From: Gemmatimonadaceae bacterium
Lineage (GTDB): Bacteria > Gemmatimonadota > Gemmatimonadetes > Gemmatimonadales > Gemmatimonadaceae
DNA length: 64,000 bases
Assembly: GCA_020851455.1 (NCBI GenBank)
Contig: JADZCT010000020.1
Coordinates: 62,001 to 126,000, forward strand
Direction of reading: 5' to 3'
Position numbers and translations under genes: made by a program. Positions 1 through 64,000 of this stretch are shown one piece after another. The notes below the pieces were generated by a model. It searched no databases. It worked only from the letters and a program-made list of their open reading frames with translations, and was not told the origin of the DNA. Position 1 is the first letter of the stretch, and each line of letters starts with the position of its first letter.

Positions 1-910
1 CCATCTCGCGCAGGACTTCGTCGCCCGTCAGGTGGCCGAACTCGTCGTTGATCAGCTTGAAGTGATCAACGTCTATCGCGAGCATCGCCATCGCGTGCTT
101 CCCGCGAATCGCGCGTGAGGCCTCTCGCGCGCACAACTGGTCGAACCCGCGACGATTGAAACAGCCGGACAACGGATCCGTGAGCACCATCGCCTCGAGG
201 CGCACCCGCATCCTGTTGTACGCGCGCCCGACCAGCGTGATCGGGTCGGGCATGCGGTCGAGCGAATCGTCGTAGGGCGTGGAGAAATCCCCTTCCTGCG
301 CACGGTCGAACAGCGCCAGCACGCGGTCCAGGCGCCCAGTCACCTGCCCCTGCAGCAGCCCGAGCATCAGAGCGCCAATCAGGAAGATCGCGAGGTTCCA
401 GAACTCTTCTTCGGGGTGCTCCAGGCGCCCCGAGTTCGTGGCCAGGAATACCAGCACGCCATACCCCGCGGTTGAAGCCACGAGACTCACCACCGCTGCC
501 CGCATGCCGAAGTAGAGCCGCGCATATTGCACGAGAAACACGGCGAGGAGCAGGCCGCGCGAATACTGCACCGGTGGCGTCACGGCCCCCAGGATCACGA
601 AGATCAGCACCAGGTCGGCCACCAGCACGGAGTGAAGCAGCCGCGTTCCTGCCTGGCCGGTACGCTGGACGTGGCGCGTCACGATCTCGCAGAAGATCAG
701 GTAAGCCGCCACCGCCGCAGCACCCACGATCAGCGCATTCACGCTGCCGATCAGCGGCGAGAGAATGGACTCCGCGCTCAGCAGACCCGTCGCCTTGAAT
801 ATGAGCGCGGCAAACCCGACGGCCGCCGCAAAGCCGCGACGAAACCTCGCCTGCCAGAGCAGGATCTCGCCGTTCCACTGCGATGTTGAGAGCGACGGGT
901 CTGTGTGCAC
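1..910 (-). CDS. Membrane-anchored GGDEF protein (diguanylate cyclase-like), C-terminus cut by window edge
   Basis: The minus-strand frame is open from a GTG at 910 to the window edge, giving about 303 residues. The N-terminal 170 or so residues hold several hydrophobic segments. A polar linker resembling a HAMP region follows, then the start of a GGDEF domain with LTDPLSGCFNRRGF and LAIDVDHFKLINDEFGHLTG. The latter carries the metal-binding Asp and the substrate-binding Asn expected of the family. The GG(D/E)EF signature itself lies outside the window, so whether it makes c-di-GMP cannot be judged. An in-frame TAA lies just upstream of the GTG, and no ATG lies between, which supports this start. 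A TATATA box at 933-938 could be a -10 element, but no good -35 is seen. The gene is 82 bases downstream of, and co-directional with, the outer-membrane protein gene. Confidence 0.85.
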   Translation of the reverse strand, partial: MHTDPSLSTSQWNGEILLWQARFRRGFAAAVGFAALIFKATGLLSAESILSPLIGSVNALIVGAAAVAAYLIFCEIVTRHVQRTGQAGTRLLHSVLVADLVLIFVILGAVTPPVQYSRGLLLAVFLVQYARLYFGMRAAVVSLVASTAGYGVLVFLATNSGRLEHPEEEFWNLAIFLIGALMLGLLQGQVTGRLDRVLALFDRAQEGDFSTPYDDSLDRMPDPITLVGRAYNRMRVRLEAMVLTDPLSGCFNRRGFDQLCAREASRAIRGKHAMAMLAIDVDHFKLINDEFGHLTGDEVLREM

Positions 911-992
911 TGGCCGGCGGCAGATAGTGCCTTATATAGGGTATTGCGGGCGTCCAATCCGCAAGGTCCGTCCCGTTTCTTGACACCAGGAG

Positions 993-3398
993 CTAGAAAC
1001 GCGCGTCCACGCGAAGGTCGAGCCGCCACTGCGCCGCGGGCCAGATCCCCCGCGCGATGTCCATTCGCGCCAGTCCGTCGAGAACGGACCATCCCACGCC
1101 AGCGCCCGAGAGCGCGCGACCCGGCCTGCCGATGTCCGCCCGCGCGCCCGCCCAGCCAAGATCGCCAAAGGCGATCGTGCGGAAGCCAGGGTTCCGTGTG
1201 CCAATCTCCGTCCGCACCATCCAGAACGCGCTGCCAGCCGCCGTCAGCGCATTCTGCCCGGCGATCGTCTGGCCGCCACCCAGGTAGAACATTCGCTGTG
1301 GCGGAACCTCGCCCACCGCCGCACCAGCGCTGACCGTCAGCGCCGACGCCACTGGCCCCAGCGGCCCCGAGAGCGTCAGGTCGAACAATCCCCGCGCGTA
1401 AGTGGAGTCGCCCGTGGCTGCCTCGCCGCGCACGTCGGCCATGACGCGCAATCCGTCGGGGTCGAGGCCCCACTGCGGGCGAAGCCGCACCTTGGCGCCT
1501 GCAACGGCAATACGCGCGGCCGTCGGGTTTGAAATGAACCGCGGATCGTTGCCGCCCCCGAACAGCGTCCAGCGCGAGTGCACGCTGTCGCCCCACTGTT
1601 GCTCGCCAAAGAGGCGCAGTTCGACGCCGCCGCCCGTCTGCGGGGTGCGCACGAGTTCACCGCCCCAGGCACGGAAGTACGCGCCTTCGTCGCGGGCATA
1701 GAGCAGCGACGACAGCGACGCGCCGAACGAGAGCGGATTGCCCCAGTCGTTCGCCGCAACGAGACGCCGATACGCCGCGCCACGCCATGTCGTGCGGCCG
1801 TTCGACCGCCACGCGGCCAGTTCGCCGTTGAGCTGCCGGTCGGCGTACGACCCGCGAGCTGTGATCGAAGCCGAGTACCCATTGCCGAGCACGCTCGTGG
1901 CGGTCACTGCCGTCGAGATTCCCTCCACGCGGTTATAGCGCGTCTGGTTGAGGCCGTAGTCGAACACGGGCCTCTGCGGCCCCCAGCCGGGCTGCAACCC
2001 AAACGACAGCGCCTTGAGCAGCTCCTCGCGCTCGGCGGCGCCGAAAAGCTCGTCGCCAGCATCGTAGATGGAAGCCGGCAGGTCGGGCGAGTTGGCGAGC
2101 CTGGTCGAGTCGCAGGGAATGCGGGTGGCAACCCGCAGCGCGCCATCGTAGCGGGAGCGGTAAGTGACATACTCTCCGGACGATGCGCACGCCGCTGCCC
2201 GTTCCTTCACGATCGCCTCGGCCCGAGCGCGCAGGGCCTGCGTCACGAGCGAATCCCGCTCCTTCTTCGCGACACCTGCCTTCGTGAGACTGTCGCGCAG
2301 TTGCGACGCCCGGCTCCGCTCGGCGCCCGGGATCGCCGGAACCGAATCGAGTGCGTTCACGCTCTCATAGCGGAACCGTTGCTCGAACGTCACCGGCAAG
2401 CGCATCATGCTGACCTGGCCGTACCCTTCCACCGCCTGCGTGCGGGGCAGCCAGAACCGCTGGTTGTACAGCCCATACTCGATCGTGATGCCGGAGATGT
2501 CGGCCTTCATGGGCGAGAGCAGCGGCTTGAGCCAGAACGGCGGCTCGTCGCCGCCACGCCGTCGCCCGACGCTGTCGCTGCGCCGCCTCTCTTCCCGTTC
2601 GGTCGCCCAGATGTCCATCGGCGCGCTCAGCCGGTACACGGCCCGCACCAGCTGCGCGGTGCGCATGTCGAACCAGAACGACCCAACCGTCACCTGCCAC
2701 TTCGGCTCGCGTGCCACGATTCGCAGTTCCCGCAGCCTGATCGCCTGGCCATCGGGCAGGGTCATAGTGACGGAATCGCCGCTGGCGTACGTGTAGTACG
2801 CTTCCGCGCCGGTGGCCAGCGGATGCACGATGTTCCTGTCGTCAACCTCCGCGCGCGCCAAGCCGCTGCCCACCCACAGGTTGTCGCGCCCGGGAAAATA
2901 TGGCACCGGCGCCAGCGCGCTCCCGCTGGCGCTGCCTTCGCCGTTCTTTGCCACGGGCACAACCGAGCGGCTTCCCGTCATCTCGACCCATGCTCCCTGG
3001 CCACGACGCCACTGCACGCGCGCTGCGTCTTCCTGGCGGAACGCGAGACGCTCGCGACCGAGCGCGGCCACGCCGAGCCCGACCGACACGCGCTCATATA
3101 CCCTGGCGTCGTAACTGAGGAGAGTCGTGTCCTGCTCCATGCGCGCCACGCGCGCACGCTCGACGAGCGAGCGCGCCTCGGGATCCTTGAATGCCGTCGC
3201 GAGGTGCTCCGCAGTTACGGGGATCCTGCGCACGGGCTGACTCCTGCCCGTAGTGTCGTCGCGAAGCTCTTCCATCGCGGCCTGCACCTGCGCTGCCCGA
3301 GCGACGGCACTGTCGGCCCCCGTCCGCCCGCCGATACGCACGGTGACCTGACCCTGAAGCATCAACGCCACGGGCAGAAGCAGTGAAGAAATCGCCAT
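993..3398 (-). CDS. Large outer-membrane protein with BamA/Omp85-like C-terminal barrel
   Basis: About 801 residues from the ATG at 3398, chosen because it gives a signal peptide (MAISSLLLPVALMLQGQ). Longer in-frame starts would bury it. Residues after the signal form a charged periplasmic part with DUF-like beta-rich segments. The C-terminal third is rich in alternating Gly/aromatic strands with a YLGGGQTIAGQNAL-type segment and ends in Phe (DARF). Both are typical of Omp85/TPS-type beta-barrels inserted by the BAM machinery. Central polar loops mention no enzymatic motif that I recognise. No purine-rich ribosome site precedes the ATG. Function is unknown; the barrel assignment rests on pattern, not on a profile match. 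An OmpA-like or TonB receptor seems less likely because no plug or OmpA domain is visible. Confidence 0.75.
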   Translation of the reverse strand: MAISSLLLPVALMLQGQVTVRIGGRTGADSAVARAAQVQAAMEELRDDTTGRSQPVRRIPVTAEHLATAFKDPEARSLVERARVARMEQDTTLLSYDARVYERVSVGLGVAALGRERLAFRQEDAARVQWRRGQGAWVEMTGSRSVVPVAKNGEGSASGSALAPVPYFPGRDNLWVGSGLARAEVDDRNIVHPLATGAEAYYTYASGDSVTMTLPDGQAIRLRELRIVAREPKWQVTVGSFWFDMRTAQLVRAVYRLSAPMDIWATEREERRRSDSVGRRRGGDEPPFWLKPLLSPMKADISGITIEYGLYNQRFWLPRTQAVEGYGQVSMMRLPVTFEQRFRYESVNALDSVPAIPGAERSRASQLRDSLTKAGVAKKERDSLVTQALRARAEAIVKERAAACASSGEYVTYRSRYDGALRVATRIPCDSTRLANSPDLPASIYDAGDELFGAAEREELLKALSFGLQPGWGPQRPVFDYGLNQTRYNRVEGISTAVTATSVLGNGYSASITARGSYADRQLNGELAAWRSNGRTTWRGAAYRRLVAANDWGNPLSFGASLSSLLYARDEGAYFRAWGGELVRTPQTGGGVELRLFGEQQWGDSVHSRWTLFGGGNDPRFISNPTAARIAVAGAKVRLRPQWGLDPDGLRVMADVRGEAATGDSTYARGLFDLTLSGPLGPVASALTVSAGAAVGEVPPQRMFYLGGGQTIAGQNALTAAGSAFWMVRTEIGTRNPGFRTIAFGDLGWAGARADIGRPGRALSGAGVGWSVLDGLARMDIARGIWPAAQWRLDLRVDARF

Positions 3399-3614
3399 CG
3401 GAAGGAGGGGGGAGGTGAACTCGCGCGCGGCGCCTGTCGAAAGATGATACGCTACCGGCTGACTAATGGTTTCCCTGTCGTTCCGCCGACAAATCCCTGA
3501 CAGCGCCATTCCTCACGCTCCACGAGATTCATGTGACGAACCTGCGGAGGATTTCGCTCTGCGTGCGCGGTGCGCGACGCGCATGGGTATCGCTTGCAAA
3601 GGGGAGGGGACCGC

Positions 3615-4178
3615 ATGAACGCTCTCAAGTGGGTCGCCATCGCGGGCGCGTTTGGAGTCGCCAGCGCGTGCAGCCACAGCCCGACCGGCCCGGCAACGCT
3701 GGAGTCAATGCAGCCATCGCTCGACGCGGTGGATCCCGTGGCAATCACCTTTCAGGCAACGCACGGGCTTCCGGGCGGGCCGTACGGCGCCCGCGGCGGC
3801 TCGCCGTTCATGGGCGGGATGGCGTTCGGCGGTTCGCCGATGGACGGCGGCCGCGGACCGGCGGCACAGCTGCCCGAAGGCATCCGGCTGACCGACGCCC
3901 AGTCAGCCCAGATCCAGGCACTCGTCACCGCGTTCCTCGCCGCGAACGCTTCCGACATCGCCGCGCTCGCGGCTGCGCACAGCGCCGCGCGGGATGCTGT
4001 GCGGGCCGGCGCAACGCGCGACTCCGTGCGCTCGATCCTCGACGCAGCCCGCTCCGCGGCCGATCGCCTGCGCGCGGCTGCAGATGCGTTGCACACGGCG
4101 ATCTGGGCTGTGCTCTCCGACGCACAGCGAACGTGGATTGGATCACACAAGCCAGACCGGCCGCTCCGCATGCCGTAA
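3615..4178 (+). CDS. Lipoprotein with LTxxQ-type (Spy/CpxP-like) helical domain
   Basis: 187 residues. The ATG at 3615 is chosen because it follows a GGGGAGGGG ribosome site by about seven bases and starts a lipoprotein signal (MNALKWVAIAGAFGVASACS) with a clear lipobox ending in Cys. A Gly/Pro-rich stretch (PGGPYGARGGSPFMGG) follows. The C-terminal two thirds are alpha-helical and Ala-rich, beginning with IRLTDAQSAQIQAL and closing with LSDAQRTWI. This spaced pair of Leu-Thr/Ser-x-x-Gln motifs resembles the periplasmic Spy/CpxP stress chaperones, though similarity is only at motif level. It stands alone between a divergent gene and a hairpin terminator, so it is probably monocistronic. Confidence 0.75.
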   Translation: MNALKWVAIAGAFGVASACSHSPTGPATLESMQPSLDAVDPVAITFQATHGLPGGPYGARGGSPFMGGMAFGGSPMDGGRGPAAQLPEGIRLTDAQSAQIQALVTAFLAANASDIAALAAAHSAARDAVRAGATRDSVRSILDAARSAADRLRAAADALHTAIWAVLSDAQRTWIGSHKPDRPLRMP

Positions 4179-4206
4179 CGCAGCGCCACGTCAATCGTGC
4201 TCATCG

Positions 4207-4230
4207 GGGGGAAGCCGTGCGGCTTCCCCC
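4207..4230 (+). terminator. Hairpin terminator after the LTxxQ lipoprotein gene
   Basis: Perfect 10-bp stem (GGGGGAAGCC / GGCTTCCCCC) with a GTGC loop, 28 bases after the stop codon of the lipoprotein gene. It lacks a long T tract (TTC only follows), so intrinsic termination is likely but not certain. Confidence 0.7.
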
Positions 4231-4310
4231 TTCATGCGTCCCCGCCCCCCCCCAAGGATCCCGGTCGCAGCAGTTCACGCCGCCTCCCTCTCAAGTAGCT
4301 TTGTCCAACG

Positions 4311-7300
4311 ATGCCCGCCCTCCTCACGGTCGTGTTCATCCTGTCTGGCGCAGCCGGCCTGATGTACGAGTCCATCTGGAGCCGATACCTCGGCCTCTTC
4401 GTCGGGCACGCGGCCTACGCACAGGTCATCGTCCTCGTCATCTACCTGGGCGGAATGTCCGCCGGCGCCGCGATTGCGGCCCGCCGCTCGGAGCGAATCC
4501 GTGACCCGCTGATCGGCTATGCGATCATCGAAATCGCCGTTGGCGTCATAGGCCTCTTCTTTCACGAACTGTTCCTGGGCGTGAGCGCAGTTGCCTACGG
4601 CTCGCTGTTCCCCGCGCTCGCAGACGGCCCACTGCTGGTCGTGGTGAAGTGGACGCTCGCCGCGCTGCTCATCCTTCCGCAGGCGGTTCTCCTCGGCATG
4701 ACGTTCCCGCTCATGACCGCCGGCTTCCTGCGCCGCGTCTCGCCCGACGGCCATGAAAGCAGCGGCCGCGTGCTTGGAATCCTTTACTTCGCGAACTCGA
4801 TCGGGGCCGCCGCCGGGGTCCTGGTCGCCGGGTTCTACCTCATCCGCATGGTGGGCCTGCCCGGCACGATTATTTCTGCGGCTTCGATCAACCTCCTCGT
4901 CGGCTTCGCTGTGTACGGTGCCGTGCGCCTGACGGGCGGCGAAGTCGAACACGCGGCTCCCATGCTCGCCGGCGCCACGGCCGCACCGCCGCCGCCCGAC
5001 GGCTCGCCGTCCGTAGCGGCCGCCATCGCCGACCAACCCGCAGCGCCTCGCGGAGCCGAGCAAGTCCGGCAGGCAGAGCAGCCGCCGACGCCGCTCCTGG
5101 ATCTGCCGATTCTATGGCGCGTGATGCTCGCCGTCGCTGCCGGTACGGCGCTCTCGAGCTTCATCTACGAGATCGCGTGGGTGCGCATGCTGTCGCTCGT
5201 GCTCGGCAGCGCAACTCACTCGTTCGAACTGATGCTCTCGGCGTTCATCCTCGGCCTCGCGTTCGGCGCGTTCTGGGTGCGGAACCGCGCAGACGCATTC
5301 CGCGACCCGCTGCGCGCGCTCGCCGTGACTCAGTGGGCCATGGGCGGACTCGCCGTCCTCACGCTCAGCGCGTACCTCCAGAGCTTCGACTGGATGGCTT
5401 TCCTCATCCAGGGCCTCGACCAGAACCAGCAGGGATACTCGCTGTTCACTGTGGCCAAGTACGGCATCGCGATGGCGGTCATGCTCCCGGCGACGTTCTG
5501 CGCGGGAATCACGCTTCCGCTCATCACGCGCATCCTCCTCGCGGCTGGCGGCGGCGAACGCGCCATCGGTGCCGTGTACAGCGTCAATACCCTCGGATCC
5601 ATCGTTGGCGCCGGGCTCGCCGCGCTGGTGCTGATGCCACTCCTCGGGTTGAAGGCACTGCTGATCGCCGGCGGCGTCATTGACATGGTGCTTGGCGTCT
5701 GGCTCATGTTCATCGCCGGTCGCGCCAGCGCGCAGACGCGCAAGTTCGCGGTCGCCCTCATAGGAGCCACCGTGCTCGTGGTCGCCGGCGGCGCGCTCAA
5801 CGCCGACTTCGACCGCGGAATCCTGGTCAGCGGCGTTTACCGCTACGGCACGGTTCCCGCCCCCGGCGAACGGTCAGCGGGTATCGTGTTCTACCGCGAC
5901 GGCCGCACGGCCACCGTCAGCGTCCGCAAGGGCAACGATGGCAGCTACTCCATCTCGACGAACGGAAAGCCCGACGCTTCGCTCTCGCCCCGCTGGTTCG
6001 ACACCACCGATGTCACCGCGGCTTATCGCATTGATGGCGACGAATCCACGCAGGCCCTGCTCCCCATGACCACGCTCGCTCACGTGCCACACGCGCGCTA
6101 CGCGGCCGTGATCGGGAACGGCTCAGGGATGTCGAGCCACTTCCTCCTCGCCAGCCCCGAAATCGAGCAGCTCGTCACGATTGACATCGAGCCCGAGATG
6201 GTGAAGGGCTCGCACATGTTCTACCCGGTCAACCGGCGGGTATTCGACGATCCCCGCTCGCGCTTCGTTTACGACGATGCCAAGAGCTTCTTCGCCGCAA
6301 CCAACCGGAAGTTCGACCTCATCCTGTCGGAGCCGTCGAACCCGTGGGTGAGCGGGGTGAGCGGCCTCTTCACGGACGAGTTCTACCAGCGGATCCGAAC
6401 CTACCTCACGCCCGACGGCGTCTTCGGACAGTGGCTCCACCTGTACGAGATCAACGACGGCCTTGTGCTCTCGGTGATCGAGGCGGTGCACCGCAACTTC
6501 CCGTCGTACGACATCTACTTCGCCGCCGACGTTGACATCCTGGTGGTCGCGTCGAACAAGCCGCGGCTGCCGCAGCCGGACTGGTCCGTCTACCAGCTGC
6601 CGCTGCTCGCGAAGGATCTGCGCCGATTCTACCCCGTCACAGCCGAGGCGCTGACCAGCACGCACCTCGCGTCACGCGAGGCCCTCGCCCCGCTGATCGG
6701 CGACGCGGAAGGGCCGAACTCCGACTTCTTCCCGATCCTCGACCTAGGCACCGAGAAGACACGCTACGAAAAGCGGATCGCAACCGGCTTCACGGGACTC
6801 GGCAGCGATCGCTTCGACGTTGCCGCGCTCATCGAGGGCCGCCGCATCGGGGCCGGCACCGACACCCGCGCTCCACTCGACATCGCGAGCGTGCGGATGC
6901 GCGCCCTCGGGGCAGCGCTGCGGTCGCAGCATGCGGACCCCGTCGCCACCGACGACGAGCCGTTCCTGCGCGCCGCGAAGTCGCGCCGCGAGGTGCTGCA
7001 GGACAGGATGAACGCGGCCCGCGCACCTTCGGACTGGCGTGACTTCATCGCCGCCGCGATGGTCGTGGAGAAGGATCTCCACGGCGGTACGATGGGGTGG
7101 GTTGACGACGGGTTCTACCGTCAGGTCGCTACGTTTGCCCGGGCACGCGGCGCCCCGGCCGAAGCACAGTCGGCAATCGCGTTCATGCACGGCGTGGCCT
7201 CGTACGACTGGCCGGAGGCGGCAGGCGAGGTTGACCCGCTGCTCAAGGCGTTCGAGGACGGCCGCCGATGGCTCGACCCGGACTCGTTCCGAGACGGCGC

Positions 7301-7481
7301 CGTCGTTGCGCTGCTCAGGACCGGCAATGCTACGAAGGCGCGCACGGTCTTCAACCGGATGGCGCAGTACGCCGTGCGCAGGGCGGACGACCTTCGCGTC
7401 AGGATGCTCGGAGCAGTGGTGGCAGCGGCAGCCGGGCCCGCAGCCGACTCCACGGGCGCGGATTCGCCGCCGCGGGATTGA
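4311..7481 (+). CDS. Polytopic membrane protein fused to a spermidine-synthase-like (aminopropyltransferase-fold) domain
   Basis: 1056 residues. Residues 1-210 carry about six membrane spans. An Ala/Pro-rich linker follows (about 220-260), then a second membrane block (about 265-490), a beta-rich segment, and a Rossmann methyltransferase-fold domain (about 595-750) beginning at AAVIGNGSGM. This is the architecture called fused MFS/spermidine synthase. The glycine loop reads GNGSGM rather than GGGDGG, and the catalytic-loop motif reads LSEPSNPWVSG rather than DSTDP. The two Asp residues that bind and activate substrates in true spermidine synthases are therefore absent, and an aminopropyltransferase role is unlikely. 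The C-terminal 300 residues are helical and unassigned. Substrate unknown. The gene is convergent with the next one, 29 bases apart. Confidence 0.85.
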   Translation: MPALLTVVFILSGAAGLMYESIWSRYLGLFVGHAAYAQVIVLVIYLGGMSAGAAIAARRSERIRDPLIGYAIIEIAVGVIGLFFHELFLGVSAVAYGSLFPALADGPLLVVVKWTLAALLILPQAVLLGMTFPLMTAGFLRRVSPDGHESSGRVLGILYFANSIGAAAGVLVAGFYLIRMVGLPGTIISAASINLLVGFAVYGAVRLTGGEVEHAAPMLAGATAAPPPPDGSPSVAAAIADQPAAPRGAEQVRQAEQPPTPLLDLPILWRVMLAVAAGTALSSFIYEIAWVRMLSLVLGSATHSFELMLSAFILGLAFGAFWVRNRADAFRDPLRALAVTQWAMGGLAVLTLSAYLQSFDWMAFLIQGLDQNQQGYSLFTVAKYGIAMAVMLPATFCAGITLPLITRILLAAGGGERAIGAVYSVNTLGSIVGAGLAALVLMPLLGLKALLIAGGVIDMVLGVWLMFIAGRASAQTRKFAVALIGATVLVVAGGALNADFDRGILVSGVYRYGTVPAPGERSAGIVFYRDGRTATVSVRKGNDGSYSISTNGKPDASLSPRWFDTTDVTAAYRIDGDESTQALLPMTTLAHVPHARYAAVIGNGSGMSSHFLLASPEIEQLVTIDIEPEMVKGSHMFYPVNRRVFDDPRSRFVYDDAKSFFAATNRKFDLILSEPSNPWVSGVSGLFTDEFYQRIRTYLTPDGVFGQWLHLYEINDGLVLSVIEAVHRNFPSYDIYFAADVDILVVASNKPRLPQPDWSVYQLPLLAKDLRRFYPVTAEALTSTHLASREALAPLIGDAEGPNSDFFPILDLGTEKTRYEKRIATGFTGLGSDRFDVAALIEGRRIGAGTDTRAPLDIASVRMRALGAALRSQHADPVATDDEPFLRAAKSRREVLQDRMNAARAPSDWRDFIAAAMVVEKDLHGGTMGWVDDGFYRQVATFARARGAPAEAQSAIAFMHGVASYDWPEAAGEVDPLLKAFEDGRRWLDPDSFRDGAVVALLRTGNATKARTVFNRMAQYAVRRADDLRVRMLGAVVAAAAGPAADSTGADSPPRD

Positions 7482-7510
7482 AGCAGCGCGCCCACGCAGG
7501 GGCGCACCGC

Positions 7511-9094
7511 CTATCTCTTTCGAAGCACCGTACCAGGCCTGGCGGCGGTAGGCGCTCCCTCCGCCACGACCGCCTGTCCCTCCACGAATACCCACTCGAT
7601 CCCGGCGGGGTACTGGTGCGGCGCCTCGAACGTCCCCTTGTCGGCTACCGTAGCCGGGTCGAACACCGTTATGTCCGCCGCGCACCCCTCACGAATGCAT
7701 CCGCGGTCGGACAGGCCCAGCCGCCGGGCCGGCATGCCAGTCATCTTGTTGACCGCCTGCTCCAGCGTGAGGACGCGTTGCACGCGCACGTACTCACCCA
7801 GAACACGGGGAAACGTGCCGTAGTTGCGGGGATGCGGCACGCCGGTACCCGGCTGCGAGAGCCGCCCATCGCTGGCGATCATGGTCAGCGGATGCGCCAT
7901 GATGCGCCGAACGTCGCCCTCGTCCATCACGTGAAACACGCACGAAGCACCGCCTTTGAGCACGACGTCAATCACCACGCGCACGGCGTTCTCCGGCGTT
8001 GGCTCCTGGCCACCGCGCCTGACGAGGTCTGCGAGCGTCCTGCCATCGAGCGAGTGATCCCACGCAACGCTCGCGAACTGCACGCGGGAAATGTCGCCGC
8101 CCCCGCGATCGTTCTTCAGCAGGTCGAGGATCCCCGCCTCGATCGCGTTTCGAAGCTCCGGGTCTCCGAGCCGCTTTCGAAACTCCTCGCGCCCCCCGGC
8201 AAGCGCCCACGCTGGCACGAGCACGTCGAATCCGGTGGAACTCGCCGTGTACGGATACTGATCCATCATTACGTCCGTTCCTGCCGCGCGCGCCGAATCA
8301 ACCATCCGGAGCGTCTCGACGCTCTTGCCCCACATCTTCTGGCCAATCGCCTTGTGATGCGTGAGTACTACCGGAATCTTCGCTCGACGTCCGATCTCGA
8401 GCGCCTCCGCCACGCCCGACAGCAGGCCCAGCCCTTCGTTCCGGAGGTGCGACGTGTAGATGCCGCCGCCACGCGCTGCAACCTTCGCCAGTTCCACCAC
8501 TTCGTCCACGTTCGAGTACGTGCCGGGAACGTAAAGGAGCCCGGTGCTGAGCCCGAACGCGCCTTCGCTCATTGCCCGCGCAACCATCCCCCGCATCGTA
8601 TCGAGCTCGGCGGAGGTCGGCGCGCGGTTGGCGGTGCCCATCACCGTGCGCCTGATCGTGTTGTGGCCAACCAGGTACGCGACGTTGATTCCCAGCCCCG
8701 CGCGACTGGCGGAATCGAGGTATGGCTTGAACGGCCACGGGCCGCCGCCGTCCGGCCCGCCGACGGCCAGTGTCACGCCTTGGCGGGCAGCGCTCTGCGC
8801 GTCGGGCATCTGCAGGAGCGGCTCGAGGTGCGCATGCAGGTCTATGAAACCCGGCGCCACCACGTGACCGCGTACGTCAATCACGCGCCTTGCCTGCGAC
8901 GTGGGAATCGGCCCACGCGCTACGCGCACAATGCGATTCCCTGCTATAGCGACCGAGCCGGCATAGCGCGCAGCCCCGGAGCCGTCCACTATCGTTGCAT
9001 TTGACAGCACTATGTCGTATTGCTGCGCGCCCAGCGTGGCCGCCGCGGCAAGGCCCGCGGCCAGGATGGATACGACGTTCGTCCGAATGTCCAC
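7511..9094 (-). CDS. Exported N-acyl-D-amino-acid deacylase-type amidohydrolase
   Basis: 527 residues from a GTG at 9094. A signal peptide (to about residue 23, ending LGAQ) is followed by the amidohydrolase N-terminal beta sandwich (DIVLSNATIVDGSG). The metal-binding strand comes next, APGFIDLHAHLEPL, then a TIM-barrel with GHNTIRRTVMG, SFGLSTG-type and TSHLRNEG segments. C-terminal ASDGRLSQPGTGVPHPRNYG and MTGMPARRLGL are characteristic of the D-aminoacylase subgroup. These zinc enzymes release D-amino acids from N-acyl derivatives. Here an exported form would act on peptidoglycan- or peptide-derived substrates, which fits the peptidase-rich neighbourhood. Substrate specificity is inference. 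The gene is divergent from the HEAT-cyclophilin gene across a short region holding a 9-bp inverted repeat. Confidence 0.9.
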   Translation of the reverse strand: MDIRTNVVSILAAGLAAAATLGAQQYDIVLSNATIVDGSGAARYAGSVAIAGNRIVRVARGPIPTSQARRVIDVRGHVVAPGFIDLHAHLEPLLQMPDAQSAARQGVTLAVGGPDGGGPWPFKPYLDSASRAGLGINVAYLVGHNTIRRTVMGTANRAPTSAELDTMRGMVARAMSEGAFGLSTGLLYVPGTYSNVDEVVELAKVAARGGGIYTSHLRNEGLGLLSGVAEALEIGRRAKIPVVLTHHKAIGQKMWGKSVETLRMVDSARAAGTDVMMDQYPYTASSTGFDVLVPAWALAGGREEFRKRLGDPELRNAIEAGILDLLKNDRGGGDISRVQFASVAWDHSLDGRTLADLVRRGGQEPTPENAVRVVIDVVLKGGASCVFHVMDEGDVRRIMAHPLTMIASDGRLSQPGTGVPHPRNYGTFPRVLGEYVRVQRVLTLEQAVNKMTGMPARRLGLSDRGCIREGCAADITVFDPATVADKGTFEAPHQYPAGIEWVFVEGQAVVAEGAPTAARPGTVLRKR

Positions 9095-9104
9095 GGCCGG
9101 CTCC

Positions 9105-9191
9105 GGTGCGGTTAACGCAAACCTACGCGGGATACTGGCGGTGGGGGAGGTGAAGGCGCTACATCACCCCGGAGGACAACGCAACCGCACC
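9105..9191. repeat. 9-bp inverted repeat in a divergent promoter region
   Basis: GGTGCGGTT at 9105-9113 and its exact reverse complement AACCGCACC at 9183-9191 frame the space between the D-aminoacylase gene (minus) and the HEAT-cyclophilin gene (plus). An AACGCAA heptamer also occurs next to both arms. It could be an operator pair or a loop-forming site; no function can be assigned from sequence. Confidence 0.5.
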
Positions 9192-9211
9192 GCAAGGAGT
9201 AACGCCGAATC

Positions 9212-10780
9212 ATGGTCCATCGCCTGATGCAAGCACTGTCAGCGCTGACAGCCGTCGCCGCAGCCATGGCGACGGCCACTGCCATGCCCGCTCGGATCGG
9301 CGCCCAGTCAATCTCCTCCGCTGACTCCGCGCTGGTCGCCCGGCTCCTCCTTGCGGAAGACCGGCGCGACACGTCGCAGGCGGCGTACGACGAAGGACTC
9401 CGGAGCGGCGACTCGCGAATCCGCGACATCGCACGTCGGGGCCTGGCGCGCTCGCGCGACCCGCGGTTCGCCGACCGCGACTCCATTGGGCCCCGGCCCG
9501 CCAAACCGCCGAAGTACGATGACCCGGCGTGGCGGCTGCGCTACAGACAACTGGGCAACCGCAACGACAACTGCGACGAGCTCGCCCACGGCTTGACGGA
9601 CAGCGCGTGGGCCGTGCGACTCCGTGCTGCGGACCTCCTCGGTGCAGCGTGCGCGGCCGATACTGCGGCCGTGGACACGCTCCGAGGATGGACGCGCAAC
9701 CTGCCCGCAAACTCCGCTCGCCGGAATGGCGGTGTTTCCTGGCACACGGCAGCGCACGGACTGCTTGCCCTGACTCGCGTCATGCCAGCCGAAGCCCGCG
9801 CCGCCCTCAGCCGGTTCACCTCGAGCAACATCTGGCATGTGCGCGTGTACGCTGCGCGCGCGGCCGCCGCGCTGAACGACACCGCTGCGCTCATCCGCCT
9901 CGCCGGCGACCGCGACGACAACGTCAGAGAAGCCGCGATAAGCGCGCTCGCGCGGGTGGCCGGCCACACCGCCGACGCGACAATCGTTCCCGCGCTCGCA
10001 ACCAAGGGATACCAGGCCGTACGCGCGGCCGCCGTGGCGCTCAGGGACACCCCGCTCAGGAAGCCCGCAACAGACGCGGCGATCGCGTCGGCCATTCGGC
10101 TGCGGCGTGACTCGAGCGAAACTTCGCGCGACGCAAGGCGCGCGGTCATTGCGCTGCTGGCGTCCGTCGCTGCGCCCGGCGATTGGCCGCAAATCAAACC
10201 GCTCACCGCGGACTTCGACTGCGTCATCGCCGCCGCGATCGCCGAACTTGGCCGCACGCTGGGCGACGCAACCGCGACGCCGTCGTGCTCGCCCTTGCCC
10301 GTCACCCTGCCGCAGGAAGCTGTGCGCCTGGCGATGGGAGGCGAAGCACGCCTCCGGGTCACCCTTGCCGACTCGAGCGGCGGCGGGTCGTTCGTTGTAC
10401 GGCTCCGCGGCGATGTTGCGCCAATCATGGCTGCGCGCGTCGTCGAACTCGCGCGCCGGGGGTACTACAATGGCCTCACGTGGCACCGCGTCGAGCCGGA
10501 TTTCGTGATCCAGGGCTTCAGTCCCGGCGCAAGCGAGTACATCGGATACCCGCGGTTCTTCAGCGACGAGCTTGGCGCCGTGCCTCATGTGCGCGGCACG
10601 GTTGGAATGAGCACCCGCGGGCACGACACCGGCGACGCCCAGTGGTTCGTCAACCTCAGCGATAACCTCCGCCTGAACCGTGACTACACGGTGTTTGCGG
10701 AGGTTTCCGAGGGGATCAACGTCGTGGACGGCGTGCTCGAGGGCGACGTCGTCGCGAAAGTCGAGGTGCTGCCGCCCTAG
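9212..10780 (+). CDS. Exported HEAT-repeat protein fused to a cyclophilin-type peptidyl-prolyl isomerase
   Basis: 522 residues. An AAGGAG site (9193-9198) precedes the ATG. Residues 1-32 are a signal peptide (ends IGAQ). Residues about 40-330 are repeated helical pairs rich in Ala/Arg/Asp with recurrent D-D-N-V-R-E-A-A-I-type and W-A-V-R-L-R-A-A-type turns, typical of HEAT/PBS-lyase repeats. Residues about 385-520 are a cyclophilin domain: VRLRGDVAPIMAARVVELA, the LTWHRVEPDFVIQGF strand with the catalytic Arg, and GTVGMSTRGHDTGDAQWFV with the Gln. These match PpiA/B-type prolyl isomerases. The HEAT array probably presents clients to the isomerase in the periplasm or at the membrane, which is inference. 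It ends convergently with the AhpD-like gene, sharing the CTAG tetranucleotide as both stop codons. Confidence 0.9.
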   Translation: MVHRLMQALSALTAVAAAMATATAMPARIGAQSISSADSALVARLLLAEDRRDTSQAAYDEGLRSGDSRIRDIARRGLARSRDPRFADRDSIGPRPAKPPKYDDPAWRLRYRQLGNRNDNCDELAHGLTDSAWAVRLRAADLLGAACAADTAAVDTLRGWTRNLPANSARRNGGVSWHTAAHGLLALTRVMPAEARAALSRFTSSNIWHVRVYAARAAAALNDTAALIRLAGDRDDNVREAAISALARVAGHTADATIVPALATKGYQAVRAAAVALRDTPLRKPATDAAIASAIRLRRDSSETSRDARRAVIALLASVAAPGDWPQIKPLTADFDCVIAAAIAELGRTLGDATATPSCSPLPVTLPQEAVRLAMGGEARLRVTLADSSGGGSFVVRLRGDVAPIMAARVVELARRGYYNGLTWHRVEPDFVIQGFSPGASEYIGYPRFFSDELGAVPHVRGTVGMSTRGHDTGDAQWFVNLSDNLRLNRDYTVFAEVSEGINVVDGVLEGDVVAKVEVLPP

Positions 10781-11346
10781 CCGGGCCGCCCCACGCCCAG
10801 TGCGTCCGCCATCCTGTTGATGTAGTTGAACCATGCGGCGATCGTCGCAACCTGCAGGATCGCGGTGTCGTCAAACCCGTGCGTCCGGAGTCCATCGAGC
10901 GTTGCGGGCGACACCTTCGTGGCGTCCTTCGTGATCATCTCGGCGTATTCGAGCATTGCGCGCTCGCGCGCGTCGAGCTTCGCCGTGCGCCAGTCCGTCT
11001 TGATCGCCTCCACCAGCGCTTCGTCCTTGGTCACGCGACGCAGAAACTCTGCGTGAGCGTCGGTTCAATACCTGCAATGATTCGCGACGGATACCACCGT
11101 TGCGATCATCTCGTGGTCTTTGCGCGAAAGCGGAAGCGACGGATCCATCGCCGCGCCGAACGTCGCAAAGGCGTGATACATCACGTCGGGCAGCAGAGTG
11201 TGCGACGAGCCGATCTGCCCTTCGGGCGGAATCTGCGGCTGCGACGGAAGCCGGTACTCGCCAGGATACATCTTCTTGTACTTCAAGGACGCTTCCCGTA
11301 CCTGTTCGGGAGCGTTCGCCGGGTCGTACGTCTTGATCCAGGTCAT
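10777..11346 (-). CDS. AhpD-like (carboxymuconolactone decarboxylase fold) peroxidase-related protein with in-frame TGA at the active site; candidate selenoprotein
   Basis: 189 codons from the ATG at 11346 (WIKTYDP start) to TAG at 10777, interrupted only by an in-frame TGA at 11067-11065 (codon 94). Reading TGA as selenocysteine (U) gives VANHCRYU followed by TDAHAEFLRR. This aligns with the family's redox motif, which normally reads NxCxYC followed by xxxH: Cys91 is kept, the resolving Cys is replaced and the following His98 is present. The rest is intact: KDHEMIATVVSVANH before, then LDARERAMLEYAEMIT and a FDDTAILQVATIAAWFNYINRMA helix typical of uncharacterised peroxidase-related enzymes. 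Family members use the CxxC pair to reduce peroxides or disulfides. Sec-containing AhpD-like proteins are known from other bacteria. A SECIS-like hairpin follows the TGA. The alternative is a point-mutated pseudogene, or two ORFs of 94 and about 85 codons if no Sec machinery exists. Confidence 0.8.
11038..11067 (-). promoter_or_regulatory. Bacterial SECIS-like hairpin directly after the in-frame TGA
   Basis: Reading the minus strand, TGA at 11067-11065 is followed by 16 bases, then a 5-base loop AGTTT (11048-11044) closed by a perfect 6-bp stem ACGCAG/CTGCGT (11054-11049 with 11043-11038). Bacterial SECIS elements recognised by SelB lie just 3' of the UGA inside the coding region. They have a short apical stem, a small loop with a G among its first two bases (often GU), and at least about 16 bases between the UGA and the loop. 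All of these are met here, at the lower limit of spacing. Because the region is also coding, chance formation is possible. Confidence 0.6.
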
Positions 11347-11395
11347 GGCCGGTTGCGGAGGGGGGAGCACAACGGTGCGCCGGGTCAAGGCATAC

Positions 11396-11401
11396 TATAA
11401 T
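11396..11401 (+). promoter_or_regulatory. Probable -10 box for the TolB/gamma-glutamyltransferase gene
   Basis: A perfect TATAAT within GCATACTATAATAGG, an AT-rich island in GC-rich DNA, 61 bases before the GTG start. No convincing -35 hexamer lies 16-18 bases upstream, so strength and exact use are uncertain. Confidence 0.45.
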
Positions 11402-11461
11402 AGGAAACGTGAGCGAGCGCGTACCTTTCGCCCGCATCGTCCGTACCACCGAGGCCCAATC

Positions 11462-14400
11462 GTGAGCATCGCGCGCGTCCCCGTCCTCCTGGCCCTCTGT
11501 TCTGCGGCAACCGTCATTTCTCCCACGCGCAGCGCCGTGCAGCAGGCCGCTGCCCCGCTGGACAATGCGCGCAGCCCGGCGTATGCAGCCGACGGACGGC
11601 TAGCCGCTTCCGTGAATGGCAACCTGTATGTTCAGGAAGCGGCAGGCGGCGCTTGGCGCCAGTTGACGCGCGGCCCCGCGTGGGACCGCGACCCGGCGTG
11701 GACGCGCGATGGTGCCATCGTGTTCTCATCCAACCGCGATGGCCGCTTCTCGCTGTGGCAAACCCCTGCAGCAGGCGGCGATGCATGGCGACTCACCGAC
11801 GCGAAGGACGATGACAGCGCGCCAAGCGTTGCCCCGGACGGTACGATCGCTTTCGTGCGCGGCTTCAGCGGCGCCGCCCGTATCTGGCTGCGCTCGCCTG
11901 ATGGCGACGAGAAGCGCCTGACGAACCGCGAGGAATCGGAGCTCGCGCCCGCATTCTCCCCCGACGGCAGCCACATCGCGTACGTGCAGGTCTTCGAAAC
12001 CGGCCGACGCCTCCTCGTACGCAACGTCGCAACCGGACGCGACGGAATGGTGACCGTGGATCGCATGCCGGAGTCGCTCGCCTGGGCGCCGGACGGCTTG
12101 CGGATCGCATTCTCCGCCGCCAGCTCGCCCGCCGGCGTATACGTGGCGGCAGCCAACGCGTCGTACGTGAACTTCGCTGCATCACGGCGCGGCGACGTCG
12201 CGTGGTCGCCAGATGGCCGCACGCTCGCCATCGCGGAGTACGACAGGGGCGGACCTTCGTACAACGGCGACCCGGCCCGACTGGGCGACCGCGCGGTCGC
12301 GGACCCGTTTGGAGACCGCAACCCGCTCGTACTGGTTGCCGCGCCGTTGGCGCCGGATGCCGACCGCCGCGAAGCCGCCGTCGGCGTCACGAACGACCGG
12401 GCCGCGCGCAACGCCGACACGTTCGACCGCACCTGGCAACGGACGGCCGACATCTACTTCGGAAGCGGCGCGCGCGCGCCGAAAGATGCGCGCGCCAGGT
12501 GGGATGCGCTGCGCGCCAGGTACCGCCTGCAGGCAGTGGCGGCCAAGGACGACGACGACCTCCAGCGTGTCCTCTACCGGATGATTCGCGAACGGCCCAA
12601 CCTGCGCGAACCGGCAAGCGGGCGCGCTGCAGTCTCGAGCGCTCATCCGGTCGCAACGGCTGCCGGCATCGAAATCCTCCGTGCGGGCGGGAACGTCGTT
12701 GACGCAGCCGCGGCCGTGAGCTTCGCGCTCGGCGTCGTCGAGCCAGACGCCAGCGGACCCGGCGGATACGGGCAGATGGTGATCGCCCTTGCGAAGAACG
12801 ACTCGCCAAAGCTCATCGAGTTCATGACCCGCGTTCCCGAAGAAGGCGGCCTCGACAATGCTTCCCTGCTCGTGAATGGCCGCTACCCGTCCGACGGGCC
12901 CGTCCTCGCCAACGTACCCGGCACCATCGCGGGGATGTACAGCGCGTACAAGCAGTACGGGTCGGGCAAGATCGCGTGGAAGGACATTGTCGCCCCTGCA
13001 ATCCGCGCCGCGCGCGAGGGCTACGTGGTGAGCGACGGACTCGCAACCACGCTCTCCCTCGAACGCGAGCATTTCCTCAAGTACGAAGGCAGCCGCGCAC
13101 TCTTCTTTCGCAACGGCAACCCGGCCATCGCGGGCGACACGGTGAAGAACCCTGATCTCGCCTGGGTGCTCGAGCAGGTTGCCGAGCGCGGCGCCGACGG
13201 CTTCTACAGGGGCCCTGTCGCCGAGAAACTCGCCAGCGATCTGCGCTCCCACGGCAATGCCATGAAGGTGAGTGACCTCAACCGCTATTTCGCGGTTGAC
13301 CGGGAACCCGTGCATGGCACCTACCGCGGCTACGGGATCTGGTCCAGCGCGCCGCCGGTTTCCGGCGGAGCTGACCTCGTGGGCAAACTCAACCTTGTCG
13401 AGCAGTACGGGCCTGTCCGTCCTTACTTCGACGATGCTGCATCATTCCATGCGCTGCTCGCCGCGTGGACGCTCGTTCCGCGCGGGCAGGTTGCCGACCC
13501 CGCCTTCTGGCCGGTGGACATCGCCGCGCAGGTAAGCAAGGACTCGGCAAAGGTGCGATGGACCTGCTTCCGGCCCGACCGTGCGGTGCGTGCATCCGAC
13601 GTTCGCCCGAACTCGATGGGATGCGACCCGGCGCCGCCCGGCTCCGGCGCCGGCAGCCCGGGCGCAGGTTCACTTGCCGCGGCGGGAGCGGCGCATGGCA
13701 CACCGCCCATGACGTCGGCGCTGGAGCCGTACACCGAATTGCTCGCCAGCGGGCTCGACCCGCGCAACTGCGAGCCGTTCCACGCCCGCGAAGTTGACCA
13801 CTGCCACATGACCGGCACCACGGCGTTCGTCGTCGCCGACAACGAGGGTAACGCGGTTGCGGTAACGCAGACTCTTGGCACGTGGGGTGGGAACTTCTAC
13901 GTGAGCCCCGGGCTCGGCTTCATCTACAACGACAAGCTCACCTCGTACTCGACCGACCCAAACGGCTTCGGTGCGCGTATTCCCTTCGCGCGCCACGGCA
14001 GCACCCTCGCGCCGACGATCGTCACGAAGGACGGACGCCCCGTATTCGCGGTGGGCGCCGCCGGAAACGCGTGGATCACATCGGCCGTGTTCGAGACGCT
14101 CCTCGGCCTCGTTGATTTCGGGATGACCCCCCAGCAGGCACTCGAGCAGCCACGCTTCCTGCCCGGCGGACGCGGCGGAGCCGCTCGAGCTGCGCCCGCA
14201 ACGGAAGCTCCGCTGCTCGCAACGGCCACCGCAGAGGGTGCGGGACGTGGAGGCCGCGGCGGGCGCGGAGGCATATTCGCCGGCCGCGGCGGCACCCCGG
14301 GACCTGTCTCGGTGCAGGTTGAGGACGGACTGTCACCCGACGTAGTCGCGAAGCTCCGTTCGATGGGATACGCGTTCGATTACGTGTCGCTCAAGGGCGA

Positions 14401-14500
14401 GCTGCGTGAGGGATACGGCGCCGCGGTTGCAATCAGTGGGAAGACTGTCACGGCCGGCGCCGATCCGCGCCGCGCCGGCGCCGCGGGTGCGGTTCCATGA
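11462..14500 (+). CDS. ggt: Exported fusion of a TolB-like beta-propeller and gamma-glutamyltransferase
   Basis: 1012 residues from the GTG at 11462, chosen because it starts a signal peptide (VSIARVPVLLALCSAATV); the open frame extends upstream without a plausible start. Residues about 35-310 are PD40/TolB-type repeats (DPAWTRDGAIVFSSNRDG, APAFSPDGSHIAYVQ, DVAWSPDGRTLAIAEY). From about residue 385 a full gamma-glutamyltransferase follows: SSAHPVATAAGIEILRAGGN, GPGGYGQM, and DHCHMTGTTAFVVADNEGN. Autocatalytic cleavage at the first Thr of the TT pair (about residue 786) would generate the N-terminal nucleophile. The usual TTH is TTA here. A Gly/Arg-rich insert (GRGGRGGRGG) interrupts the C-terminal part. 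GGTs hydrolyse or transfer the gamma-glutamyl group of glutathione and other peptides in the periplasm. The propeller fusion is unusual. Confidence 0.9.
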   Translation: MSIARVPVLLALCSAATVISPTRSAVQQAAAPLDNARSPAYAADGRLAASVNGNLYVQEAAGGAWRQLTRGPAWDRDPAWTRDGAIVFSSNRDGRFSLWQTPAAGGDAWRLTDAKDDDSAPSVAPDGTIAFVRGFSGAARIWLRSPDGDEKRLTNREESELAPAFSPDGSHIAYVQVFETGRRLLVRNVATGRDGMVTVDRMPESLAWAPDGLRIAFSAASSPAGVYVAAANASYVNFAASRRGDVAWSPDGRTLAIAEYDRGGPSYNGDPARLGDRAVADPFGDRNPLVLVAAPLAPDADRREAAVGVTNDRAARNADTFDRTWQRTADIYFGSGARAPKDARARWDALRARYRLQAVAAKDDDDLQRVLYRMIRERPNLREPASGRAAVSSAHPVATAAGIEILRAGGNVVDAAAAVSFALGVVEPDASGPGGYGQMVIALAKNDSPKLIEFMTRVPEEGGLDNASLLVNGRYPSDGPVLANVPGTIAGMYSAYKQYGSGKIAWKDIVAPAIRAAREGYVVSDGLATTLSLEREHFLKYEGSRALFFRNGNPAIAGDTVKNPDLAWVLEQVAERGADGFYRGPVAEKLASDLRSHGNAMKVSDLNRYFAVDREPVHGTYRGYGIWSSAPPVSGGADLVGKLNLVEQYGPVRPYFDDAASFHALLAAWTLVPRGQVADPAFWPVDIAAQVSKDSAKVRWTCFRPDRAVRASDVRPNSMGCDPAPPGSGAGSPGAGSLAAAGAAHGTPPMTSALEPYTELLASGLDPRNCEPFHAREVDHCHMTGTTAFVVADNEGNAVAVTQTLGTWGGNFYVSPGLGFIYNDKLTSYSTDPNGFGARIPFARHGSTLAPTIVTKDGRPVFAVGAAGNAWITSAVFETLLGLVDFGMTPQQALEQPRFLPGGRGGAARAAPATEAPLLATATAEGAGRGGRGGRGGIFAGRGGTPGPVSVQVEDGLSPDVVAKLRSMGYAFDYVSLKGELREGYGAAVAISGKTVTAGADPRRAGAAGAVP

Positions 14501-14609
14501 TGCCCCCGGCTCACACGCGAATGCGCCGCAGCAGCGAAATCGCCTCTCGCGACCGCCGGCCCCCCGGCGTATCTTGGCCCCGTTACCCCCTTCTCCGCGG
14601 AGAATTGTG

Positions 14610-16253
14610 ATGATGATGCGCCGTATTCTCACTCTTGTCGCCGTCGCTGTGCTGCCGTCGCTCGTGCTGGCCCAGGGCCGGGGCGGGCGCGGCGGCTTCA
14701 ACGCAGCCGATTCCATCAAGTACAAGTACCCAGGCACCGCCCAGCTCGAAAAGCTCAAGGCCGAGGCGGCCGCAGAGGTTGACAAGCAGGCAAAGCTGAT
14801 CCAGGTGATGGTTGACAAGGTCTTCTCGTTCGGGGAGCCTGCGTTCCAGGAGGTCGAGACCGCGAAGTACCTCACCGGGATCCTCGAGAAGGAAGGATTC
14901 AAGGTCCAGCGCGGCTACGCTGGCATCCCGACGGCATGGGTTGCCCGGTGGGGATCGGGCAAGCCGGTCATCTCACTCGGCTCCGACGTTGACGACATCC
15001 CGCAGGCTAGTAACAAGCCCGGCGTGGGCTGGCACGACCCGATCGTCGAGGGTGCGCCTGGCCACGGCGAGGGACACAACTCCGGTGTGCCGCTCAACAT
15101 CGCGGCGGCAATCGTCGTGAAGCGCATCATGGAGCGCGACAAAATCCCCGGCACGCTCGTGCTCTGGCCCGGCGTCGCCGAGGAACTCATGAGCGGCAAG
15201 GCTTGGTTCGTGCGCGAAGGGCTCTTCAAGGACGTGGACATCACCCTTTTCAACCACGTCGGCAGCAACCTCGGCGTGTCGTGGGGCCAGAGCGGCAGCA
15301 ACGCGCTCATCTCCGCGTTGTTCAAGTTCTCCGGGTCGAGCTCCCACGCCGCGGGCGCCCCGTGGCGCGGCAAGAGCGCGCTCGATGCGGTGATGCTCAT
15401 GGGCACGAGCTGGGAGTTCCAGCGCGAGCACATGCCCCTGGCCCAACGATCGCACTACGTCATCCCGGATGGCGGCGACCAGCCTAACGTCGTCCCGCCT
15501 ACCGCGTCCATATGGTTCTACTTCCGCAACCTCGATTACGAAACCACCATGCCGATGTTCGAGGACGGCAAGGTGAAGGCGCGCGCGGCGGCGGCTATGA
15601 CCGGCACCAAGCTGGATACCGTCATGATACTCGGCTCCGGCTGGAGCGGCCACTTCTCCCGTCCTGTGGCCGAAGCGATGTACCAGAACATCCTCAAGGT
15701 CGGATTGCCCAAGTGGGACGACAAGGACCAGACGATGGCCAAGGGCCTCCAGCATGAGCTCGGCGTTGCCGAAACAGGCCTTCCTACACAGGTCAGCGGC
15801 CTCGGCGGCCCCGCGACGAACCGCACTGGCGGCGGCTCCGACGACATCGGCGACGTGAGCTGGGTCGTCCCCACCATCACCCTGAGCTTCCCATCCAATA
15901 TCCCTGGCGCGCCTGGCCACAACTGGGCCAACGCGATCGCCATGGCAACACCCATCGCGCACAAGGGAGTGGTAGCCGGGGCGAAGGTCCAGGCGATGAC
16001 CGTGCTCGATATCCTCCTCACGCCGCAAGTCGTCGCGGATGCGTGGGACTACTTCAACAACGTCCAGACCAAGACCATCAAGTACAAGCCGTTCATCTCC
16101 GCATCCGACCAGCCGCCCATCTGGCTCAACAAGGAGCGGATGGACAAGTATCGCCCGCTGATGAGGCCGTTCTACTACGACGAAACGAAGTATCCGACGT
16201 ACCTTGACCAGCTCGGGATCAAGTACCCGACGGTACGCGGCATCGTGCCCTGA
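14610..16253 (+). CDS. Exported M20 family amidohydrolase, AbgB-like
   Basis: 547 residues. The ATG at 14610 lies seven bases after a CGGAGA site, and a GTG three bases upstream is also possible. A signal peptide (LTLVAVAVLPSLVLAQ) is followed by a short Gly/Arg-rich tract (GRGGRGGF). The M20 core has SLGSDVDDIP, GHGEGHNSG and GVAEELMSG, which supply the Asp, His and Glu ligands of the dinuclear metal site. A lid-domain segment SSSHAAGAPWRGKSALDAV and a late GAPGHNWANAIA metal ligand follow. The pattern matches p-aminobenzoyl-glutamate hydrolase subunit B and related amidohydrolases, about 60 residues longer than the E. coli protein. The usual GHACGHN loop is GHGEGHN. Substrate is not predictable; acylated amino acids are likely. 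It follows the ggt gene by 109 bases. Confidence 0.85.
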   Translation: MMMRRILTLVAVAVLPSLVLAQGRGGRGGFNAADSIKYKYPGTAQLEKLKAEAAAEVDKQAKLIQVMVDKVFSFGEPAFQEVETAKYLTGILEKEGFKVQRGYAGIPTAWVARWGSGKPVISLGSDVDDIPQASNKPGVGWHDPIVEGAPGHGEGHNSGVPLNIAAAIVVKRIMERDKIPGTLVLWPGVAEELMSGKAWFVREGLFKDVDITLFNHVGSNLGVSWGQSGSNALISALFKFSGSSSHAAGAPWRGKSALDAVMLMGTSWEFQREHMPLAQRSHYVIPDGGDQPNVVPPTASIWFYFRNLDYETTMPMFEDGKVKARAAAAMTGTKLDTVMILGSGWSGHFSRPVAEAMYQNILKVGLPKWDDKDQTMAKGLQHELGVAETGLPTQVSGLGGPATNRTGGGSDDIGDVSWVVPTITLSFPSNIPGAPGHNWANAIAMATPIAHKGVVAGAKVQAMTVLDILLTPQVVADAWDYFNNVQTKTIKYKPFISASDQPPIWLNKERMDKYRPLMRPFYYDETKYPTYLDQLGIKYPTVRGIVP

Positions 16254-16268
16254 TTTCGAAGTGACCTG

Positions 16269-16318
16269 GCCCTGTCAGGGGATACCGGGCAGACATGTCC
16301 GGGTTCTCCTGGCAGGGC
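16269..16318 (+). terminator. Large hairpin, probable terminator of the M20 gene
   Basis: GCCCTGTCAGG (16269-16279) pairs with CCTGGCAGGGC (16308-16318) over 11 bp with one G-U pair. A second, imperfect ACCGG/CCGG(G)T pairing lies inside. It starts 16 bases after the stop codon and is followed by CCCCATTTAA rather than a T run. It could also be part of the leader of the next operon. Confidence 0.5.
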
Positions 16319-16381
16319 TTCCCCATTTAATAGAGGGTGCACCACCGCCTGCAACGTGTATGATTACCAGGGTTGGCGGAG

Positions 16382-16401
16382 TTCGCCGGGTAACCGGCGA
16401 A
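16382..16401 (+). promoter_or_regulatory. GNRA-capped hairpin in the leader of the oxidoreductase operon
   Basis: Perfect 8-bp stem TTCGCCGG/CCGGCGAA with a GTAA tetraloop, flanked by CAGGGT upstream (16368-16373) and ACCCCTG downstream (16411-16417), which can form an outer helix with one bulge. The 235 bases between the M20 stop and the GTG at 16489 hold no gene. This layered fold suggests a structured 5' leader. I cannot match it to a named riboswitch class. Confidence 0.4.
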
Positions 16402-16488
16402 AGAGCGTTTACCCCTGTCCGCAACCAAGTCCCGGCCTGACGCCGTCGAGGCGCTCAGGCCAACCAGTACCCTTCGACCATCGGTACC

Positions 16489-18282
16489 GTGGCCACGAAC
16501 GTCTCCGATCCCCAGTACTACCACAAGGTCGTTGATTGCCAGTGGGGTTGCCCCGCGCACACCAACGTCCCGGAGTACATCCGGCTCATCGCCCAGGGAA
16601 AGTACGCCGAGTCGTACCTCCTCAACCGGCAGGCAAACGTCTTCCCTGGCGTACTCGGCAGGACATGCGACAGGCCATGCGAGCCCGCATGCAGGCGCAG
16701 CCGCATTGATGGCAAGCCAGTGGCCATCTGCCGCCTCAAACGGGTGGCGTCGGACCTGAAGGGGGACATCGAGGAGTTCCTGCCGAAGGATCCCGGGTTC
16801 TCGAACGGCAAGCGCATCGCGCTGGTAGGCTGCGGTCCGTCGTCGCTCACTGTCGCCAACGACCTCCGCCCCCTCGGCTATGAGGTCACGATCTATGAGA
16901 AGCGCGACCAGTCCGGCGGGCTCATGCGGTGGAACATCCCGGCATTCCGGCTTCCGCCCGACGTGCTCGATTATGAGGTGAACGCCATTCTCGACACCGG
17001 CGTCGAGGTGAAGTACAACTCGCCGGTGACCTCGATGAAGGAACTGCTCGCTTCCGGGTTTGACGCCGTGTACGTGGGATCCGGCGCGCCTAAGGGCAAG
17101 GAGCTCGAGTTGCCCGGCCGTCACGACGGCAACGCGAAGAGCGTGATCCACATCGGGATCGAGTGGCTCGCTGGCGTGCACTTCGGCCACATCGAGAAGA
17201 TCGAGCCGCGCGTGCTGATCATTGGAGTCGGCAACACAGCCATGGATTGCTGCCGCACCGCCAGGCGCGTTGGCGCAAGCAGCGTGAAGGTCGTCGCGCG
17301 ACGCAACCGCAAGTACTTCAAGGCGAGCCCATGGGAGCTGGAGGACGCCGAGGAGGAACAGGTCGAGATCGTCGAGAACCACGCGCCGAAACGCTTCGTG
17401 TACGACCAGGGCATGCTCGTCGGCATGGAGTTCGAGCAGCTTGCGTGGACCGACGCACCCGATGGTACCCAGTCATCGAAGGTGCTTGGCACTACCATGA
17501 TCCCATGCGACGCCGTGATCCTCGCGATAGGCCAGGACAACTCGTTCCAGTGGATCGAGCGTGACATCGGCATCCAGTTCGACGGCAAGTGGGACATGCC
17601 CGTCGTGGACAAGACCACGCACCAGAGCACGCTGCCGGGCGTGTTCTTTGGCGGCGACGCCGCGTGGGGCCCCAGAAACATCATTTGGGCCGTGGAGCAT
17701 GGTCACCAGGCAGCAATCTCGATCCACCAGTACTGCGAAGGCGAGTCCGTGAAGGAGCGGCCCGCCTACGGGATGAACCTCGTCAGCGCCAAGGTCGGTA
17801 TGCACGCGTGGTCGTACAGCAACGACTACAACCCGTCGCCGCGGCAGAAAATGCAGCACGAGGAGCTCGTAAAGCGGTTCGAGAGCGTACACACTGAGGT
17901 CGAGCTTGGCTTCACGCCCGAGCAGACCGCGCGTGAGGTGGAGCGGTGCCTCAACTGCGACATCGAGACTTACTTCACCGGCCCGCTCTGCATCGAGTGC
18001 GACGCCTGCGTTGACATCTGTCCGACGAACTGCCTCACGATCACCGGCGCGGGCGACGAGGCCGACCTTCGCACGCGCCTCTCGGCGCCGGCGAGGAACC
18101 TCGACCAGGCCCTCTACGTTTCCGACGCCCTCCCGCAGACCAGGCGCGTGATGGTGAAAGACGAGGACCTCTGCCTCCACTGCGGGCTCTGCGCCGAGCG
18201 CTGCCCCACCGCCGCGTGGGACATGCGCAAGTTCGAGCTGATAGTCCCGCTTGCCTCATCGAGGGCGCACGCCACGGCATAG
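16489..18282 (+). CDS. FAD/NAD(P) oxidoreductase (GltD-like) with C-terminal 2x[4Fe-4S] ferredoxin domain
   Basis: 597 residues from a GTG. The N-terminal region has the Cys pattern CQWGC ... CDRPCEPAC seen in glutamate-synthase small subunits, which binds [4Fe-4S] clusters. An FAD-binding GCGPSSLTVANDL motif starts near residue 108, and an NAD(P)-binding GVGNTAMDCCRTARR motif near residue 245. The C-terminus carries two ferredoxin-type clusters: CIECDACVDICPTNC (about 501-515) and CLHCGLCAERCP (about 561-572). It sits 77 bases before genes for a 2-oxoacid:ferredoxin oxidoreductase. The likely role is to pass electrons between that enzyme's low-potential clusters and NAD(P)H, acting as its built-in ferredoxin and ferredoxin:NAD(P) reductase. 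That role is inferred from domains and context; a separate glutamate synthase large subunit is not present nearby. Confidence 0.9.
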   Translation: MATNVSDPQYYHKVVDCQWGCPAHTNVPEYIRLIAQGKYAESYLLNRQANVFPGVLGRTCDRPCEPACRRSRIDGKPVAICRLKRVASDLKGDIEEFLPKDPGFSNGKRIALVGCGPSSLTVANDLRPLGYEVTIYEKRDQSGGLMRWNIPAFRLPPDVLDYEVNAILDTGVEVKYNSPVTSMKELLASGFDAVYVGSGAPKGKELELPGRHDGNAKSVIHIGIEWLAGVHFGHIEKIEPRVLIIGVGNTAMDCCRTARRVGASSVKVVARRNRKYFKASPWELEDAEEEQVEIVENHAPKRFVYDQGMLVGMEFEQLAWTDAPDGTQSSKVLGTTMIPCDAVILAIGQDNSFQWIERDIGIQFDGKWDMPVVDKTTHQSTLPGVFFGGDAAWGPRNIIWAVEHGHQAAISIHQYCEGESVKERPAYGMNLVSAKVGMHAWSYSNDYNPSPRQKMQHEELVKRFESVHTEVELGFTPEQTAREVERCLNCDIETYFTGPLCIECDACVDICPTNCLTITGAGDEADLRTRLSAPARNLDQALYVSDALPQTRRVMVKDEDLCLHCGLCAERCPTAAWDMRKFELIVPLASSRAHATA

Positions 18283-18359
18283 CGCACCATCGCGTACGCC
18301 CATCGCCGGCAACGCGCGGCGCACGCGCATCGCAATCGGCATCACTTACCACCAGCGAC

Positions 18360-20156
18360 ATGTCACAAGTCAACGACTTTGCATTCAAGATCGCGACGGT
18401 GAACGGAACGGGCTCGGCATCGGCAAATACGCTGCTGATGACGTCCATCTTCCGCATGGGAATCCCCGTCACCGGCAAGAACATCTTCCCGTCCAATATC
18501 CAGGGGCTGCCCACCTGGTACGAGATCCGCGTGAGCGGCGACGGCTGGAACGCGCGCCGCGCGCAGATTGACCTCGTGGTCGCGATGAACCCCGAGACGT
18601 ACAAAAAGGACATCGCCTCGGTCACGGCGGGCGGGTACCTGATCTACGATTCGTCGTGGCCGCTTCCGGCCGACCTCGTGCGCGAGGACATTACGATCCT
18701 CGGCGTCCCGTGCGGGAAGATGTGCGTCGAGGCCTTCGAGCGCGACCGCGACCGCGTGCTGCTCCGCAACATCGTCTACGCCGGCGCAGTCGCCGCACTG
18801 CTCGACATTGACATGAACGTCGTTGACGAGCTGCTCAAGGAAACCTACGGACGGAAGCCCAAGCTGCTCGATGCCAACCACACCGCCGTGCGGCTCGGGT
18901 ACGACTACACCAGAGCCAACCTCCAGTGTCCGCTCCCGATCCGGCTCGAGCGGCTCGACAAGACTAAGGACTGCATCCTCATAGACGGCAACACCGCGTT
19001 TGGACTTGGCGCCGTCTTTGCCGGCGCAACCGTTGGCGGCTGGTATCCCATCACGCCGTCAACCGCAATGATGGACGCGTTCGCGAACTTCTGCAAGAAG
19101 TACCGCACCACGCCCGATGGCGAGAAGAACTACATCGTCATCCAGGCCGAGGACGAGCTTGCCGCGGCAGGCATCGTGATTGGCGCGAACTGGGCCGGCG
19201 CGCGCGCGTTCACGTCCACGTCCGGGCCCGGCATCTCGCTGATGCAGGAGTTCATCGGGCTCGCGTACTACGCCGAGATCCCGTCGGTTTTCGTGAACGT
19301 GCAACGAACTGGCCCCAGTACGGGCATGCCCACGCGTACGCAGCAGGCCGACCTCTTCTCGTGCGCCTACGCCTCGCACGGCGACACGAAGCACATCTGC
19401 CTCTACCCATCGGACCCGAAGGAACTCTTCGACATGGCGCCCGTCGCGTTCGACCTCGCCGAGCGCTTCCAGACGCCCGTGTTCGTGCTGTCGGATCTCG
19501 ACATCGGCATGAACGACTGGATGGTCCCGAAGTTCACGTGGAACGACGGCTACGTCCCGGACCGTGGCAATATGCTCACCGCGGATGACGTGGAGAAGCT
19601 CGGCAAGTGGGGGCGCTACCAGGACACAGGCGGCGGAATTCCATCGCGTACGCTCCCCGGCAGCGGCGGCAAGGGCGCGTACTTCACGCGCGGCTCCGGC
19701 CATAACCTCAACGCCGCGTACACCGAAGACTCCGCCGAATACCGCGCCGTGGTGGACCGCATAGCGCTCAAGTTCACGACCGCCGCCGGCGAAGTGCCCA
19801 GGGCGGTGATTGAGAAAGCGCCAGGCGGCTCCGACATCGGAATCATCGCCATCGGCAGCACTAACGGCGCGGTTCGCGAGGCGATTGACCGGCTCGCGAA
19901 ACAGGGAGTCTCATGCGACTACTGCCGTATCCGCGCGTTCCCGTTTGGCGCCGATGTCGTCGAGTTCCTCGAGTCGCACGAGAAGGTCTTCGTGGTCGAG
20001 CAGAACCGCGACGCGCAGCTTCGCTCGATGATCGGCATCGAGACCGGCACGCCATTCAGCAAGATGATTTCCGTACTCGATTACGGCGGCCTCCCGCTCG
20101 TCCCGCGCGTGGTGGTTGACGCCGTCGTCGCACAGATGGCAGGAGTGCAGCAATGA
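18360..20156 (+). CDS. korA: 2-oxoacid:ferredoxin oxidoreductase, fused gamma-alpha subunit
   Basis: 598 residues. The ATG at 18360 (MSQVNDFAFKIATVNGTG) begins exactly at the gamma domain. Residues 1-190 are the gamma domain (NGTGSASANTLLMTSIFRMG). Residues about 200-598 are the alpha domain with GNTAFGLGAVFAGATVGGWY, PITPSTAMMDAF and VQRTGPSTGMPTRTQQADL, the last being the CoA/substrate-side signature of 2-oxoglutarate-type enzymes. With the beta subunit it would decarboxylate a 2-oxoacid, probably 2-oxoglutarate, to the acyl-CoA and reduce ferredoxin; in aerobes this replaces or supplements the 2-oxoglutarate dehydrogenase of the citric acid cycle. The exact substrate is inferred. Its stop overlaps the beta-subunit start (ATGA), indicating translational coupling. 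Confidence 0.93.
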   Translation: MSQVNDFAFKIATVNGTGSASANTLLMTSIFRMGIPVTGKNIFPSNIQGLPTWYEIRVSGDGWNARRAQIDLVVAMNPETYKKDIASVTAGGYLIYDSSWPLPADLVREDITILGVPCGKMCVEAFERDRDRVLLRNIVYAGAVAALLDIDMNVVDELLKETYGRKPKLLDANHTAVRLGYDYTRANLQCPLPIRLERLDKTKDCILIDGNTAFGLGAVFAGATVGGWYPITPSTAMMDAFANFCKKYRTTPDGEKNYIVIQAEDELAAAGIVIGANWAGARAFTSTSGPGISLMQEFIGLAYYAEIPSVFVNVQRTGPSTGMPTRTQQADLFSCAYASHGDTKHICLYPSDPKELFDMAPVAFDLAERFQTPVFVLSDLDIGMNDWMVPKFTWNDGYVPDRGNMLTADDVEKLGKWGRYQDTGGGIPSRTLPGSGGKGAYFTRGSGHNLNAAYTEDSAEYRAVVDRIALKFTTAAGEVPRAVIEKAPGGSDIGIIAIGSTNGAVREAIDRLAKQGVSCDYCRIRAFPFGADVVEFLESHEKVFVVEQNRDAQLRSMIGIETGTPFSKMISVLDYGGLPLVPRVVVDAVVAQMAGVQQ

Positions 20157-21211
20157 CCAGCATCGCCAAGCCGCCAGTCAGGCATCCCAGTCTCGGGAAA
20201 AACGCACTCGGCTTCACCCGGCGCGACTACGAGGGTGCGATGAGCACGCTCTGCGCCGGCTGTGGACACGATTCCGTCACCGCCGCGCTCATCCAGGCCT
20301 TCTGGGAGCTCGATGTGCCGCCACACCGCGCCGCCAAGATGAGCGGTATCGGCTGCTCATCCAAGACCACCGCGTATTTCATGAAGCAGTCGCACGGCTT
20401 CAACAGCGTGCACGGCCGCATGCCTTCTCTCACCACCGGCGCCAACGCTGCCAACCGCGACCTCATGTACATCGGGATCAGCGGCGACGGCGACTCGCTC
20501 TCCATCGGGCTTGGGCAGTTCTGCCACGCCATCAGGCGCAACGTGCAGATGCTCTATCTGCTCGAGAACAACGGCGTGTACGGCCTCACCAAGGGGCAAT
20601 TCTCGGCCAGCGCCGACGTCGGCAGCACGTCGAAGAAGGGCGAGCCCAACATCCAGAAACCGATTGATCCCGCGCTGCTTGCGCTCTCGCTGGGCGCAAC
20701 GTTCGTCGCGCGCTCGTTCAGCGGCGACAAGGCGCACCTCGTACCCATCCTCAAAGCCGGGCTCAAGCACAACGGATTCGCGTTCATTGACATCATCAGC
20801 CCCTGCGTGAGCTTCAACGACCACGAGGGCTCAACCAAGAGCTACAAGCACACCCGGGAACACGAAGTTGACCTCGCACCGGTCGATTTCGTACCGCTCA
20901 GGCGCGAGATCACCGCCAAACAGGGCCCCGATGCCGGCGTGACCAGCGTGACCATGCACGACGGCAGCATCCTCCGGTTCAGAAAGACGGCCAGGGAGTA
21001 CGACCCCACCGATCGCGGCGCCGCCGCTTCGCACGTGCGCGCGTGCTCCGAGCGTGGCGAGGTCGCCACCGGACTCCTCTACGTGGAGGAGGGCGGTGAG
21101 GAGATGCACGCGCTGAACCGCACGGTCGCGAAGCCGCTGGTGGAACTGCCGTTTGAGGAGCTGTGCCCGGGGAACGCCCGGCTACAGGAGTTGATGGCGG
21201 AGTACCGGTAG
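20153..21211 (+). CDS. korB: 2-oxoacid:ferredoxin oxidoreductase, beta subunit (thiamine-diphosphate binding)
   Basis: 352 residues, starting on the ATGA overlap with the alpha gene. A Cys pair CAGCGHDSV (residues 34-37) contributes to the [4Fe-4S] cluster. ISGDGDSLSIGLG and LLENNGVYGLTKGQFSA form the GDG-NN thiamine-diphosphate and magnesium motif. Together with the upstream subunit it forms the catalytic heterodimer or its dimer. Conserved segments SGIGCSSKTTAYF and HGRMPSLTTGANAANRDL are typical of the KorB type. The three-gene unit 16489-21211 lacks a separate delta (ferredoxin) gene, which the first protein's ferredoxin domain could replace. About 100 bases without a gene follow before the DUF4412 gene. 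Confidence 0.93.
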   Translation: MTSIAKPPVRHPSLGKNALGFTRRDYEGAMSTLCAGCGHDSVTAALIQAFWELDVPPHRAAKMSGIGCSSKTTAYFMKQSHGFNSVHGRMPSLTTGANAANRDLMYIGISGDGDSLSIGLGQFCHAIRRNVQMLYLLENNGVYGLTKGQFSASADVGSTSKKGEPNIQKPIDPALLALSLGATFVARSFSGDKAHLVPILKAGLKHNGFAFIDIISPCVSFNDHEGSTKSYKHTREHEVDLAPVDFVPLRREITAKQGPDAGVTSVTMHDGSILRFRKTAREYDPTDRGAAASHVRACSERGEVATGLLYVEEGGEEMHALNRTVAKPLVELPFEELCPGNARLQELMAEYR

Positions 21212-21308
21212 CGAGCCGGACCAGCCGAGGCCCGCGGGCGGCAGCCACCGCCTTGCACCTCCAGCCCGGGGCGCTAACTTCGACTGCCTACGCGCCTTCG
21301 GAGGGTCA

Positions 21309-22229
21309 ATGCGCACCGTGTCCAGGCTCACAATCGCCGCGGCGCTGTTAGCCGCAACCGGCGGTACCGCTTCAGCCCAGCTTGGTGGCTTGGGCAAGCG
21401 GATTGGCGATGCCATCAACAAGAAGGTTGACGAGAAAGTCTCGAAGAAGATTGACGAGTTCGCCCAGAAGCTCGTTGACCAGGCCTTCGACTCGATGTTC
21501 GTCGGCGGCACGCCGGGGTCGAAGGGCGGCGGTGGCTCGTTCTCCCTGATCCCGAACGCGACCACCGAGGCACACTACAACTTCGACGTGGTCATCACCT
21601 ACGAGATCGAGGGCACCAACAAGCAGGGCAAGGCCCAGGACAAGGCGAACCTCATCATGAACTTCGCGAAGGGCCAGCCGTACATGGGCACCCGCATAGT
21701 CCCGCAGAACAACAGCGCGGACAAGAACGAGGCGTTCATAATTTTTGATGCGAAGAACCAGGCCATGGTGATGCTGATGCAGTCCGACAAGGACAAGTTC
21801 TCGATGGCCTACGGCTGGAAGGACGCAGCACGCTACGCGAGCGCAGGTGAAGCCCATGCCGATACGGCTCGCGCGTCGGAAGGAGACGTGAAGGTCGGCG
21901 ACGTGAAGTACACCCGCATCGGCACGAAAAAGATCGCGGGTTATGACGCCGAGGGTTACCGGGCCGAGTCGAAGGACGGCACGGTGGACATATGGGTTTC
22001 GCGCGACCCCGCAATCGCGTATGGCGGCTTCATGGGCGCCACGTCATCCATGCGCCAGCTGAAGTCCATTCCGGCGGACCAGCCAGTCGGCATGATGCTC
22101 GAGGCGCTGTCCACCGACAAGGACGGCAGCAAAGGGCACGTCGTCGTCACGAACATCAATACCAGGGCGAACGTCCGGATTGACATGGCGGACTATCCGC
22201 CGGTCGGCAAGGCGCAGGACAAGAAATAG
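21309..22229 (+). CDS. Exported DUF4412-type protein
   Basis: 306 residues, start supported by a GGAGGG site five bases before the ATG. A signal peptide ends near residue 24 (GTASAQ). An amphipathic, Lys/Asp-rich helix follows (KRIGDAINKKVDEKVSKKID). The rest is beta-rich with AHYNFDVVITYEIEGTN, DKNEAFIIFDAKNQAMVML and KKIAGYDAEGYRAESKDG, the layout of DUF4412 proteins. These are periplasmic, structurally akin to LolA/LolB-type beta barrels, and lack known activity. It is probably a single-gene unit that ends at the shared hairpin with the EamA gene. Confidence 0.75.
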   Translation: MRTVSRLTIAAALLAATGGTASAQLGGLGKRIGDAINKKVDEKVSKKIDEFAQKLVDQAFDSMFVGGTPGSKGGGGSFSLIPNATTEAHYNFDVVITYEIEGTNKQGKAQDKANLIMNFAKGQPYMGTRIVPQNNSADKNEAFIIFDAKNQAMVMLMQSDKDKFSMAYGWKDAARYASAGEAHADTARASEGDVKVGDVKYTRIGTKKIAGYDAEGYRAESKDGTVDIWVSRDPAIAYGGFMGATSSMRQLKSIPADQPVGMMLEALSTDKDGSKGHVVVTNINTRANVRIDMADYPPVGKAQDKK

Positions 22230-22243
22230 CGGTGACCCGGCGG

Positions 22244-23212
22244 CTACGCCCCCGCGCCCGTTGCAGGCGCGGGGGCGTGGCCCCACGCCGACACGAGCAC
22301 GCCGGCGACGATCATCACGACCGCGAGCGCCGCCATCGTACCGAACGTCTCGCCAAGGAGGAGCCGCCCCAGTATCGCTGCAACCACGGGTTGCAGGAGC
22401 ACGTAGATCGCCACGGTTGACGACTTCGCCGTCGCCAGCGCCCAGGTGTTCAGCAGGTAAGGCACCGCGGTCGCGCCGATCGTCACGAACCCCACGCTCG
22501 CCCAGCCCACTGGAGTCATCCCGGCAACGACTGCATCGCGCACTCCCGGGTATCCAATCGGCGCAATCGTGAACCCGGCGAAGAGAAACATCCACGTCGC
22601 AACGACCAGCGCATCGTGCCGCGCGACTATCTCGCGCGTAAGGACGAGAAACAACGAGTACGCCGCGGAGCAGACGAGTAGCAGCACGTTGCCCAGCATC
22701 GCGCTGGACGAAAGCGTCATGCCGCCGCGTGGCAGGATGATCACGAGCGCGCCAGCGAGGCCGAGTGTGATACCGGCGAGATCCGCCGCCGTCGCGCGCT
22801 CACGCTTCAGGAACACCGCAAACGCCAGCGTCACGACCGGAATCGTCACGAGAATGATGGAGGCGTTTGTCGCCGATGAACGCGCGAGCCCCTCGAGGAA
22901 GGCCGTCTGGTTGATCGAGATCCCGAGCAGCCCATAAATAAAGAGCTGCCAGTAGTCGCGCGACCGGAGCCGTGGCGCCGCTGGCCTCCCGGGTCTCGAC
23001 AGCAGCGCGGTTCCGAGGATGGCCGCCGTTCCCCACACGCGAAAGAACACGAAGCCGAGCGGCGAGATCTCACGAAGCGCGACCTTCGCAGCCACGTAGT
23101 TGACGCCGAAGAGGAGCTGGACGAGCAATAGCGCGGCGTGCACGAGCCAGGTGGGCGGCCGTCGCAAGCTCAGGGATGGCTTCGTGACGCTGACGTCGGG
23201 TTGTTGCGGCAT
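22244..23212 (-). CDS. EamA/DMT-superfamily permease
   Basis: 322 residues. The ATG at 23212 is chosen over a longer frame because it leaves a short cytosolic tail before the first membrane span. About ten hydrophobic helices fall into two EamA repeats: residues about 20-145 (LLVQLLFGVNYVAAKVALRE, FFRVWGTAAILG, ISINQTAFLEGLARSSATN) and 160-305 (LLLVCSAAYSLFLVLTREI, NTWALATAKSSTVAIYVLLQ). The second has the conserved end VAAILGRLLLGETFG. Members export metabolites such as amino acids or nucleotide-sugar intermediates. The cargo cannot be predicted. It is divergent from the next gene, 77 bases away. Confidence 0.9.
   Translation of the reverse strand: MPQQPDVSVTKPSLSLRRPPTWLVHAALLLVQLLFGVNYVAAKVALREISPLGFVFFRVWGTAAILGTALLSRPGRPAAPRLRSRDYWQLFIYGLLGISINQTAFLEGLARSSATNASIILVTIPVVTLAFAVFLKRERATAADLAGITLGLAGALVIILPRGGMTLSSSAMLGNVLLLVCSAAYSLFLVLTREIVARHDALVVATWMFLFAGFTIAPIGYPGVRDAVVAGMTPVGWASVGFVTIGATAVPYLLNTWALATAKSSTVAIYVLLQPVVAAILGRLLLGETFGTMAALAVVMIVAGVLVSAWGHAPAPATGAGA
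22246..22278. terminator. Bidirectional hairpin overlapping the end of the EamA gene
   Basis: Perfect 13-bp stem ACGCCCCCGCGCC/GGCGCGGGGGCGT with a 7-base loop. It lies 16 bases after the DUF4412 stop on the plus strand. On the minus strand it forms the last codons (PAPATGAGA-Stop) of the permease gene. Convergent placement suggests it terminates both transcripts. There is no T tract. Confidence 0.65.
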
Positions 23213-23289
23213 TCGACGGTGGGAGTGTAACACACGGGATGGCCTGGCCGGGTTCCGGAACCCGGCCGGCCAGGCGTATCTTCTGCGCA

Positions 23290-24417
23290 ATGAGCCCTGC
23301 CAGGATCAGCCGCCTGCCCGTGACTTCTGCGCTTGCTGCCTTGCTGGCGGTGGCCGCGCTCGCGCCACCCTGCGCGGTCGCCCAGACGCCGGCACGGCTG
23401 TCAAACGCCCAGTTTGCCGCGCTCAGCGCCCGGCTCTCCGAATCGGCGGGTTACTTCGATACCGACAACCTCATCTCGAACGAAGATTCGTATCTGCACG
23501 CAGTCTCCCAGTTACGAAGAGAGCGCGTGGAGGGAGGCACCTACATCGGTGTCGGGCCTGACCAGAACTTCTCGTACATCGCGGCGACCCGCCCCAACGT
23601 CGCGTTCATCGTGGACATCAGGCGCGACAACCTCCTCGAGCACCTGCTTTTCAAGGCATCATTCGCACTCTCGCGCAACCGCGCCGACTACCTCGCCCTC
23701 CTGTTCGGAAGGCAGCAGCCACACGACACCGCCGGCTGGAGCGCAAAGCCGGTTGACAGCCTGATCGCGTGGGTAAGCTCAGCGCCACGCGACTCCGTCG
23801 GTACGGCGCGGCTGCTCACCATGGTTCGCGGCTCTTCCCTCAGGATCTCGACTGACGATGCGGCTTACATCGCTCGCATTCTCGCGACGTTTGCCGCCGA
23901 GGGTCCGGCACTCAAGTTCAACTCGTTTGGACGCGCGCCGGCTCCGTACTACCCGGACTATGGCCGGCTCGCCTCCGAGCGGGATCGCGACGGCGCGCAG
24001 TCGAGTTTTCTTGCGAGCGAGCAGGCGTTCCGCGTGGTCAAGAACCTCGAGGACAGGAATCTCGTGATCCCCGCGGTGGGCAATCTTGCAGGTGTGCGCA
24101 CCATCGCGGCAATCGGGGCATGGATGCGCGACAACGATGAGGCCTTGTCGGCGTTCTACACGTCAAACGTGGAGCAATATCTCTTCCGCGACGGTGGGTT
24201 CGATGCGTTCGCGTCGAACGTCGTGGCCCTGCCGAGGGCGCCAAACGCAGTCATCATCAGGAGTTGCTTCACCTGTCTGGGCGTGCACCCTGCCGCGTTG
24301 CCCGGCTACCACGCGGTCCAGCTCGTCCAGCGGCTCGCGCAGTTCGCCGAAATGAAGGACCTCGGGCAGCTCACGTCCTACAGGTCGCTGATTTCAACGG
24401 GATACGTCAGGCCCTGA
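23290..24417 (+). CDS. Exported conserved protein, possible methyltransferase-fold (LIC_10091-like)
   Basis: 375 residues from the ATG at 23290, which starts a signal peptide (TSALAALLAVAALAPPCAVAQ). The mature part begins AQFAALSARLSE, then SAGYFDTDNLISNEDSYL, YIGVGPDQNFSYIAATRP and AFIVDIRRDNLLEHLLFKA. The Gly loop followed by a strand ending in Asp-Ile-Arg resembles the nucleotide or SAM-binding start of a Rossmann methyltransferase fold, and I recall similar segments in a Leptospira-type family of unknown function. No catalytic role can be given. The last 24 bases overlap the 3' end of the convergent gene. The hypothesis is weak; the gene itself is well supported by coding pattern and signal peptide. 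Confidence 0.7.
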   Translation: MSPARISRLPVTSALAALLAVAALAPPCAVAQTPARLSNAQFAALSARLSESAGYFDTDNLISNEDSYLHAVSQLRRERVEGGTYIGVGPDQNFSYIAATRPNVAFIVDIRRDNLLEHLLFKASFALSRNRADYLALLFGRQQPHDTAGWSAKPVDSLIAWVSSAPRDSVGTARLLTMVRGSSLRISTDDAAYIARILATFAAEGPALKFNSFGRAPAPYYPDYGRLASERDRDGAQSSFLASEQAFRVVKNLEDRNLVIPAVGNLAGVRTIAAIGAWMRDNDEALSAFYTSNVEQYLFRDGGFDAFASNVVALPRAPNAVIIRSCFTCLGVHPAALPGYHAVQLVQRLAQFAEMKDLGQLTSYRSLISTGYVRP

Positions 24418-24942
24418 CCGCAGGCGTTTGTTCACCGCCGCGACGATCTTCTCCTCGAGTCCACCGGTCGAAAAACACCCGTGTGCGCCGCGTCGGGCGC
24501 CGCTCGCGTCCACCCCGCTGGCCGTGGCCGCGAGGCCGAGCGCCGTACCGCCAGCGGTGTCTGGCCTCACCCAGGCGGCAACGGCAATACTGAGGCGGTA
24601 GGTGTCGGCGTTCGGCGCACCTACCGAGGAGTCACCGCAGTTGAATGACCGGGCCATGGCCGCATCGGCGATCCGGCGGCTCCGCTCGAATAGACCCGTG
24701 GCGATGATGCCGACTTTGCTGTCGGTGTTCGCAACAGGCAGCCCCAAGTCGCCGAAGGCCTGCTGCACAGCCGAATAGACGGCCCCCGGATGGGCCGCGA
24801 TACGATGGTCTTGCCGCAGGGAATCAAGCAGCACCGGCGATGGCCACGCGGAGAGTGTCACGTAGATCCCCTGCCCGGAACTGGCAGCACTCGTCACGAG
24901 CGTAATTATCACAACAATAACGTATCTGTAACGCGACACCAT
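24394..24942 (-). CDS. Small exported protein of unknown function
   Basis: 182 residues from the ATG at 24942, which gives a signal peptide (VIVVIITLVTSAASSGQ). The mature region includes HPGAVYSAVQQAFGDLGLPV and KVGIIATGLFERSRRI, a pattern seen in small outer-membrane-associated or DUF3576/NlpC-like lipoproteins, but without a lipobox. The segments SFNCGDSSVGAPNADTY and RRGAHGCFSTGGLEEK hold two Cys that could form a disulfide. I do not recognise the family. Its 5' end is noticeably AT-richer than its neighbours. Convergent overlap of 24 bases with the preceding gene. Confidence 0.65.
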   Translation of the reverse strand: MVSRYRYVIVVIITLVTSAASSGQGIYVTLSAWPSPVLLDSLRQDHRIAAHPGAVYSAVQQAFGDLGLPVANTDSKVGIIATGLFERSRRIADAAMARSFNCGDSSVGAPNADTYRLSIAVAAWVRPDTAGGTALGLAATASGVDASGARRGAHGCFSTGGLEEKIVAAVNKRLRSGPDVSR

Positions 24943-25157
24943 AGCGCGATTTCCTCGATATACGCCGAGAGTTGACTCCCTCGGGCGACGGTTGAACAGC
25001 AGCCCCAGTTGCACCACCGGCTATCACCTCGCCCTACGCACATATTCACACTGCATTCTCGGCAGGAGTCAACGCGCTGACCAGCCGCCGGCCAGCGTGA
25101 AAACGCCCTGCCACAAGGTGCGCACAGCAAAATTCCTCATATACCGCAATGAAAAAC

Positions 25158-25186
25158 TTGTCGAACAGGTGGCGAATACATACAAT
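25158..25186 (+). promoter_or_regulatory. Sigma70-like promoter of the mobile mystery A/B pair
   Basis: TTGTCG (25158-25163), 17 bases, TACAAT (25181-25186), about 60 bases before the ATG. Nine of twelve consensus positions match. A CCGGC-6-GCCGG inverted repeat (25207-25222) just downstream could be the operator for autoregulation by the HTH protein. The rest of the 304-base gap 24943-25246 is unusually AT-rich for this window and holds no gene that I can see. Confidence 0.55.
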
Positions 25187-25246
25187 AGTCTTGCCAAGTG
25201 CGCATGCCGGCACTGTAGCCGGACCACCGCTCGGAGCTGCAGGATA

Positions 25247-25774
25247 ATGCCAAGACGGCTCGGTACCATACAGCAACGTCACGTTGAAGCACAACTCAAG
25301 GCACTCGGGTCGGGCAAGCAACTGCAGCCACCGGCGTCCGGCTGGGTGCGGACCATCCGCCGGGCACTTGGCATGACGACCGCCGAGCTCGCGCGGCGGC
25401 TTGGCGTGAGCCGTCAGGCCGTCACCCAACTGGAAATCGCCGAGCAGCGCGGAACGGCCAGTTGGACTTCCCTGCGGAAGGCAGCGAACGCTATGGACTG
25501 CGATCTGGCATACGCGATCCTTCCGCGCGGCTCGCTCACAGACGTGCTCATGCGGCAGGCCCGGGAGCAGGCCCGGAGGCACGTCGAACGGTCGGCGCAT
25601 TCCATGGAGCTTGGATCCCACCCGGTGGACGCCGTTGATGTCGAGCTACAGGTCGAGGAGGTGGCACGCCATCTCGCCGCTGAGCGCTCCTCCGCGCTGT
25701 GGACTCCCGAGCCGGGCGACGCCAGCGCCCGTCCAGCGAGGCGCCCCCGCCACCAGCCGCGCACGGGCGGCTAG
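25247..25774 (+). CDS. Mobile mystery protein A: XRE-type HTH regulator paired with a Fic protein
   Basis: 175 residues from the ATG at 25247, preceded by AGGA. The open frame runs further upstream but without coding character. The N-terminus has a helical lead (IQQRHVEAQLKALG) and WVRTIRRALGMTTAELARRL. The helix-turn-helix follows at about residues 43-65 (GVSRQAVTQLE), then TSLRKAANAMDCDLAYAI and LPRGSLTDVL. This order matches the family named mobile mystery protein A, always found beside the Fic-type protein B and often on plasmids or islands. The C-terminal part (ARRHVERSAHSMELGSHPVD) also fits. The likely role is a transcriptional repressor or antidote for the partner; this is inference. 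The stop codon abuts the next start with no gap. Confidence 0.9.
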   Translation: MPRRLGTIQQRHVEAQLKALGSGKQLQPPASGWVRTIRRALGMTTAELARRLGVSRQAVTQLEIAEQRGTASWTSLRKAANAMDCDLAYAILPRGSLTDVLMRQAREQARRHVERSAHSMELGSHPVDAVDVELQVEEVARHLAAERSSALWTPEPGDASARPARRPRHQPRTGG

Positions 25775-26380
25775 GTGACGCCGGTTCGGTCACTTGCTTC
25801 ACCGGACACTCAGCGGCTGACGCAGGCTGAGCTTGATGCGTTGATCCCTCAGCACCTCTCCACACGAAGGGAACTCGCGAGGTGGGAACACGCGAACATG
25901 ACCAGCGCCGTGGCGTGGGTCGAATCCCGTCCGAGGCGCGGCACGGCGCTCTCGGGACGCTTCCTGCGCACGTTGCACGAGAGGATGTTCGACGAGACGT
26001 GGATGGACGCTGGGCACTACCGAACCGTTCCGATCGGCAACGACGTGCCCGCGTGGGCAGTGCCAGCGCGCGTCGAAGACGTGGTCGCGAAGGCACGGCG
26101 CTGGATTCAAGACGCGTCGTACCCGCCGGACGAGATCGCCGTTCGCTACCACCACCGGCTCACCGAGATCCGGCCGTTCGAACATGGGAACGGGCGGGTC
26201 ACGCGCCTGGTAGCTGACGCGGTAGCCATGGAGCTGGGCAGGACGTCGTTCACCTGGGGCGCCGGACTTGGCATCCCGGCGTCCGAGGTTGCGGAGCGAT
26301 ACCGTGCGGCCCTTCACACGGCTGACGCCGACGACATCCGTCCTTTGCTGGCGTTCGCGCGGAGTCGGCCGGCGGGCTAA
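25775..26380 (+). CDS. Mobile mystery protein B: Fic-domain protein lacking the catalytic histidine
   Basis: 201 residues from a GTG immediately after the stop of protein A, so coupled translation is likely. ELDALIPQHLSTRRELARWE and SGRFLRTLHERMFDETW precede the Fic core. The signature reads EIRPFEHGNGRVTR (about residues 132-144), where Fic enzymes have HPFx(D/E)GNGRxxR. The anion-hole GNGR and second Arg are kept, but Arg133 replaces the catalytic His that deprotonates the target hydroxyl. Fic proteins AMPylate or otherwise nucleotidylate targets and often act as toxins. Without this His the usual transfer should fail, so this copy may be inactivated, act as a binding protein, or use different chemistry. 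No frameshift or truncation is present. Confidence 0.88.
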   Translation: MTPVRSLASPDTQRLTQAELDALIPQHLSTRRELARWEHANMTSAVAWVESRPRRGTALSGRFLRTLHERMFDETWMDAGHYRTVPIGNDVPAWAVPARVEDVVAKARRWIQDASYPPDEIAVRYHHRLTEIRPFEHGNGRVTRLVADAVAMELGRTSFTWGAGLGIPASEVAERYRAALHTADADDIRPLLAFARSRPAG

Positions 26381-26391
26381 CGTTGAGCTGA

Positions 26392-28734
26392 ATGATCTCC
26401 TCCTGCCTCCACGCCCTGGCCTGCGCGGCCTCGCTGCTGCAGGCAGGCGGCGCCTTCAACGGCATCCAGGGCCAGCTCGACGTTCGCATCCCGCGCATCG
26501 AGGCAGCCGTGGTCGTTGACGGCCAGCTCGCGGAGCCGGTGTGGCAGTCGGCCGCGCGGCTCGTTGGCTTTTCACGCTATGCGCCCACCGACGGCGCTTC
26601 CGCGGATGACTCGACCGAAGTCCTCGTATGGTACTCGCCTACGGCAATCCACTTCGGTGTCCGCGCATACGCAGAGCCGGGCACCGTTCGTGCAACGCTG
26701 GCCGATCGCGACAAGCTTTACGCTGACGACTACATCGGGCTCTTCATCGGCACCTTCAACGACGGCCGGCAGGCTACGGTATTTGCAGCGAACCCACTCG
26801 GTGTGCAGGGCGACGGAATTCTCGTCGAGACCGGAACCGTCTCCGGCGGGTTCTCCGGGCTCGCGGTGGGCCGCGAGGAAACCGATATCCGGCCCGATTA
26901 CGTTTTCGAGTCCAAAGGCCGCCTCACCGGCTACGGCTACGAAGTCGAGATCCGGATTCCGTTCAAGAGTCTAACGTTCCAGCCCGCGGAGACGCAGTCG
27001 TGGAGCTTCAACGTCATCAGGAAGGTGCAGAGCCGCGGCTACGAGTACTCGTGGGCGCCGGCTCGCCGCGCGGCGGCCTCGTACATCGCCCAGCACGGGC
27101 ACCTCACAGGCATCACTGGTTTATCGCGCGGGCTCGTGCTCGACGTGAATCCGGTGGCGACGAGCCGCGTCGAAGGCGCTGCTGCGCCAGGCGGCTACGG
27201 CTACCGCGCCGAGCGCCCCAAGCTCGGCGGCAACGTGCGCTGGGGCATCACCAACAACCTCACCGCAAGCGGTACGCTCCGGCCCGATTTTGCCGAGGTG
27301 GAGTCGGACGCTGGCCAGCTCGTGTACGATCCGCGGCAAGCTCTCTTCTTCACCGAGAAGCGCCCTTTCTTTCTCGATGGGCTGGAGCAGTTCTCGACGC
27401 CGTCGAACCTCGTCTATACGCGGCGCATCGTTGCCCCCGTGGCGGCGGTGAAGTTTTCGGGAAAGGTCGCCGGTACCAGCGTCGCGATGCTTTCGGCGGT
27501 TGACGCCCCAGCGCTGTCGGCCACCGGGCTCAACAATCCGCTGTATGGAATCCTCCGGCTCAGGCGCGACGTGGGTACGAGCTCGCGCCTCGGGATCATC
27601 GTTACCGACAGGGAAGACGGCGCGTCGAGCAACCGCGTCTATGGGAGCGACCTCCGCGTCGTGTTCAGCAAGTCGCTGAGCGCGCAGGCACAGGGTGCGT
27701 TCAGCACCACCAGTGCGCAGTCGGGCCCTTCGCTCACCGGGTCGCTCTGGAACGCGTCGCTCATGCGGTCCGGGACGACGTTCAATGCCCGGTACACCGT
27801 ATCGGCAATCAGCGACGGATTCCGCACTCTCGCAGGGTTCATCAGTCGGCCGTCTATCGCGCGCATCAATGCCGACCACAGCATCTCCGCATACGGACGC
27901 CGGGGCGGCCTCGTGGAGCGGGCGACACTCGACGTGGTGACTGACGGCACGTGGGCGTACCGGCAGTTCGTCAACAGCGGCGACGCCATCGAGAAGAAGC
28001 TGCACTTCAACGCGAACTTCAACCTGCGCGGCGGGTGGCAAGCGGGAGTGTCGCTGCTCCTCGAGGTGTTTGGGTTCGACCCGGTGTATTACGCTCCTTA
28101 CGCCGTCCAGCGCGTGACCTCCGCGGGCGCCGACACGGTGCCGTTCGGCGGAAGGGCGCGAATCCCGAATCGGGACTACGTGCTGTCGCTCACCACGCCG
28201 CGCTTCAGCCACTTCTCGATGAACGGATCGCTTATCTGGGGGCAGGACGAGAACTTCTATGAATGGGCTCCTGCCGACGTGGGCATCGTGAATGCGAGCG
28301 CCAACTGGAACCCGACCGAGCAGCTCAGGGTTGCCGCGACGTACATCTACCAGACGTACCATCGCCGCACGGACGGCAGCCTCGTTGCGCGCAGCCGGAT
28401 CCCGCGGCTGAAGGTGGAATACCAGATCACGCCATCAACGTTCGTGCGCGTCGTGGGACAGTACGCCGCGTCGTACCAGGACTCGCTCCGGAACGACGCC
28501 GGCGCTGGCGAGCCGATCCTCATACGGCGCGGCGGCGTCTACACGCGCGCGCTCGGTGGCACGGTGAACTCGATTCGCGCGGATTGGCTGTTCTCGTTCA
28601 TGCCATCGCCCGGAACCGTAGTGTATGCCGGCTACGGCAGCACGATGACCGAGCCAGAGTCGTTCCGCTTCAACGACATCGTGCGCCAGCAGGATGCCTA
28701 CTTCGTCAAGCTCAGCTACCTCTTCCGGATGTAG
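26392..28734 (+). CDS. DUF5916-type outer-membrane protein with N-terminal CBM9-like domain
   Basis: 780 residues. The start at 26392 gives a signal-like N-terminus (LHALACAASLLQAGG), though it is weak. Residues about 30-215 form a carbohydrate-binding family 9-like beta sandwich: IEAAVVVDGQLAEPVWQSA, STEVLVWYSPTAIHFGV and DDYIGLFIGTFNDGRQA. A transition follows, with LRPDFAEVESDAGQLVYD and ALFFTEKRPFFLDGLEQF, the hallmark of DUF5916. The remainder is repeated beta strands ending in SYLFRM, consistent with an outer-membrane beta-barrel. Substrate or cargo is unknown; carbohydrate binding is a family-level guess. It begins 11 bases after the Fic gene but has a different function, so promoter sharing may be accidental. 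It ends at a strong bidirectional hairpin. Confidence 0.85.
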   Translation: MISSCLHALACAASLLQAGGAFNGIQGQLDVRIPRIEAAVVVDGQLAEPVWQSAARLVGFSRYAPTDGASADDSTEVLVWYSPTAIHFGVRAYAEPGTVRATLADRDKLYADDYIGLFIGTFNDGRQATVFAANPLGVQGDGILVETGTVSGGFSGLAVGREETDIRPDYVFESKGRLTGYGYEVEIRIPFKSLTFQPAETQSWSFNVIRKVQSRGYEYSWAPARRAAASYIAQHGHLTGITGLSRGLVLDVNPVATSRVEGAAAPGGYGYRAERPKLGGNVRWGITNNLTASGTLRPDFAEVESDAGQLVYDPRQALFFTEKRPFFLDGLEQFSTPSNLVYTRRIVAPVAAVKFSGKVAGTSVAMLSAVDAPALSATGLNNPLYGILRLRRDVGTSSRLGIIVTDREDGASSNRVYGSDLRVVFSKSLSAQAQGAFSTTSAQSGPSLTGSLWNASLMRSGTTFNARYTVSAISDGFRTLAGFISRPSIARINADHSISAYGRRGGLVERATLDVVTDGTWAYRQFVNSGDAIEKKLHFNANFNLRGGWQAGVSLLLEVFGFDPVYYAPYAVQRVTSAGADTVPFGGRARIPNRDYVLSLTTPRFSHFSMNGSLIWGQDENFYEWAPADVGIVNASANWNPTEQLRVAATYIYQTYHRRTDGSLVARSRIPRLKVEYQITPSTFVRVVGQYAASYQDSLRNDAGAGEPILIRRGGVYTRALGGTVNSIRADWLFSFMPSPGTVVYAGYGSTMTEPESFRFNDIVRQQDAYFVKLSYLFRM

Positions 28735-28756
28735 CGGCCTGCCTGGAGCGGCGGTC

Positions 28757-28807
28757 GGGAACACAACGGCCACCCGGAGTTTCCATCCGGGCGGCCGTTG
28801 TGTTCCC
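28757..28807. terminator. Strong bidirectional terminator between convergent genes
   Basis: 51-base hairpin: outer 15-bp stem GGGAACACAACGGCC/GGCCGTTGTGTTCCC, inner 6-bp stem CCCGGA/TCCGGG with one unpaired base on each side, and a 7-base loop. It separates the DUF5916 gene (plus) from the BNR-repeat gene (minus) and reads the same in both directions. It is the most stable stem noticed in the window. Confidence 0.8.
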
Positions 28808-28828
28808 GGCTAACCGATGATGCTGCGC

Positions 28829-31800
28829 CTACGGTACCACCGTGCAGTTCTGGCCTGCCGGACACGGCGGCGCAACCGGAGGCAGGCCCAGCCGTCTGAG
28901 CTCCGCGTTGAATGCCGTCAGGTCGGAGGCGTACACCTTAGCCATCCGGTCGGTCTGCACCTTGAGGATCTTGTTGTATTCCGCGAAGAGTGACGGCCAA
29001 TTGGCCAATGGCGCCCCATCGCCACGATTCACCATCGACATCAGGTTGGCCAGCCGGTTGTTGATACGGATCGGGAAGTTGAGCGGATCCTGACCGCTCT
29101 GGTTCTTCACCTGGTAGATGTCACCCTCGACGGCGTTCAGGTTCGTCGTGAGGCGGTCACCGCTCTCCTTGAGCTTCGTATCGGAATTCTTCGACATGCG
29201 GTCGGCGGCATCCGTCTTCACTCGTCGCGAGTCAATCACCGCCTGGTTCGCCTCGCTCACCTTGTCGCGGATCTGCATCGCGAGGTTGAACTGCGCGCGC
29301 AGGTCGGCATCCGTCACGTCAGGATACGCCGGGTTGCGGACGACCTTGAACGACTGGGTCTGCGTGTAGTTGTCGGCCGTGAGGCGAACCTTGTAGGTGC
29401 CTGGAGGCGCTATCGGGCCCGTAACGCTCGCGCCCCAGAGGATCATGTTGGCAAAACTGGTGGCCGGACTGTACCGGAGGTCCCAGTTCAGGCGGTTGAG
29501 GCCAACGATGTTGGTGGTGGACGGGTTGAATCCTCCGCGCCCGCCGCCCCTGCCTCCGCGTCCGCCGCCCTGCGCGGGGTCGGGCGGCCCGAAGCTCCGG
29601 ACGACGTTGTTCGCGGAATCCAGCACGTCAATCGTTACACGCGACGCTGGATTCTTGAGCCAGTAGGTGAATCCCGCGCCGGTCGCGGAGCGCATGGCCG
29701 CGGGCGGCGCGAATAGCCACGAGCCGGCAGCCGCCACGTCGGAGTTGTACTGCCTGAGCGGAGCAATGTCGTCGAGGACCCAGAAGCTGCGGCCGTGCGT
29801 CGCGATGACGAGGTCATTCTCTTCCACGACCAGATCCGAAACGGGCACATCGGGCATGTTCAGGCGCAGCGACTCCCATGTGTCGCCGTCGTTGTACGAG
29901 ATGTAGACCCCATGCTGGCCCGCAGCATACAGCAGTCCCTTACGCGTGGGGTCCTCGCGAATTGCGTGCATGTAGTCATCGGCGCGAATTCCGTTGACGA
30001 TCTTGGTCCACGTCTTCCCGTAGTCGTGCGTGCGATACAGATACGGCGCCTTGTCGCCCATCAGCGGCCTGCGGGCCGAGAAGTACGCCGTGCCGTCATC
30101 GAACGACGATGCATCCACCTGGCTCACGCGCGCGAAGTCGGGCAGATCCTTCGGCGTGACGTTCGCCCAGGTCTTGCCGCCGTCACGCGTCACGTGCACC
30201 AGGCCGTCGTCGGATCCGGTCCAGATGATGTTCACGTTCTTCTTGCCAGGACCAACCGAGAAGATCACCGCGTACATCTCGGGGCCGTTCATGTCACCAG
30301 TGATCGGCCCGCCGGAGTGACCCATCGTCTTGGGGTCGTGGCGGGTGAGATCGCCGCTGATGGCCGTCCAACTCCGCCCGCCATCGGTCGTCTTCCAGAG
30401 CCGCTGCGACGAGGTGAAGAGCAGCTTCGGATTGGCCTTCGAGAAGATGATAGGGAAGGTCCACTGCCACCGCTCCGGCACCTCGGCCGACGATTCACCG
30501 GAGTAGAACCAAGGGTACGGGTTCACCTCGCGGCTGTAGCCGGTGCGGCGGTTGAACTTGTTGATGTAACTGCCGTTGTTGGTTCCCGAGTAGAACTGGT
30601 CGGGATCCAGTGGGTCGGCGGCGATGTAGCCCGGCTCGCCGCCGCCGGCCTGGTACATGAGCGCCGAGCTCCCCGCGGCTTGCTGAGCATCGTTCTGCGG
30701 CGCGCCGCCAGGCGCTCCGCCGCCGCGCGCACCGCGGCCGCCGCCGCCGCCGAACCCGCCGCGGCCACCGGCTCCCGCCTTGTTCCAGTCGCTTGGCACG
30801 CACGCGGTGCTGTTGTCCTGCTGCGAGCCACACACGTGATATGGAACGTGCGCCGTGGTAATCACGTGGTAGAACTGTGCGGTCGGGAAGTCCTCGTCCG
30901 ACCACGCCTGTCCGTTGTTGAACGTCACCGTGCCACCACCGTCGTTTGCCTCGACGATGTGCTGCGGGTTGTCGGGGTCAATCCAGAGGTCGTGCTTGTC
31001 GCCGTGCGAGCCACCGATGTTCTGCAGCGTCTTGCCGCCGTCCGACGAACGGAAGAGCGATGTGTTCTGCATGTACACCATGTCGGCGTTCCGCGGGTCG
31101 GCCGTCACGTGGGTGTAGTAGAAGGCGCGCTGGCGGATGTCACGGTTGTCGTTGATGAGCGCCCAGGTCTTGCCGGCGTCGTCAGAGCGATACAGGCCGC
31201 CGTTCTCGTGCTCGTACAGAGCGTACACACGGTTCGGGTTGGCGCCAGAAACCGACACGCCAATACGGCCGACCAGGCCGGTCTGCGGGAAGCCGGGAGC
31301 GCGGGTGAGCTCGGTCCACGTGTCGCCGCCGTCCGTTGACTTGAACAACCCCGAGCCCGGCCCGCCCGACGACATCGTGTACTCGGTGCGGAACGCCTCC
31401 CACATCGCGGCGTAGATGACGCTCGGGTTGGTGCGGTCAACGGAGATGTCAATCGCCGCGGTCTTGTCGTCGCGGAACAGAACCTTCTTCCACGTCTTAC
31501 CGCCATCGGTGGTGCGGTACACGCCACGATCGGGATTCGGAACGCTCATGTTTCCGAACGCCGCCACATAGACGACGTCCGGATTGCGCGGGTCTATCCG
31601 GATCTTCGAGATGTTCTCGCTCGACGCGAAGCCAATATGCGTCCATGTCTTGCCGCCGTCGGTGGACTTGTATACGCCGTCGCCGGCCATGATGTTGCCG
31701 CGGATGCAGGTCTCGCCCATCCCGATCCAGACGATATCGGGGTTGGTCTCCGAGACCGCCACCGCGCCGACGGACGCGCTGTTCACCTTGCCGTCGGTGA

Positions 31801-32095
31801 TCGGATTCCAGGTGACCCCGCTGTCGCTTGTCTTCCACAGGCCGCCTCCCACAGCGCCGAAGTACGCCTCGTTAGGCCGGCCGCGCACGCCGCTGACGGC
31901 AATGGAACGGCCGCCGCGGTCAGGCCCAATGGCGCGCCATCGGTAGTTCTTCAGCAACGTGGTGTCCAGCGCCGCCCGCGCCATCGGGGCGGCGCTGCGG
32001 GCCTCTGCCACGCGATCGGTGCGCCACGCGGCGCCCAGCACGGCGGCGCCCGCGAGCGCGAACGAAACGATGAATACGGGTCGTCGGGAACGCAT
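28829..32095 (-). CDS. Exported BNR/VPS10-like multi-propeller protein
   Basis: 1088 residues from the ATG at 32095, placed seven bases after AAGGAG. A signal segment (VFIVSFALAGAAVLGA) leads into many Asp-box repeats of the form SxDGGxTW (SDSGVTWNPI, STDGGKTWTHI, TTDGGKTWKKV, HDYGKTWTKI), the sortilin/VPS10 or BNR-type propeller. Two Gly/Arg-rich tracts interrupt it: GGGGRGARGGGAPGG near nucleotides 30700-30770 and GGRGGRGGGRGG near 29530-29580. The C-terminal 300 residues hold a beta sandwich and a helical coiled part (MSKNSDTKLKESGDRLTTNL). Such proteins are annotated as glycosyl hydrolases, but no catalytic acid pair is visible. A role in surface or peptide binding is possible. Paralogue of the next gene upstream, 71 bases apart on the same strand. 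Confidence 0.88.
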   Translation of the reverse strand: MRSRRPVFIVSFALAGAAVLGAAWRTDRVAEARSAAPMARAALDTTLLKNYRWRAIGPDRGGRSIAVSGVRGRPNEAYFGAVGGGLWKTSDSGVTWNPITDGKVNSASVGAVAVSETNPDIVWIGMGETCIRGNIMAGDGVYKSTDGGKTWTHIGFASSENISKIRIDPRNPDVVYVAAFGNMSVPNPDRGVYRTTDGGKTWKKVLFRDDKTAAIDISVDRTNPSVIYAAMWEAFRTEYTMSSGGPGSGLFKSTDGGDTWTELTRAPGFPQTGLVGRIGVSVSGANPNRVYALYEHENGGLYRSDDAGKTWALINDNRDIRQRAFYYTHVTADPRNADMVYMQNTSLFRSSDGGKTLQNIGGSHGDKHDLWIDPDNPQHIVEANDGGGTVTFNNGQAWSDEDFPTAQFYHVITTAHVPYHVCGSQQDNSTACVPSDWNKAGAGGRGGFGGGGGRGARGGGAPGGAPQNDAQQAAGSSALMYQAGGGEPGYIAADPLDPDQFYSGTNNGSYINKFNRRTGYSREVNPYPWFYSGESSAEVPERWQWTFPIIFSKANPKLLFTSSQRLWKTTDGGRSWTAISGDLTRHDPKTMGHSGGPITGDMNGPEMYAVIFSVGPGKKNVNIIWTGSDDGLVHVTRDGGKTWANVTPKDLPDFARVSQVDASSFDDGTAYFSARRPLMGDKAPYLYRTHDYGKTWTKIVNGIRADDYMHAIREDPTRKGLLYAAGQHGVYISYNDGDTWESLRLNMPDVPVSDLVVEENDLVIATHGRSFWVLDDIAPLRQYNSDVAAAGSWLFAPPAAMRSATGAGFTYWLKNPASRVTIDVLDSANNVVRSFGPPDPAQGGGRGGRGGGRGGFNPSTTNIVGLNRLNWDLRYSPATSFANMILWGASVTGPIAPPGTYKVRLTADNYTQTQSFKVVRNPAYPDVTDADLRAQFNLAMQIRDKVSEANQAVIDSRRVKTDAADRMSKNSDTKLKESGDRLTTNLNAVEGDIYQVKNQSGQDPLNFPIRINNRLANLMSMVNRGDGAPLANWPSLFAEYNKILKVQTDRMAKVYASDLTAFNAELRRLGLPPVAPPCPAGQNCTVVP

Positions 32096-32166
32096 CACGA
32101 TCTCCTTGCAAGTCGCCGCCACTGCCCGCGGCATCGGGATGAACATCTGTACAACACCGGTACAAC

Positions 32167-35100
32167 CTATCGCACAACCGCTGGAACGTTGATGATAATG
32201 CCGTGAGCCTTGAGGGCCTCGCTCACTGCACTGGCGCGCGTGATTACGGCGTTGGCTTCGGCGACCGCGCCGGGCAACTGCCGCTTGGCTTCCGCGTATT
32301 GGCGCATGATGACGGGGCTGGGCGTTTCCCAGAAGGCGAGAACGCCCGTCTTTGCCTGCGTCAGCTGGCCAAGAACGTTCTCCGGATCTGCTGGAGCGCC
32401 CCCGCGGCCTCCACCACCACCACGACCGCCACCGGGCGCCGCGACAACACCGAACTTCTTCTTGGCGGCATCCAGCGACTTCGTGAATGCGTCGAAATCG
32501 GCCTTGACGCCCGCGGGAATCGAGGCGTCGTCCCGCACCTTGGGCGCCGCCCCCGCGACATCGCGATCCAGACCCGCCAGCACAGCCTGCACGGCGGCAG
32601 CGCGGCGTTGCAGCTCATGCAGGTCGTTGGCCACATCGTCGTACCGACGACGCTCGGCGTCCGCGAGCCGTACGGCGGGATCACCCACTATGCGGATCTG
32701 CTTGGAATCGAGGACGCTTCCGCCAGCCACGAGTTGCACAGTGTAGGTTCCCGGTGTAACGAACGGCCCCGCCGCAGATCCGCCGCCAAACCCGCCAGAG
32801 CCGCCACGCCCACCCCCACCGCTTCCGTCATCGCACGGGTTTTTGGGAAGATGGCCAGCGGTCGGCAGCGGAACCGGCACACCCGGCACGGCCGGCGCAC
32901 CACCGCGGCCACCGCCCCGCCCGCCAGCGCCGCCAAACGCCCCCGCGCCAGCAGTGGTGTCGGCTGGTATGGGCGCCACACGCTGGTCCCAACAAGCGGT
33001 CTGGATTCCAGCGGCGTTCCTGGCAGCGGGGATGTCAATGTCGCGCACTGTCCGGCCGTTCGCGGCGATCCGAAGGGAGAGTCCGCTGACGGGCTTCTTC
33101 AGGTGGAAGGCCACGACCGCATCGAGCGGAGGATTCTCCCCAATGAACGTCTGGTGACCCCAGAACTCGTCGTTGCGGTTGTCCATCTGCTTCCACTGCA
33201 GCGCGGGGCCAGGCGTGAACAGGTGTGCATCGCCGGCGGCGGTCGTGGCCGCCATGTATTCCTGGATGGGAGACAGATCGTCGAGAACCCAGAGTGCACG
33301 TCCATGCGTGGCAACGATCATTGCGTTGTCACGCGGATGAATCGTTATCTCGTCAATCCGCACCGTCGGGAAGTTGTCGCCCGTAAGGCGACGCCACGTA
33401 CGGCCGCGATCGAGCGATACCCGAAGGCCGGTTTCGGTTCCGAGGTACAGGACATCCCGGTTTCGCGTGTCCTCGGTAAGTGTCCGCGCTGTCTCGCCGT
33501 CGGCCAGGCCGCCAGTCAACGCCGTGAAGGTCGCGCCGAAGTCCTTACTGACCCAGACATGCGGCGCGTAGTCGTTCAGCCGGTGGTTGTCCACCGTTAC
33601 GTATACGGTCGCCGCGTCAAACGCCGACGGTACGACCCGCGAAACGAATCCACCCACCGGGAACCCCGGCACGTGGCTCGTGATGTTCTGCCACGACTTG
33701 CCGCCATCCTTCGAGACCTGGAGGTTTCCGTCGTCGGTTCCGGCATAGTACACCCCGGGTTGCTTCGGAGACTCCGCCAGCGCAACGATGGTCGGCCACG
33801 CCGAGATCCCGTCGTTCTTTGAGATCGTGATATCCGCGCCCTTCAGGCCCATCGTGACGATTTCGTCGCGGTTGGCGTTGCTCGTGAGATCCGGACTGAG
33901 TTCCACCCACGAGTCGCCGCGGTCGGTGGACTTGAACAGCTTGTTGCCGCCAACGAGAAGCGTGCCCGGATCATGCGGTGAAAAGATCATCGGCGTATCC
34001 CAGTGGAAGCGGTATGCCGTCCCAGCCGGCGGAGGCGGCACCACGTTTGCCGGGGTGGGCCGGATGCTCTTGGATTCGCCGGTCTCCTTGTTCCTGCGAA
34101 TGATGTTCCCGTCCTGCGATTCCGTGTAGGCGATGCGCGCATCGCGGAGGTCGGTGAGCGCGACAAAGCCGTCGCCGCCCTGAATCTGGAACCAGTCGTA
34201 GTTCATGATCCCGGCCGTATGCCGCGAACGGCTCGGCCCGCACCAGTCGTAGTTGTCCTGCATGCCGCCGCACACGTTGTATGGCGTCTCGAGGTCGTAC
34301 GACACGTGATAGAAGAGACCGACCGGAAGGTTCGGGATGAAGATCCAGTGCTTCGACTGGTCGTAGGAGACGCTGAGGCCGCCGTCGTGGCCAATGATGA
34401 CGTGGTCCGAGTTCGCAGGGTTGATCCAGATCGCATGGACGTCGTCGTGCGTCGCCAATGCTGCATCGGTTTCCCATGTCACTCCGCCGTCTATCGTCAT
34501 CTGCAGCCCGACCCCGCCCATATACACACGGTCAGGGCTGTTCGGATCGATGCGCACCTGGCTGAAATACATCGGGCGAGGGTTGTTCGACGACAGTTTG
34601 CGCCACGTCGCGCCGCCGTCGTCGGAACGATAGATGCCAGTGACGCCCTGGTCAGCGCCGGCGCTGCCCCGCCCGCCAGCTACCGCCCCGCCCCCTCCCC
34701 GTCCGCCGGCCAGCGCCGAACCCTCGATGCTTGCGTACACGATGTTGGGGCTGCGCCGGTACACATCGAGCCCGATTCGTCCGAGTGGTCCCGGCGGGAG
34801 CGTGTTCGACAGCCGCGTCCAGTGCTCTCCGCCGTCGGTGGACTTCCAGATCCCCGAACCCGGACCGCCGCCGTTCATGCAGCATGCGCTCCGCTCGCGC
34901 TGGTACGTGGACGCAAACACCACGCTGGGGTCACCAGGCGAGAGCGCAATGTCGTTCGCGCCAGTGTTGTCGTCCACCTTCAGCACATGGCGCCACGTCT
35001 TGCCGCCATCCGTCGACTTGTAGATTCCGCGCTCGCCGCCGGGGCCGAACAGCGGGCCCGTGGCCGCCACGAACACGATGTCGCTGTTGGTCGGATCCAG

Positions 35101-35544
35101 AACGATGCGGTTGATGTGCCTGGAGTCAGCCAGACCGATGTGGCTCCACGTCTTGCCCCCGTCAGTCGTCTTCCAGACGCCATCGCCCCAGGAGGTGCTC
35201 TGCCGGTTGTTCGATTCGCCTGAACCGACGTACACCAGATCGGGGTTGAGCTGCGAGATCGCCACGGCGCCTATCGAGAGCAAGCCCCGGTCCTGGAGCA
35301 GCGCCGTAAAGTCGGCTCCATTGCTGGTGGTCTTCCAGACGCCGCCGTGCGCTGTCCCCACGTACCACGTAGCCGGGTTGGCTTCGTACACGGCTATGTC
35401 GGCGATCCTGCCGGACATGGTCGCCGGGCCGATGGATCTGAAGTGCAGGGAGTTGAACTCCGTTGCAACCGGGGCCTGAGCCACCAGTGGCGCCCTTGCA
35501 AAGAATGCGAGGACGCACAGGAACAGAGAAAATGTGCGGGTCAT
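32167..35544 (-). CDS. Exported BNR/VPS10-like multi-propeller protein (paralogue)
   Basis: 1125 residues from the ATG at 35544, five bases after GGAGGATCC. The signal peptide (FSLFLCVLAFFARAPLVAQ) is followed by SIGPATMSGRIADIAVYEAN and WYVGTAHGGVWKTTSNG, then repeated Asp boxes (TTDGGKTWSHI, STDGGKTWRHV, STDGGEHWTRL, KDGGKSWQNI). Gly/Arg-rich inserts occur at about 34650-34710, 32880-32950, 32770-32830 and 32395-32450. The C-terminal portion has a carbohydrate-binding-like sandwich and a helical bundle (ERRRYDDVANDLHELQRRAA). It likely forms an operon with the downstream paralogue. Sequence suggests duplication and divergence: both share the opening GPxxxSGR/GGR and the order propeller-sandwich-helical tail. 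Function unknown beyond export and repeat fold. Confidence 0.88.
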   Translation of the reverse strand: MTRTFSLFLCVLAFFARAPLVAQAPVATEFNSLHFRSIGPATMSGRIADIAVYEANPATWYVGTAHGGVWKTTSNGADFTALLQDRGLLSIGAVAISQLNPDLVYVGSGESNNRQSTSWGDGVWKTTDGGKTWSHIGLADSRHINRIVLDPTNSDIVFVAATGPLFGPGGERGIYKSTDGGKTWRHVLKVDDNTGANDIALSPGDPSVVFASTYQRERSACCMNGGGPGSGIWKSTDGGEHWTRLSNTLPPGPLGRIGLDVYRRSPNIVYASIEGSALAGGRGGGGAVAGGRGSAGADQGVTGIYRSDDGGATWRKLSSNNPRPMYFSQVRIDPNSPDRVYMGGVGLQMTIDGGVTWETDAALATHDDVHAIWINPANSDHVIIGHDGGLSVSYDQSKHWIFIPNLPVGLFYHVSYDLETPYNVCGGMQDNYDWCGPSRSRHTAGIMNYDWFQIQGGDGFVALTDLRDARIAYTESQDGNIIRRNKETGESKSIRPTPANVVPPPPAGTAYRFHWDTPMIFSPHDPGTLLVGGNKLFKSTDRGDSWVELSPDLTSNANRDEIVTMGLKGADITISKNDGISAWPTIVALAESPKQPGVYYAGTDDGNLQVSKDGGKSWQNITSHVPGFPVGGFVSRVVPSAFDAATVYVTVDNHRLNDYAPHVWVSKDFGATFTALTGGLADGETARTLTEDTRNRDVLYLGTETGLRVSLDRGRTWRRLTGDNFPTVRIDEITIHPRDNAMIVATHGRALWVLDDLSPIQEYMAATTAAGDAHLFTPGPALQWKQMDNRNDEFWGHQTFIGENPPLDAVVAFHLKKPVSGLSLRIAANGRTVRDIDIPAARNAAGIQTACWDQRVAPIPADTTAGAGAFGGAGGRGGGRGGAPAVPGVPVPLPTAGHLPKNPCDDGSGGGGRGGSGGFGGGSAAGPFVTPGTYTVQLVAGGSVLDSKQIRIVGDPAVRLADAERRRYDDVANDLHELQRRAAAVQAVLAGLDRDVAGAAPKVRDDASIPAGVKADFDAFTKSLDAAKKKFGVVAAPGGGRGGGGGRGGAPADPENVLGQLTQAKTGVLAFWETPSPVIMRQYAEAKRQLPGAVAEANAVITRASAVSEALKAHGIIINVPAVVR

Positions 35545-35661
35545 GGATCCTCCGACAGGTCGTTGGCAGCCGTGAGAACTGGGGGAACGGCAGGATGGAG
35601 CGTCAACGATCCAAACGATGTTCACGCGCTCGGTGGCCGGGCCGGGCCACCCGCAGGCGCT

Positions 35662-35691
35662 ATTGTATGGATACGCCCTCGCGACCCGCAA
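35662..35691 (-). promoter_or_regulatory. Candidate promoter for the BNR-repeat operon
   Basis: Minus strand: TTGCGG (35691-35686), 18 bases, TACAAT (35667-35662), inside ATACAATAG, the same -10 context as the promoter at 25181. It lies about 118 bases before the ATG at 35544. The remaining gap 35545-35795 shows nothing else. Confidence 0.4.
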
Positions 35692-35795
35692 TGTTGTGGC
35701 TGAATCCGCAGCGAACAGCCGGAGTGCTCACCGATGCAGCCGTGACCACAGCCGGGGGCGCGCCGGTTCCGCTACGGAGCACCGGGGGCGCTGAC

Positions 35796-36767
35796 TCAGG
35801 CCGTAGGCGAGGTAATGGCAAGGCCGTCGGTATCGAGCGCGAACGGTACGAGTTCGCCGAGCGGCGATACCGCCTCGCGCACGCCCTCAACGTTGTCGGC
35901 GCCCGCGAGGATGAAGACGCACCCGCCTCCGGACGCACCCATCGCTTTGCACCCGAGCGCCCCGGCATCGAGCGCCTTCCTCACCATCGCATCTATGCGG
36001 GGCGTAGAAATCCCCGGGTGGAGCGACTTCTGGTGATGCCAGTGCTCCTCGATCAGCGCGCCAAGCAGGTCGAGGTCGCCTGATTCCAGAGCTACGGTCA
36101 TGTCACGGGCAAGGAGCCGCATCGCCCTGAGCGAGGTGCGCACACGCTCGTTACCGGCGCTGTACGAGTCGAGAACGCCGCGAATCGTCTCGCCCGAGAT
36201 GCGGGATTCGCCGGTATAGACCAGCAGGCCGCGGCGTACGAACTCTGCGGCAGTAGCCGCGGCCACCGTCAATCGCTTCACCTCGACCGCACCGGCAAAG
36301 GAAAGGCCCAGCACGCCGCCGTGCGTCGCGGCGTAGTGGTCCTGGCGACCACCGGCTATTCCCATGTCCTCGACTTCCACCCGCCTGCCTTCTTCGGCGA
36401 TTGTGCGCGGATCCAGTGGCTGCGCATTCCACGCGGCGAGTGCACCGAACACCGCCGCGCTCGCCGCCGACGAACCACCAAGCCCGGCGGCAAACGGAAA
36501 CCGGCTTTCCACGGAGACGACGACGCCGTTCGTTGCAGTACGGCGCAACGCCGCTTCGATGATCGCGGACTCCGCTGCCGGCGAGCCAGAAGCGTTGTAG
36601 GTTTCCTGCGGGCGCACGGTGGCAACGGCGTACCGGTCAATCGCCACGTTGCATACGTACCCGCCCTGTTCGCAGCAGTAGGGCGGCACGTCGGTCCATC
36701 CGCCGCCCAGGTCAATTCTGGTAGGCGCGCGCGCGGTAACCGTTCGATTGCGTGAAGTCTCGATCAC
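35796..36767 (-). CDS. hddA: GHMP-family sugar kinase, D-glycero-D-manno-heptose 7-phosphate kinase/fucokinase type
   Basis: 323 residues from a GTG at 36767, chosen because TVTARAPTRIDLGGGWTDVP, the family N-terminus, starts ten residues later. A longer frame upstream lacks this fit. The ATP loop PFAAGLGGSSAASAAV is the GHMP motif. VEDMGIAGGRQDHYAATHGG carries the second motif, and GCKAMGASGGGCVFILA is the C-terminal GHMP motif. This pattern is that of HddA and of the kinase part of FKP-type enzymes. These phosphorylate heptose 7-phosphate or fucose at C1 for nucleotide-sugar synthesis. No other heptose genes are nearby; next to an alpha-mannosidase it may act on a salvaged sugar. The symbol is therefore tentative. 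Its start overlaps the divergent mannosidase start by about 16 bases if both are right. Confidence 0.8.
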   Translation of the reverse strand: MIETSRNRTVTARAPTRIDLGGGWTDVPPYCCEQGGYVCNVAIDRYAVATVRPQETYNASGSPAAESAIIEAALRRTATNGVVVSVESRFPFAAGLGGSSAASAAVFGALAAWNAQPLDPRTIAEEGRRVEVEDMGIAGGRQDHYAATHGGVLGLSFAGAVEVKRLTVAAATAAEFVRRGLLVYTGESRISGETIRGVLDSYSAGNERVRTSLRAMRLLARDMTVALESGDLDLLGALIEEHWHHQKSLHPGISTPRIDAMVRKALDAGALGCKAMGASGGGCVFILAGADNVEGVREAVSPLGELVPFALDTDGLAITSPTA

Positions 36768-39484
36768 GAGGCGAAGCTGCGTTGGCAAGCAGAAGACCAA
36801 GAAACTATCAAGCTTCCGAGCCGCCGCGCAGCGGCGCGACCACTTCATCCGGGGCAGGGCGGCCCGAGGTTCACGTCGTATCACACACGCACTGGGATCG
36901 TGAGTGGTACCTCCCCGCAACCCGTTTCCGTCAACGGCTCGTTGCCCTTATAGACGACCTGATCGAAGATCCGCCACGGAACGGAGCAAGCTTCCTGCTC
37001 GACGGGCAGATGGCCGTGGCGGAGGACTACATCGAGGTATGCCCGGAGCGGGCCGACGCCCTCCGGACGCTCCTCGCTGAAGGGGCGATCGAGGCGGGGC
37101 CATGGTACGTGCTCGCCGATGAGTTGACCCCCGGTGGCGAAGCGCTCGTACGCAACCTCCTTGCCGGGCGTCGCTCGCTCGCCCGGCTCGGCGCCACGCC
37201 CCCTCCCGTGCTGTACTGCCCGGACTCGTTCGGCCACCCGGCATCGCTACCGACGCTCGCGGCTGGTTTCGGGCTGGGACTCGCGATTCTCTCGCGCGGC
37301 TTCGGTGGCGCGCGCTGGCCCGCGGCCGACTTTACCAGGTGGGTTGCGCCGGACGGAGCGTCCGTGCTGCTGTACCACCTGTCGCGGAAGGGCTACGACA
37401 TAGCGGAGAACCTCCCCAGGGACGCAGCCGCAGCGCGCGAGCGTTGGGCTGAGATACGCGACGACCTGCTGGGCCGCCTCACGCTGGGCGTGGCACTGCT
37501 GCCCAATGGCGCGGACCATCACGCACGGCAGCCCGAACTGCCGATGGCACTCGAGGCGTTGCGCGCGGCGGCAAGCCATGTAACGGTGCGGGCAAGCTCC
37601 CTCACCGCGTTTGCCGGCGACGCAGCGGCGCGCGCAGCGAATGCAGCGCTCGAAACCGTGAGAGGCGAACTTCGCGACTCGTACGGATTCATGTGGACGC
37701 TCCAGGGAACGTTCTCGTCGCGCGCGCATCAGAAGCGCCGCAACGCGGCCGCCGAGCGCATGCTCGTGCGAGACGCAGAGCCATGGGCGGCACTGGCGCG
37801 TGTGCGCGGCGCGCCTGACCGGCGGCACCTGATGAACGCGGCATGGAAGTCACTCCTCCTCTGCCACCCGCACGACACGCTCTGCGGGTGCTCGACAGAC
37901 GAAGTTGCGCGCGCCATGGACGCGCGGCTGGACGAAGCCGAAGCGCAGGCTGGCGGGATTCGTGCCGACAGCATCAACGACCTCATCGGCCACGACGAAG
38001 ACGCCGCGCGCGAGCACCCGGGCGATTGGGAGCCGATGACGATCGTGCGCAACCGCGCCGCGCGGCCGCGAGGGGGAGTCGCCATACTGCGGGTTACATC
38101 GTTCGTGTCGGACGTGAGGGTTGGCGCGAATGCACCGCCGGAGCCGCCACGCACGGCGATGGCGACGACACCGCTGCTGGGGCTAGTACTCCCGCAGCAG
38201 ACCTTGACGGAACATACGTTTACAGAGCTTACGCAAGCCCCGCGCCATTACCCAGATGCCGACATAGTACATGTGGCAGAACTCGCTGCCTGGATTCCAT
38301 CCGTGCCTGGCTACGGGCTGGCCTGTCTGCCGCACGATGGCGTCCGAGTAACCAGTCCCCACGAACCGCCCAACCCCGCCCGTGCGCTGCGCAGAGGTAT
38401 TGGCAACGGACGAGTCAGCATATCTGTAGGCCCGAACGGCAATATCAGGTTCACCGACCTGGCGACCGGCTCCAGCGTGCCGCGGTTCATTCGCTGGGAG
38501 AGCGCCACTGACCGCGGCGACCTCTACACGGCTTCCATACGCGGGAAACGGCTTCGACCGGTGTTTCGGGGCTCGCGCATCGTGCACGGTGGGCCGGTTC
38601 GTGCGTCCATCGAGACGCGATGGACGCTCGCGGCCGCCCGCGAGCGGATTGACATGCGAGTGGCCTTCACCGTTGACGCTGACGCGCCATTCGTGAGGGT
38701 CACGCTGGAGGGAGTCAACACCGTCTCCGATCATCGGCTGCGAATCGGGTTTGCGACCGGCATCCGCGACGGGCTCGCGGTGGCAGACGCGATGTTCGGC
38801 CCGGTCGAACGGCACAGCATCGTCGTGCCACCGCGCGACGCCGCAATGGAGCTGCCGCCGCGCACTGCGCCGTTGCACCGGTATGTCTCGCTCTTTGGCC
38901 ACAAGGCTGGCGCGACGCTTTACTCCGATGGGCTCGCCGAGTACGAGACGCAGGAGGATGGTGTGATATTCGTGACGCTGCTGCGTTCCGTGGGCGAGCT
39001 GTCGCGCGGCGACCTGCCGGAGCGACCCGGCCACGCCGGCTGGCCGGCCCCGACCCCGGAGGCTCAGTGTCACGGACCGTTCGCTGCTGAGTTCGCGGTA
39101 CTGCCGCATGGTGCCCGCGGCGCTGCCACAGCCGCCGTGATCGAGCACGCGGCGGACGACGTGCTCCTTCCGCTTACCGGTGCTACGCTTCGCTCGGCCC
39201 TGCACGATCCAGGCACGATCGACGGAATCGAGCTGGAAGGCACTGGCCTGGCGGTGTCGGCAATTACCACGAGCGACAACGGCGACTGGCTCGTGCTTCG
39301 CTGCGTGAACGTCGCGGGCGACGCCACGGAGGGAACGTGGAGACTTTCGTTCCCGGTGCGCGATGCGTTGACGGCACGGCTGGACGAAACGCCCATCGGT
39401 CGGCTGGATCCGACCCCTGGCAATGGCAGTACGATTCACTTCACGGCCGCGCCGCGCACCGTCGTCACGATACTGGTCCGCTGA
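36752..39484 (+). CDS. GH38-family alpha-mannosidase
   Basis: 910 residues from GTG 36752; a TTG at 36782 would avoid overlap with the divergent kinase gene, and the conserved region only starts near residue 40. VHVVSHTHWDREWYLP provides the zinc ligands of GH38. YCPDSFGHPASLPTL contains the presumed nucleophile Asp. LLLCHPHDTLCGCSTDEVARAMD carries the further zinc His and the MngB-type motif. C-terminal beta-rich domains (about 470-900) complete the family length. No signal peptide is visible, so it is probably cytosolic and works on imported oligosaccharides or mannosylglycerate-like compounds, as MngB does. Specificity is inference. The following gene starts 31 bases later on the same strand. 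Confidence 0.88.
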   Translation: MKSRSRGEAALASRRPRNYQASEPPRSGATTSSGAGRPEVHVVSHTHWDREWYLPATRFRQRLVALIDDLIEDPPRNGASFLLDGQMAVAEDYIEVCPERADALRTLLAEGAIEAGPWYVLADELTPGGEALVRNLLAGRRSLARLGATPPPVLYCPDSFGHPASLPTLAAGFGLGLAILSRGFGGARWPAADFTRWVAPDGASVLLYHLSRKGYDIAENLPRDAAAARERWAEIRDDLLGRLTLGVALLPNGADHHARQPELPMALEALRAAASHVTVRASSLTAFAGDAAARAANAALETVRGELRDSYGFMWTLQGTFSSRAHQKRRNAAAERMLVRDAEPWAALARVRGAPDRRHLMNAAWKSLLLCHPHDTLCGCSTDEVARAMDARLDEAEAQAGGIRADSINDLIGHDEDAAREHPGDWEPMTIVRNRAARPRGGVAILRVTSFVSDVRVGANAPPEPPRTAMATTPLLGLVLPQQTLTEHTFTELTQAPRHYPDADIVHVAELAAWIPSVPGYGLACLPHDGVRVTSPHEPPNPARALRRGIGNGRVSISVGPNGNIRFTDLATGSSVPRFIRWESATDRGDLYTASIRGKRLRPVFRGSRIVHGGPVRASIETRWTLAAARERIDMRVAFTVDADAPFVRVTLEGVNTVSDHRLRIGFATGIRDGLAVADAMFGPVERHSIVVPPRDAAMELPPRTAPLHRYVSLFGHKAGATLYSDGLAEYETQEDGVIFVTLLRSVGELSRGDLPERPGHAGWPAPTPEAQCHGPFAAEFAVLPHGARGAATAAVIEHAADDVLLPLTGATLRSALHDPGTIDGIELEGTGLAVSAITTSDNGDWLVLRCVNVAGDATEGTWRLSFPVRDALTARLDETPIGRLDPTPGNGSTIHFTAAPRTVVTILVR

Positions 39485-39515
39485 TCAACCCGTCTTCCAC
39501 GCAGAACAACAGCCC

Positions 39516-40820
39516 ATGCATCGCTACCCGCTTCGCGCACTGTACATCGCCGCAGCAGCGAGCTTCCTGGTCGCACCTGCTTCCGTTCACGCCCAATCGG
39601 CGCCGTACTTCCCGCCTGCGGGGTCGTGGGAGCGCCGCGCTCCAGCGCAGGTCGGCCTTTCGGCGATGGCAGTGGACAGCGCGGTGGCGCTGGCGCTTGC
39701 CAATGAATCCACGACGCCACGCGACATGCTGGAAGCGCACCGGATATCGTTCGGGCGCGAACCGTTCGGCGAAGCGATCGGCCCGTTCCGGGCACGCGCA
39801 GGTGCGGCGGGATTGATCATCCGCCACGGCTACATCGTCGCGGCATGGGGCGATCCGAACCGGGTGGATCATACGTTCAGCGTCACGAAAAGCTTCGTCA
39901 CCACGACGATTGGCCTCGCGTTCGACCGCAAGATGATTCGTGCCGTCACGGACCCCGTGCGCCAGTACATGGCGCCGATCATCGCGCTCAAGGGTCCGCC
40001 GGGCGCAGGGGCTCCGCTCGTGCGAATCCCTCCCACAAGCATGAATGGACTCGACACGCTTCGCGGCGTGAGGCCCACGGTTGCATACGACGCGTTCGAG
40101 GTACTGGAGCCGTTCGAGTCGGAGCACAACCGGACGATCACCTGGGAACACCTGCTGCGGCAGACGAGCGACTGGCAGGGCACGCTCTGGGGCAAGCCGG
40201 ACTGGGCCGACCGGTTCCCGCGAAACACCACCGACACCGCTGCCGTCATCAACCGGAAGCGGGACGAAGCCGGCACCGTTTACAAGTACAACGACGTACG
40301 GGTGAACCTCATGGCGCTGGCCGCGTTGAACATATGGCGCAGGCCGCTACCGCAGGTGCTCAAGGAGTACGTAATGGACCCGATTGGCGCATCGGATACA
40401 TGGCGCTGGCTGGGCTACGACAACTCATGGGTACTGATGGATGGCGCGCTCGTGCAGTCGGTGGCTGGCGGCGGCCACTGGGGCGGCGGCATGCTGATCA
40501 GCGCGTACGACATGGCTCGGTTCGGGCTACTCACCTTGCACGCCGGCAAGTGGCGCGACAAGCAACTGGTGTCGGAACGATGGATCCGGATGTCGCGCTC
40601 GCCGGGGCCGGCGAACGACCAGTACGGGTTTGCGAACTACTTCCTCAATACCGGTCGGAAGGCGCTGCCAAGCGCGCCGGAGCAGGTGTTCTATCACCTC
40701 GGCAACGGCAACAACATCATCTACGTGGATCCGGTGAACGACCTCGTGATCGTTGCACGGTGGATGAACAGCACGCGAACGCTCGACTCGATGGTAAAAC
40801 TGCTCACTCCACGGGGATGA
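39516..40820 (+). CDS. Exported serine hydrolase of the beta-lactamase/esterase EstB family
   Basis: 434 residues from the ATG at 39516, which opens a signal peptide (LYIAAAASFLVAPASVHAQ). The SxxK motif is in HTFSVTKSFVTT, where Ser is the expected nucleophile. The YxN motif is in TVYKYNDVRVNLMAL. A later GGHWGGGMLIS and VFYHLGNGNN stand where the third, KTG-like, box lies. These are the features of class C beta-lactamase-like esterases and D-aminopeptidases, which share the penicillin-binding fold. Beta-lactam resistance is not implied. Substrate unknown. Co-directional with the mannosidase, possibly one transcript. Confidence 0.85.
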   Translation: MHRYPLRALYIAAAASFLVAPASVHAQSAPYFPPAGSWERRAPAQVGLSAMAVDSAVALALANESTTPRDMLEAHRISFGREPFGEAIGPFRARAGAAGLIIRHGYIVAAWGDPNRVDHTFSVTKSFVTTTIGLAFDRKMIRAVTDPVRQYMAPIIALKGPPGAGAPLVRIPPTSMNGLDTLRGVRPTVAYDAFEVLEPFESEHNRTITWEHLLRQTSDWQGTLWGKPDWADRFPRNTTDTAAVINRKRDEAGTVYKYNDVRVNLMALAALNIWRRPLPQVLKEYVMDPIGASDTWRWLGYDNSWVLMDGALVQSVAGGGHWGGGMLISAYDMARFGLLTLHAGKWRDKQLVSERWIRMSRSPGPANDQYGFANYFLNTGRKALPSAPEQVFYHLGNGNNIIYVDPVNDLVIVARWMNSTRTLDSMVKLLTPRG

Positions 40821-40884
40821 ATCGCATACAGCGCGCGGTCTGAAGCAACGCGAAGGTCTCCAGCACGGTCGCATGGGCGCATGA

Positions 40885-41769
40885 TCAGGCGCGCTCCGAC
40901 AGCCCCCGGCTGGCGACGACGGGTACGTCGCCAGCAATGCGGTCGCGCCACGCGTCGCCCAGGAGCGTCGCCGCCACCACCGTGACGATGAGGGCGAGTC
41001 CGGGAGCAAGCGCTACCCACGGCGCCGACACGATCACGTCGCGCCCGCTCGCAATCATGTTGCCCCAGCTTGGCGCTGGCGGCTGAATGCCAAGCCCGAG
41101 GAACGACAGCCCGCTCTCGAGCATCACCGCACTGCCGACACCGAGCGTCGTCGCGACAATTGCGGGGCCGATAGCGTTTGGTAACACATGCCGCCATAGC
41201 GCGCGGCCGCCGGGCACCCCGAGCGCACGCGCTGCCTCCACGTACGGCCGAACGCGGGCAGCGGCCACCTCGGCGCGGATCATCCGCGCCACGCCCATCC
41301 ACCCCGTCGCGGCGAGCACCACCACCACCGTCGTGATCCCCGGTTGCCAAAGCGCGGCGCAGACGAGGAGAAGAACGAGGCGAGGCACCGCAAGCATCGT
41401 GTCGGCCGCGGCCATCGCAACGCGGTCAATAATCCCACCCCGCCAGCCCGCGACGGCGCCGATGGCACTCCCTGCGGCAGCGGCGAGCACGGATCCCACG
41501 ATGCCCACCGCGAGCGACAGCCGGCCCGCAAGCATCATCCGGACGAACAGGTCGCGGCCAAATCTGTCGGTGCCCAGGACGTGGAGCGCGCCCGCTGGAT
41601 CGCGCGAGAGCGGCGGCAGGAGGCGGCGCGTAATTACGTCACCGATAGCGATGGGATCATGCGACGCAACGGCCGGCACCAGAACAGCGCCGACTGTGAG
41701 CAGGACCAGTGCCGCGATCGAGGCCTGCGTCGCGCGGTCGAGCCCCCGCCAGAATCGAACATACTTCAT
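40885..41769 (-). CDS. ABC transporter permease, DppC/OppC type
   Basis: 294 residues from the ATG at 41769, which overlaps the stop of the upstream permease gene (ATGA). A first membrane span (ASIAALVLLTVGAVLVPAVA) is followed by HVLGTDRFGRDLFVRMM, the OppC N-terminal signature. Five more spans follow. The permease EAA motif EAARALGVPGGRALWRHVLPNAI, which contacts the ATPases, lies after VRPYV. C-terminal ESGLSFLGLGIQPPAPSWGNMI is also standard. It pairs with the next permease to form the membrane channel of an oligopeptide or oligosaccharide importer. The ATPase genes are not in this window, so they lie elsewhere or are shared. Confidence 0.93.
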   Translation of the reverse strand: MKYVRFWRGLDRATQASIAALVLLTVGAVLVPAVASHDPIAIGDVITRRLLPPLSRDPAGALHVLGTDRFGRDLFVRMMLAGRLSLAVGIVGSVLAAAAGSAIGAVAGWRGGIIDRVAMAAADTMLAVPRLVLLLVCAALWQPGITTVVVVLAATGWMGVARMIRAEVAAARVRPYVEAARALGVPGGRALWRHVLPNAIGPAIVATTLGVGSAVMLESGLSFLGLGIQPPAPSWGNMIASGRDVIVSAPWVALAPGLALIVTVVAATLLGDAWRDRIAGDVPVVASRGLSERA

Positions 41770-42749
41770 CGCGTGACCTGACGTTGACGCGGATCGAGCA
41801 ACGGCAGTGCAAGATCGGCAGCGAGGTTTGCGAGAATAACCGCGGCGGCATACCAGATACTGGCGCCAAGAACCACGGGGTAGTCGCGTGCTGCGATGGC
41901 CGAAAGCGTCAGCCGCCCGAGACCTGGCCAGGCGAAGACGGATTCCACGAATACCGACCCTGCGACCACGCCCGGCAGGGTGAGCGCGAACAGCACGACG
42001 AGCCCCGGCAGCGCATTGGCAGTGACGTGCCGCGCGAGTACGCGACTCCGCGACGCGCCCCGAGCCCGTGCGGCCCGCACGAAGTCCAGTTCGAGCAGGT
42101 CCACAAAGTTGTGGCGGGCATACCGCGCCACGCCCGCCGCACCTATCGCCGTGAGCGTGACGACGGGCAGGATTGCGTGCCGAGCGACGTCGGCCGCCGC
42201 CGTCCACCCGGAGAGGGAAAGCCCTGGCGTGTGAATCCCAAGCGCCGGAAGGCGCAGCGCCGACGGGAGCCCAAGCGTTGCGGCTCCATAGGTGAAGACG
42301 GCAACCAGGGCGAGGGCGAGCCAGAAGGTCGGTGCGGCAAATACCGCTGCCGTGACTACCGTGGTCGCGCGGTCAGTGGCGCGTCCCCTGGTACTTGCCT
42401 GAAGCAGGCCGAGCGGAACGCCAATGGCGAAGGTGAGCAGCAACGACGCAAGCCCTAGCCCGATGGAAATCGGCGCGGCGTCGGCAAGTGCGCGCGACAC
42501 GGTCTGCCGGAGCGCGAAGCTCTCGCCCATGTCGCCGCGAAGCAATGCGGCCGCCCAGCGCGCATATTGAACGGCGACGGGCCGGTCGAGCCCAAGGTTG
42601 GCCCGCAGTCGTTCCACTTCGACCGGAGTTGCCGATGGCGGCACGAGGAACACCGTGGGGTCGCCGGGCGCAAGCCGGACGAGCGCAAAGACAAGCGTGA
42701 CGACGAGCCAGAAGAGCACCGCTGCTCCGGCAACGCGCCGCACGACCAT
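41766..42749 (-). CDS. ABC transporter permease, DppB/OppB type
   Basis: 327 residues from the ATG at 42749 (MVVRRVAGAAVLFWLVVTLV), a typical OppB start; a GTG four codons upstream at 42761 is possible. RLAPGDPTVFLVPPSATP and LRANLGLDRPVAVQYARW are the N-terminal family signatures. RGDMGESFALRQTV and VRAARARGASRSRVLARHVTANAL (the EAA loop) follow, then FVESVFAWPGLGRLTLSAI. Six membrane spans are visible. Coupled to the DppC-type gene by an ATGA overlap. Its start is only 21 bases from the divergent start of the solute-binding protein, so each promoter must lie inside the opposing gene or be very compact. Confidence 0.93.
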   Translation of the reverse strand: MVVRRVAGAAVLFWLVVTLVFALVRLAPGDPTVFLVPPSATPVEVERLRANLGLDRPVAVQYARWAAALLRGDMGESFALRQTVSRALADAAPISIGLGLASLLLTFAIGVPLGLLQASTRGRATDRATTVVTAAVFAAPTFWLALALVAVFTYGAATLGLPSALRLPALGIHTPGLSLSGWTAAADVARHAILPVVTLTAIGAAGVARYARHNFVDLLELDFVRAARARGASRSRVLARHVTANALPGLVVLFALTLPGVVAGSVFVESVFAWPGLGRLTLSAIAARDYPVVLGASIWYAAAVILANLAADLALPLLDPRQRQVTR

Positions 42750-42770
42750 TGAAATGGGCACGGGTTGATT

Positions 42771-44336
42771 ATGCCTGCGGCAAGGCCCGCGTCAATCGCC
42801 CTCACTGCATTCCTGCTCTGTTCGTGCGGCCCTGTTGCCCGCGATCCTGGCACGGTGGTGTACGCGTCCGGCGCGGACCTGGAGTCCGCAAACCCGCTCG
42901 TCACGATTCACGGGCTCTCGCGGCAGGTGCAGCGGTTCGTCATCTTCACCACGTTGGCGCGGTACGACAGCGCCCTCGCCCCCGCACCATACCTTGCCAA
43001 GTCGTGGACGTGGTCGCGCGATCGGCGCACCCTCACATTCACGCTCGATGCCGGCGCGCGATGGCAGGACGGAACGCCGACTACCGCGCGCGATGCGGCG
43101 TTTACCCTGCTTGCGGCACGCGATCCCCGGACGGGCTACGCGCGCGCGGCCGACCTGGCATCCATTGATACAACCCTGGCTCCTGACGACTCGACACTGA
43201 CTGTCGAATTCGCGTCGCCCCAGCCGCTCTTTCCAATGGTGCTCTGTGAACTTCCGGTGCTCCCCGAGCACCTGCTGCGTAACGTGCCCCGCGAGGAGAT
43301 GAGGCGCGCGGCCTTCGACTCCGATCCGGTCGGCAACGGGCCATTCCGGTTTACCGAACGCGTGAGCGGGCAGCACTGGGTGTTCGAGCGAAACGATGAG
43401 TTTCCCGCCTCGATGGGCGGGCCTCCCGGAATCGAGCGTCTGGTAATCGTGGTGGTAGACGAACCGGCCACGAAACTTGCGGGGCTCGCCAGCGGCGAAC
43501 TCGATTTCGCGGGGATAGCGCCAACGATGGCCGCGCTCGCGGCGCGGGATCCGACGATTCGCGTGATGGACTACCCGATCCTGCTCTCCACCGCGCTGGT
43601 ATTCAACACCCACCGGCCGCCGTTCGACGACGCCCGCGTCAGGAAGGCCGTGAGTCTGTCGCTGGATCGCCAACGGATCGTTGATGTCGCCCTCGCAGGG
43701 TACGGAACCCCGGCGGCTGGTCCCGTGCCGCCGGAAAGCCCGCTGGCGCTTCCGGCAAGGCCGGTCCGCGACGAACACGCCGCGGATTCCCTCCTCGACG
43801 CCGCGGGGTGGCGTCGTGGGCCAGGCGGACGCCGCTCTCGCAACGGGGTTGCGCTTGACGCCACTCTTCTGACAGTGGGCAGCGGAGACAATGCGGTGGA
43901 GCAGCTCGTCCAGGCAGACCTCGCCGAGCGCGGTATCGGAATCGGGATCCGCCAGATGGAGATGGGGGCATTCCTCGCGCGGGCACGCGCCGAGCCAAAG
44001 ACCTTCGACCTGCTCGTGACCGGAATCCCTGGCGACTTGTCGCTCTCGTTCCTCGGTGCGATGTACGATTCCCGGCAACGGGGGAGTGCGCTGGACTACG
44101 GAGATTTTCACACTGCGACACTCGACGCCTTGTTCGCGCGAACGCGCACTGCCGATGCGGCGGCGCTGCCGGACGCATGGCGCGCAGTTCAGTCGGAGAT
44201 CGTGCGTGACGTTCCGGCGGCCTGGATCTACCATTCGCGTGGGCTGCAGGGGGTGGCGAGGCGAATGGAGAACGTCGTGTTCGACCTGCGCGGCGAGCTC
44301 GCATCCATTGCACGGTGGAGGGCGACGAAGCGATGA
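42771..44336 (+). CDS. Extracytoplasmic solute-binding lipoprotein, SBP_bac_5 (peptide/oligosaccharide) family
   Basis: 521 residues from the ATG at 42771; a TTG six bases upstream is less likely. The lipoprotein signal ARPASIALTAFLLCSC ends in a lipobox Cys. The mature protein has DLESANPLVTIHGLSRQVQ, YLAKSWTWSRDRRTLTFTL (the family's wedge motif), GARWQDGTPTTARDAAFT and DSDPVGNGPFRF. Late segments VRKAVSLSLDRQRIVDVAL and AWIYHSRGLQGVARRMENV also fit. These proteins deliver peptides, opines or, in some branches, plant or animal oligosaccharides to DppBC/OppBC-type permeases, here the divergent pair. The stop overlaps the heparinase gene start (ATGA), so binding protein and lyase are translationally coupled. 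Confidence 0.92.
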   Translation: MPAARPASIALTAFLLCSCGPVARDPGTVVYASGADLESANPLVTIHGLSRQVQRFVIFTTLARYDSALAPAPYLAKSWTWSRDRRTLTFTLDAGARWQDGTPTTARDAAFTLLAARDPRTGYARAADLASIDTTLAPDDSTLTVEFASPQPLFPMVLCELPVLPEHLLRNVPREEMRRAAFDSDPVGNGPFRFTERVSGQHWVFERNDEFPASMGGPPGIERLVIVVVDEPATKLAGLASGELDFAGIAPTMAALAARDPTIRVMDYPILLSTALVFNTHRPPFDDARVRKAVSLSLDRQRIVDVALAGYGTPAAGPVPPESPLALPARPVRDEHAADSLLDAAGWRRGPGGRRSRNGVALDATLLTVGSGDNAVEQLVQADLAERGIGIGIRQMEMGAFLARARAEPKTFDLLVTGIPGDLSLSFLGAMYDSRQRGSALDYGDFHTATLDALFARTRTADAAALPDAWRAVQSEIVRDVPAAWIYHSRGLQGVARRMENVVFDLRGELASIARWRATKR

Positions 44337-47089
44337 CGCTCCTCCTGTGCCCGAACTCACTTGTCGAGAGGCGGCGCATCGCGGATGGAGCGTTGAAGCC
44401 GCTCCGTGACTCCCTTGCGGCTGACCTCGCACCGTTGATTGGCCGCGAACCGTACGTTCCCACGGGCAAGGCGTTGCTTTCGCGTGCCGGAGGACGCTGC
44501 GACTTCGACGGGCGCGACCTCGAGTTCGATCCATTCTCGCCTCACGCGCACCGCTGCCCTGCCTGCGGGCGGCTGAACACCGGAAGATGGCATGACGGCT
44601 GGTGGCTCTACCCATACCACCTCTGGCTCGCCGAGAGGGCGGTACACGCAGCGACGCTGCACGCACTCGCGGGCGACATCCGCAATGCACAACTCGCCCA
44701 GGCAATCCTTCGCGCCTACGCGCGGCAATACGATGGCTACCCGAACCGGGACAACGTGCTCGGCCCATCACGGCTATTCTTCAGCACCTATCTGGAGTCG
44801 CTGTGGCTGCTGCACATCTGCATCGCCGCCGACCTGCTGGCCGCAGGCGGCGACGACGAAACGCGCGGCATCGTACACGAGCGAATCGCGCGGCCATCGG
44901 CAGAGATGATTGGCAGTTATCACGAAGGAGCGTCCAATCGGCAGGCATGGAATGCCGCGGCAATCGTGGCTGCGCACCGGCTAGCCGGGAAGTCGTGCGA
45001 CGACGAACCCGTTGCCGCCGCACTCGGCGACATCGAATGGCTGCTTGCCAACGCGGTTGGCGACGACGGAAGCTGGTTCGAGGGCGACAACTACCACCAG
45101 TTCGCCCACCGGGGCCTATGGTACGGAATCACGCTGGGCGGAGCGGCTGGATATGTGTTTCAGGATTCGACGATCGAGAGGTTCAATGCCGGCTTTGCGT
45201 CGCCCTTCCGGACGGCACTGCCCGACTTCACTTACCCTGCGCGAAAGGATTCGCGTTACGCTGTCTCGCTGAGGCAATGGCGGTTCGCGGAATCCTGCGA
45301 GCTCGGCCTTGCCCGAGGGGATGATGCCACGCTGCGCTGGGCGCTGGGTCGTCTCTATCGCGACGACGTCCCCCGCGACGACACCGGCCGTTCACGCTCG
45401 AGCGGCGAAGCAGAGCGGCCAACGGCCGCCACTTCACTTTCGCGCGCGGACCTCGGATGGAAGGCGCTTCTCTTTGCGCGTGAGGCATTGCCGGATCTTT
45501 CGGGGCCAGCGCCGGCGTCTATCACGATTCTCTCGCAGGGTTACACGATCCACCGCCGCGACGCGGGGACCGTGTACGTTGCGCTGGATTGGGGCCAGGG
45601 CGGCGGGGGCCATGGGCACGCCGACCGCCTCAACGTGGTCTTCGTGCACGGTCGCGCGCGCTGGCTGGACGACCTGGGTACGGGCTCGTACGTGGATCCA
45701 TCGCTGCGCTGGTACCGAAGCACGCTCGCGCACAATGCCCCGCTCGTTGACGGCCGTTCGCAGCAGCGCTCCGACGGGTGGCTGGCAGGCAGTACGTCGG
45801 CCGCCGGATTCGAAGGAGTGGCCGCACGCGCCGAAGTCGCGCCCGGGGTGGTTGTCATGCGAACTCTGGTGACCGCGGAATCGTACTTCGTGGATGAAGT
45901 CCAGTGGACGGCGCCACGGCAGATTTGTTTCGAGTTGCCGATTCACGTGAACGTCGCCGCGGACGGACTTGCGCTCCGCGACACCGAACTGACGGGTGCC
46001 GGAGGCCTGGAGGACGGTTTTGACTTCGTGCGTGATGCGAAGGTGGCGACAGTCGGAGCCGGCACACCGGTACGCATCAGCGGCGACCGGGATGGCCAAC
46101 GTGTCTCGGGGACGGTATGGGTATCAGAGAGCGCGGAGTGGTTCACCGCGACTGGTCCGGCGCAACCGGCGAGCACGCTGCTGCCGTTCCACCTCGTCAG
46201 GGTTCACGGTACGGGTGGTGCAATCCGTACCGTTTGGCGATGGCGTGGCGACGGCGCGGTCGAGTTCAGCGACAACGAAGTGGCGGTGGGTACCGAACTC
46301 GGTGTTGACAGGCACATCGTTACTCCTGGCTCGTGGGTCACACGTACGCACTGCGGCGAGGTAGTGCGGATCGAGCGTGAAGCAGGGCCCGGCGTGGTTC
46401 AGCACGAATCAGCGCCGGAGCCGGGAGGCAGCGTGGTGGTCGCAGCGCCATCCGCCGCGATGGAGCGGTACGAGGTTCATCGTACAACACGCCATGCCGG
46501 ATGGTTCGCCGATCTTCCGGTTGGCGAACGGGCGACCTGGGCGGCCTTCGACCTTGGCGAGCCCAACTACCGCCGAACGGAAGATTCGTGGCGGGAAGCC
46601 GGCGAACCGCGTGCCCGGGCAGCGATCGGCGCAGACGCGTACGGCATCGTCGTGGACGTCGCCGTGGAGACTCCCGCACCCGTTTTCGTGCCTGCCGGAG
46701 CCGTGAACCCGTATGACAACGAATCCGCGGACATCAACGGACACGGCGTACAGTTATACTGCGCCACGGCCGGCGGATCGGGCGCGTGGATGGTGGTTCC
46801 TGAGGCGGGCAGCCAGTCGGCGCGCGTACGGCCGATCAGCGGGTGGGGTTCTCGCGCGCTGCCGTCCGCCGAGTGGAGAGTGACATCGGGCGGGTTCGAG
46901 GTTTCGATCCACATCCCCGCCGATGCGCGTACGGACCGTTTTGCCCTGGGCTTGATCGTGAACGACGCATCGCCTGGCCGCGTACGCAGGCGAGGCCAGC
47001 TGGTACTAAGCGGCGCTGACGGCGAGTTTGCATACCTCCGGGGTGATCGCTGCGATACTCGGCGGATGCTCGCGTTCAGAATCGCATGA
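44333..47089 (+). CDS. Heparinase II/III-type polysaccharide lyase-like protein with a C-terminal CBM9-like domain
   Basis: 918 residues from the ATG in the ATGA overlap (44333). Residues about 70-330 form an alpha/alpha toroid (GWWLYPYHLWLAERAV, SRLFFSTYLESLWLLHICIA) including DDGSWFEGDNYHQFAHRGLW, the position of catalytic Tyr/His in related lyases. The heparinase II/III beta sheet follows with GHGHADRLNVVFVHGRARWL and RSTLAHNAPLVDGRSQ, the diagnostic His-rich motifs. The last 180 residues (GADAYGIVVDVAVETPAPVF, GVQLYCATAGGSG) look like a family 9 carbohydrate-binding sandwich. No signal peptide is present, so the protein is likely cytosolic, acting on imported material. A Cys pair (HRCPACGRL, near residue 70) may bind zinc. 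Lyases of this fold cleave uronate-containing glycans by beta-elimination; the substrate here is unknown. Confidence 0.85.
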   Translation: MTLLLCPNSLVERRRIADGALKPLRDSLAADLAPLIGREPYVPTGKALLSRAGGRCDFDGRDLEFDPFSPHAHRCPACGRLNTGRWHDGWWLYPYHLWLAERAVHAATLHALAGDIRNAQLAQAILRAYARQYDGYPNRDNVLGPSRLFFSTYLESLWLLHICIAADLLAAGGDDETRGIVHERIARPSAEMIGSYHEGASNRQAWNAAAIVAAHRLAGKSCDDEPVAAALGDIEWLLANAVGDDGSWFEGDNYHQFAHRGLWYGITLGGAAGYVFQDSTIERFNAGFASPFRTALPDFTYPARKDSRYAVSLRQWRFAESCELGLARGDDATLRWALGRLYRDDVPRDDTGRSRSSGEAERPTAATSLSRADLGWKALLFAREALPDLSGPAPASITILSQGYTIHRRDAGTVYVALDWGQGGGGHGHADRLNVVFVHGRARWLDDLGTGSYVDPSLRWYRSTLAHNAPLVDGRSQQRSDGWLAGSTSAAGFEGVAARAEVAPGVVVMRTLVTAESYFVDEVQWTAPRQICFELPIHVNVAADGLALRDTELTGAGGLEDGFDFVRDAKVATVGAGTPVRISGDRDGQRVSGTVWVSESAEWFTATGPAQPASTLLPFHLVRVHGTGGAIRTVWRWRGDGAVEFSDNEVAVGTELGVDRHIVTPGSWVTRTHCGEVVRIEREAGPGVVQHESAPEPGGSVVVAAPSAAMERYEVHRTTRHAGWFADLPVGERATWAAFDLGEPNYRRTEDSWREAGEPRARAAIGADAYGIVVDVAVETPAPVFVPAGAVNPYDNESADINGHGVQLYCATAGGSGAWMVVPEAGSQSARVRPISGWGSRALPSAEWRVTSGGFEVSIHIPADARTDRFALGLIVNDASPGRVRRRGQLVLSGADGEFAYLRGDRCDTRRMLAFRIA

Positions 47090-47134
47090 CACGTCTCTTG
47101 AACAACCAGCGGGAAACGCCTCTCTTTCATCGCC

Positions 47135-48469
47135 ATGGTCTTCTCACGCTTCTTCAAGCAACCCGGCCGGCCCGAGGAATCAGGCAAGCCCGACGAGACG
47201 AGCGCCGCAAGCGCCGTTCCCAAAGACAATGCAGATGATGGCCCCGACGTTGACTACTCCCGTGCGCCAGAGGAGATGGACGAGGCGTCATGGCGCGAGC
47301 GGGCGATGGCGGTCCTCCCCACCGGCAGCTCCACCGGCAGCAAGCGTATGGAAGCGCTCTGGGGGGCGGCCGATGCGCACGCACCCTCCCATTACATCAG
47401 CGCCACCGGCTGCCGTCTGATCACCAGCCAGGGGCGGGAGCTCATTGATTGCACGATGGGGCTCGGGGCAGTGGCGATTGGCTACGCGGACGAACGGGTC
47501 ACTGGGTCGGCTGTGGCGGCACTTGCGGCAGGTAACGTCAGCGGGCTGCCGCATGTGCTGGAAGTGGATGTCGCCGAGCGAATCAGCAGCGTGGTTCCAT
47601 GCGCAGAAAAGGTTCAGTTCCTGAAGACCGGCGCCGAGGCGGTATCGGCCGCCATACGCATTGCGCGCACGTACACTGGCCGGCCGCGCGTTATCGGCTG
47701 CGGCTACTTCGGATGGCATGACTGGTGCTCGGAAGCGAGGGGCGTGCCGAGTGCGACACGCGCCTTGTACGAGGAGGTTCCGTTTGGCGACATCCCCGCG
47801 ATCGAGCGCGCGGTTGACGCGGCTGGGCCGGATCTGGCCGCAATCGTCATCGAGCCGGTAGTCGAGGAACTCGCGCCTGAAGCGTGGATCGCCCGCGCGC
47901 GCGAACTTGCCACCAAGGCGGGAGCTGCGCTCATCTTCGACGAAGTGAAGACGGGCTTCCGCCTCCGCCAGGGCGGGTTCCAGGAACTGAGCGGAGTTAC
48001 CCCCGACCTCGCAACGTTCGGCAAGGCGCTCGCCAACGGCTACGCCCTCTCGGCGGTATGCGGCGCCGCCCCCCTGATGGATGCCCTTCGTGACACATGG
48101 GTGTCGTCAACGCTGGCCGGCGAGACCGGGGCGCTCGCTGCGGCACAGGCAGTGCTCGAGCTGCACGCTGAACGCGACGTATGCACCGACCTGGCCTCGA
48201 TCGGCGCCTCGATGCGGACCGCGATCGAGCATGCCGTCCGCGCAAGCAAGCGTCCCGGGATCACTCTCGGTGGTATTGACCCGATGTGGTTCCTGCGGTT
48301 CGAAGACCCCGCGATCGAGACACGTTTCCTCGTGGCGGCCGCGAGCGAAGGGCTATTGCTCAAGCGCGGCGCGTACAACTTCGCATCACTCGCACACGAC
48401 GAACGGACGATTCACGAAATCGAGACTCGGGCGAGTACCGCGCTGGTTTCCCTGCGCGACGGCACGTGA
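47135..48469 (+). CDS. Class III aminotransferase (glutamate-1-semialdehyde aminomutase-like)
   Basis: 444 residues. Residues 1-45 are a low-complexity acidic tail (PEESGKPDETSAASAVPKDN) unusual for the family. The PLP fold follows: SSTGSKRMEALWGAADAHAP, GCRLITSQGRELIDCTMGLG, FLKTGAEAVSAAIRIARTYTGR. IVIEPVVEELAPEAW and ALIFDEVKTGFRLRQGGFQE hold the cofactor-binding Asp. DLATFGKALANGYALSAVCG contains the PLP Lys. The pattern is that of glutamate-1-semialdehyde 2,1-aminomutases and of amino-group transferases on sugar-derived substrates. Position between a lyase and amidohydrolases suggests a catabolic or transamination step rather than haem synthesis; that is inference. It lies 45 bases after the heparinase gene. 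Confidence 0.88.
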   Translation: MVFSRFFKQPGRPEESGKPDETSAASAVPKDNADDGPDVDYSRAPEEMDEASWRERAMAVLPTGSSTGSKRMEALWGAADAHAPSHYISATGCRLITSQGRELIDCTMGLGAVAIGYADERVTGSAVAALAAGNVSGLPHVLEVDVAERISSVVPCAEKVQFLKTGAEAVSAAIRIARTYTGRPRVIGCGYFGWHDWCSEARGVPSATRALYEEVPFGDIPAIERAVDAAGPDLAAIVIEPVVEELAPEAWIARARELATKAGAALIFDEVKTGFRLRQGGFQELSGVTPDLATFGKALANGYALSAVCGAAPLMDALRDTWVSSTLAGETGALAAAQAVLELHAERDVCTDLASIGASMRTAIEHAVRASKRPGITLGGIDPMWFLRFEDPAIETRFLVAAASEGLLLKRGAYNFASLAHDERTIHEIETRASTALVSLRDGT

Positions 48470-48474
48470 CGTCT

Positions 48475-49299
48475 ATGCCCCTCGTTGACGTCCACGCGCA
48501 CTTCCTGTACGCGGAGTGCGGCCGGGCCGACTGGGCGGAGGTGAATGCCGCGCGGATGCGTGCTGGCGCAACGATGGGCATTACCTGCCATATCGCGTCC
48601 ATCCTGGGAAGTTTCGGCTTTACGTCGCCCACTTATTTTCCGTCACCGGCCGACGTCACGGCGGGCAACGACGCAATGCTCGCCATCTGCGAGCGCGAAG
48701 CGACGCACGTGCGGATGTACGCAACTGTCAACCCCAACTATACGGAGCACGCGCTCGGCGAGATCGAGCGGTGCGCAGCAGGCGGCGCCGTGGGCGTGAA
48801 GCTCGCGGCAAGCAGGCGCGCCGACGACGCCCTGCTTGACCCCATCTGCTCGCTCGCTGCCGAGCGTCGGCTTCCGGTGCTGCATCACATCTGGCAGCAC
48901 CGTACACGCGAGTGGCCCAGCCAGGAGATATCGGATGGCACCGACCTGGCACGGCTCGCCCAGCGGCATCCGCGCACCTGGTTCATACTCGCCCACATCG
49001 GCGGAGGAGGAGATTACCAGCACTCCTTCCACGCCATCTCCGGCGCGCCGAACATTATGCTCGACATATCCGGGAGCGGCGTTGATCGCGGAATGCTCGA
49101 CGGGGCAGTGCGCTGCGTCGGCGCGCAGCGAATCGTGTTCGGCACCGATGTCACGATGGAAACGGGGCTCGCGAAACTACGCGCGCTCGATGCAACCGGA
49201 CTGTTGAGCGCCCGCGACACGGAGGACATCCGCTGGGGTAACGCCGCGCGCGTCTTTGGCGCGGACCGCCTCGGAATGGCGGGGATTGGTGGCCGATGA
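48475..49299 (+). CDS. Metal-dependent amidohydrolase (amidohydrolase 2 family, TIM barrel)
   Basis: 274 residues from the ATG at 48475, six bases after the previous stop. PLVDVHAHFLYAECGRADW contains the HxH metal ligands of the Amidohydro_2 fold. HVRMYATVNPNYTEHALGEI, GAVGVKLAASRRADDALLD and LPVLHHIWQH supply the third ligand His. WFILAHIGGGGDYQHS and QRIVFGTDVTMETGL, with the C-terminal Asp, complete the set. Members decarboxylate or hydrolyse small carboxylates and amides (for example 2-pyrone-4,6-dicarboxylate hydrolase or uronate-lactonase relatives). Substrate unknown. The stop overlaps the next start by an ATGA, and the two proteins are likely partners or paralogues. Confidence 0.88.
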   Translation: MPLVDVHAHFLYAECGRADWAEVNAARMRAGATMGITCHIASILGSFGFTSPTYFPSPADVTAGNDAMLAICEREATHVRMYATVNPNYTEHALGEIERCAAGGAVGVKLAASRRADDALLDPICSLAAERRLPVLHHIWQHRTREWPSQEISDGTDLARLAQRHPRTWFILAHIGGGGDYQHSFHAISGAPNIMLDISGSGVDRGMLDGAVRCVGAQRIVFGTDVTMETGLAKLRALDATGLLSARDTEDIRWGNAARVFGADRLGMAGIGGR

Positions 49300-50063
49300 T
49301 TGGCGTTGACCCTTCGGTGTTCATCGGGCAGTACGCCTTCAGGCACGTTCCGCACCCGGACCCGGAAGTGCTCGTACGCGTGCTCGACCGTGAGCGGATC
49401 GAAAGAGCGTGGGTGGGATACCTGCCGACCGTGCATCATCGTGACCCATCGCCAGGAAACGCGGAACTGCAACGCCTGCTGAAGCCGTGGCGGACCCGGC
49501 TCGCCGCTGCGCCAGTCATCCGCCCGGATTATCCCCAGTGGGAGAAAGCGCTTGACTCGGCGGCCAGCGAGGGGGCCGCGGCAATCCGTGCGTGGCCGTC
49601 GCATTGGCGAATGGCGGCTGACGACCTGCGGCTGCGTGACCTTGCGCTCGCGTGCGGCTCGCGCCGGTTGCCGTTGGTACTCACGGTACGGCTCGAGGAC
49701 ATCCGCCAGCGTCACCCGCTCGATACGGCCGGAGACCTGAGCGCGGCGACCGTGCGCTCGCTCGCCCGCGCAGGCGACGGCGCGCGCCTCATCGTGTGCG
49801 CGGCCGGCAAGGACTTCATAGAAGAGGTTCATTGGGGCCTCACGCCTGCCGAGCAGCGGCGCGTGGTGTGGGACATCAGTTGGATCTGGGGTCCGCCTGA
49901 AGATCATCTCGCAAAGCTCCTGCGCACGATCGGCGAGGCGAGGCTCGTTTACGGAACTCAGTGGCCGCTTCGCCTCACGCAGTCGCCCGCCGCGAACATT
50001 GAACTCCTCCCGGACGACGTTGCGCGTCCGGTGTTTGCCGACCCGTCGAAGCTCTTCGACTGA
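49296..50063 (+). CDS. Degenerate amidohydrolase-2 paralogue
   Basis: 255 residues starting in the ATGA overlap. It is organised like the previous protein (N-terminal MIGVDPSVFIGQYAFRHVP, a central AAAIRAWPSHWRMAADDLRL, a LPLVLTVRLEDIRQRHP His, and a final LVYGTQWPLRLTQSPA), but the N-terminal HxH is replaced (VDPSVFIG) and the late Asp lies in a TQWP context. Metal binding is thus likely lost or altered. It may act as a regulatory or stabilising partner of the intact amidohydrolase, or bind a different cofactor. Last gene of the five-gene run beginning at 42771, with a 31-base gap to a convergent peptidase gene. Confidence 0.75.
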   Translation: MIGVDPSVFIGQYAFRHVPHPDPEVLVRVLDRERIERAWVGYLPTVHHRDPSPGNAELQRLLKPWRTRLAAAPVIRPDYPQWEKALDSAASEGAAAIRAWPSHWRMAADDLRLRDLALACGSRRLPLVLTVRLEDIRQRHPLDTAGDLSAATVRSLARAGDGARLIVCAAGKDFIEEVHWGLTPAEQRRVVWDISWIWGPPEDHLAKLLRTIGEARLVYGTQWPLRLTQSPAANIELLPDDVARPVFADPSKLFD

Positions 50064-50094
50064 CCACAGCCAGTGGGGCCAGGCGCCGCTGCCT

Positions 50095-51819
50095 TCAGCG
50101 CGCCGGCGTGCGCTTCGACGTGACGTAGTAGTTCTGGTCCACCGAGAACCCGTCGAGTGTCGTAAGCAGAGCCGGGTCCACTTTCCACGCCGTGGTTGGG
50201 TGAAGGATTACCTCGCCACGGCCCGGGACGCTGGCCTGCACCGGCATCGCAAAGCCGTCCACCGCGTTCACCCAGCGATAGGCGAGCTTGCCGCCGTCGA
50301 GCGTGTATTCGAGCTCGGGGATATCCGTCGTGCGAAGGTACTGGTCGAACACCTTGCCGAGCGGGAGCCCTGACTCGTGGGTGATGTAGTCCTCGACCTG
50401 CCTGCCAGAGATCGTCTGATGGCGGAAGGTGGACTGGAGGCCGCGCAGAATGCCGCGCCACTTCTCATCGTTGCCAACCAGCTGGCGGATCATGTGGAGC
50501 AGGTTTCCGCCCTTGTAGTAGTGGTCGTTGCCGCTGCCTTCATCGTTCACGCCCAGGACGCCCTGAATAGGCCGGTCATTCAGAATGAGCCGGCGCGTCC
50601 CGATCACGTACTCCGCTCCGGCCTGCTTGTCGCCCGTGAGGCACTCCACATACAGGTTCTCGGCGTAATTCGCGAAACTTTCGTGGATCCACATGTACGC
50701 GGCATCGTTTGCGGTGAGCGAGTTTCCCCACCATTCGTGCGCGCTCTCGTGGACTATGATGAAGTCCCAGCCCAGGCCGCGCCCGGTGCCCGAAAGGTCG
50801 CGGCCGAGGTAACCGTTCTTGAACCGGTTGCCATAGGCAACCGCGCTCTGGTGTTCCATGCCCAGATGCGGGGCTTCAATGAGCTTGTAGCCGTCACGGT
50901 ACCAGGGATACGGGCCGAACCAGTGCTCGAAGCACCTGAGCATCGGCGTCACCTGCTGCCACTGCTTGCGCGCGGTATCGGTATGGATGCGGAGCGGCCA
51001 GAAATCGAGAGAGAGAGTGCCCGCTTCCCCCTGGTAGACGCTGGCGTAGTGATCGTACGTGCCAGCGTTCACCGAGATGCTGTAGTTGTTGATCGGCTCG
51101 TACACGAACCACTCATACGTGGTCGTGCCGTCGCCGTTGCGGGTGCGCGAGCGGAGGCGGCCGTTCGAGACGTCGGTCATCGAGTCTGGTACGGTGATTG
51201 CAACCCTCTGGCTGTCCGGTTCATCGCCGTAGTAATCCTTGTTGGGCCACCAGACGCTGGCGCCAAGCCCTTCGTTGGCTGTTGCAACCCATGGGTTGCC
51301 GAGCGAGTCCTTCTGCCAGATGAACCCACCGTCCCATGGCGGACGCCTCGCCGCCACCGGCTTGCCGTGGTAGTAGACCGTCACCGTATCAATCCGCCCC
51401 GTACGCTGCTGACGCGGGAGCGTGAGGAAGAACGCGTTGCCGTCGCGCCGATACGCGACCTCGCGGCCGGCCTGACGAATGCTGTCAACCTCGAGCGGCG
51501 GCTGGAGGTCAACCTGCATCACCTGACTCGGCTTCAGTACGCTGTATACAATCGAGTTGCGGCCGCGAATGCTTGAATCGGCGAGGTTCACGGACACGTG
51601 CAGGTCGTAAAACTTCACGTCCCACCAGGCACGGCCTGGCCCGTTGCCGCCACGCAGAGAATCGGCATGCGTGTACGTGCGCGTCGCTTCCGGTAGCCGC
51701 TGGCCGGTCTGTGCGTATGCAGGCGCCATGGCGACGACGACGGCCACCGCCGCCATTACACGCGCGGCGTTGCGCGCACGTCGGGCGTCGCTCGCGCCGG
51801 GGTGTATGAAGCCAGGCAT
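50095..51819 (-). CDS. Exported M1-family zinc aminopeptidase-like protein
   Basis: 574 residues from the ATG at 51819; an ATG at 51756 (MAAVAVVVAMAPAYAQ) would give a tighter signal peptide. The N-terminal beta saddle (WWDVKFYDLHVSVNLADSSI) is followed by the zinc motif VHESAHEWWGNSLT, HExxH, and the third ligand Glu in MWIHESFANYAENLYVE, 18 residues on. The exopeptidase motif GAMEN is replaced by GMEHQSAVAYGN, seen in a subgroup of bacterial M1 proteins. A catalytic Tyr region (GNDHYYKGGNLLHMIR) is present. It would trim peptides in the periplasm. It begins 11 bases after the S9 peptidase gene, so the two are likely cotranscribed. Confidence 0.9.
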   Translation of the reverse strand: MPGFIHPGASDARRARNAARVMAAVAVVVAMAPAYAQTGQRLPEATRTYTHADSLRGGNGPGRAWWDVKFYDLHVSVNLADSSIRGRNSIVYSVLKPSQVMQVDLQPPLEVDSIRQAGREVAYRRDGNAFFLTLPRQQRTGRIDTVTVYYHGKPVAARRPPWDGGFIWQKDSLGNPWVATANEGLGASVWWPNKDYYGDEPDSQRVAITVPDSMTDVSNGRLRSRTRNGDGTTTYEWFVYEPINNYSISVNAGTYDHYASVYQGEAGTLSLDFWPLRIHTDTARKQWQQVTPMLRCFEHWFGPYPWYRDGYKLIEAPHLGMEHQSAVAYGNRFKNGYLGRDLSGTGRGLGWDFIIVHESAHEWWGNSLTANDAAYMWIHESFANYAENLYVECLTGDKQAGAEYVIGTRRLILNDRPIQGVLGVNDEGSGNDHYYKGGNLLHMIRQLVGNDEKWRGILRGLQSTFRHQTISGRQVEDYITHESGLPLGKVFDQYLRTTDIPELEYTLDGGKLAYRWVNAVDGFAMPVQASVPGRGEVILHPTTAWKVDPALLTTLDGFSVDQNYYVTSKRTPAR

Positions 51820-51830
51820 GGCCGGCACGT

Positions 51831-54059
51831 TCAGGGTCCTGTCTTTCTGCCTATCTCGTATTCCCTGGGGGGCGTGGCGCCGAGCAGGTTCGTTACGAAA
51901 TAATCCCAACGGCGACGCATCATGTAGTTCGACGCGGAGCCGTATCCGTGCGCGGCGTTCGGGATCATGAGAAGGTCGAAGTCCTTGTTCGCCTTGATGA
52001 GGGCGTCCACTACCAGAAGGGTATTCTCGGGCGGCACATTGTTGTCGAGCGTTCCGTGCGCGAGGAGGAGCTTGCCCTTGAGGTTCTGCGCCTGGAGCTG
52101 GTTTGCTTCTGGCGCGTAGCTGTCGCTGCCGTCCGGGTAGCGCTCGAGCAGGCCCTGGTAGCGCTCGCCCCAGTCGTCCTCATAGAGTCGCTGATCGTGG
52201 TTGCCGGATTCCGCGATGCCCACCTTGAAGAAGTCCGGGAAGCGGAACATCGCGTCGGCGGTGATGAACCCGCCACCGGAATGTCCCCACATTGCGGCGC
52301 GGTCAATGTCTATGTACGGATACTGGCGCGCCAGGTCCTTCATTCCCGCGACCTGGTCGGGAATAGTGTTGTCGCGGCCCATCCTGCCGTAGTAGTAGTC
52401 GTGGAACGACTTCGAGCGGCCTGGCGTTCCGCGGCCGTCAATCGTCACCACGACGAAGCCAAGCTCCGCCAAGGCCTGTCGGTCACCGCGCGCTGACGCA
52501 AATGCGCGCGCGCCAGTGCTGCCTGTCTGCGGGCCTGGGTACGCGTTATTCACGATCGGATATTTCCTGGACGGATCCAGGTTCGACGGCACGAACATGA
52601 GGCCGTAGAGGTCGGTCGCGTCGTCGGCGGCTTTGACCTTGATAGGGATCGGCGGTTTCCAGCCGGTAGCCGTGAGCTTTGAGATGTCCATTTTCTCGAG
52701 CGGCAGCACCAGCTTGCCGGCAGCGTCACGGAGTTCCACCGCTGGCGGCACGTCCGGCTTCGAGTATGTGTCCACGAGGTACTTGCCGCTTGGCGAGAGT
52801 TGCACAGCGTGCGTGCCGTCGCCCGGCGTGAGCGAGACCTGTGGCCCCTTGCCGTCGAACCCGATGCGGTAGGCATGCGCGAAATAGGGATCCTGGCCGG
52901 GCTCACGGGCGCTGGCCAGGTAGGTAATCGTGCGGGCCTTCTCGTCCACCTTCACGACCTGGGTAACCGGCCCCTCGCCCGAAGTGACCTTGTTCTTGAG
53001 TTGGCCGGTATTCAGGTCGTAGAGGTAGAGCTGGCTCCAGTCGTCGCGCTGCGAGTTCCAGAGAACTTCGTTGCTGGCCCAGAGAACCTGCCAACCCGTG
53101 ATGGACTCGAAGTGAGTCTTCACGGTCTCGGTGAACAGGTCGCGGACGTTGCCAGTGGCGGCATCGGCGATGCGCAGGGTCGTGACCTTATGGTCGCGCG
53201 AGGTGGATGCCAACGCCAGGCGGGAGCCGTCGGGACTCCAGTCGTAGTCGCGCATCGAGAGGTTGTCGCCGAGCGTGGCGCGATGGTAGTCGGGCTGCAT
53301 CTTCAGCCGCACGACCTTCCCGGCGTCCACGTCAATGATCACGCGGTGCACCATCGCAACCACGCTGTCGCCGGGCAGCGGGTACTTCCAGGCGCTGAGT
53401 TCTGGATGGCCGGCGTTCGCCTTCACGAGATACCATTCGCCGACGTGCCGTTCGTCCTGCTGCTGGGTGGCGATCTTCCTGGAGTCGGGCGACCAGAGGA
53501 GGATCGCGCGGTTCGTCGTTGCCCAGCCCGCGTTGTCGGTGGCGTACCCGAAATCCTTCTCGCCATCGGTGGTGAGCTGGCGGTCGCGCCCGCTCGCCAT
53601 GTCGCGCACCCAGAGATTCCAATCCTTCACGAAGGCGCCGAGCTTGCCGTCGGGCGACATCTCGAGCGGCGGGCCATTGGCAGCGCCGCCGCGGCCGCCG
53701 CGGCCGCCCCCCCCGCCTCGTCCTCCAAAGCCGCCGCGGCCGCCGCTCGTCATCGCATCGGATGGAACGCCCGGGCAGTTCGACAGCTGCGCATCGCATA
53801 CCACGCGCGACTTCTTCGCGGGATCAACCAGGATCACCTGCGCAGAGGCGCCGGTGCCGTTACGGTACCAGAGCCGGTCGTCAGGCAGCCAGTTGGCCTG
53901 TACGCTCCCGCCCGAAGTGAGGCTCTGTACGCCCGGTGCGAGCCGACTCTCGGCCCGCTCGTAATCGGTAGTCGTGACGGCTGCAGGCTTGTACGGTTGC
54001 TGCGCAGCGAGCGACGACGCAAAGACCAGCGTTGCAAGCGCGGTGAATCGGGTACGCAT
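51831..54059 (-). CDS. Exported S9 (DPP IV-like) serine peptidase
   Basis: 742 residues. The signal peptide (TALATLVFASSLAAQ) is followed by an eight-bladed propeller with a Gly/Arg-rich insert (GRGGFGGRGGGGGRGGRGG, near 53680-53755). The alpha/beta-hydrolase domain holds the triad: Ser in AAMWGHSGGGFIT, Asp in AHGTLDNNVPPE and His in PNAAHGYGS. VVTIDGRGTPGRSKSFHD is the oxyanion loop of the DPP IV branch. Such enzymes release Xaa-Pro dipeptides or similar from peptides. The gene follows a hairpin at 54076-54111 and precedes the M1 gene, making a peptide-degrading unit with it. Confidence 0.93.
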   Translation of the reverse strand: MRTRFTALATLVFASSLAAQQPYKPAAVTTTDYERAESRLAPGVQSLTSGGSVQANWLPDDRLWYRNGTGASAQVILVDPAKKSRVVCDAQLSNCPGVPSDAMTSGGRGGFGGRGGGGGRGGRGGAANGPPLEMSPDGKLGAFVKDWNLWVRDMASGRDRQLTTDGEKDFGYATDNAGWATTNRAILLWSPDSRKIATQQQDERHVGEWYLVKANAGHPELSAWKYPLPGDSVVAMVHRVIIDVDAGKVVRLKMQPDYHRATLGDNLSMRDYDWSPDGSRLALASTSRDHKVTTLRIADAATGNVRDLFTETVKTHFESITGWQVLWASNEVLWNSQRDDWSQLYLYDLNTGQLKNKVTSGEGPVTQVVKVDEKARTITYLASAREPGQDPYFAHAYRIGFDGKGPQVSLTPGDGTHAVQLSPSGKYLVDTYSKPDVPPAVELRDAAGKLVLPLEKMDISKLTATGWKPPIPIKVKAADDATDLYGLMFVPSNLDPSRKYPIVNNAYPGPQTGSTGARAFASARGDRQALAELGFVVVTIDGRGTPGRSKSFHDYYYGRMGRDNTIPDQVAGMKDLARQYPYIDIDRAAMWGHSGGGFITADAMFRFPDFFKVGIAESGNHDQRLYEDDWGERYQGLLERYPDGSDSYAPEANQLQAQNLKGKLLLAHGTLDNNVPPENTLLVVDALIKANKDFDLLMIPNAAHGYGSASNYMMRRRWDYFVTNLLGATPPREYEIGRKTGP

Positions 54060-54075
54060 GACTGTTCCGGTTGAG

Positions 54076-54111
54076 TTGATCTGGCCCGGCGGCCGGGCCG
54101 TATCAGATCAA
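54076..54111 (-). terminator. Hairpin between the two S9 peptidase genes
   Basis: TTGATCTG/CAGATCAA (54076-54083 with 54104-54111) closes a GC-rich inner stem GGCCCGG/CCGGGCC. It starts just 17 bases before the downstream ATG (54059). It may terminate the upstream S9 transcript or act in the leader of the downstream one. Confidence 0.5.
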
Positions 54112-54164
54112 GTTTGCCAGCGCGAGGAAGATTCGGCAACCACATAACGAGACACACATACCAC

Positions 54165-56882
54165 CTACGGCACCACAGCCGCCTTCTTCGGCTCGTTCGC
54201 GTGCCTTACGTACAGGTCGAGCCACGCAACCCACCGCGCCCACTGGTCGAGGTCGGATTCCCTGGTGGCAGGCCCGTGATCCTCGTACGGGTACATGTAG
54301 AGTGAAGCAATCTTGCCGTTTGCCCTGAGCGCCTGCATCATCCGGACGGAACTGATCGGATCGGTGCCGACGTTCTGGTCCTCAATCGAGTGGTACATAA
54401 GCACCGCGCCCTGAATCTTGTCGGCATAGAAGAACGGCGACATCTCGACGTATGTCTTCTGCGCCTTCCAGAAATCGCGCTGCTCGCTCTGGAACGCGGT
54501 GGGCGTGAGCGAGCGGTTGTACATTCCGTCACCCGCGATTCCGGCCTTGAAGAACGGCGTGTGCGCAAGAGCGTTCATCGTGCTGAACGCGCCATAACTG
54601 TGCCCGCCAATGCCGAGTCGTGTGCGGTCTATGTACCCCTGCCGGTCGAGCTCGTCAATGACCGCTGAGAGGTTCATCACGAGGTCCGACACGTAGTTGT
54701 CGTTCATCCGCCCGTTCTCACCCACGATCGGGGGGTCGAAGTTCGCGACGGCGTAGCCAAGCTGCGTCAGATACTCGATGGTGCGCGGCCCGGCGGCCGG
54801 GAAACCGTTCACGTTTTCCGTTCGCAGTGTACGGTCGTAACTCTCCTGCGAGGTGTACTCGTACGGATAGAACCAGAACATGGCAGGAAGTCGCGTGCCG
54901 GCCTTGTAGTCGGACGGTAGCGTAAGACGCACGACGAACGAGAACCCGTCGGCGCGTTTCACGGTGATGCGCTTCCGGATCGCGGCGGTGAACTCCGGGG
55001 TGTAGTCAACGTTGTTCGTGAGCTTCGTCATGGTACCGGACTTCATGTCGCGCAGGTAGAAGTCCTGCACTTCCCGTGGCGACTGACGACTCACTACTGC
55101 GCGGGTGAAGTCATCGTCGAGCGCGGCGGTGACTGCCTCGACGGCATCCGGCGCCCCCTCGAAGATGCGCGTCCTGGCGCCGGACTTGATGTCTACCCGA
55201 TCCACGAATGCGCGCGGCGCATCCTTGATGAAGTCGGGGTAGTACTGCGTTCCCGAGAAGTAGACCGCGCCGTCAGACGAGACCATCGCCACCTGGCCGC
55301 CCTGCACCCCGCGCTTGAGCAGCATCGAGCCAGGGTTGGCGTAAAACCGCAACGAGTCGTCGGCCTGAGCGCCGCCACGCCCCCCGCCGCCGCCGCGTCC
55401 GCCCGCCCCCGCCGCGAACGACGGATCCCACGCACGCTGCCGCAGCACGACGTGCTTCTCGGAGGGACTCGCGAGGTCAACGTGGTAGATCTCGCCCTGA
55501 TTGTTCGCCGTAGTTCCAACGAAGAGCTGTTTGCCGTCATCGGTGAAGGCGAGCGAAGAGATTGCACCGTCCGCCTGGTACAGCGTGGCAGTGTCAGCCA
55601 CGCCAAAAGGCGGAGCCCACTTCACCACGCGCTCACGCCGCACGCCACCCGCCGCCGCGCCACCCGCCGCCGCGCCACCGCGCCCAGCGCGGCCTCCTGC
55701 CCCCGCCGCGGCACCTGCAGCGCCCGCGCGCCCGGCGCCATTGGCGGTAGCCGAGTCGCCTGCCACGTAGTACATCCCCGCGCCCGAGGGCATCCACGCG
55801 AGCAGCCGCTTGCCCGGAATCCCGCCACCACCGCGCCCGCCAAAGCCCGCGCCGGCCTGTGTCGAATCGGGCATCTCGCGAAGCGGTCGCTTCTGCAGTT
55901 CCGCCACCACCTTGCCGTTCAGATCCCAGAGCTGCTCCACAGTGCCGAAGCTCGTGTACTGCACCATGTACGAGAACGGCTCGATCATCGTGCTCACGCG
56001 GAAGTATTGGCCATCGGGGGACGCGTCCACGCTCTGGATCATCGCCGGGGCGCCAACCTTGCGCACGGCTTTCGTCTTGACGTCAATGACGGCAAGCTGG
56101 CCGGTGGTGTGGTACTTGAGCTGCTCGAACTCCCACGGCTCGCTCATCAGGCTTGCAAACTGCCTCTGCGGCGACTTCACCGGATCGAGCCACACCTCAA
56201 CCCGCGGACCAGTTGCGATTGCCGGCGGTTGCGGCTGGGCGCCCCGTCCGTCGGGAATGAGCACCACGATCACGTTCCTGCCATCCGCCGTCCAGTCAAC
56301 GGACGCGACCAGCGTAGCAAGCAGAGGCGACCTGGGGTTCGTCACCTGGACCGACCTGGCCGTGGCGACGTCGGCGACGTACACGTGCGACGCGGCATCG
56401 AAGTTCGCGATGTACGCGATCCTCGCTCCATCCGGCGACCATACAGGACTGCTGACGGTTGCGCCCTTTGGCACCTCGATCGCCGTGGACTTGCCGGTGA
56501 CCGCGTCAATCATCGAGAGCCCCGTGCCGCCGCGCGTGGTGAGCGTGCGCGCGCGGTTTGCCTTGGGATCCACCTGAAGCCCGGCATAGTAGTTGTGCGG
56601 CTTCCCGAAGGCGTCAACGCCTGGCAGCCCCTCGCTCTCCTGCTTGAGGAAGTGGCGGCGGTCGGGGCTGGCCGTGGTGAGCTGCACGTTCAAGTGACGA
56701 GGCGCAGTGACCATCTTCGCGATCGCCTCGGGCGGCAGTTGATAGCCCTCCCTTGCGAGCAGGGCTCGATCTGCTGCCATCTGCGCGGCAGCATCGTTTC
56801 CCTGTGCCGCGAGCGGCGCGACAACGAGCAACAGGCCGGTGATTGCGCGCCCCACGGGGCGCAAAAGGGCGGAAGGCGTCAT
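54165..56882 (-). CDS. Exported S9 prolyl-oligopeptidase-family peptidase
   Basis: 905 residues from the ATG at 56882, preceded by CAGGAATCC. The signal peptide (AITGLLLVVAPLAAQ) leads into a propeller with two low-complexity inserts: an Ala/Gly tract (AAGAGGRAGRGGAAAGGAAA, near 55640-55720) and GGRGGGGGRGGAQ (near 55370-55410). The C-terminal hydrolase has Ser in IGGHSYGAFSTMNALAH. The Asp and His positions are less certain: SIEDQNVGTD contains Asp, and YEDHGPA a His. LPAMFWFYPYEYTSQE and NFDPPIVGENGRM are unlike the downstream peptidase, so the two are not recent duplicates. Role: periplasmic peptide cleavage or glutamyl-type endopeptidase activity. It is separated from the downstream S9 gene by a hairpin. 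Confidence 0.9.
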   Translation of the reverse strand: MTPSALLRPVGRAITGLLLVVAPLAAQGNDAAAQMAADRALLAREGYQLPPEAIAKMVTAPRHLNVQLTTASPDRRHFLKQESEGLPGVDAFGKPHNYYAGLQVDPKANRARTLTTRGGTGLSMIDAVTGKSTAIEVPKGATVSSPVWSPDGARIAYIANFDAASHVYVADVATARSVQVTNPRSPLLATLVASVDWTADGRNVIVVLIPDGRGAQPQPPAIATGPRVEVWLDPVKSPQRQFASLMSEPWEFEQLKYHTTGQLAVIDVKTKAVRKVGAPAMIQSVDASPDGQYFRVSTMIEPFSYMVQYTSFGTVEQLWDLNGKVVAELQKRPLREMPDSTQAGAGFGGRGGGGIPGKRLLAWMPSGAGMYYVAGDSATANGAGRAGAAGAAAGAGGRAGRGGAAAGGAAAGGVRRERVVKWAPPFGVADTATLYQADGAISSLAFTDDGKQLFVGTTANNQGEIYHVDLASPSEKHVVLRQRAWDPSFAAGAGGRGGGGGRGGAQADDSLRFYANPGSMLLKRGVQGGQVAMVSSDGAVYFSGTQYYPDFIKDAPRAFVDRVDIKSGARTRIFEGAPDAVEAVTAALDDDFTRAVVSRQSPREVQDFYLRDMKSGTMTKLTNNVDYTPEFTAAIRKRITVKRADGFSFVVRLTLPSDYKAGTRLPAMFWFYPYEYTSQESYDRTLRTENVNGFPAAGPRTIEYLTQLGYAVANFDPPIVGENGRMNDNYVSDLVMNLSAVIDELDRQGYIDRTRLGIGGHSYGAFSTMNALAHTPFFKAGIAGDGMYNRSLTPTAFQSEQRDFWKAQKTYVEMSPFFYADKIQGAVLMYHSIEDQNVGTDPISSVRMMQALRANGKIASLYMYPYEDHGPATRESDLDQWARWVAWLDLYVRHANEPKKAAVVP

Positions 56883-57010
56883 GGCAGGATTCCTGAAGGT
56901 GCGAAGGAGCCGCACGGGTCCAGGAAAAATACGCCCTGCCCGGCAGGCCCGCTGCCTCGCGGCGGCACGCCGCTGGCGCTAGCATGCGTAATCCACTTCC
57001 TGCGCTGCGC

Positions 57011-58183
57011 ATGGCCACTGACCGACTGTACTACACCGACTCATACCTCACGGAGTTCACGGCGCGCGTCACCGCGGTGAACGGGGTGCAGGTTCAGCTC
57101 GACCGGACAGCGTTCTATCCGACCTCCGGCGGCCAGCAGTTCGACACGGGCAGGCTTGGCGGTACGCAGGTAGTTGACGTGACTCAAGACGACGAGAACG
57201 TGACGCACGTACTCGCCGAGGCGCCGACGTTCGGCGCCGGGGCGAACGTGACTGGCGTCGTGGACTGGCGTCGCCGCTTCGACCACATGCAGCAGCACAC
57301 CGGCCAGCACCTGCTTTCTGCGATCCTGCACGACACTCTTGACGCCCCGACCGTGAGCGTACACTTCGGGGACGCCTCGTGCACGCTCGACGTGGGCGCA
57401 GCGCTCTCCCGTGAAGCGGCGGCGCGCATCGAGGCGCGGGCAAATGAGATCATCGTGGGAAACCGGCCGGTCGCCGTTTCGTTCGAAGATGCCGCCGCGG
57501 CTTCGAGCCTGCGCAAGGCGAGCGCGCGGAGCGGCACGCTCCGCATCGTGACGATTGATGGAGTTGACCGCAGCGCCTGCGGCGGCACCCACGTGCGCGC
57601 CACCGGCGAGATCGGCCCGGTGCTGGTGCGGCGCATCGAGAGGTACAAGAACCTTACGCGTGTCGAGTTCCTGTGCGGCTCGCGCGCCGTAGCCCGCGCC
57701 CGCGCCGACTACGATGCGCTCGCGCGAATGGCGGCGTCCCTCACGACGGGGATTGACGAACTGCCCGGGCTGGTGAGCGCGAACGCCGAGTCGGTGCGGT
57801 CACTGCAGTCGGAGTGCAGGAAGCTGATGGAGTCGCTCGCCACGTATAGGGTGCGCGAACTCCATCATGCCGCACAGCAGGGGGCTGACGGCATTCGGCG
57901 CGTTGCCGCTCCGGCAGCGTCGCCGGGCGAGCTGCGCGCCCTCGGCCACTCCGCAAGCATTCTCGAACGCATGGTGTTTGTGGGAACCTGCTCCGTGCCC
58001 CCGACCGTGCTCCTTGCGGCGTCGGCAGACAGCGGCGTCAACGCCGGCGCCGCGCTCAAGGCTGCCCTGGGCGCGTACGGCGGCCGGGGCGGCGGCAACG
58101 AACGGCTTGCCCAGTGCACCGTGCCCGACACAACCGCGCTTGCCGCGATCGTTGCGAACCTGATGCGACCCCCCGCGCGCTGA
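57011..58183 (+). CDS. alaX: AlaX-type alanyl-tRNA editing protein with DHHA1 domain
   Basis: 390 residues from the ATG at 57011; an ATG nine codons upstream is possible. The N-terminal half (LYYTDSYLTEFTARV, LDRTAFYPTSGGQQFDTG) is the AlaRS editing-domain start. The zinc site HMQQHTGQHLLSA (HxxxH) and SACGGTHVRATGEIG (Cys and His) are all present. The C-terminal half (MAASLTTGIDELPGLV, AALGAYGGRGGGNERLAQC) carries a DHHA1 domain with its GGRGGG motif. It would hydrolyse mischarged Ser- or Gly-tRNA(Ala) in trans, so that alanine codons are read correctly. This long form (AlaX-L type) is complete. It is divergent from the S9 gene and convergent with the next. Confidence 0.92.
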   Translation: MATDRLYYTDSYLTEFTARVTAVNGVQVQLDRTAFYPTSGGQQFDTGRLGGTQVVDVTQDDENVTHVLAEAPTFGAGANVTGVVDWRRRFDHMQQHTGQHLLSAILHDTLDAPTVSVHFGDASCTLDVGAALSREAAARIEARANEIIVGNRPVAVSFEDAAAASSLRKASARSGTLRIVTIDGVDRSACGGTHVRATGEIGPVLVRRIERYKNLTRVEFLCGSRAVARARADYDALARMAASLTTGIDELPGLVSANAESVRSLQSECRKLMESLATYRVRELHHAAQQGADGIRRVAAPAASPGELRALGHSASILERMVFVGTCSVPPTVLLAASADSGVNAGAALKAALGAYGGRGGGNERLAQCTVPDTTALAAIVANLMRPPAR

Positions 58184-58283
58184 CGGCCAGTCGCACACCC
58201 GCCGTCACGCGCTACTGCTGCGCCAAGGCAGGTCGCTCCCCGAAGCGGCGCGTAACCTCCACACTACCAGCCGCCGCATTGCG

Positions 58284-59918
58284 TCACTTCGCAGGCCCTC
58301 CGCAGCGTCCCAGTGCCGCTCGCGGCCTCGACGCGTGAGGAAAGAGGCGTTGCGCGGCAGCGGCGCTGCGCCTTGCCGGCTCGCACATTCCGCGCGTCGC
58401 GAGCAGCTCCGCGGCGCGAAGTTGGATGCGATACGACCCTGGATCGAACGCAGCGGCGGCACGAACACCAGCGAGTGTGCCCGTGGAGTAGAGGCGCATC
58501 GCGTGGACCTTGCCGGCAGTCGCCGTGACGAAGCCCAGCCATATCAATGCGGTCGCACCCATCAGGTAAGCGCGGCCACGGCCTGCCGGGCCGCCGCGCC
58601 ACACGCGATTCCCGAGGGGAATCAGGGCACCGGCTGCTGCCCAGATGAATGTTGATGCGAACGAGAGCAGCGAGACAGCGTCGAACATCCCCTCGATGGC
58701 GGCAATGAGCACAACACTGCCGCCAGCGAGTGCTGCCAGCCGTTCGCGCGAGGAGTAGACCGCGTCGCGCCAGCCACGCCATGCACACACGAGCAACGTG
58801 ACCGTGAGCGCGGCGAGCACGAGCGTGGCAAGCACGCCTCGCTCCGACACTGCAGCTACCCAGTCGCTGCTCGGCCACGGATTCGACGTCATCGCTGTCG
58901 CATCCGAGAGTGAAGGATCGTTGCGCGGAGCAACCGCCGGATACTCGACGGGCCAGTTCCCCGGCCCGACGCCAAGCACGGGATGCGCCTTCGCCAGCTT
59001 GAGTGACGTTACGTACTGCCGTACGCGCCCCGCGCCGCTGCCTTCGCGGTAGTTCACTACACCCCGCACCGAATCCAGGTACGGAGAGTCGCTGTTCCAG
59101 TCGAGCGTGTTTGGGATCATGAGCGCAAGCACGATGCCCGCAAGGAGCGCGGCTATCACCACACGCCCGCGACGCGGCACAATTGCGGCGCGCGTCACAT
59201 CGCGCGAGCGCCATGCAACGAGCGCCATCACGACGATCCACACCGCGACGGCGAGCCAAGCCGCGCGCGTACGCGAGAGCACCAACACGGCCGTGTTGGC
59301 GAGCAGCCCCACGACGCCGAGGGTGATGCCGCCTGCGCTCCGGGACGTGCCGGCAAGCCAGACGAGCAACGGGATGGACATCGCCGCCGCGTGCGCGACG
59401 AAGTTCCGGTTGCCCAGCATACCGCCGGGCGCGCGGTTGGCCGAGAAGATCGTCCAGTCGGCGCCGTATGCCTGCGCGAGCGCACTGGCAGACGCTGCCG
59501 TTGCCGCGACTGCAAGAATCGCCGCAACGTTGCGGAACCGTCCGGCCCCGCGGAGCGCGGCCCCGCTCCAGAACATCACGGCGCCACCAAGGGTAATGCC
59601 CAGTGCACGGAACGCATGCCAGCCATTCGTCGCACCGGCCGCCGAGAGCAGAGACAGTGCCAGCCATCCCGCGAGCAGGAGGTCGGCAAGCGTCCATTCA
59701 CACGCCCGCCTTCTGCCGACGAGGGTCAGCGCGGCTACGCCGGCTCCCACATCGAGCGCGAGCTCCTTGGGAAGGAAGAACCTGTCGAGGTCGAACGACC
59801 GATAGGTGGTTGCGGCGAGCGCGCCGCCCAGGGCCGCTACGGCAATTGCACCGATGAGCAGCCGGTTCGCGGCGCGCGATTGGCTCGCGGCACTCGAGGG
59901 GGCGTCCGGCTCGTCCAC
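58284..59918 (-). CDS. O-antigen-ligase-like polytopic membrane protein with C-terminal TPR-like tail
   Basis: 544 residues from a GTG at 59918. Around twelve hydrophobic segments are seen. The periplasmic loop with RVRQYVTSLKLAKAHPVLGVGPGNWPVEYP is the Wzy_C (O-antigen ligase/polymerase) signature, where the conserved Arg and GxGxG patterns lie. The last 60 residues (AAAFDPGSYRIQLRAAELLA) form a helical repeat. Such proteins join glycans to lipid A or to protein, or polymerise repeat units, at the inner-membrane face. The acceptor is unknown. A GHMP kinase for a nucleotide-sugar precursor occurs in the same window but is far away. Confidence 0.85.
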   Translation of the reverse strand: MDEPDAPSSAASQSRAANRLLIGAIAVAALGGALAATTYRSFDLDRFFLPKELALDVGAGVAALTLVGRRRACEWTLADLLLAGWLALSLLSAAGATNGWHAFRALGITLGGAVMFWSGAALRGAGRFRNVAAILAVAATAASASALAQAYGADWTIFSANRAPGGMLGNRNFVAHAAAMSIPLLVWLAGTSRSAGGITLGVVGLLANTAVLVLSRTRAAWLAVAVWIVVMALVAWRSRDVTRAAIVPRRGRVVIAALLAGIVLALMIPNTLDWNSDSPYLDSVRGVVNYREGSGAGRVRQYVTSLKLAKAHPVLGVGPGNWPVEYPAVAPRNDPSLSDATAMTSNPWPSSDWVAAVSERGVLATLVLAALTVTLLVCAWRGWRDAVYSSRERLAALAGGSVVLIAAIEGMFDAVSLLSFASTFIWAAAGALIPLGNRVWRGGPAGRGRAYLMGATALIWLGFVTATAGKVHAMRLYSTGTLAGVRAAAAFDPGSYRIQLRAAELLATRGMCEPARRSAAAAQRLFPHASRPRAALGRCGGPAK

Positions 59919-60024
59919 GTCTGGAATTTCGCTGAAGCGGTGCAGCCCGGCAAAGCCCCCGGTTCGCCGGCCGGATGCTGATACATTTCACCTGAAGACG
60001 GCCCGCCACTCGAGAGGAGTTGCC

Positions 60025-60201
60025 ATGGCGATGTACGACGACAAGAAGATCCAGAACCTCGTCAAGAAGATGGCCAAGCAGGCACGGCCGAAGACGGAGT
60101 TCGCGAAAACCTACGACAAGACGGCTCCGCAGCGCGTCACCGACGAGGGCGACCTGGAGCGCGACAAGTTTTTCAAGGAAATGAAGCGCCGGGAGTTCTA
60201 G
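60025..60201 (+). CDS. Small (58-residue) highly charged conserved-looking protein
   Basis: ATG at 60025, eight bases after GAGAGGAG. The product starts MAMYDDKKIQNLVKKMAKQA and ends FFKEMKRREF. Nearly half of the residues are Lys, Arg, Asp or Glu, with alternating helical charge. It has a consistent third-codon GC bias and a strong ribosome site, so translation is likely despite the length. No family is recognised; a small RNA- or ribosome-associated role would fit the charge but is only a guess. It is the single gene between the divergent ligase and convergent phosphodiesterase genes. Confidence 0.75.
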   Translation: MAMYDDKKIQNLVKKMAKQARPKTEFAKTYDKTAPQRVTDEGDLERDKFFKEMKRREF

Positions 60202-60245
60202 GTCTTCCGGGCAGCGCACCACCAGGTACGTCGTCGCTGCGCAGA

Positions 60246-61502
60246 TCACCGCCGGCGCAGCAGGGTCCGGACTGAATCAATTGAACCGTCGGTTCGCGCC
60301 GGCGGCACGTCGAGCAGCGCGGCGAGCAGCGAGTACACGTGGATGTTCCCGAACGGCCTGACGCGCAAGCCGCGCGCAAGCCCGGGCCCCTCGCCAACCA
60401 GCGTTGCCCCCATTGAAGGCAGCAGGTTGTCATAGCCATGCGCTCCCCCGCCGCGCACGGGGCCGCGCGCGCGCGACGAGATGCTCCAGCCCTCTTCGGC
60501 AATACCGACGATTGGCGTGATTCGCGGATTGTCGTTGAAGTGGAACCGTGCCGGTACATCGGCCTTTCGGTAGACGGCGAGGTGCGGGTTGGCGCCTCGC
60601 AGCCGATCGTACACGTACTGCTCGCACCCTGGCTTCGGCTGGATCGCGGCGATGGGAGACCAGTCAATCACATCGAGACTGTCGAGAGATACGTAGTCGT
60701 CCAGGTACACGGTGCGCTCCGGCGCGATGGCGGCCATACCGTGATCTGACACAACGAGCAGGTTCACGCGACTTGTCATCCCAAGCCTGGCGATTCCGTC
60801 AACGAGCGCGCCCACGGCGCTGTCAACCGCGGCAATGGCCGTATCGGTGCGAGCGCCATTCGGTCCCACCGCATGCGAGGCGTCGTCAACGTCCTGGAAA
60901 TAGAGCGTGACAAACGAGGGACCGCGGTCGGGCGGCATGGCCAGCCAGCCGAGCACCTTGCGTACCCGGTCGGCCCGGGGAATTGTTGCGCTGAACTTCT
61001 CGTACCACGTCGGTCGGTAGCCGGCGATCTCGGCTTCGGAGCCCGGCCACAGGTACGGTGCGGTTCGCAGACCGTTCTTCTCGGCCGTCACCCAGATCGG
61101 TTCGCCGCCGTACCAGCGCCCGTCCCGCACAGCTGGGTTATCGCCAATCGTGAAGCGACCGAGCACCGGATCCACCATCGTGTTCGCGACGATGCCGTGG
61201 TGCTCCGGGTAAAGCCCCGTGACGAGCGTGTAGTGGTTCGGGAACGTCTTGCTCGGGAACGAAGGCACGAGCCGGTCGGTGCGCACGCCCCGGGCGCCGA
61301 TCGCGCGTATGTTGGCCGCGGCGGGATGGTCCACGTAGTCCCACCGGAATGCGTCAATGGAGACGAGCACGGTGACGTTGCGTGCCGACGCCCGCGCCGG
61401 CGCTGCCTGCGAGGCCGGCGTCGCACGTGCACAACCGGCGACCGCGCCCGCCACGACGAGCAGCAACGCAAGCACCACAGCCCGCGTGCGAGGTCCCGCC
61501 AT
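60246..61502 (-). CDS. Lipoprotein of the nucleotide pyrophosphatase/phosphodiesterase (ENPP) family
   Basis: 418 residues from the ATG at 61502, which begins a lipoprotein signal (VVLALLLVVAGAVAGC) with a lipobox. VTVLVSIDAFRWDYVDH contains the first metal Asp. PSFPSKTFPNHYTLVTGLYP has the nucleophile Thr. VTLYFQDVDDASHAVGP and VVSDHGMAAIAPE have the remaining metal Asp and His residues. The late GGGAHGYDNLLPSMGATLV holds the last His. This is a complete active site of ENPP-type phosphodiesterases, which cleave nucleotide pyrophosphates or phosphodiesters outside the cytoplasm. It follows an acyl-CoA synthetase gene by 61 bases and may share its transcript. Confidence 0.92.
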   Translation of the reverse strand: MAGPRTRAVVLALLLVVAGAVAGCARATPASQAAPARASARNVTVLVSIDAFRWDYVDHPAAANIRAIGARGVRTDRLVPSFPSKTFPNHYTLVTGLYPEHHGIVANTMVDPVLGRFTIGDNPAVRDGRWYGGEPIWVTAEKNGLRTAPYLWPGSEAEIAGYRPTWYEKFSATIPRADRVRKVLGWLAMPPDRGPSFVTLYFQDVDDASHAVGPNGARTDTAIAAVDSAVGALVDGIARLGMTSRVNLLVVSDHGMAAIAPERTVYLDDYVSLDSLDVIDWSPIAAIQPKPGCEQYVYDRLRGANPHLAVYRKADVPARFHFNDNPRITPIVGIAEEGWSISSRARGPVRGGGAHGYDNLLPSMGATLVGEGPGLARGLRVRPFGNIHVYSLLAALLDVPPARTDGSIDSVRTLLRRR

Positions 61503-61563
61503 ATCCACCCATTTCAACTCTTGCGGTCCAGCGGCACTCACGACCGCCGACACCTTCCTGATC

Positions 61564-63267
61564 TCACGCACTGGTTCCCGCCTCCTCGAGCGTCAACATT
61601 CGCCGCAGCACCTTCCCGACCAGTGACTTCGGCAGGGCACTCCGGAAGATGACGCGTGACGGCACCTTGTAGAAGGCCATGCGCTCCTTGCAGTATGCGC
61701 GCAGTTCCGGCTCGGTGACCCGCATGCCGGCGCGAAGCACGACAAAAGCAACCGCCACCTCGCCGCGCGCGGCGTCGGGAAATCCACGCACACCCACATC
61801 GGCAACCGCAGGGTGCGTGGCCAACGCCTCCTCGACCTCGCGAGGCCATACCTGCATGCCATTCGCCTTGATGAGGTCCTTCTTGCGGTCAACGATGAAG
61901 AGGTACCCGTCGGCGTCGAGGTACCCGAGGTCGGCAGTTCGCAGCCACGTATGCCCTTCAGCGCAGGTGAACAGCATCGCAGCCGACTCCCCCGGGTCAT
62001 CGAAGTAGCCGCGCATCACCTGCGGGCCACGAAGGAGAACCTCGCCCACCTCTCCATCCGGCAACTCGCGCCCCGGATGGTCAACATGCACCACCTTCAC
62101 GTGGACGTCGGGCAACGGCAGGCCCACCGATCCGACCTTGTTCACTCCATGCACTGGATTCCCGCAGGCGGCAATGAGCGACTCCGTGAGCCCCCACGCT
62201 TCGGTCACGCGCGCTCCGGTCAGTTTCTCGAACCTTCGCCTCGTCTCCGCCATCAACGGCGCGGCCCCACACGCCCAGAGCCGCACAGAACGGAACCGCC
62301 CGTGGGCGCGCTGTGCCTTGCGGCTGCTAAGGATCGCGTTGTAGAGCGTAGGCACTCCGCAGAACACCACCGGGCGAAACCGCGCGATTGAGCGCACCAC
62401 GTCGCTGATGTTCCGCGGATCGGGGATCAGGCCAAGCGGGTGCCTGCCCGTAATGCACACCCCCTGCACCAGGCTCGCCGCGTACGAGTGAAAGAGGGGG
62501 AGCGGGAGGAGCACGCCATCGTCGGCATGCTGGAGTGCGCCCGCTGCCCACGCCCGGAACTGCACCGCGGTGGCGATGAGTCCCTTGTGCCACGCTGGCA
62601 CACCCTTCGGCGTTCCCGTCGTTCCGCCGGAATAAAGGATCATCGCGTCGTCCTCCGGCCCTGGCAAAGGGGCCGTGATTCGCTCCCCGCGTTGGCGGCC
62701 CAGGAAGGCGTTCCATCTTGCATCCCCAGGCCGCACGGTTACGCGATGGCCCAGGCGTCGCTCCATTAGCACGGTGAACACCGCGCGCAGTGGCAGCGGA
62801 AAGTAGTCCTTGATGCTCGTCGCGACGATCCGCTCGACGCCCGCGCCGGCGCTCGCCGCCTTCACGCGCTCGTAGAACGGATCCAGCGTGATGACTACGC
62901 GGGGCGCAAGCGCCTGAAGCCGCGCGGCAATTTCATCGGAAGTGAAGGCAGGGTTAAGCGGGCACACTATCGCGCCAAGACGCCACGCCCCGAACTCGGA
63001 GATCACGAACTGCGGGCAGTTCGGGAGGACGAGCACGACACGGTCTCCGCGCCCAACTCCCAGTTCAGCGAAGGCGCACGCGCACGCGTCCGCGTCACGT
63101 GCCAGGTCGCGCCACGTGATTGTCCGGCCCTTGAACCACAGCGCCGGGCCCCGCGGGATTTCCCGCGCGGCGTCCATCAGGTAGTCGAGCAGCGTCCGGT
63201 CAGGATACGGCTCGAGCGACCTGGGAACTCCGGGATCGTACTTGGCGTGGAATCTGTCGGCTGGCAC
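61564..63267 (-). CDS. AMP-forming acyl-CoA synthetase (fatty-acid/aryl-CoA ligase family)
   Basis: 567 residues from a GTG at 63267. The AMP-binding P-loop MILYSGGTTGTPKGVPAWHKG, followed by WGLTESLIAACG and a late TADLGYLDADGYLFIVDRKK, are standard motifs for ATP, acyl and adenylate binding. The C-terminal subdomain has the catalytic Lys in PKSLVGKVLRRML. These enzymes activate fatty or other carboxylic acids to CoA thioesters through an acyl-adenylate. LLPLPLFHSYAASLVQ is typical of long-chain acyl-CoA ligases; chain length is not resolved. It lies head-to-head with an M20 peptidase gene, 36 bases apart. Confidence 0.93.
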   Translation of the reverse strand: MPADRFHAKYDPGVPRSLEPYPDRTLLDYLMDAAREIPRGPALWFKGRTITWRDLARDADACACAFAELGVGRGDRVVLVLPNCPQFVISEFGAWRLGAIVCPLNPAFTSDEIAARLQALAPRVVITLDPFYERVKAASAGAGVERIVATSIKDYFPLPLRAVFTVLMERRLGHRVTVRPGDARWNAFLGRQRGERITAPLPGPEDDAMILYSGGTTGTPKGVPAWHKGLIATAVQFRAWAAGALQHADDGVLLPLPLFHSYAASLVQGVCITGRHPLGLIPDPRNISDVVRSIARFRPVVFCGVPTLYNAILSSRKAQRAHGRFRSVRLWACGAAPLMAETRRRFEKLTGARVTEAWGLTESLIAACGNPVHGVNKVGSVGLPLPDVHVKVVHVDHPGRELPDGEVGEVLLRGPQVMRGYFDDPGESAAMLFTCAEGHTWLRTADLGYLDADGYLFIVDRKKDLIKANGMQVWPREVEEALATHPAVADVGVRGFPDAARGEVAVAFVVLRAGMRVTEPELRAYCKERMAFYKVPSRVIFRSALPKSLVGKVLRRMLTLEEAGTSA

Positions 63268-63303
63268 GGTGCGGGGCCGGAGTCAGCGGCCTATCTTCCG
63301 AAT

Positions 63304-64000
63304 ATGCATCCCGAATCCTCGCCGTCCAGTCGCCTGATGCAGCACTCACGCCTTGCGATATCCGTGGCGGTCACCGCGCTTGCCTTCTGCGTCGCACCAG
63401 CGCTTTCGCAGGGGACGCTCGTTACGAACGACCCGGCCATTCGCCGCGCGTTCGATGCAATTCAGTCATGGAACAACTGGATCGTCGAGAACCAGATCTC
63501 GATCTGCGAAATCCCCGCGCCACCGTTCAGGGAACAGGCACGCGCAGAGGAGTTCCGGAAGCGCATGATTGCACTCGGCTACGCCAATGCCAGGATTGAC
63601 GCCGCAGGCAACGTGATCGCCGAGCGGCCTGGCAAGGGCGGCGGCCCGACCGTGATGATTTCCGGGCATCTCGATACGGTGTTCCCCGAGGGCACCGACG
63701 TGACCGTGAAGCGCGAGGGAGAGCGGCTCACTGGTGCCGGCATTGGCGACGATTGCCGCGGCCTCGCGGTGATTCTCGCGCTCGGGCGCGCGCTGAACGA
63801 GGCGAAGGTGGAAACACGCGGCACCGTGATCCTGGTTGCAAATGTGGGTGAAGAGGGACCTGGCAACCTACGCGGCGTGCGGGAGCTCTTCACCAACTCG
63901 CTGAAGGGCCGCGTTGACCAGTACATCTCGGTTGACGGCACCGGCTTTGGCGTAACGGCGCGCGCCGTGGGCAGCAAGCGGTACAACGTCGTGTTCACCG
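63304..64000 (+). CDS. Exported M20 peptidase, C-terminus cut by window edge
   Basis: About 232 residues visible from the ATG at 63304. The signal peptide (LAISVAVTALAFCVAPALSQ) is followed by the M20 core: VMISGHLDTVFPEG with metal His and Asp, AGIGDDCRGLAVI with the bridging Asp, and ILVANVGEEGPGNLRG with the catalytic and metal Glu pair. Family length is about 450, so roughly half is missing. It is related to, but not very similar to, the AbgB-like gene at 14.6 kb. Likely a dipeptidase or carboxypeptidase G2-type enzyme. Confidence 0.9.
   Translation, partial: MHPESSPSSRLMQHSRLAISVAVTALAFCVAPALSQGTLVTNDPAIRRAFDAIQSWNNWIVENQISICEIPAPPFREQARAEEFRKRMIALGYANARIDAAGNVIAERPGKGGGPTVMISGHLDTVFPEGTDVTVKREGERLTGAGIGDDCRGLAVILALGRALNEAKVETRGTVILVANVGEEGPGNLRGVRELFTNSLKGRVDQYISVDGTGFGVTARAVGSKRYNVVFT

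Follow-up and report, generated by a model that had tools for sequence, protein, structure and literature searches.

Selenocysteine (Sec)-containing relatives of AhpD with a CxxU motif were first described from the Sargasso Sea in 2005 (PMC1088965) and again in 2008 (PMC2398784), and a 2026 review (PMC13188914) lists TIGR01926, CxxU, as a selenoprotein family. Among the relatives of this fold, PA0269 has the relay residues Glu36, Cys48, Tyr50, Cys51, and His55, and M. tuberculosis AhpD has Glu118, Cys130, His132, Cys133, and His137 (PMC3141380). A common feature of bacterial SECIS elements is a small apical loop containing G (PMC1088965).

The locus analyzed here lies on the reverse strand of a stretch of 64,000 nucleotides of Gemmatimonadota DNA (the window), located in contig C49 of a 2.96 Mb assembly of 139 contigs, 97% complete and 4% contaminated. 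It resembles the described CxxU proteins (TIGR01926 / COG2128) in family and motif, in the placement of the predicted Sec at the second Cys, and in a SECIS past the TGA whose apical loop contains G, but the sequences of 2005 and 2008 are marine-metagenomic, whereas the present gene belongs to a Gemmatimonadota genome that encodes Sec machinery of its own. Because AhpD-like CxxU proteins (TIGR01926/COG2128) are already listed, the gene adds to a known family, and the earlier note was right that Sec at this position has precedent among AhpD-like selenoproteins. The features of the locus, all on the minus strand, are the following.

10777..11346 (-), predicted AhpD-like selenoprotein gene (TIGR01926, CMD fold), 189 aa with Sec94; from translation, profile matches, and alignment
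11065..11067 (-), predicted Sec94 codon, an in-frame TGA, second position of C91-R-Y-U94; from translation and conservation of the TGA in homologues
11053..11055 (-), codon of His98, the proton-relay His and first codon of the frozen SECIS stretch; from an invariant alignment column and codon conservation
11038..11055 (-), putative SECIS core CACGCAGAGTTTCTGCGT, a 7-bp stem (11054-11048 with 11044-11038) and apical loop GUU; found once in the window

Translation of the frame from 11346 to 10777 with TGA read as U yields 189 residues ending at TAG, the only TGA being codon 94 (11067-11065), in the context NHCRY-U-TDAHAEFLRR and the motif C91-R-Y-U94-xxx-H98. Apart from this codon the gene contains no further stop and no frameshift, and the MTWIKT start of its product is kept in homologues. 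The TIGR01926 (peroxidase-related enzyme) profile matches residues 56-185 at 125.7 bits (cut-off 81.8), and the Pfam CMD profile matches residues 57-106; because both matches span the TGA, the two halves of the gene represent one family. Thus three claims of the earlier note hold on translation and alignment: that the halves share a frame and are separated solely by the TGA, that this TGA occupies the second Cys of a CxxC motif (HCRYU, then TDAH) with Cys91 and the conserved His retained, and that the rest of the gene is undamaged. The product falls outside two related AhpD-type families that carry (seleno)protein annotations, NF041238 (AhpD_rel_CFYUT) and NF053654 (YciW-related): it scores 64.7 bits against a cut-off of 175 for the former and 40 against 310 for the latter. 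A scan of the 64-kb window for same-frame segments joined by TGA reveals no other plausible selenoprotein gene.

On one side of the gene lies a convergent PPIase-type gene and on the other a large gene running divergently; the gene stands by itself, with neither a functionally linked neighbour nor an operon context found at the locus. The same neighbours are kept in the close relative L039, in which the counterpart of the divergent gene (window positions ~11462-14500, plus strand) is 66% identical over 994 aa; from a reading of its domains, this gene resembles a fusion of a TolB-type beta-propeller with a gamma-glutamyltransferase. Among 46 named loci for which long flanking sequence is available, 15, including L052, have one conserved large gene at most a few kb from the homologue; by its appearance this neighbour is presumably an AMP-binding (acyl-CoA synthetase) enzyme. 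No plasmid copies of the gene were found.

By sequence profile the product shares the CMD/AhpD fold with PA0269 (2O4D), M. tuberculosis AhpD, 2PFX, 2OYO, and 2PRR, all of which have Cys where the present protein would have Sec; the nearest solved structures are the peroxidase-related 2PFX, 3C1L, 6K40, 2OYO, and 2PRR. The Glu-Cys-Tyr-Cys-His spacing of PA0269 recurs in E79, C91, Y93, U94, and H98, which are invariant in alignment A1, so that the product displays the proton-relay pattern (Glu, Cys, Tyr/His, Cys/Sec, and His at fixed spacing), with Sec94 at the position of Cys133 of AhpD. In the proposed mechanism, SelB with Sec-tRNA(UCA) would recognize a hairpin starting ∼10 nt past the UGA, and Sec would be inserted at codon 94 in place of termination. 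The product would be a small all-helical CMD-fold oxidoreductase in which the Cys91-x-x-Sec94 pair, together with Glu79, Tyr93, and His98, may form an AhpD-type proton relay. The substrate attacked by the Sec94 selenolate would then be a hydroperoxide or some other oxidised compound, and the selenenyl intermediate would be resolved by Cys91. The likely reaction is hydroperoxide reduction by the Sec94 selenolate with Cys91 as the resolving residue.

Homologues were collected by a search that does not favour TGA, since the query carried C at this codon and the scan patterns leave the codon out; the resulting set is the nearest subfamily. Among 198 genomes of the class, each of the 14 homologues matching at E<=1e-30 has exactly one TGA, always at the same codon. 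In named genomes, TGA stands at codon 94 in 77 of the best 80 matches, which lie in Acidobacteriota, Gemmatimonadota, Planctomycetota, Armatimonadota, Latescibacterota, and others. At E<=1e-25, a scan of 395 genomes of the phylum recovered matches in 152, and among the matches listed all but that of G230 contain the TGA. The recurrence of TGA at the same codon in homologues excludes chance, and it bears out the expectation of the earlier note that related genomes would share it. The counterpart expectation, Cys at this codon in homologues, holds for the solved Cys-type relatives: in the alignments examined, 2PFX, 3C1L, and 6K40 have Cys at the position of residue 94. Two paralogues within the same genome have CxYC, and because other CMD-family loci without TGA exist there, Cys-type relatives coexist with the Sec form. 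In a tree of the family the window protein groups with three Gemmatimonadota proteins (support 99/100). Additional, more distant TGA-containing family members occur in G201, G162, and G199 of the same genus (L122-L125), G201 having three family members in all.

The three exceptions among the best 80 matches all have TGC. One, L065 (5001-5564, Latescibacterota), has a normal CxYC motif and yet retains the exact SECIS core CACGCAGAGTTTCTGCGT, so that it probably exchanged Sec for Cys recently and kept the SECIS as a relic. The other two, L047 (1238-1795) and L092 (5001-5564), form a small clade (98/94) in which CxYU is replaced by TPYC or CTSYC and the SECIS hairpin is not intact; since the first Cys is missing or displaced, the chemistry of this clade may differ. 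For this subfamily of TIGR01926 we lean, if only slightly, towards the view that Sec rather than Cys is the long-standing state, accompanied by a nearly invariant 18-nt SECIS core and shared across several phyla by descent and partly by transfer, and that Sec was lost later in the rare Cys forms, one of which keeps a relic SECIS.

The stretch that follows the TGA is conserved at the level of nucleotides. Codons +4 to +9 read CAC GCA GAG TTT CTG CGT in nearly all of 83 close sequences, with synonymous entropies of 0.16, 0.28, 0, 0, 0.09, and 0.41 bits, compared with ∼0.7-2.3 bits at most neighbouring codons, and GCA, TTT, and CGT are kept although they are disfavoured in the window (63/458, 11/114, and 19/259, respectively). 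A distant clade reads CACGGAGCGGGTCTCCGT, in which one stem pair is changed from C-G to G-C (ACGCAG..CTGCGT vs ACGGAG..CTCCGT) and the next alternates between A-U and G-U, with G still in the loop; the change is compensatory and preserves the stem. A third clade (L016, L137, L144) lacks this stem; the prediction for L016 places a stable hairpin, GACCTC..GAGGTC, a few bases downstream. Folding of the window hairpin alone is moderately unusual (z -1.97), 6.6% of synonymous variants folding as well over the 18 nt, and the case for the element therefore rests on comparison. An Rfam scan of the window gave no match at the gathering threshold. Taken from these comparisons, the hairpin after the TGA behaves as expected of a bacterial SECIS element under strong nucleotide-level selection.

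If the reading of the earlier note is true, the genome uses selenocysteine, and a search of the assembly for the four components of the machinery recovered all of them.

C76:94558-95886, selA, 539.5 bits, over cut-off
C76:257289-259121, selB, 336.3 bits, model positions 1-579 of 581, over cut-off
C14:5739-6656, selD, 378.1 bits, over cut-off
C14:5529-5621, tRNA-Sec with anticodon UCA, 73.5 bits, adjoining selD

Contamination of the bin is an unlikely source of these genes, because a genome of the same genus (G124, 100% complete, 20 contigs) also carries the TGA gene, a selB match over cut-off, and tRNA-Sec.

Within a single genome, a gene with a lone TGA and no other damage would look the same if a point mutation had created a premature stop and the downstream half were decaying, and the absence of a close copy from G063, G118, and G200 of the same genus (at least 97% completeness) could be read in this way. 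However, the TGA is common to homologues of many genera and several phyla, their C-terminal halves are intact and as well conserved as the upstream halves, with no decay in relatives, and synonymous sites past the TGA are frozen, which refutes a pseudogene and makes it highly improbable. Still less credible is an error of sequencing or assembly that turned a TGC or TGT Cys codon into TGA: the assembly is fragmented and solved relatives have Cys here, but the idea is refuted by TGA at this codon in assemblies produced independently by other studies.

Marginally less remote, though very improbable as well, is that TGA is read here as Trp, Gly, or Cys, either genome-wide or via a special suppressor tRNA. 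In principle a tRNA-Cys(UCA) or a reassigned code could serve Cys positions; against this stand the presence of tRNA-Sec(UCA), selA, selB, and selD, and the SECIS-type hairpin past the codon. A reassigned code in particular is rejected, as TGA terminates ordinary genes of the window (two of the six terminators counted). The candidate CxxU selenoprotein proposed from the sequence thus gains support from the conserved TGA, the full Sec machinery, a hairpin under selection, and the spacing of the active site, and it is very probable that the gene at 10777-11346 (-) encodes a functional AhpD-like peroxidase-related selenoprotein with Sec at codon 94.

The suggestion that Sec use is patchy and little described in this phylum stands in part. 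Gemmatimonadota are unmentioned in the selenoprotein reviews and surveys examined, and a full-text literature search, with subscription journals mostly outside its reach, returned no paper devoted to Sec in the phylum; such silence is weak evidence of novelty. The trait is nevertheless not rare, as tRNA-Sec was found in 277 of the 395 sampled genomes (70%) with E<=1e-10 and strict filters, a search in which the only controls to match were E. coli and M. jannaschii. It is present in 109 of the 118 genomes with a listed TGA copy versus 168 of the 277 others (Fisher p = 1.5e-11, relatedness uncorrected). The nine TGA-bearing genomes without a tRNA-Sec match include several fragmented assemblies and one single contig (G040). 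In the genus of G000, tRNA-Sec is kept by most members and this gene by a minority only, so other selenoproteins probably maintain the trait there.

Automatic annotation would split the gene or label it a pseudogene. The gene is ordinary in kind, and some interest attaches to how widely the phylum uses Sec and to the unusually constant SECIS. A core so conserved across phyla offers a well-defined test case for recognition by SelB. Gemmatimonadota use selenocysteine commonly, and the AhpD-like selenoprotein would be one of its users.
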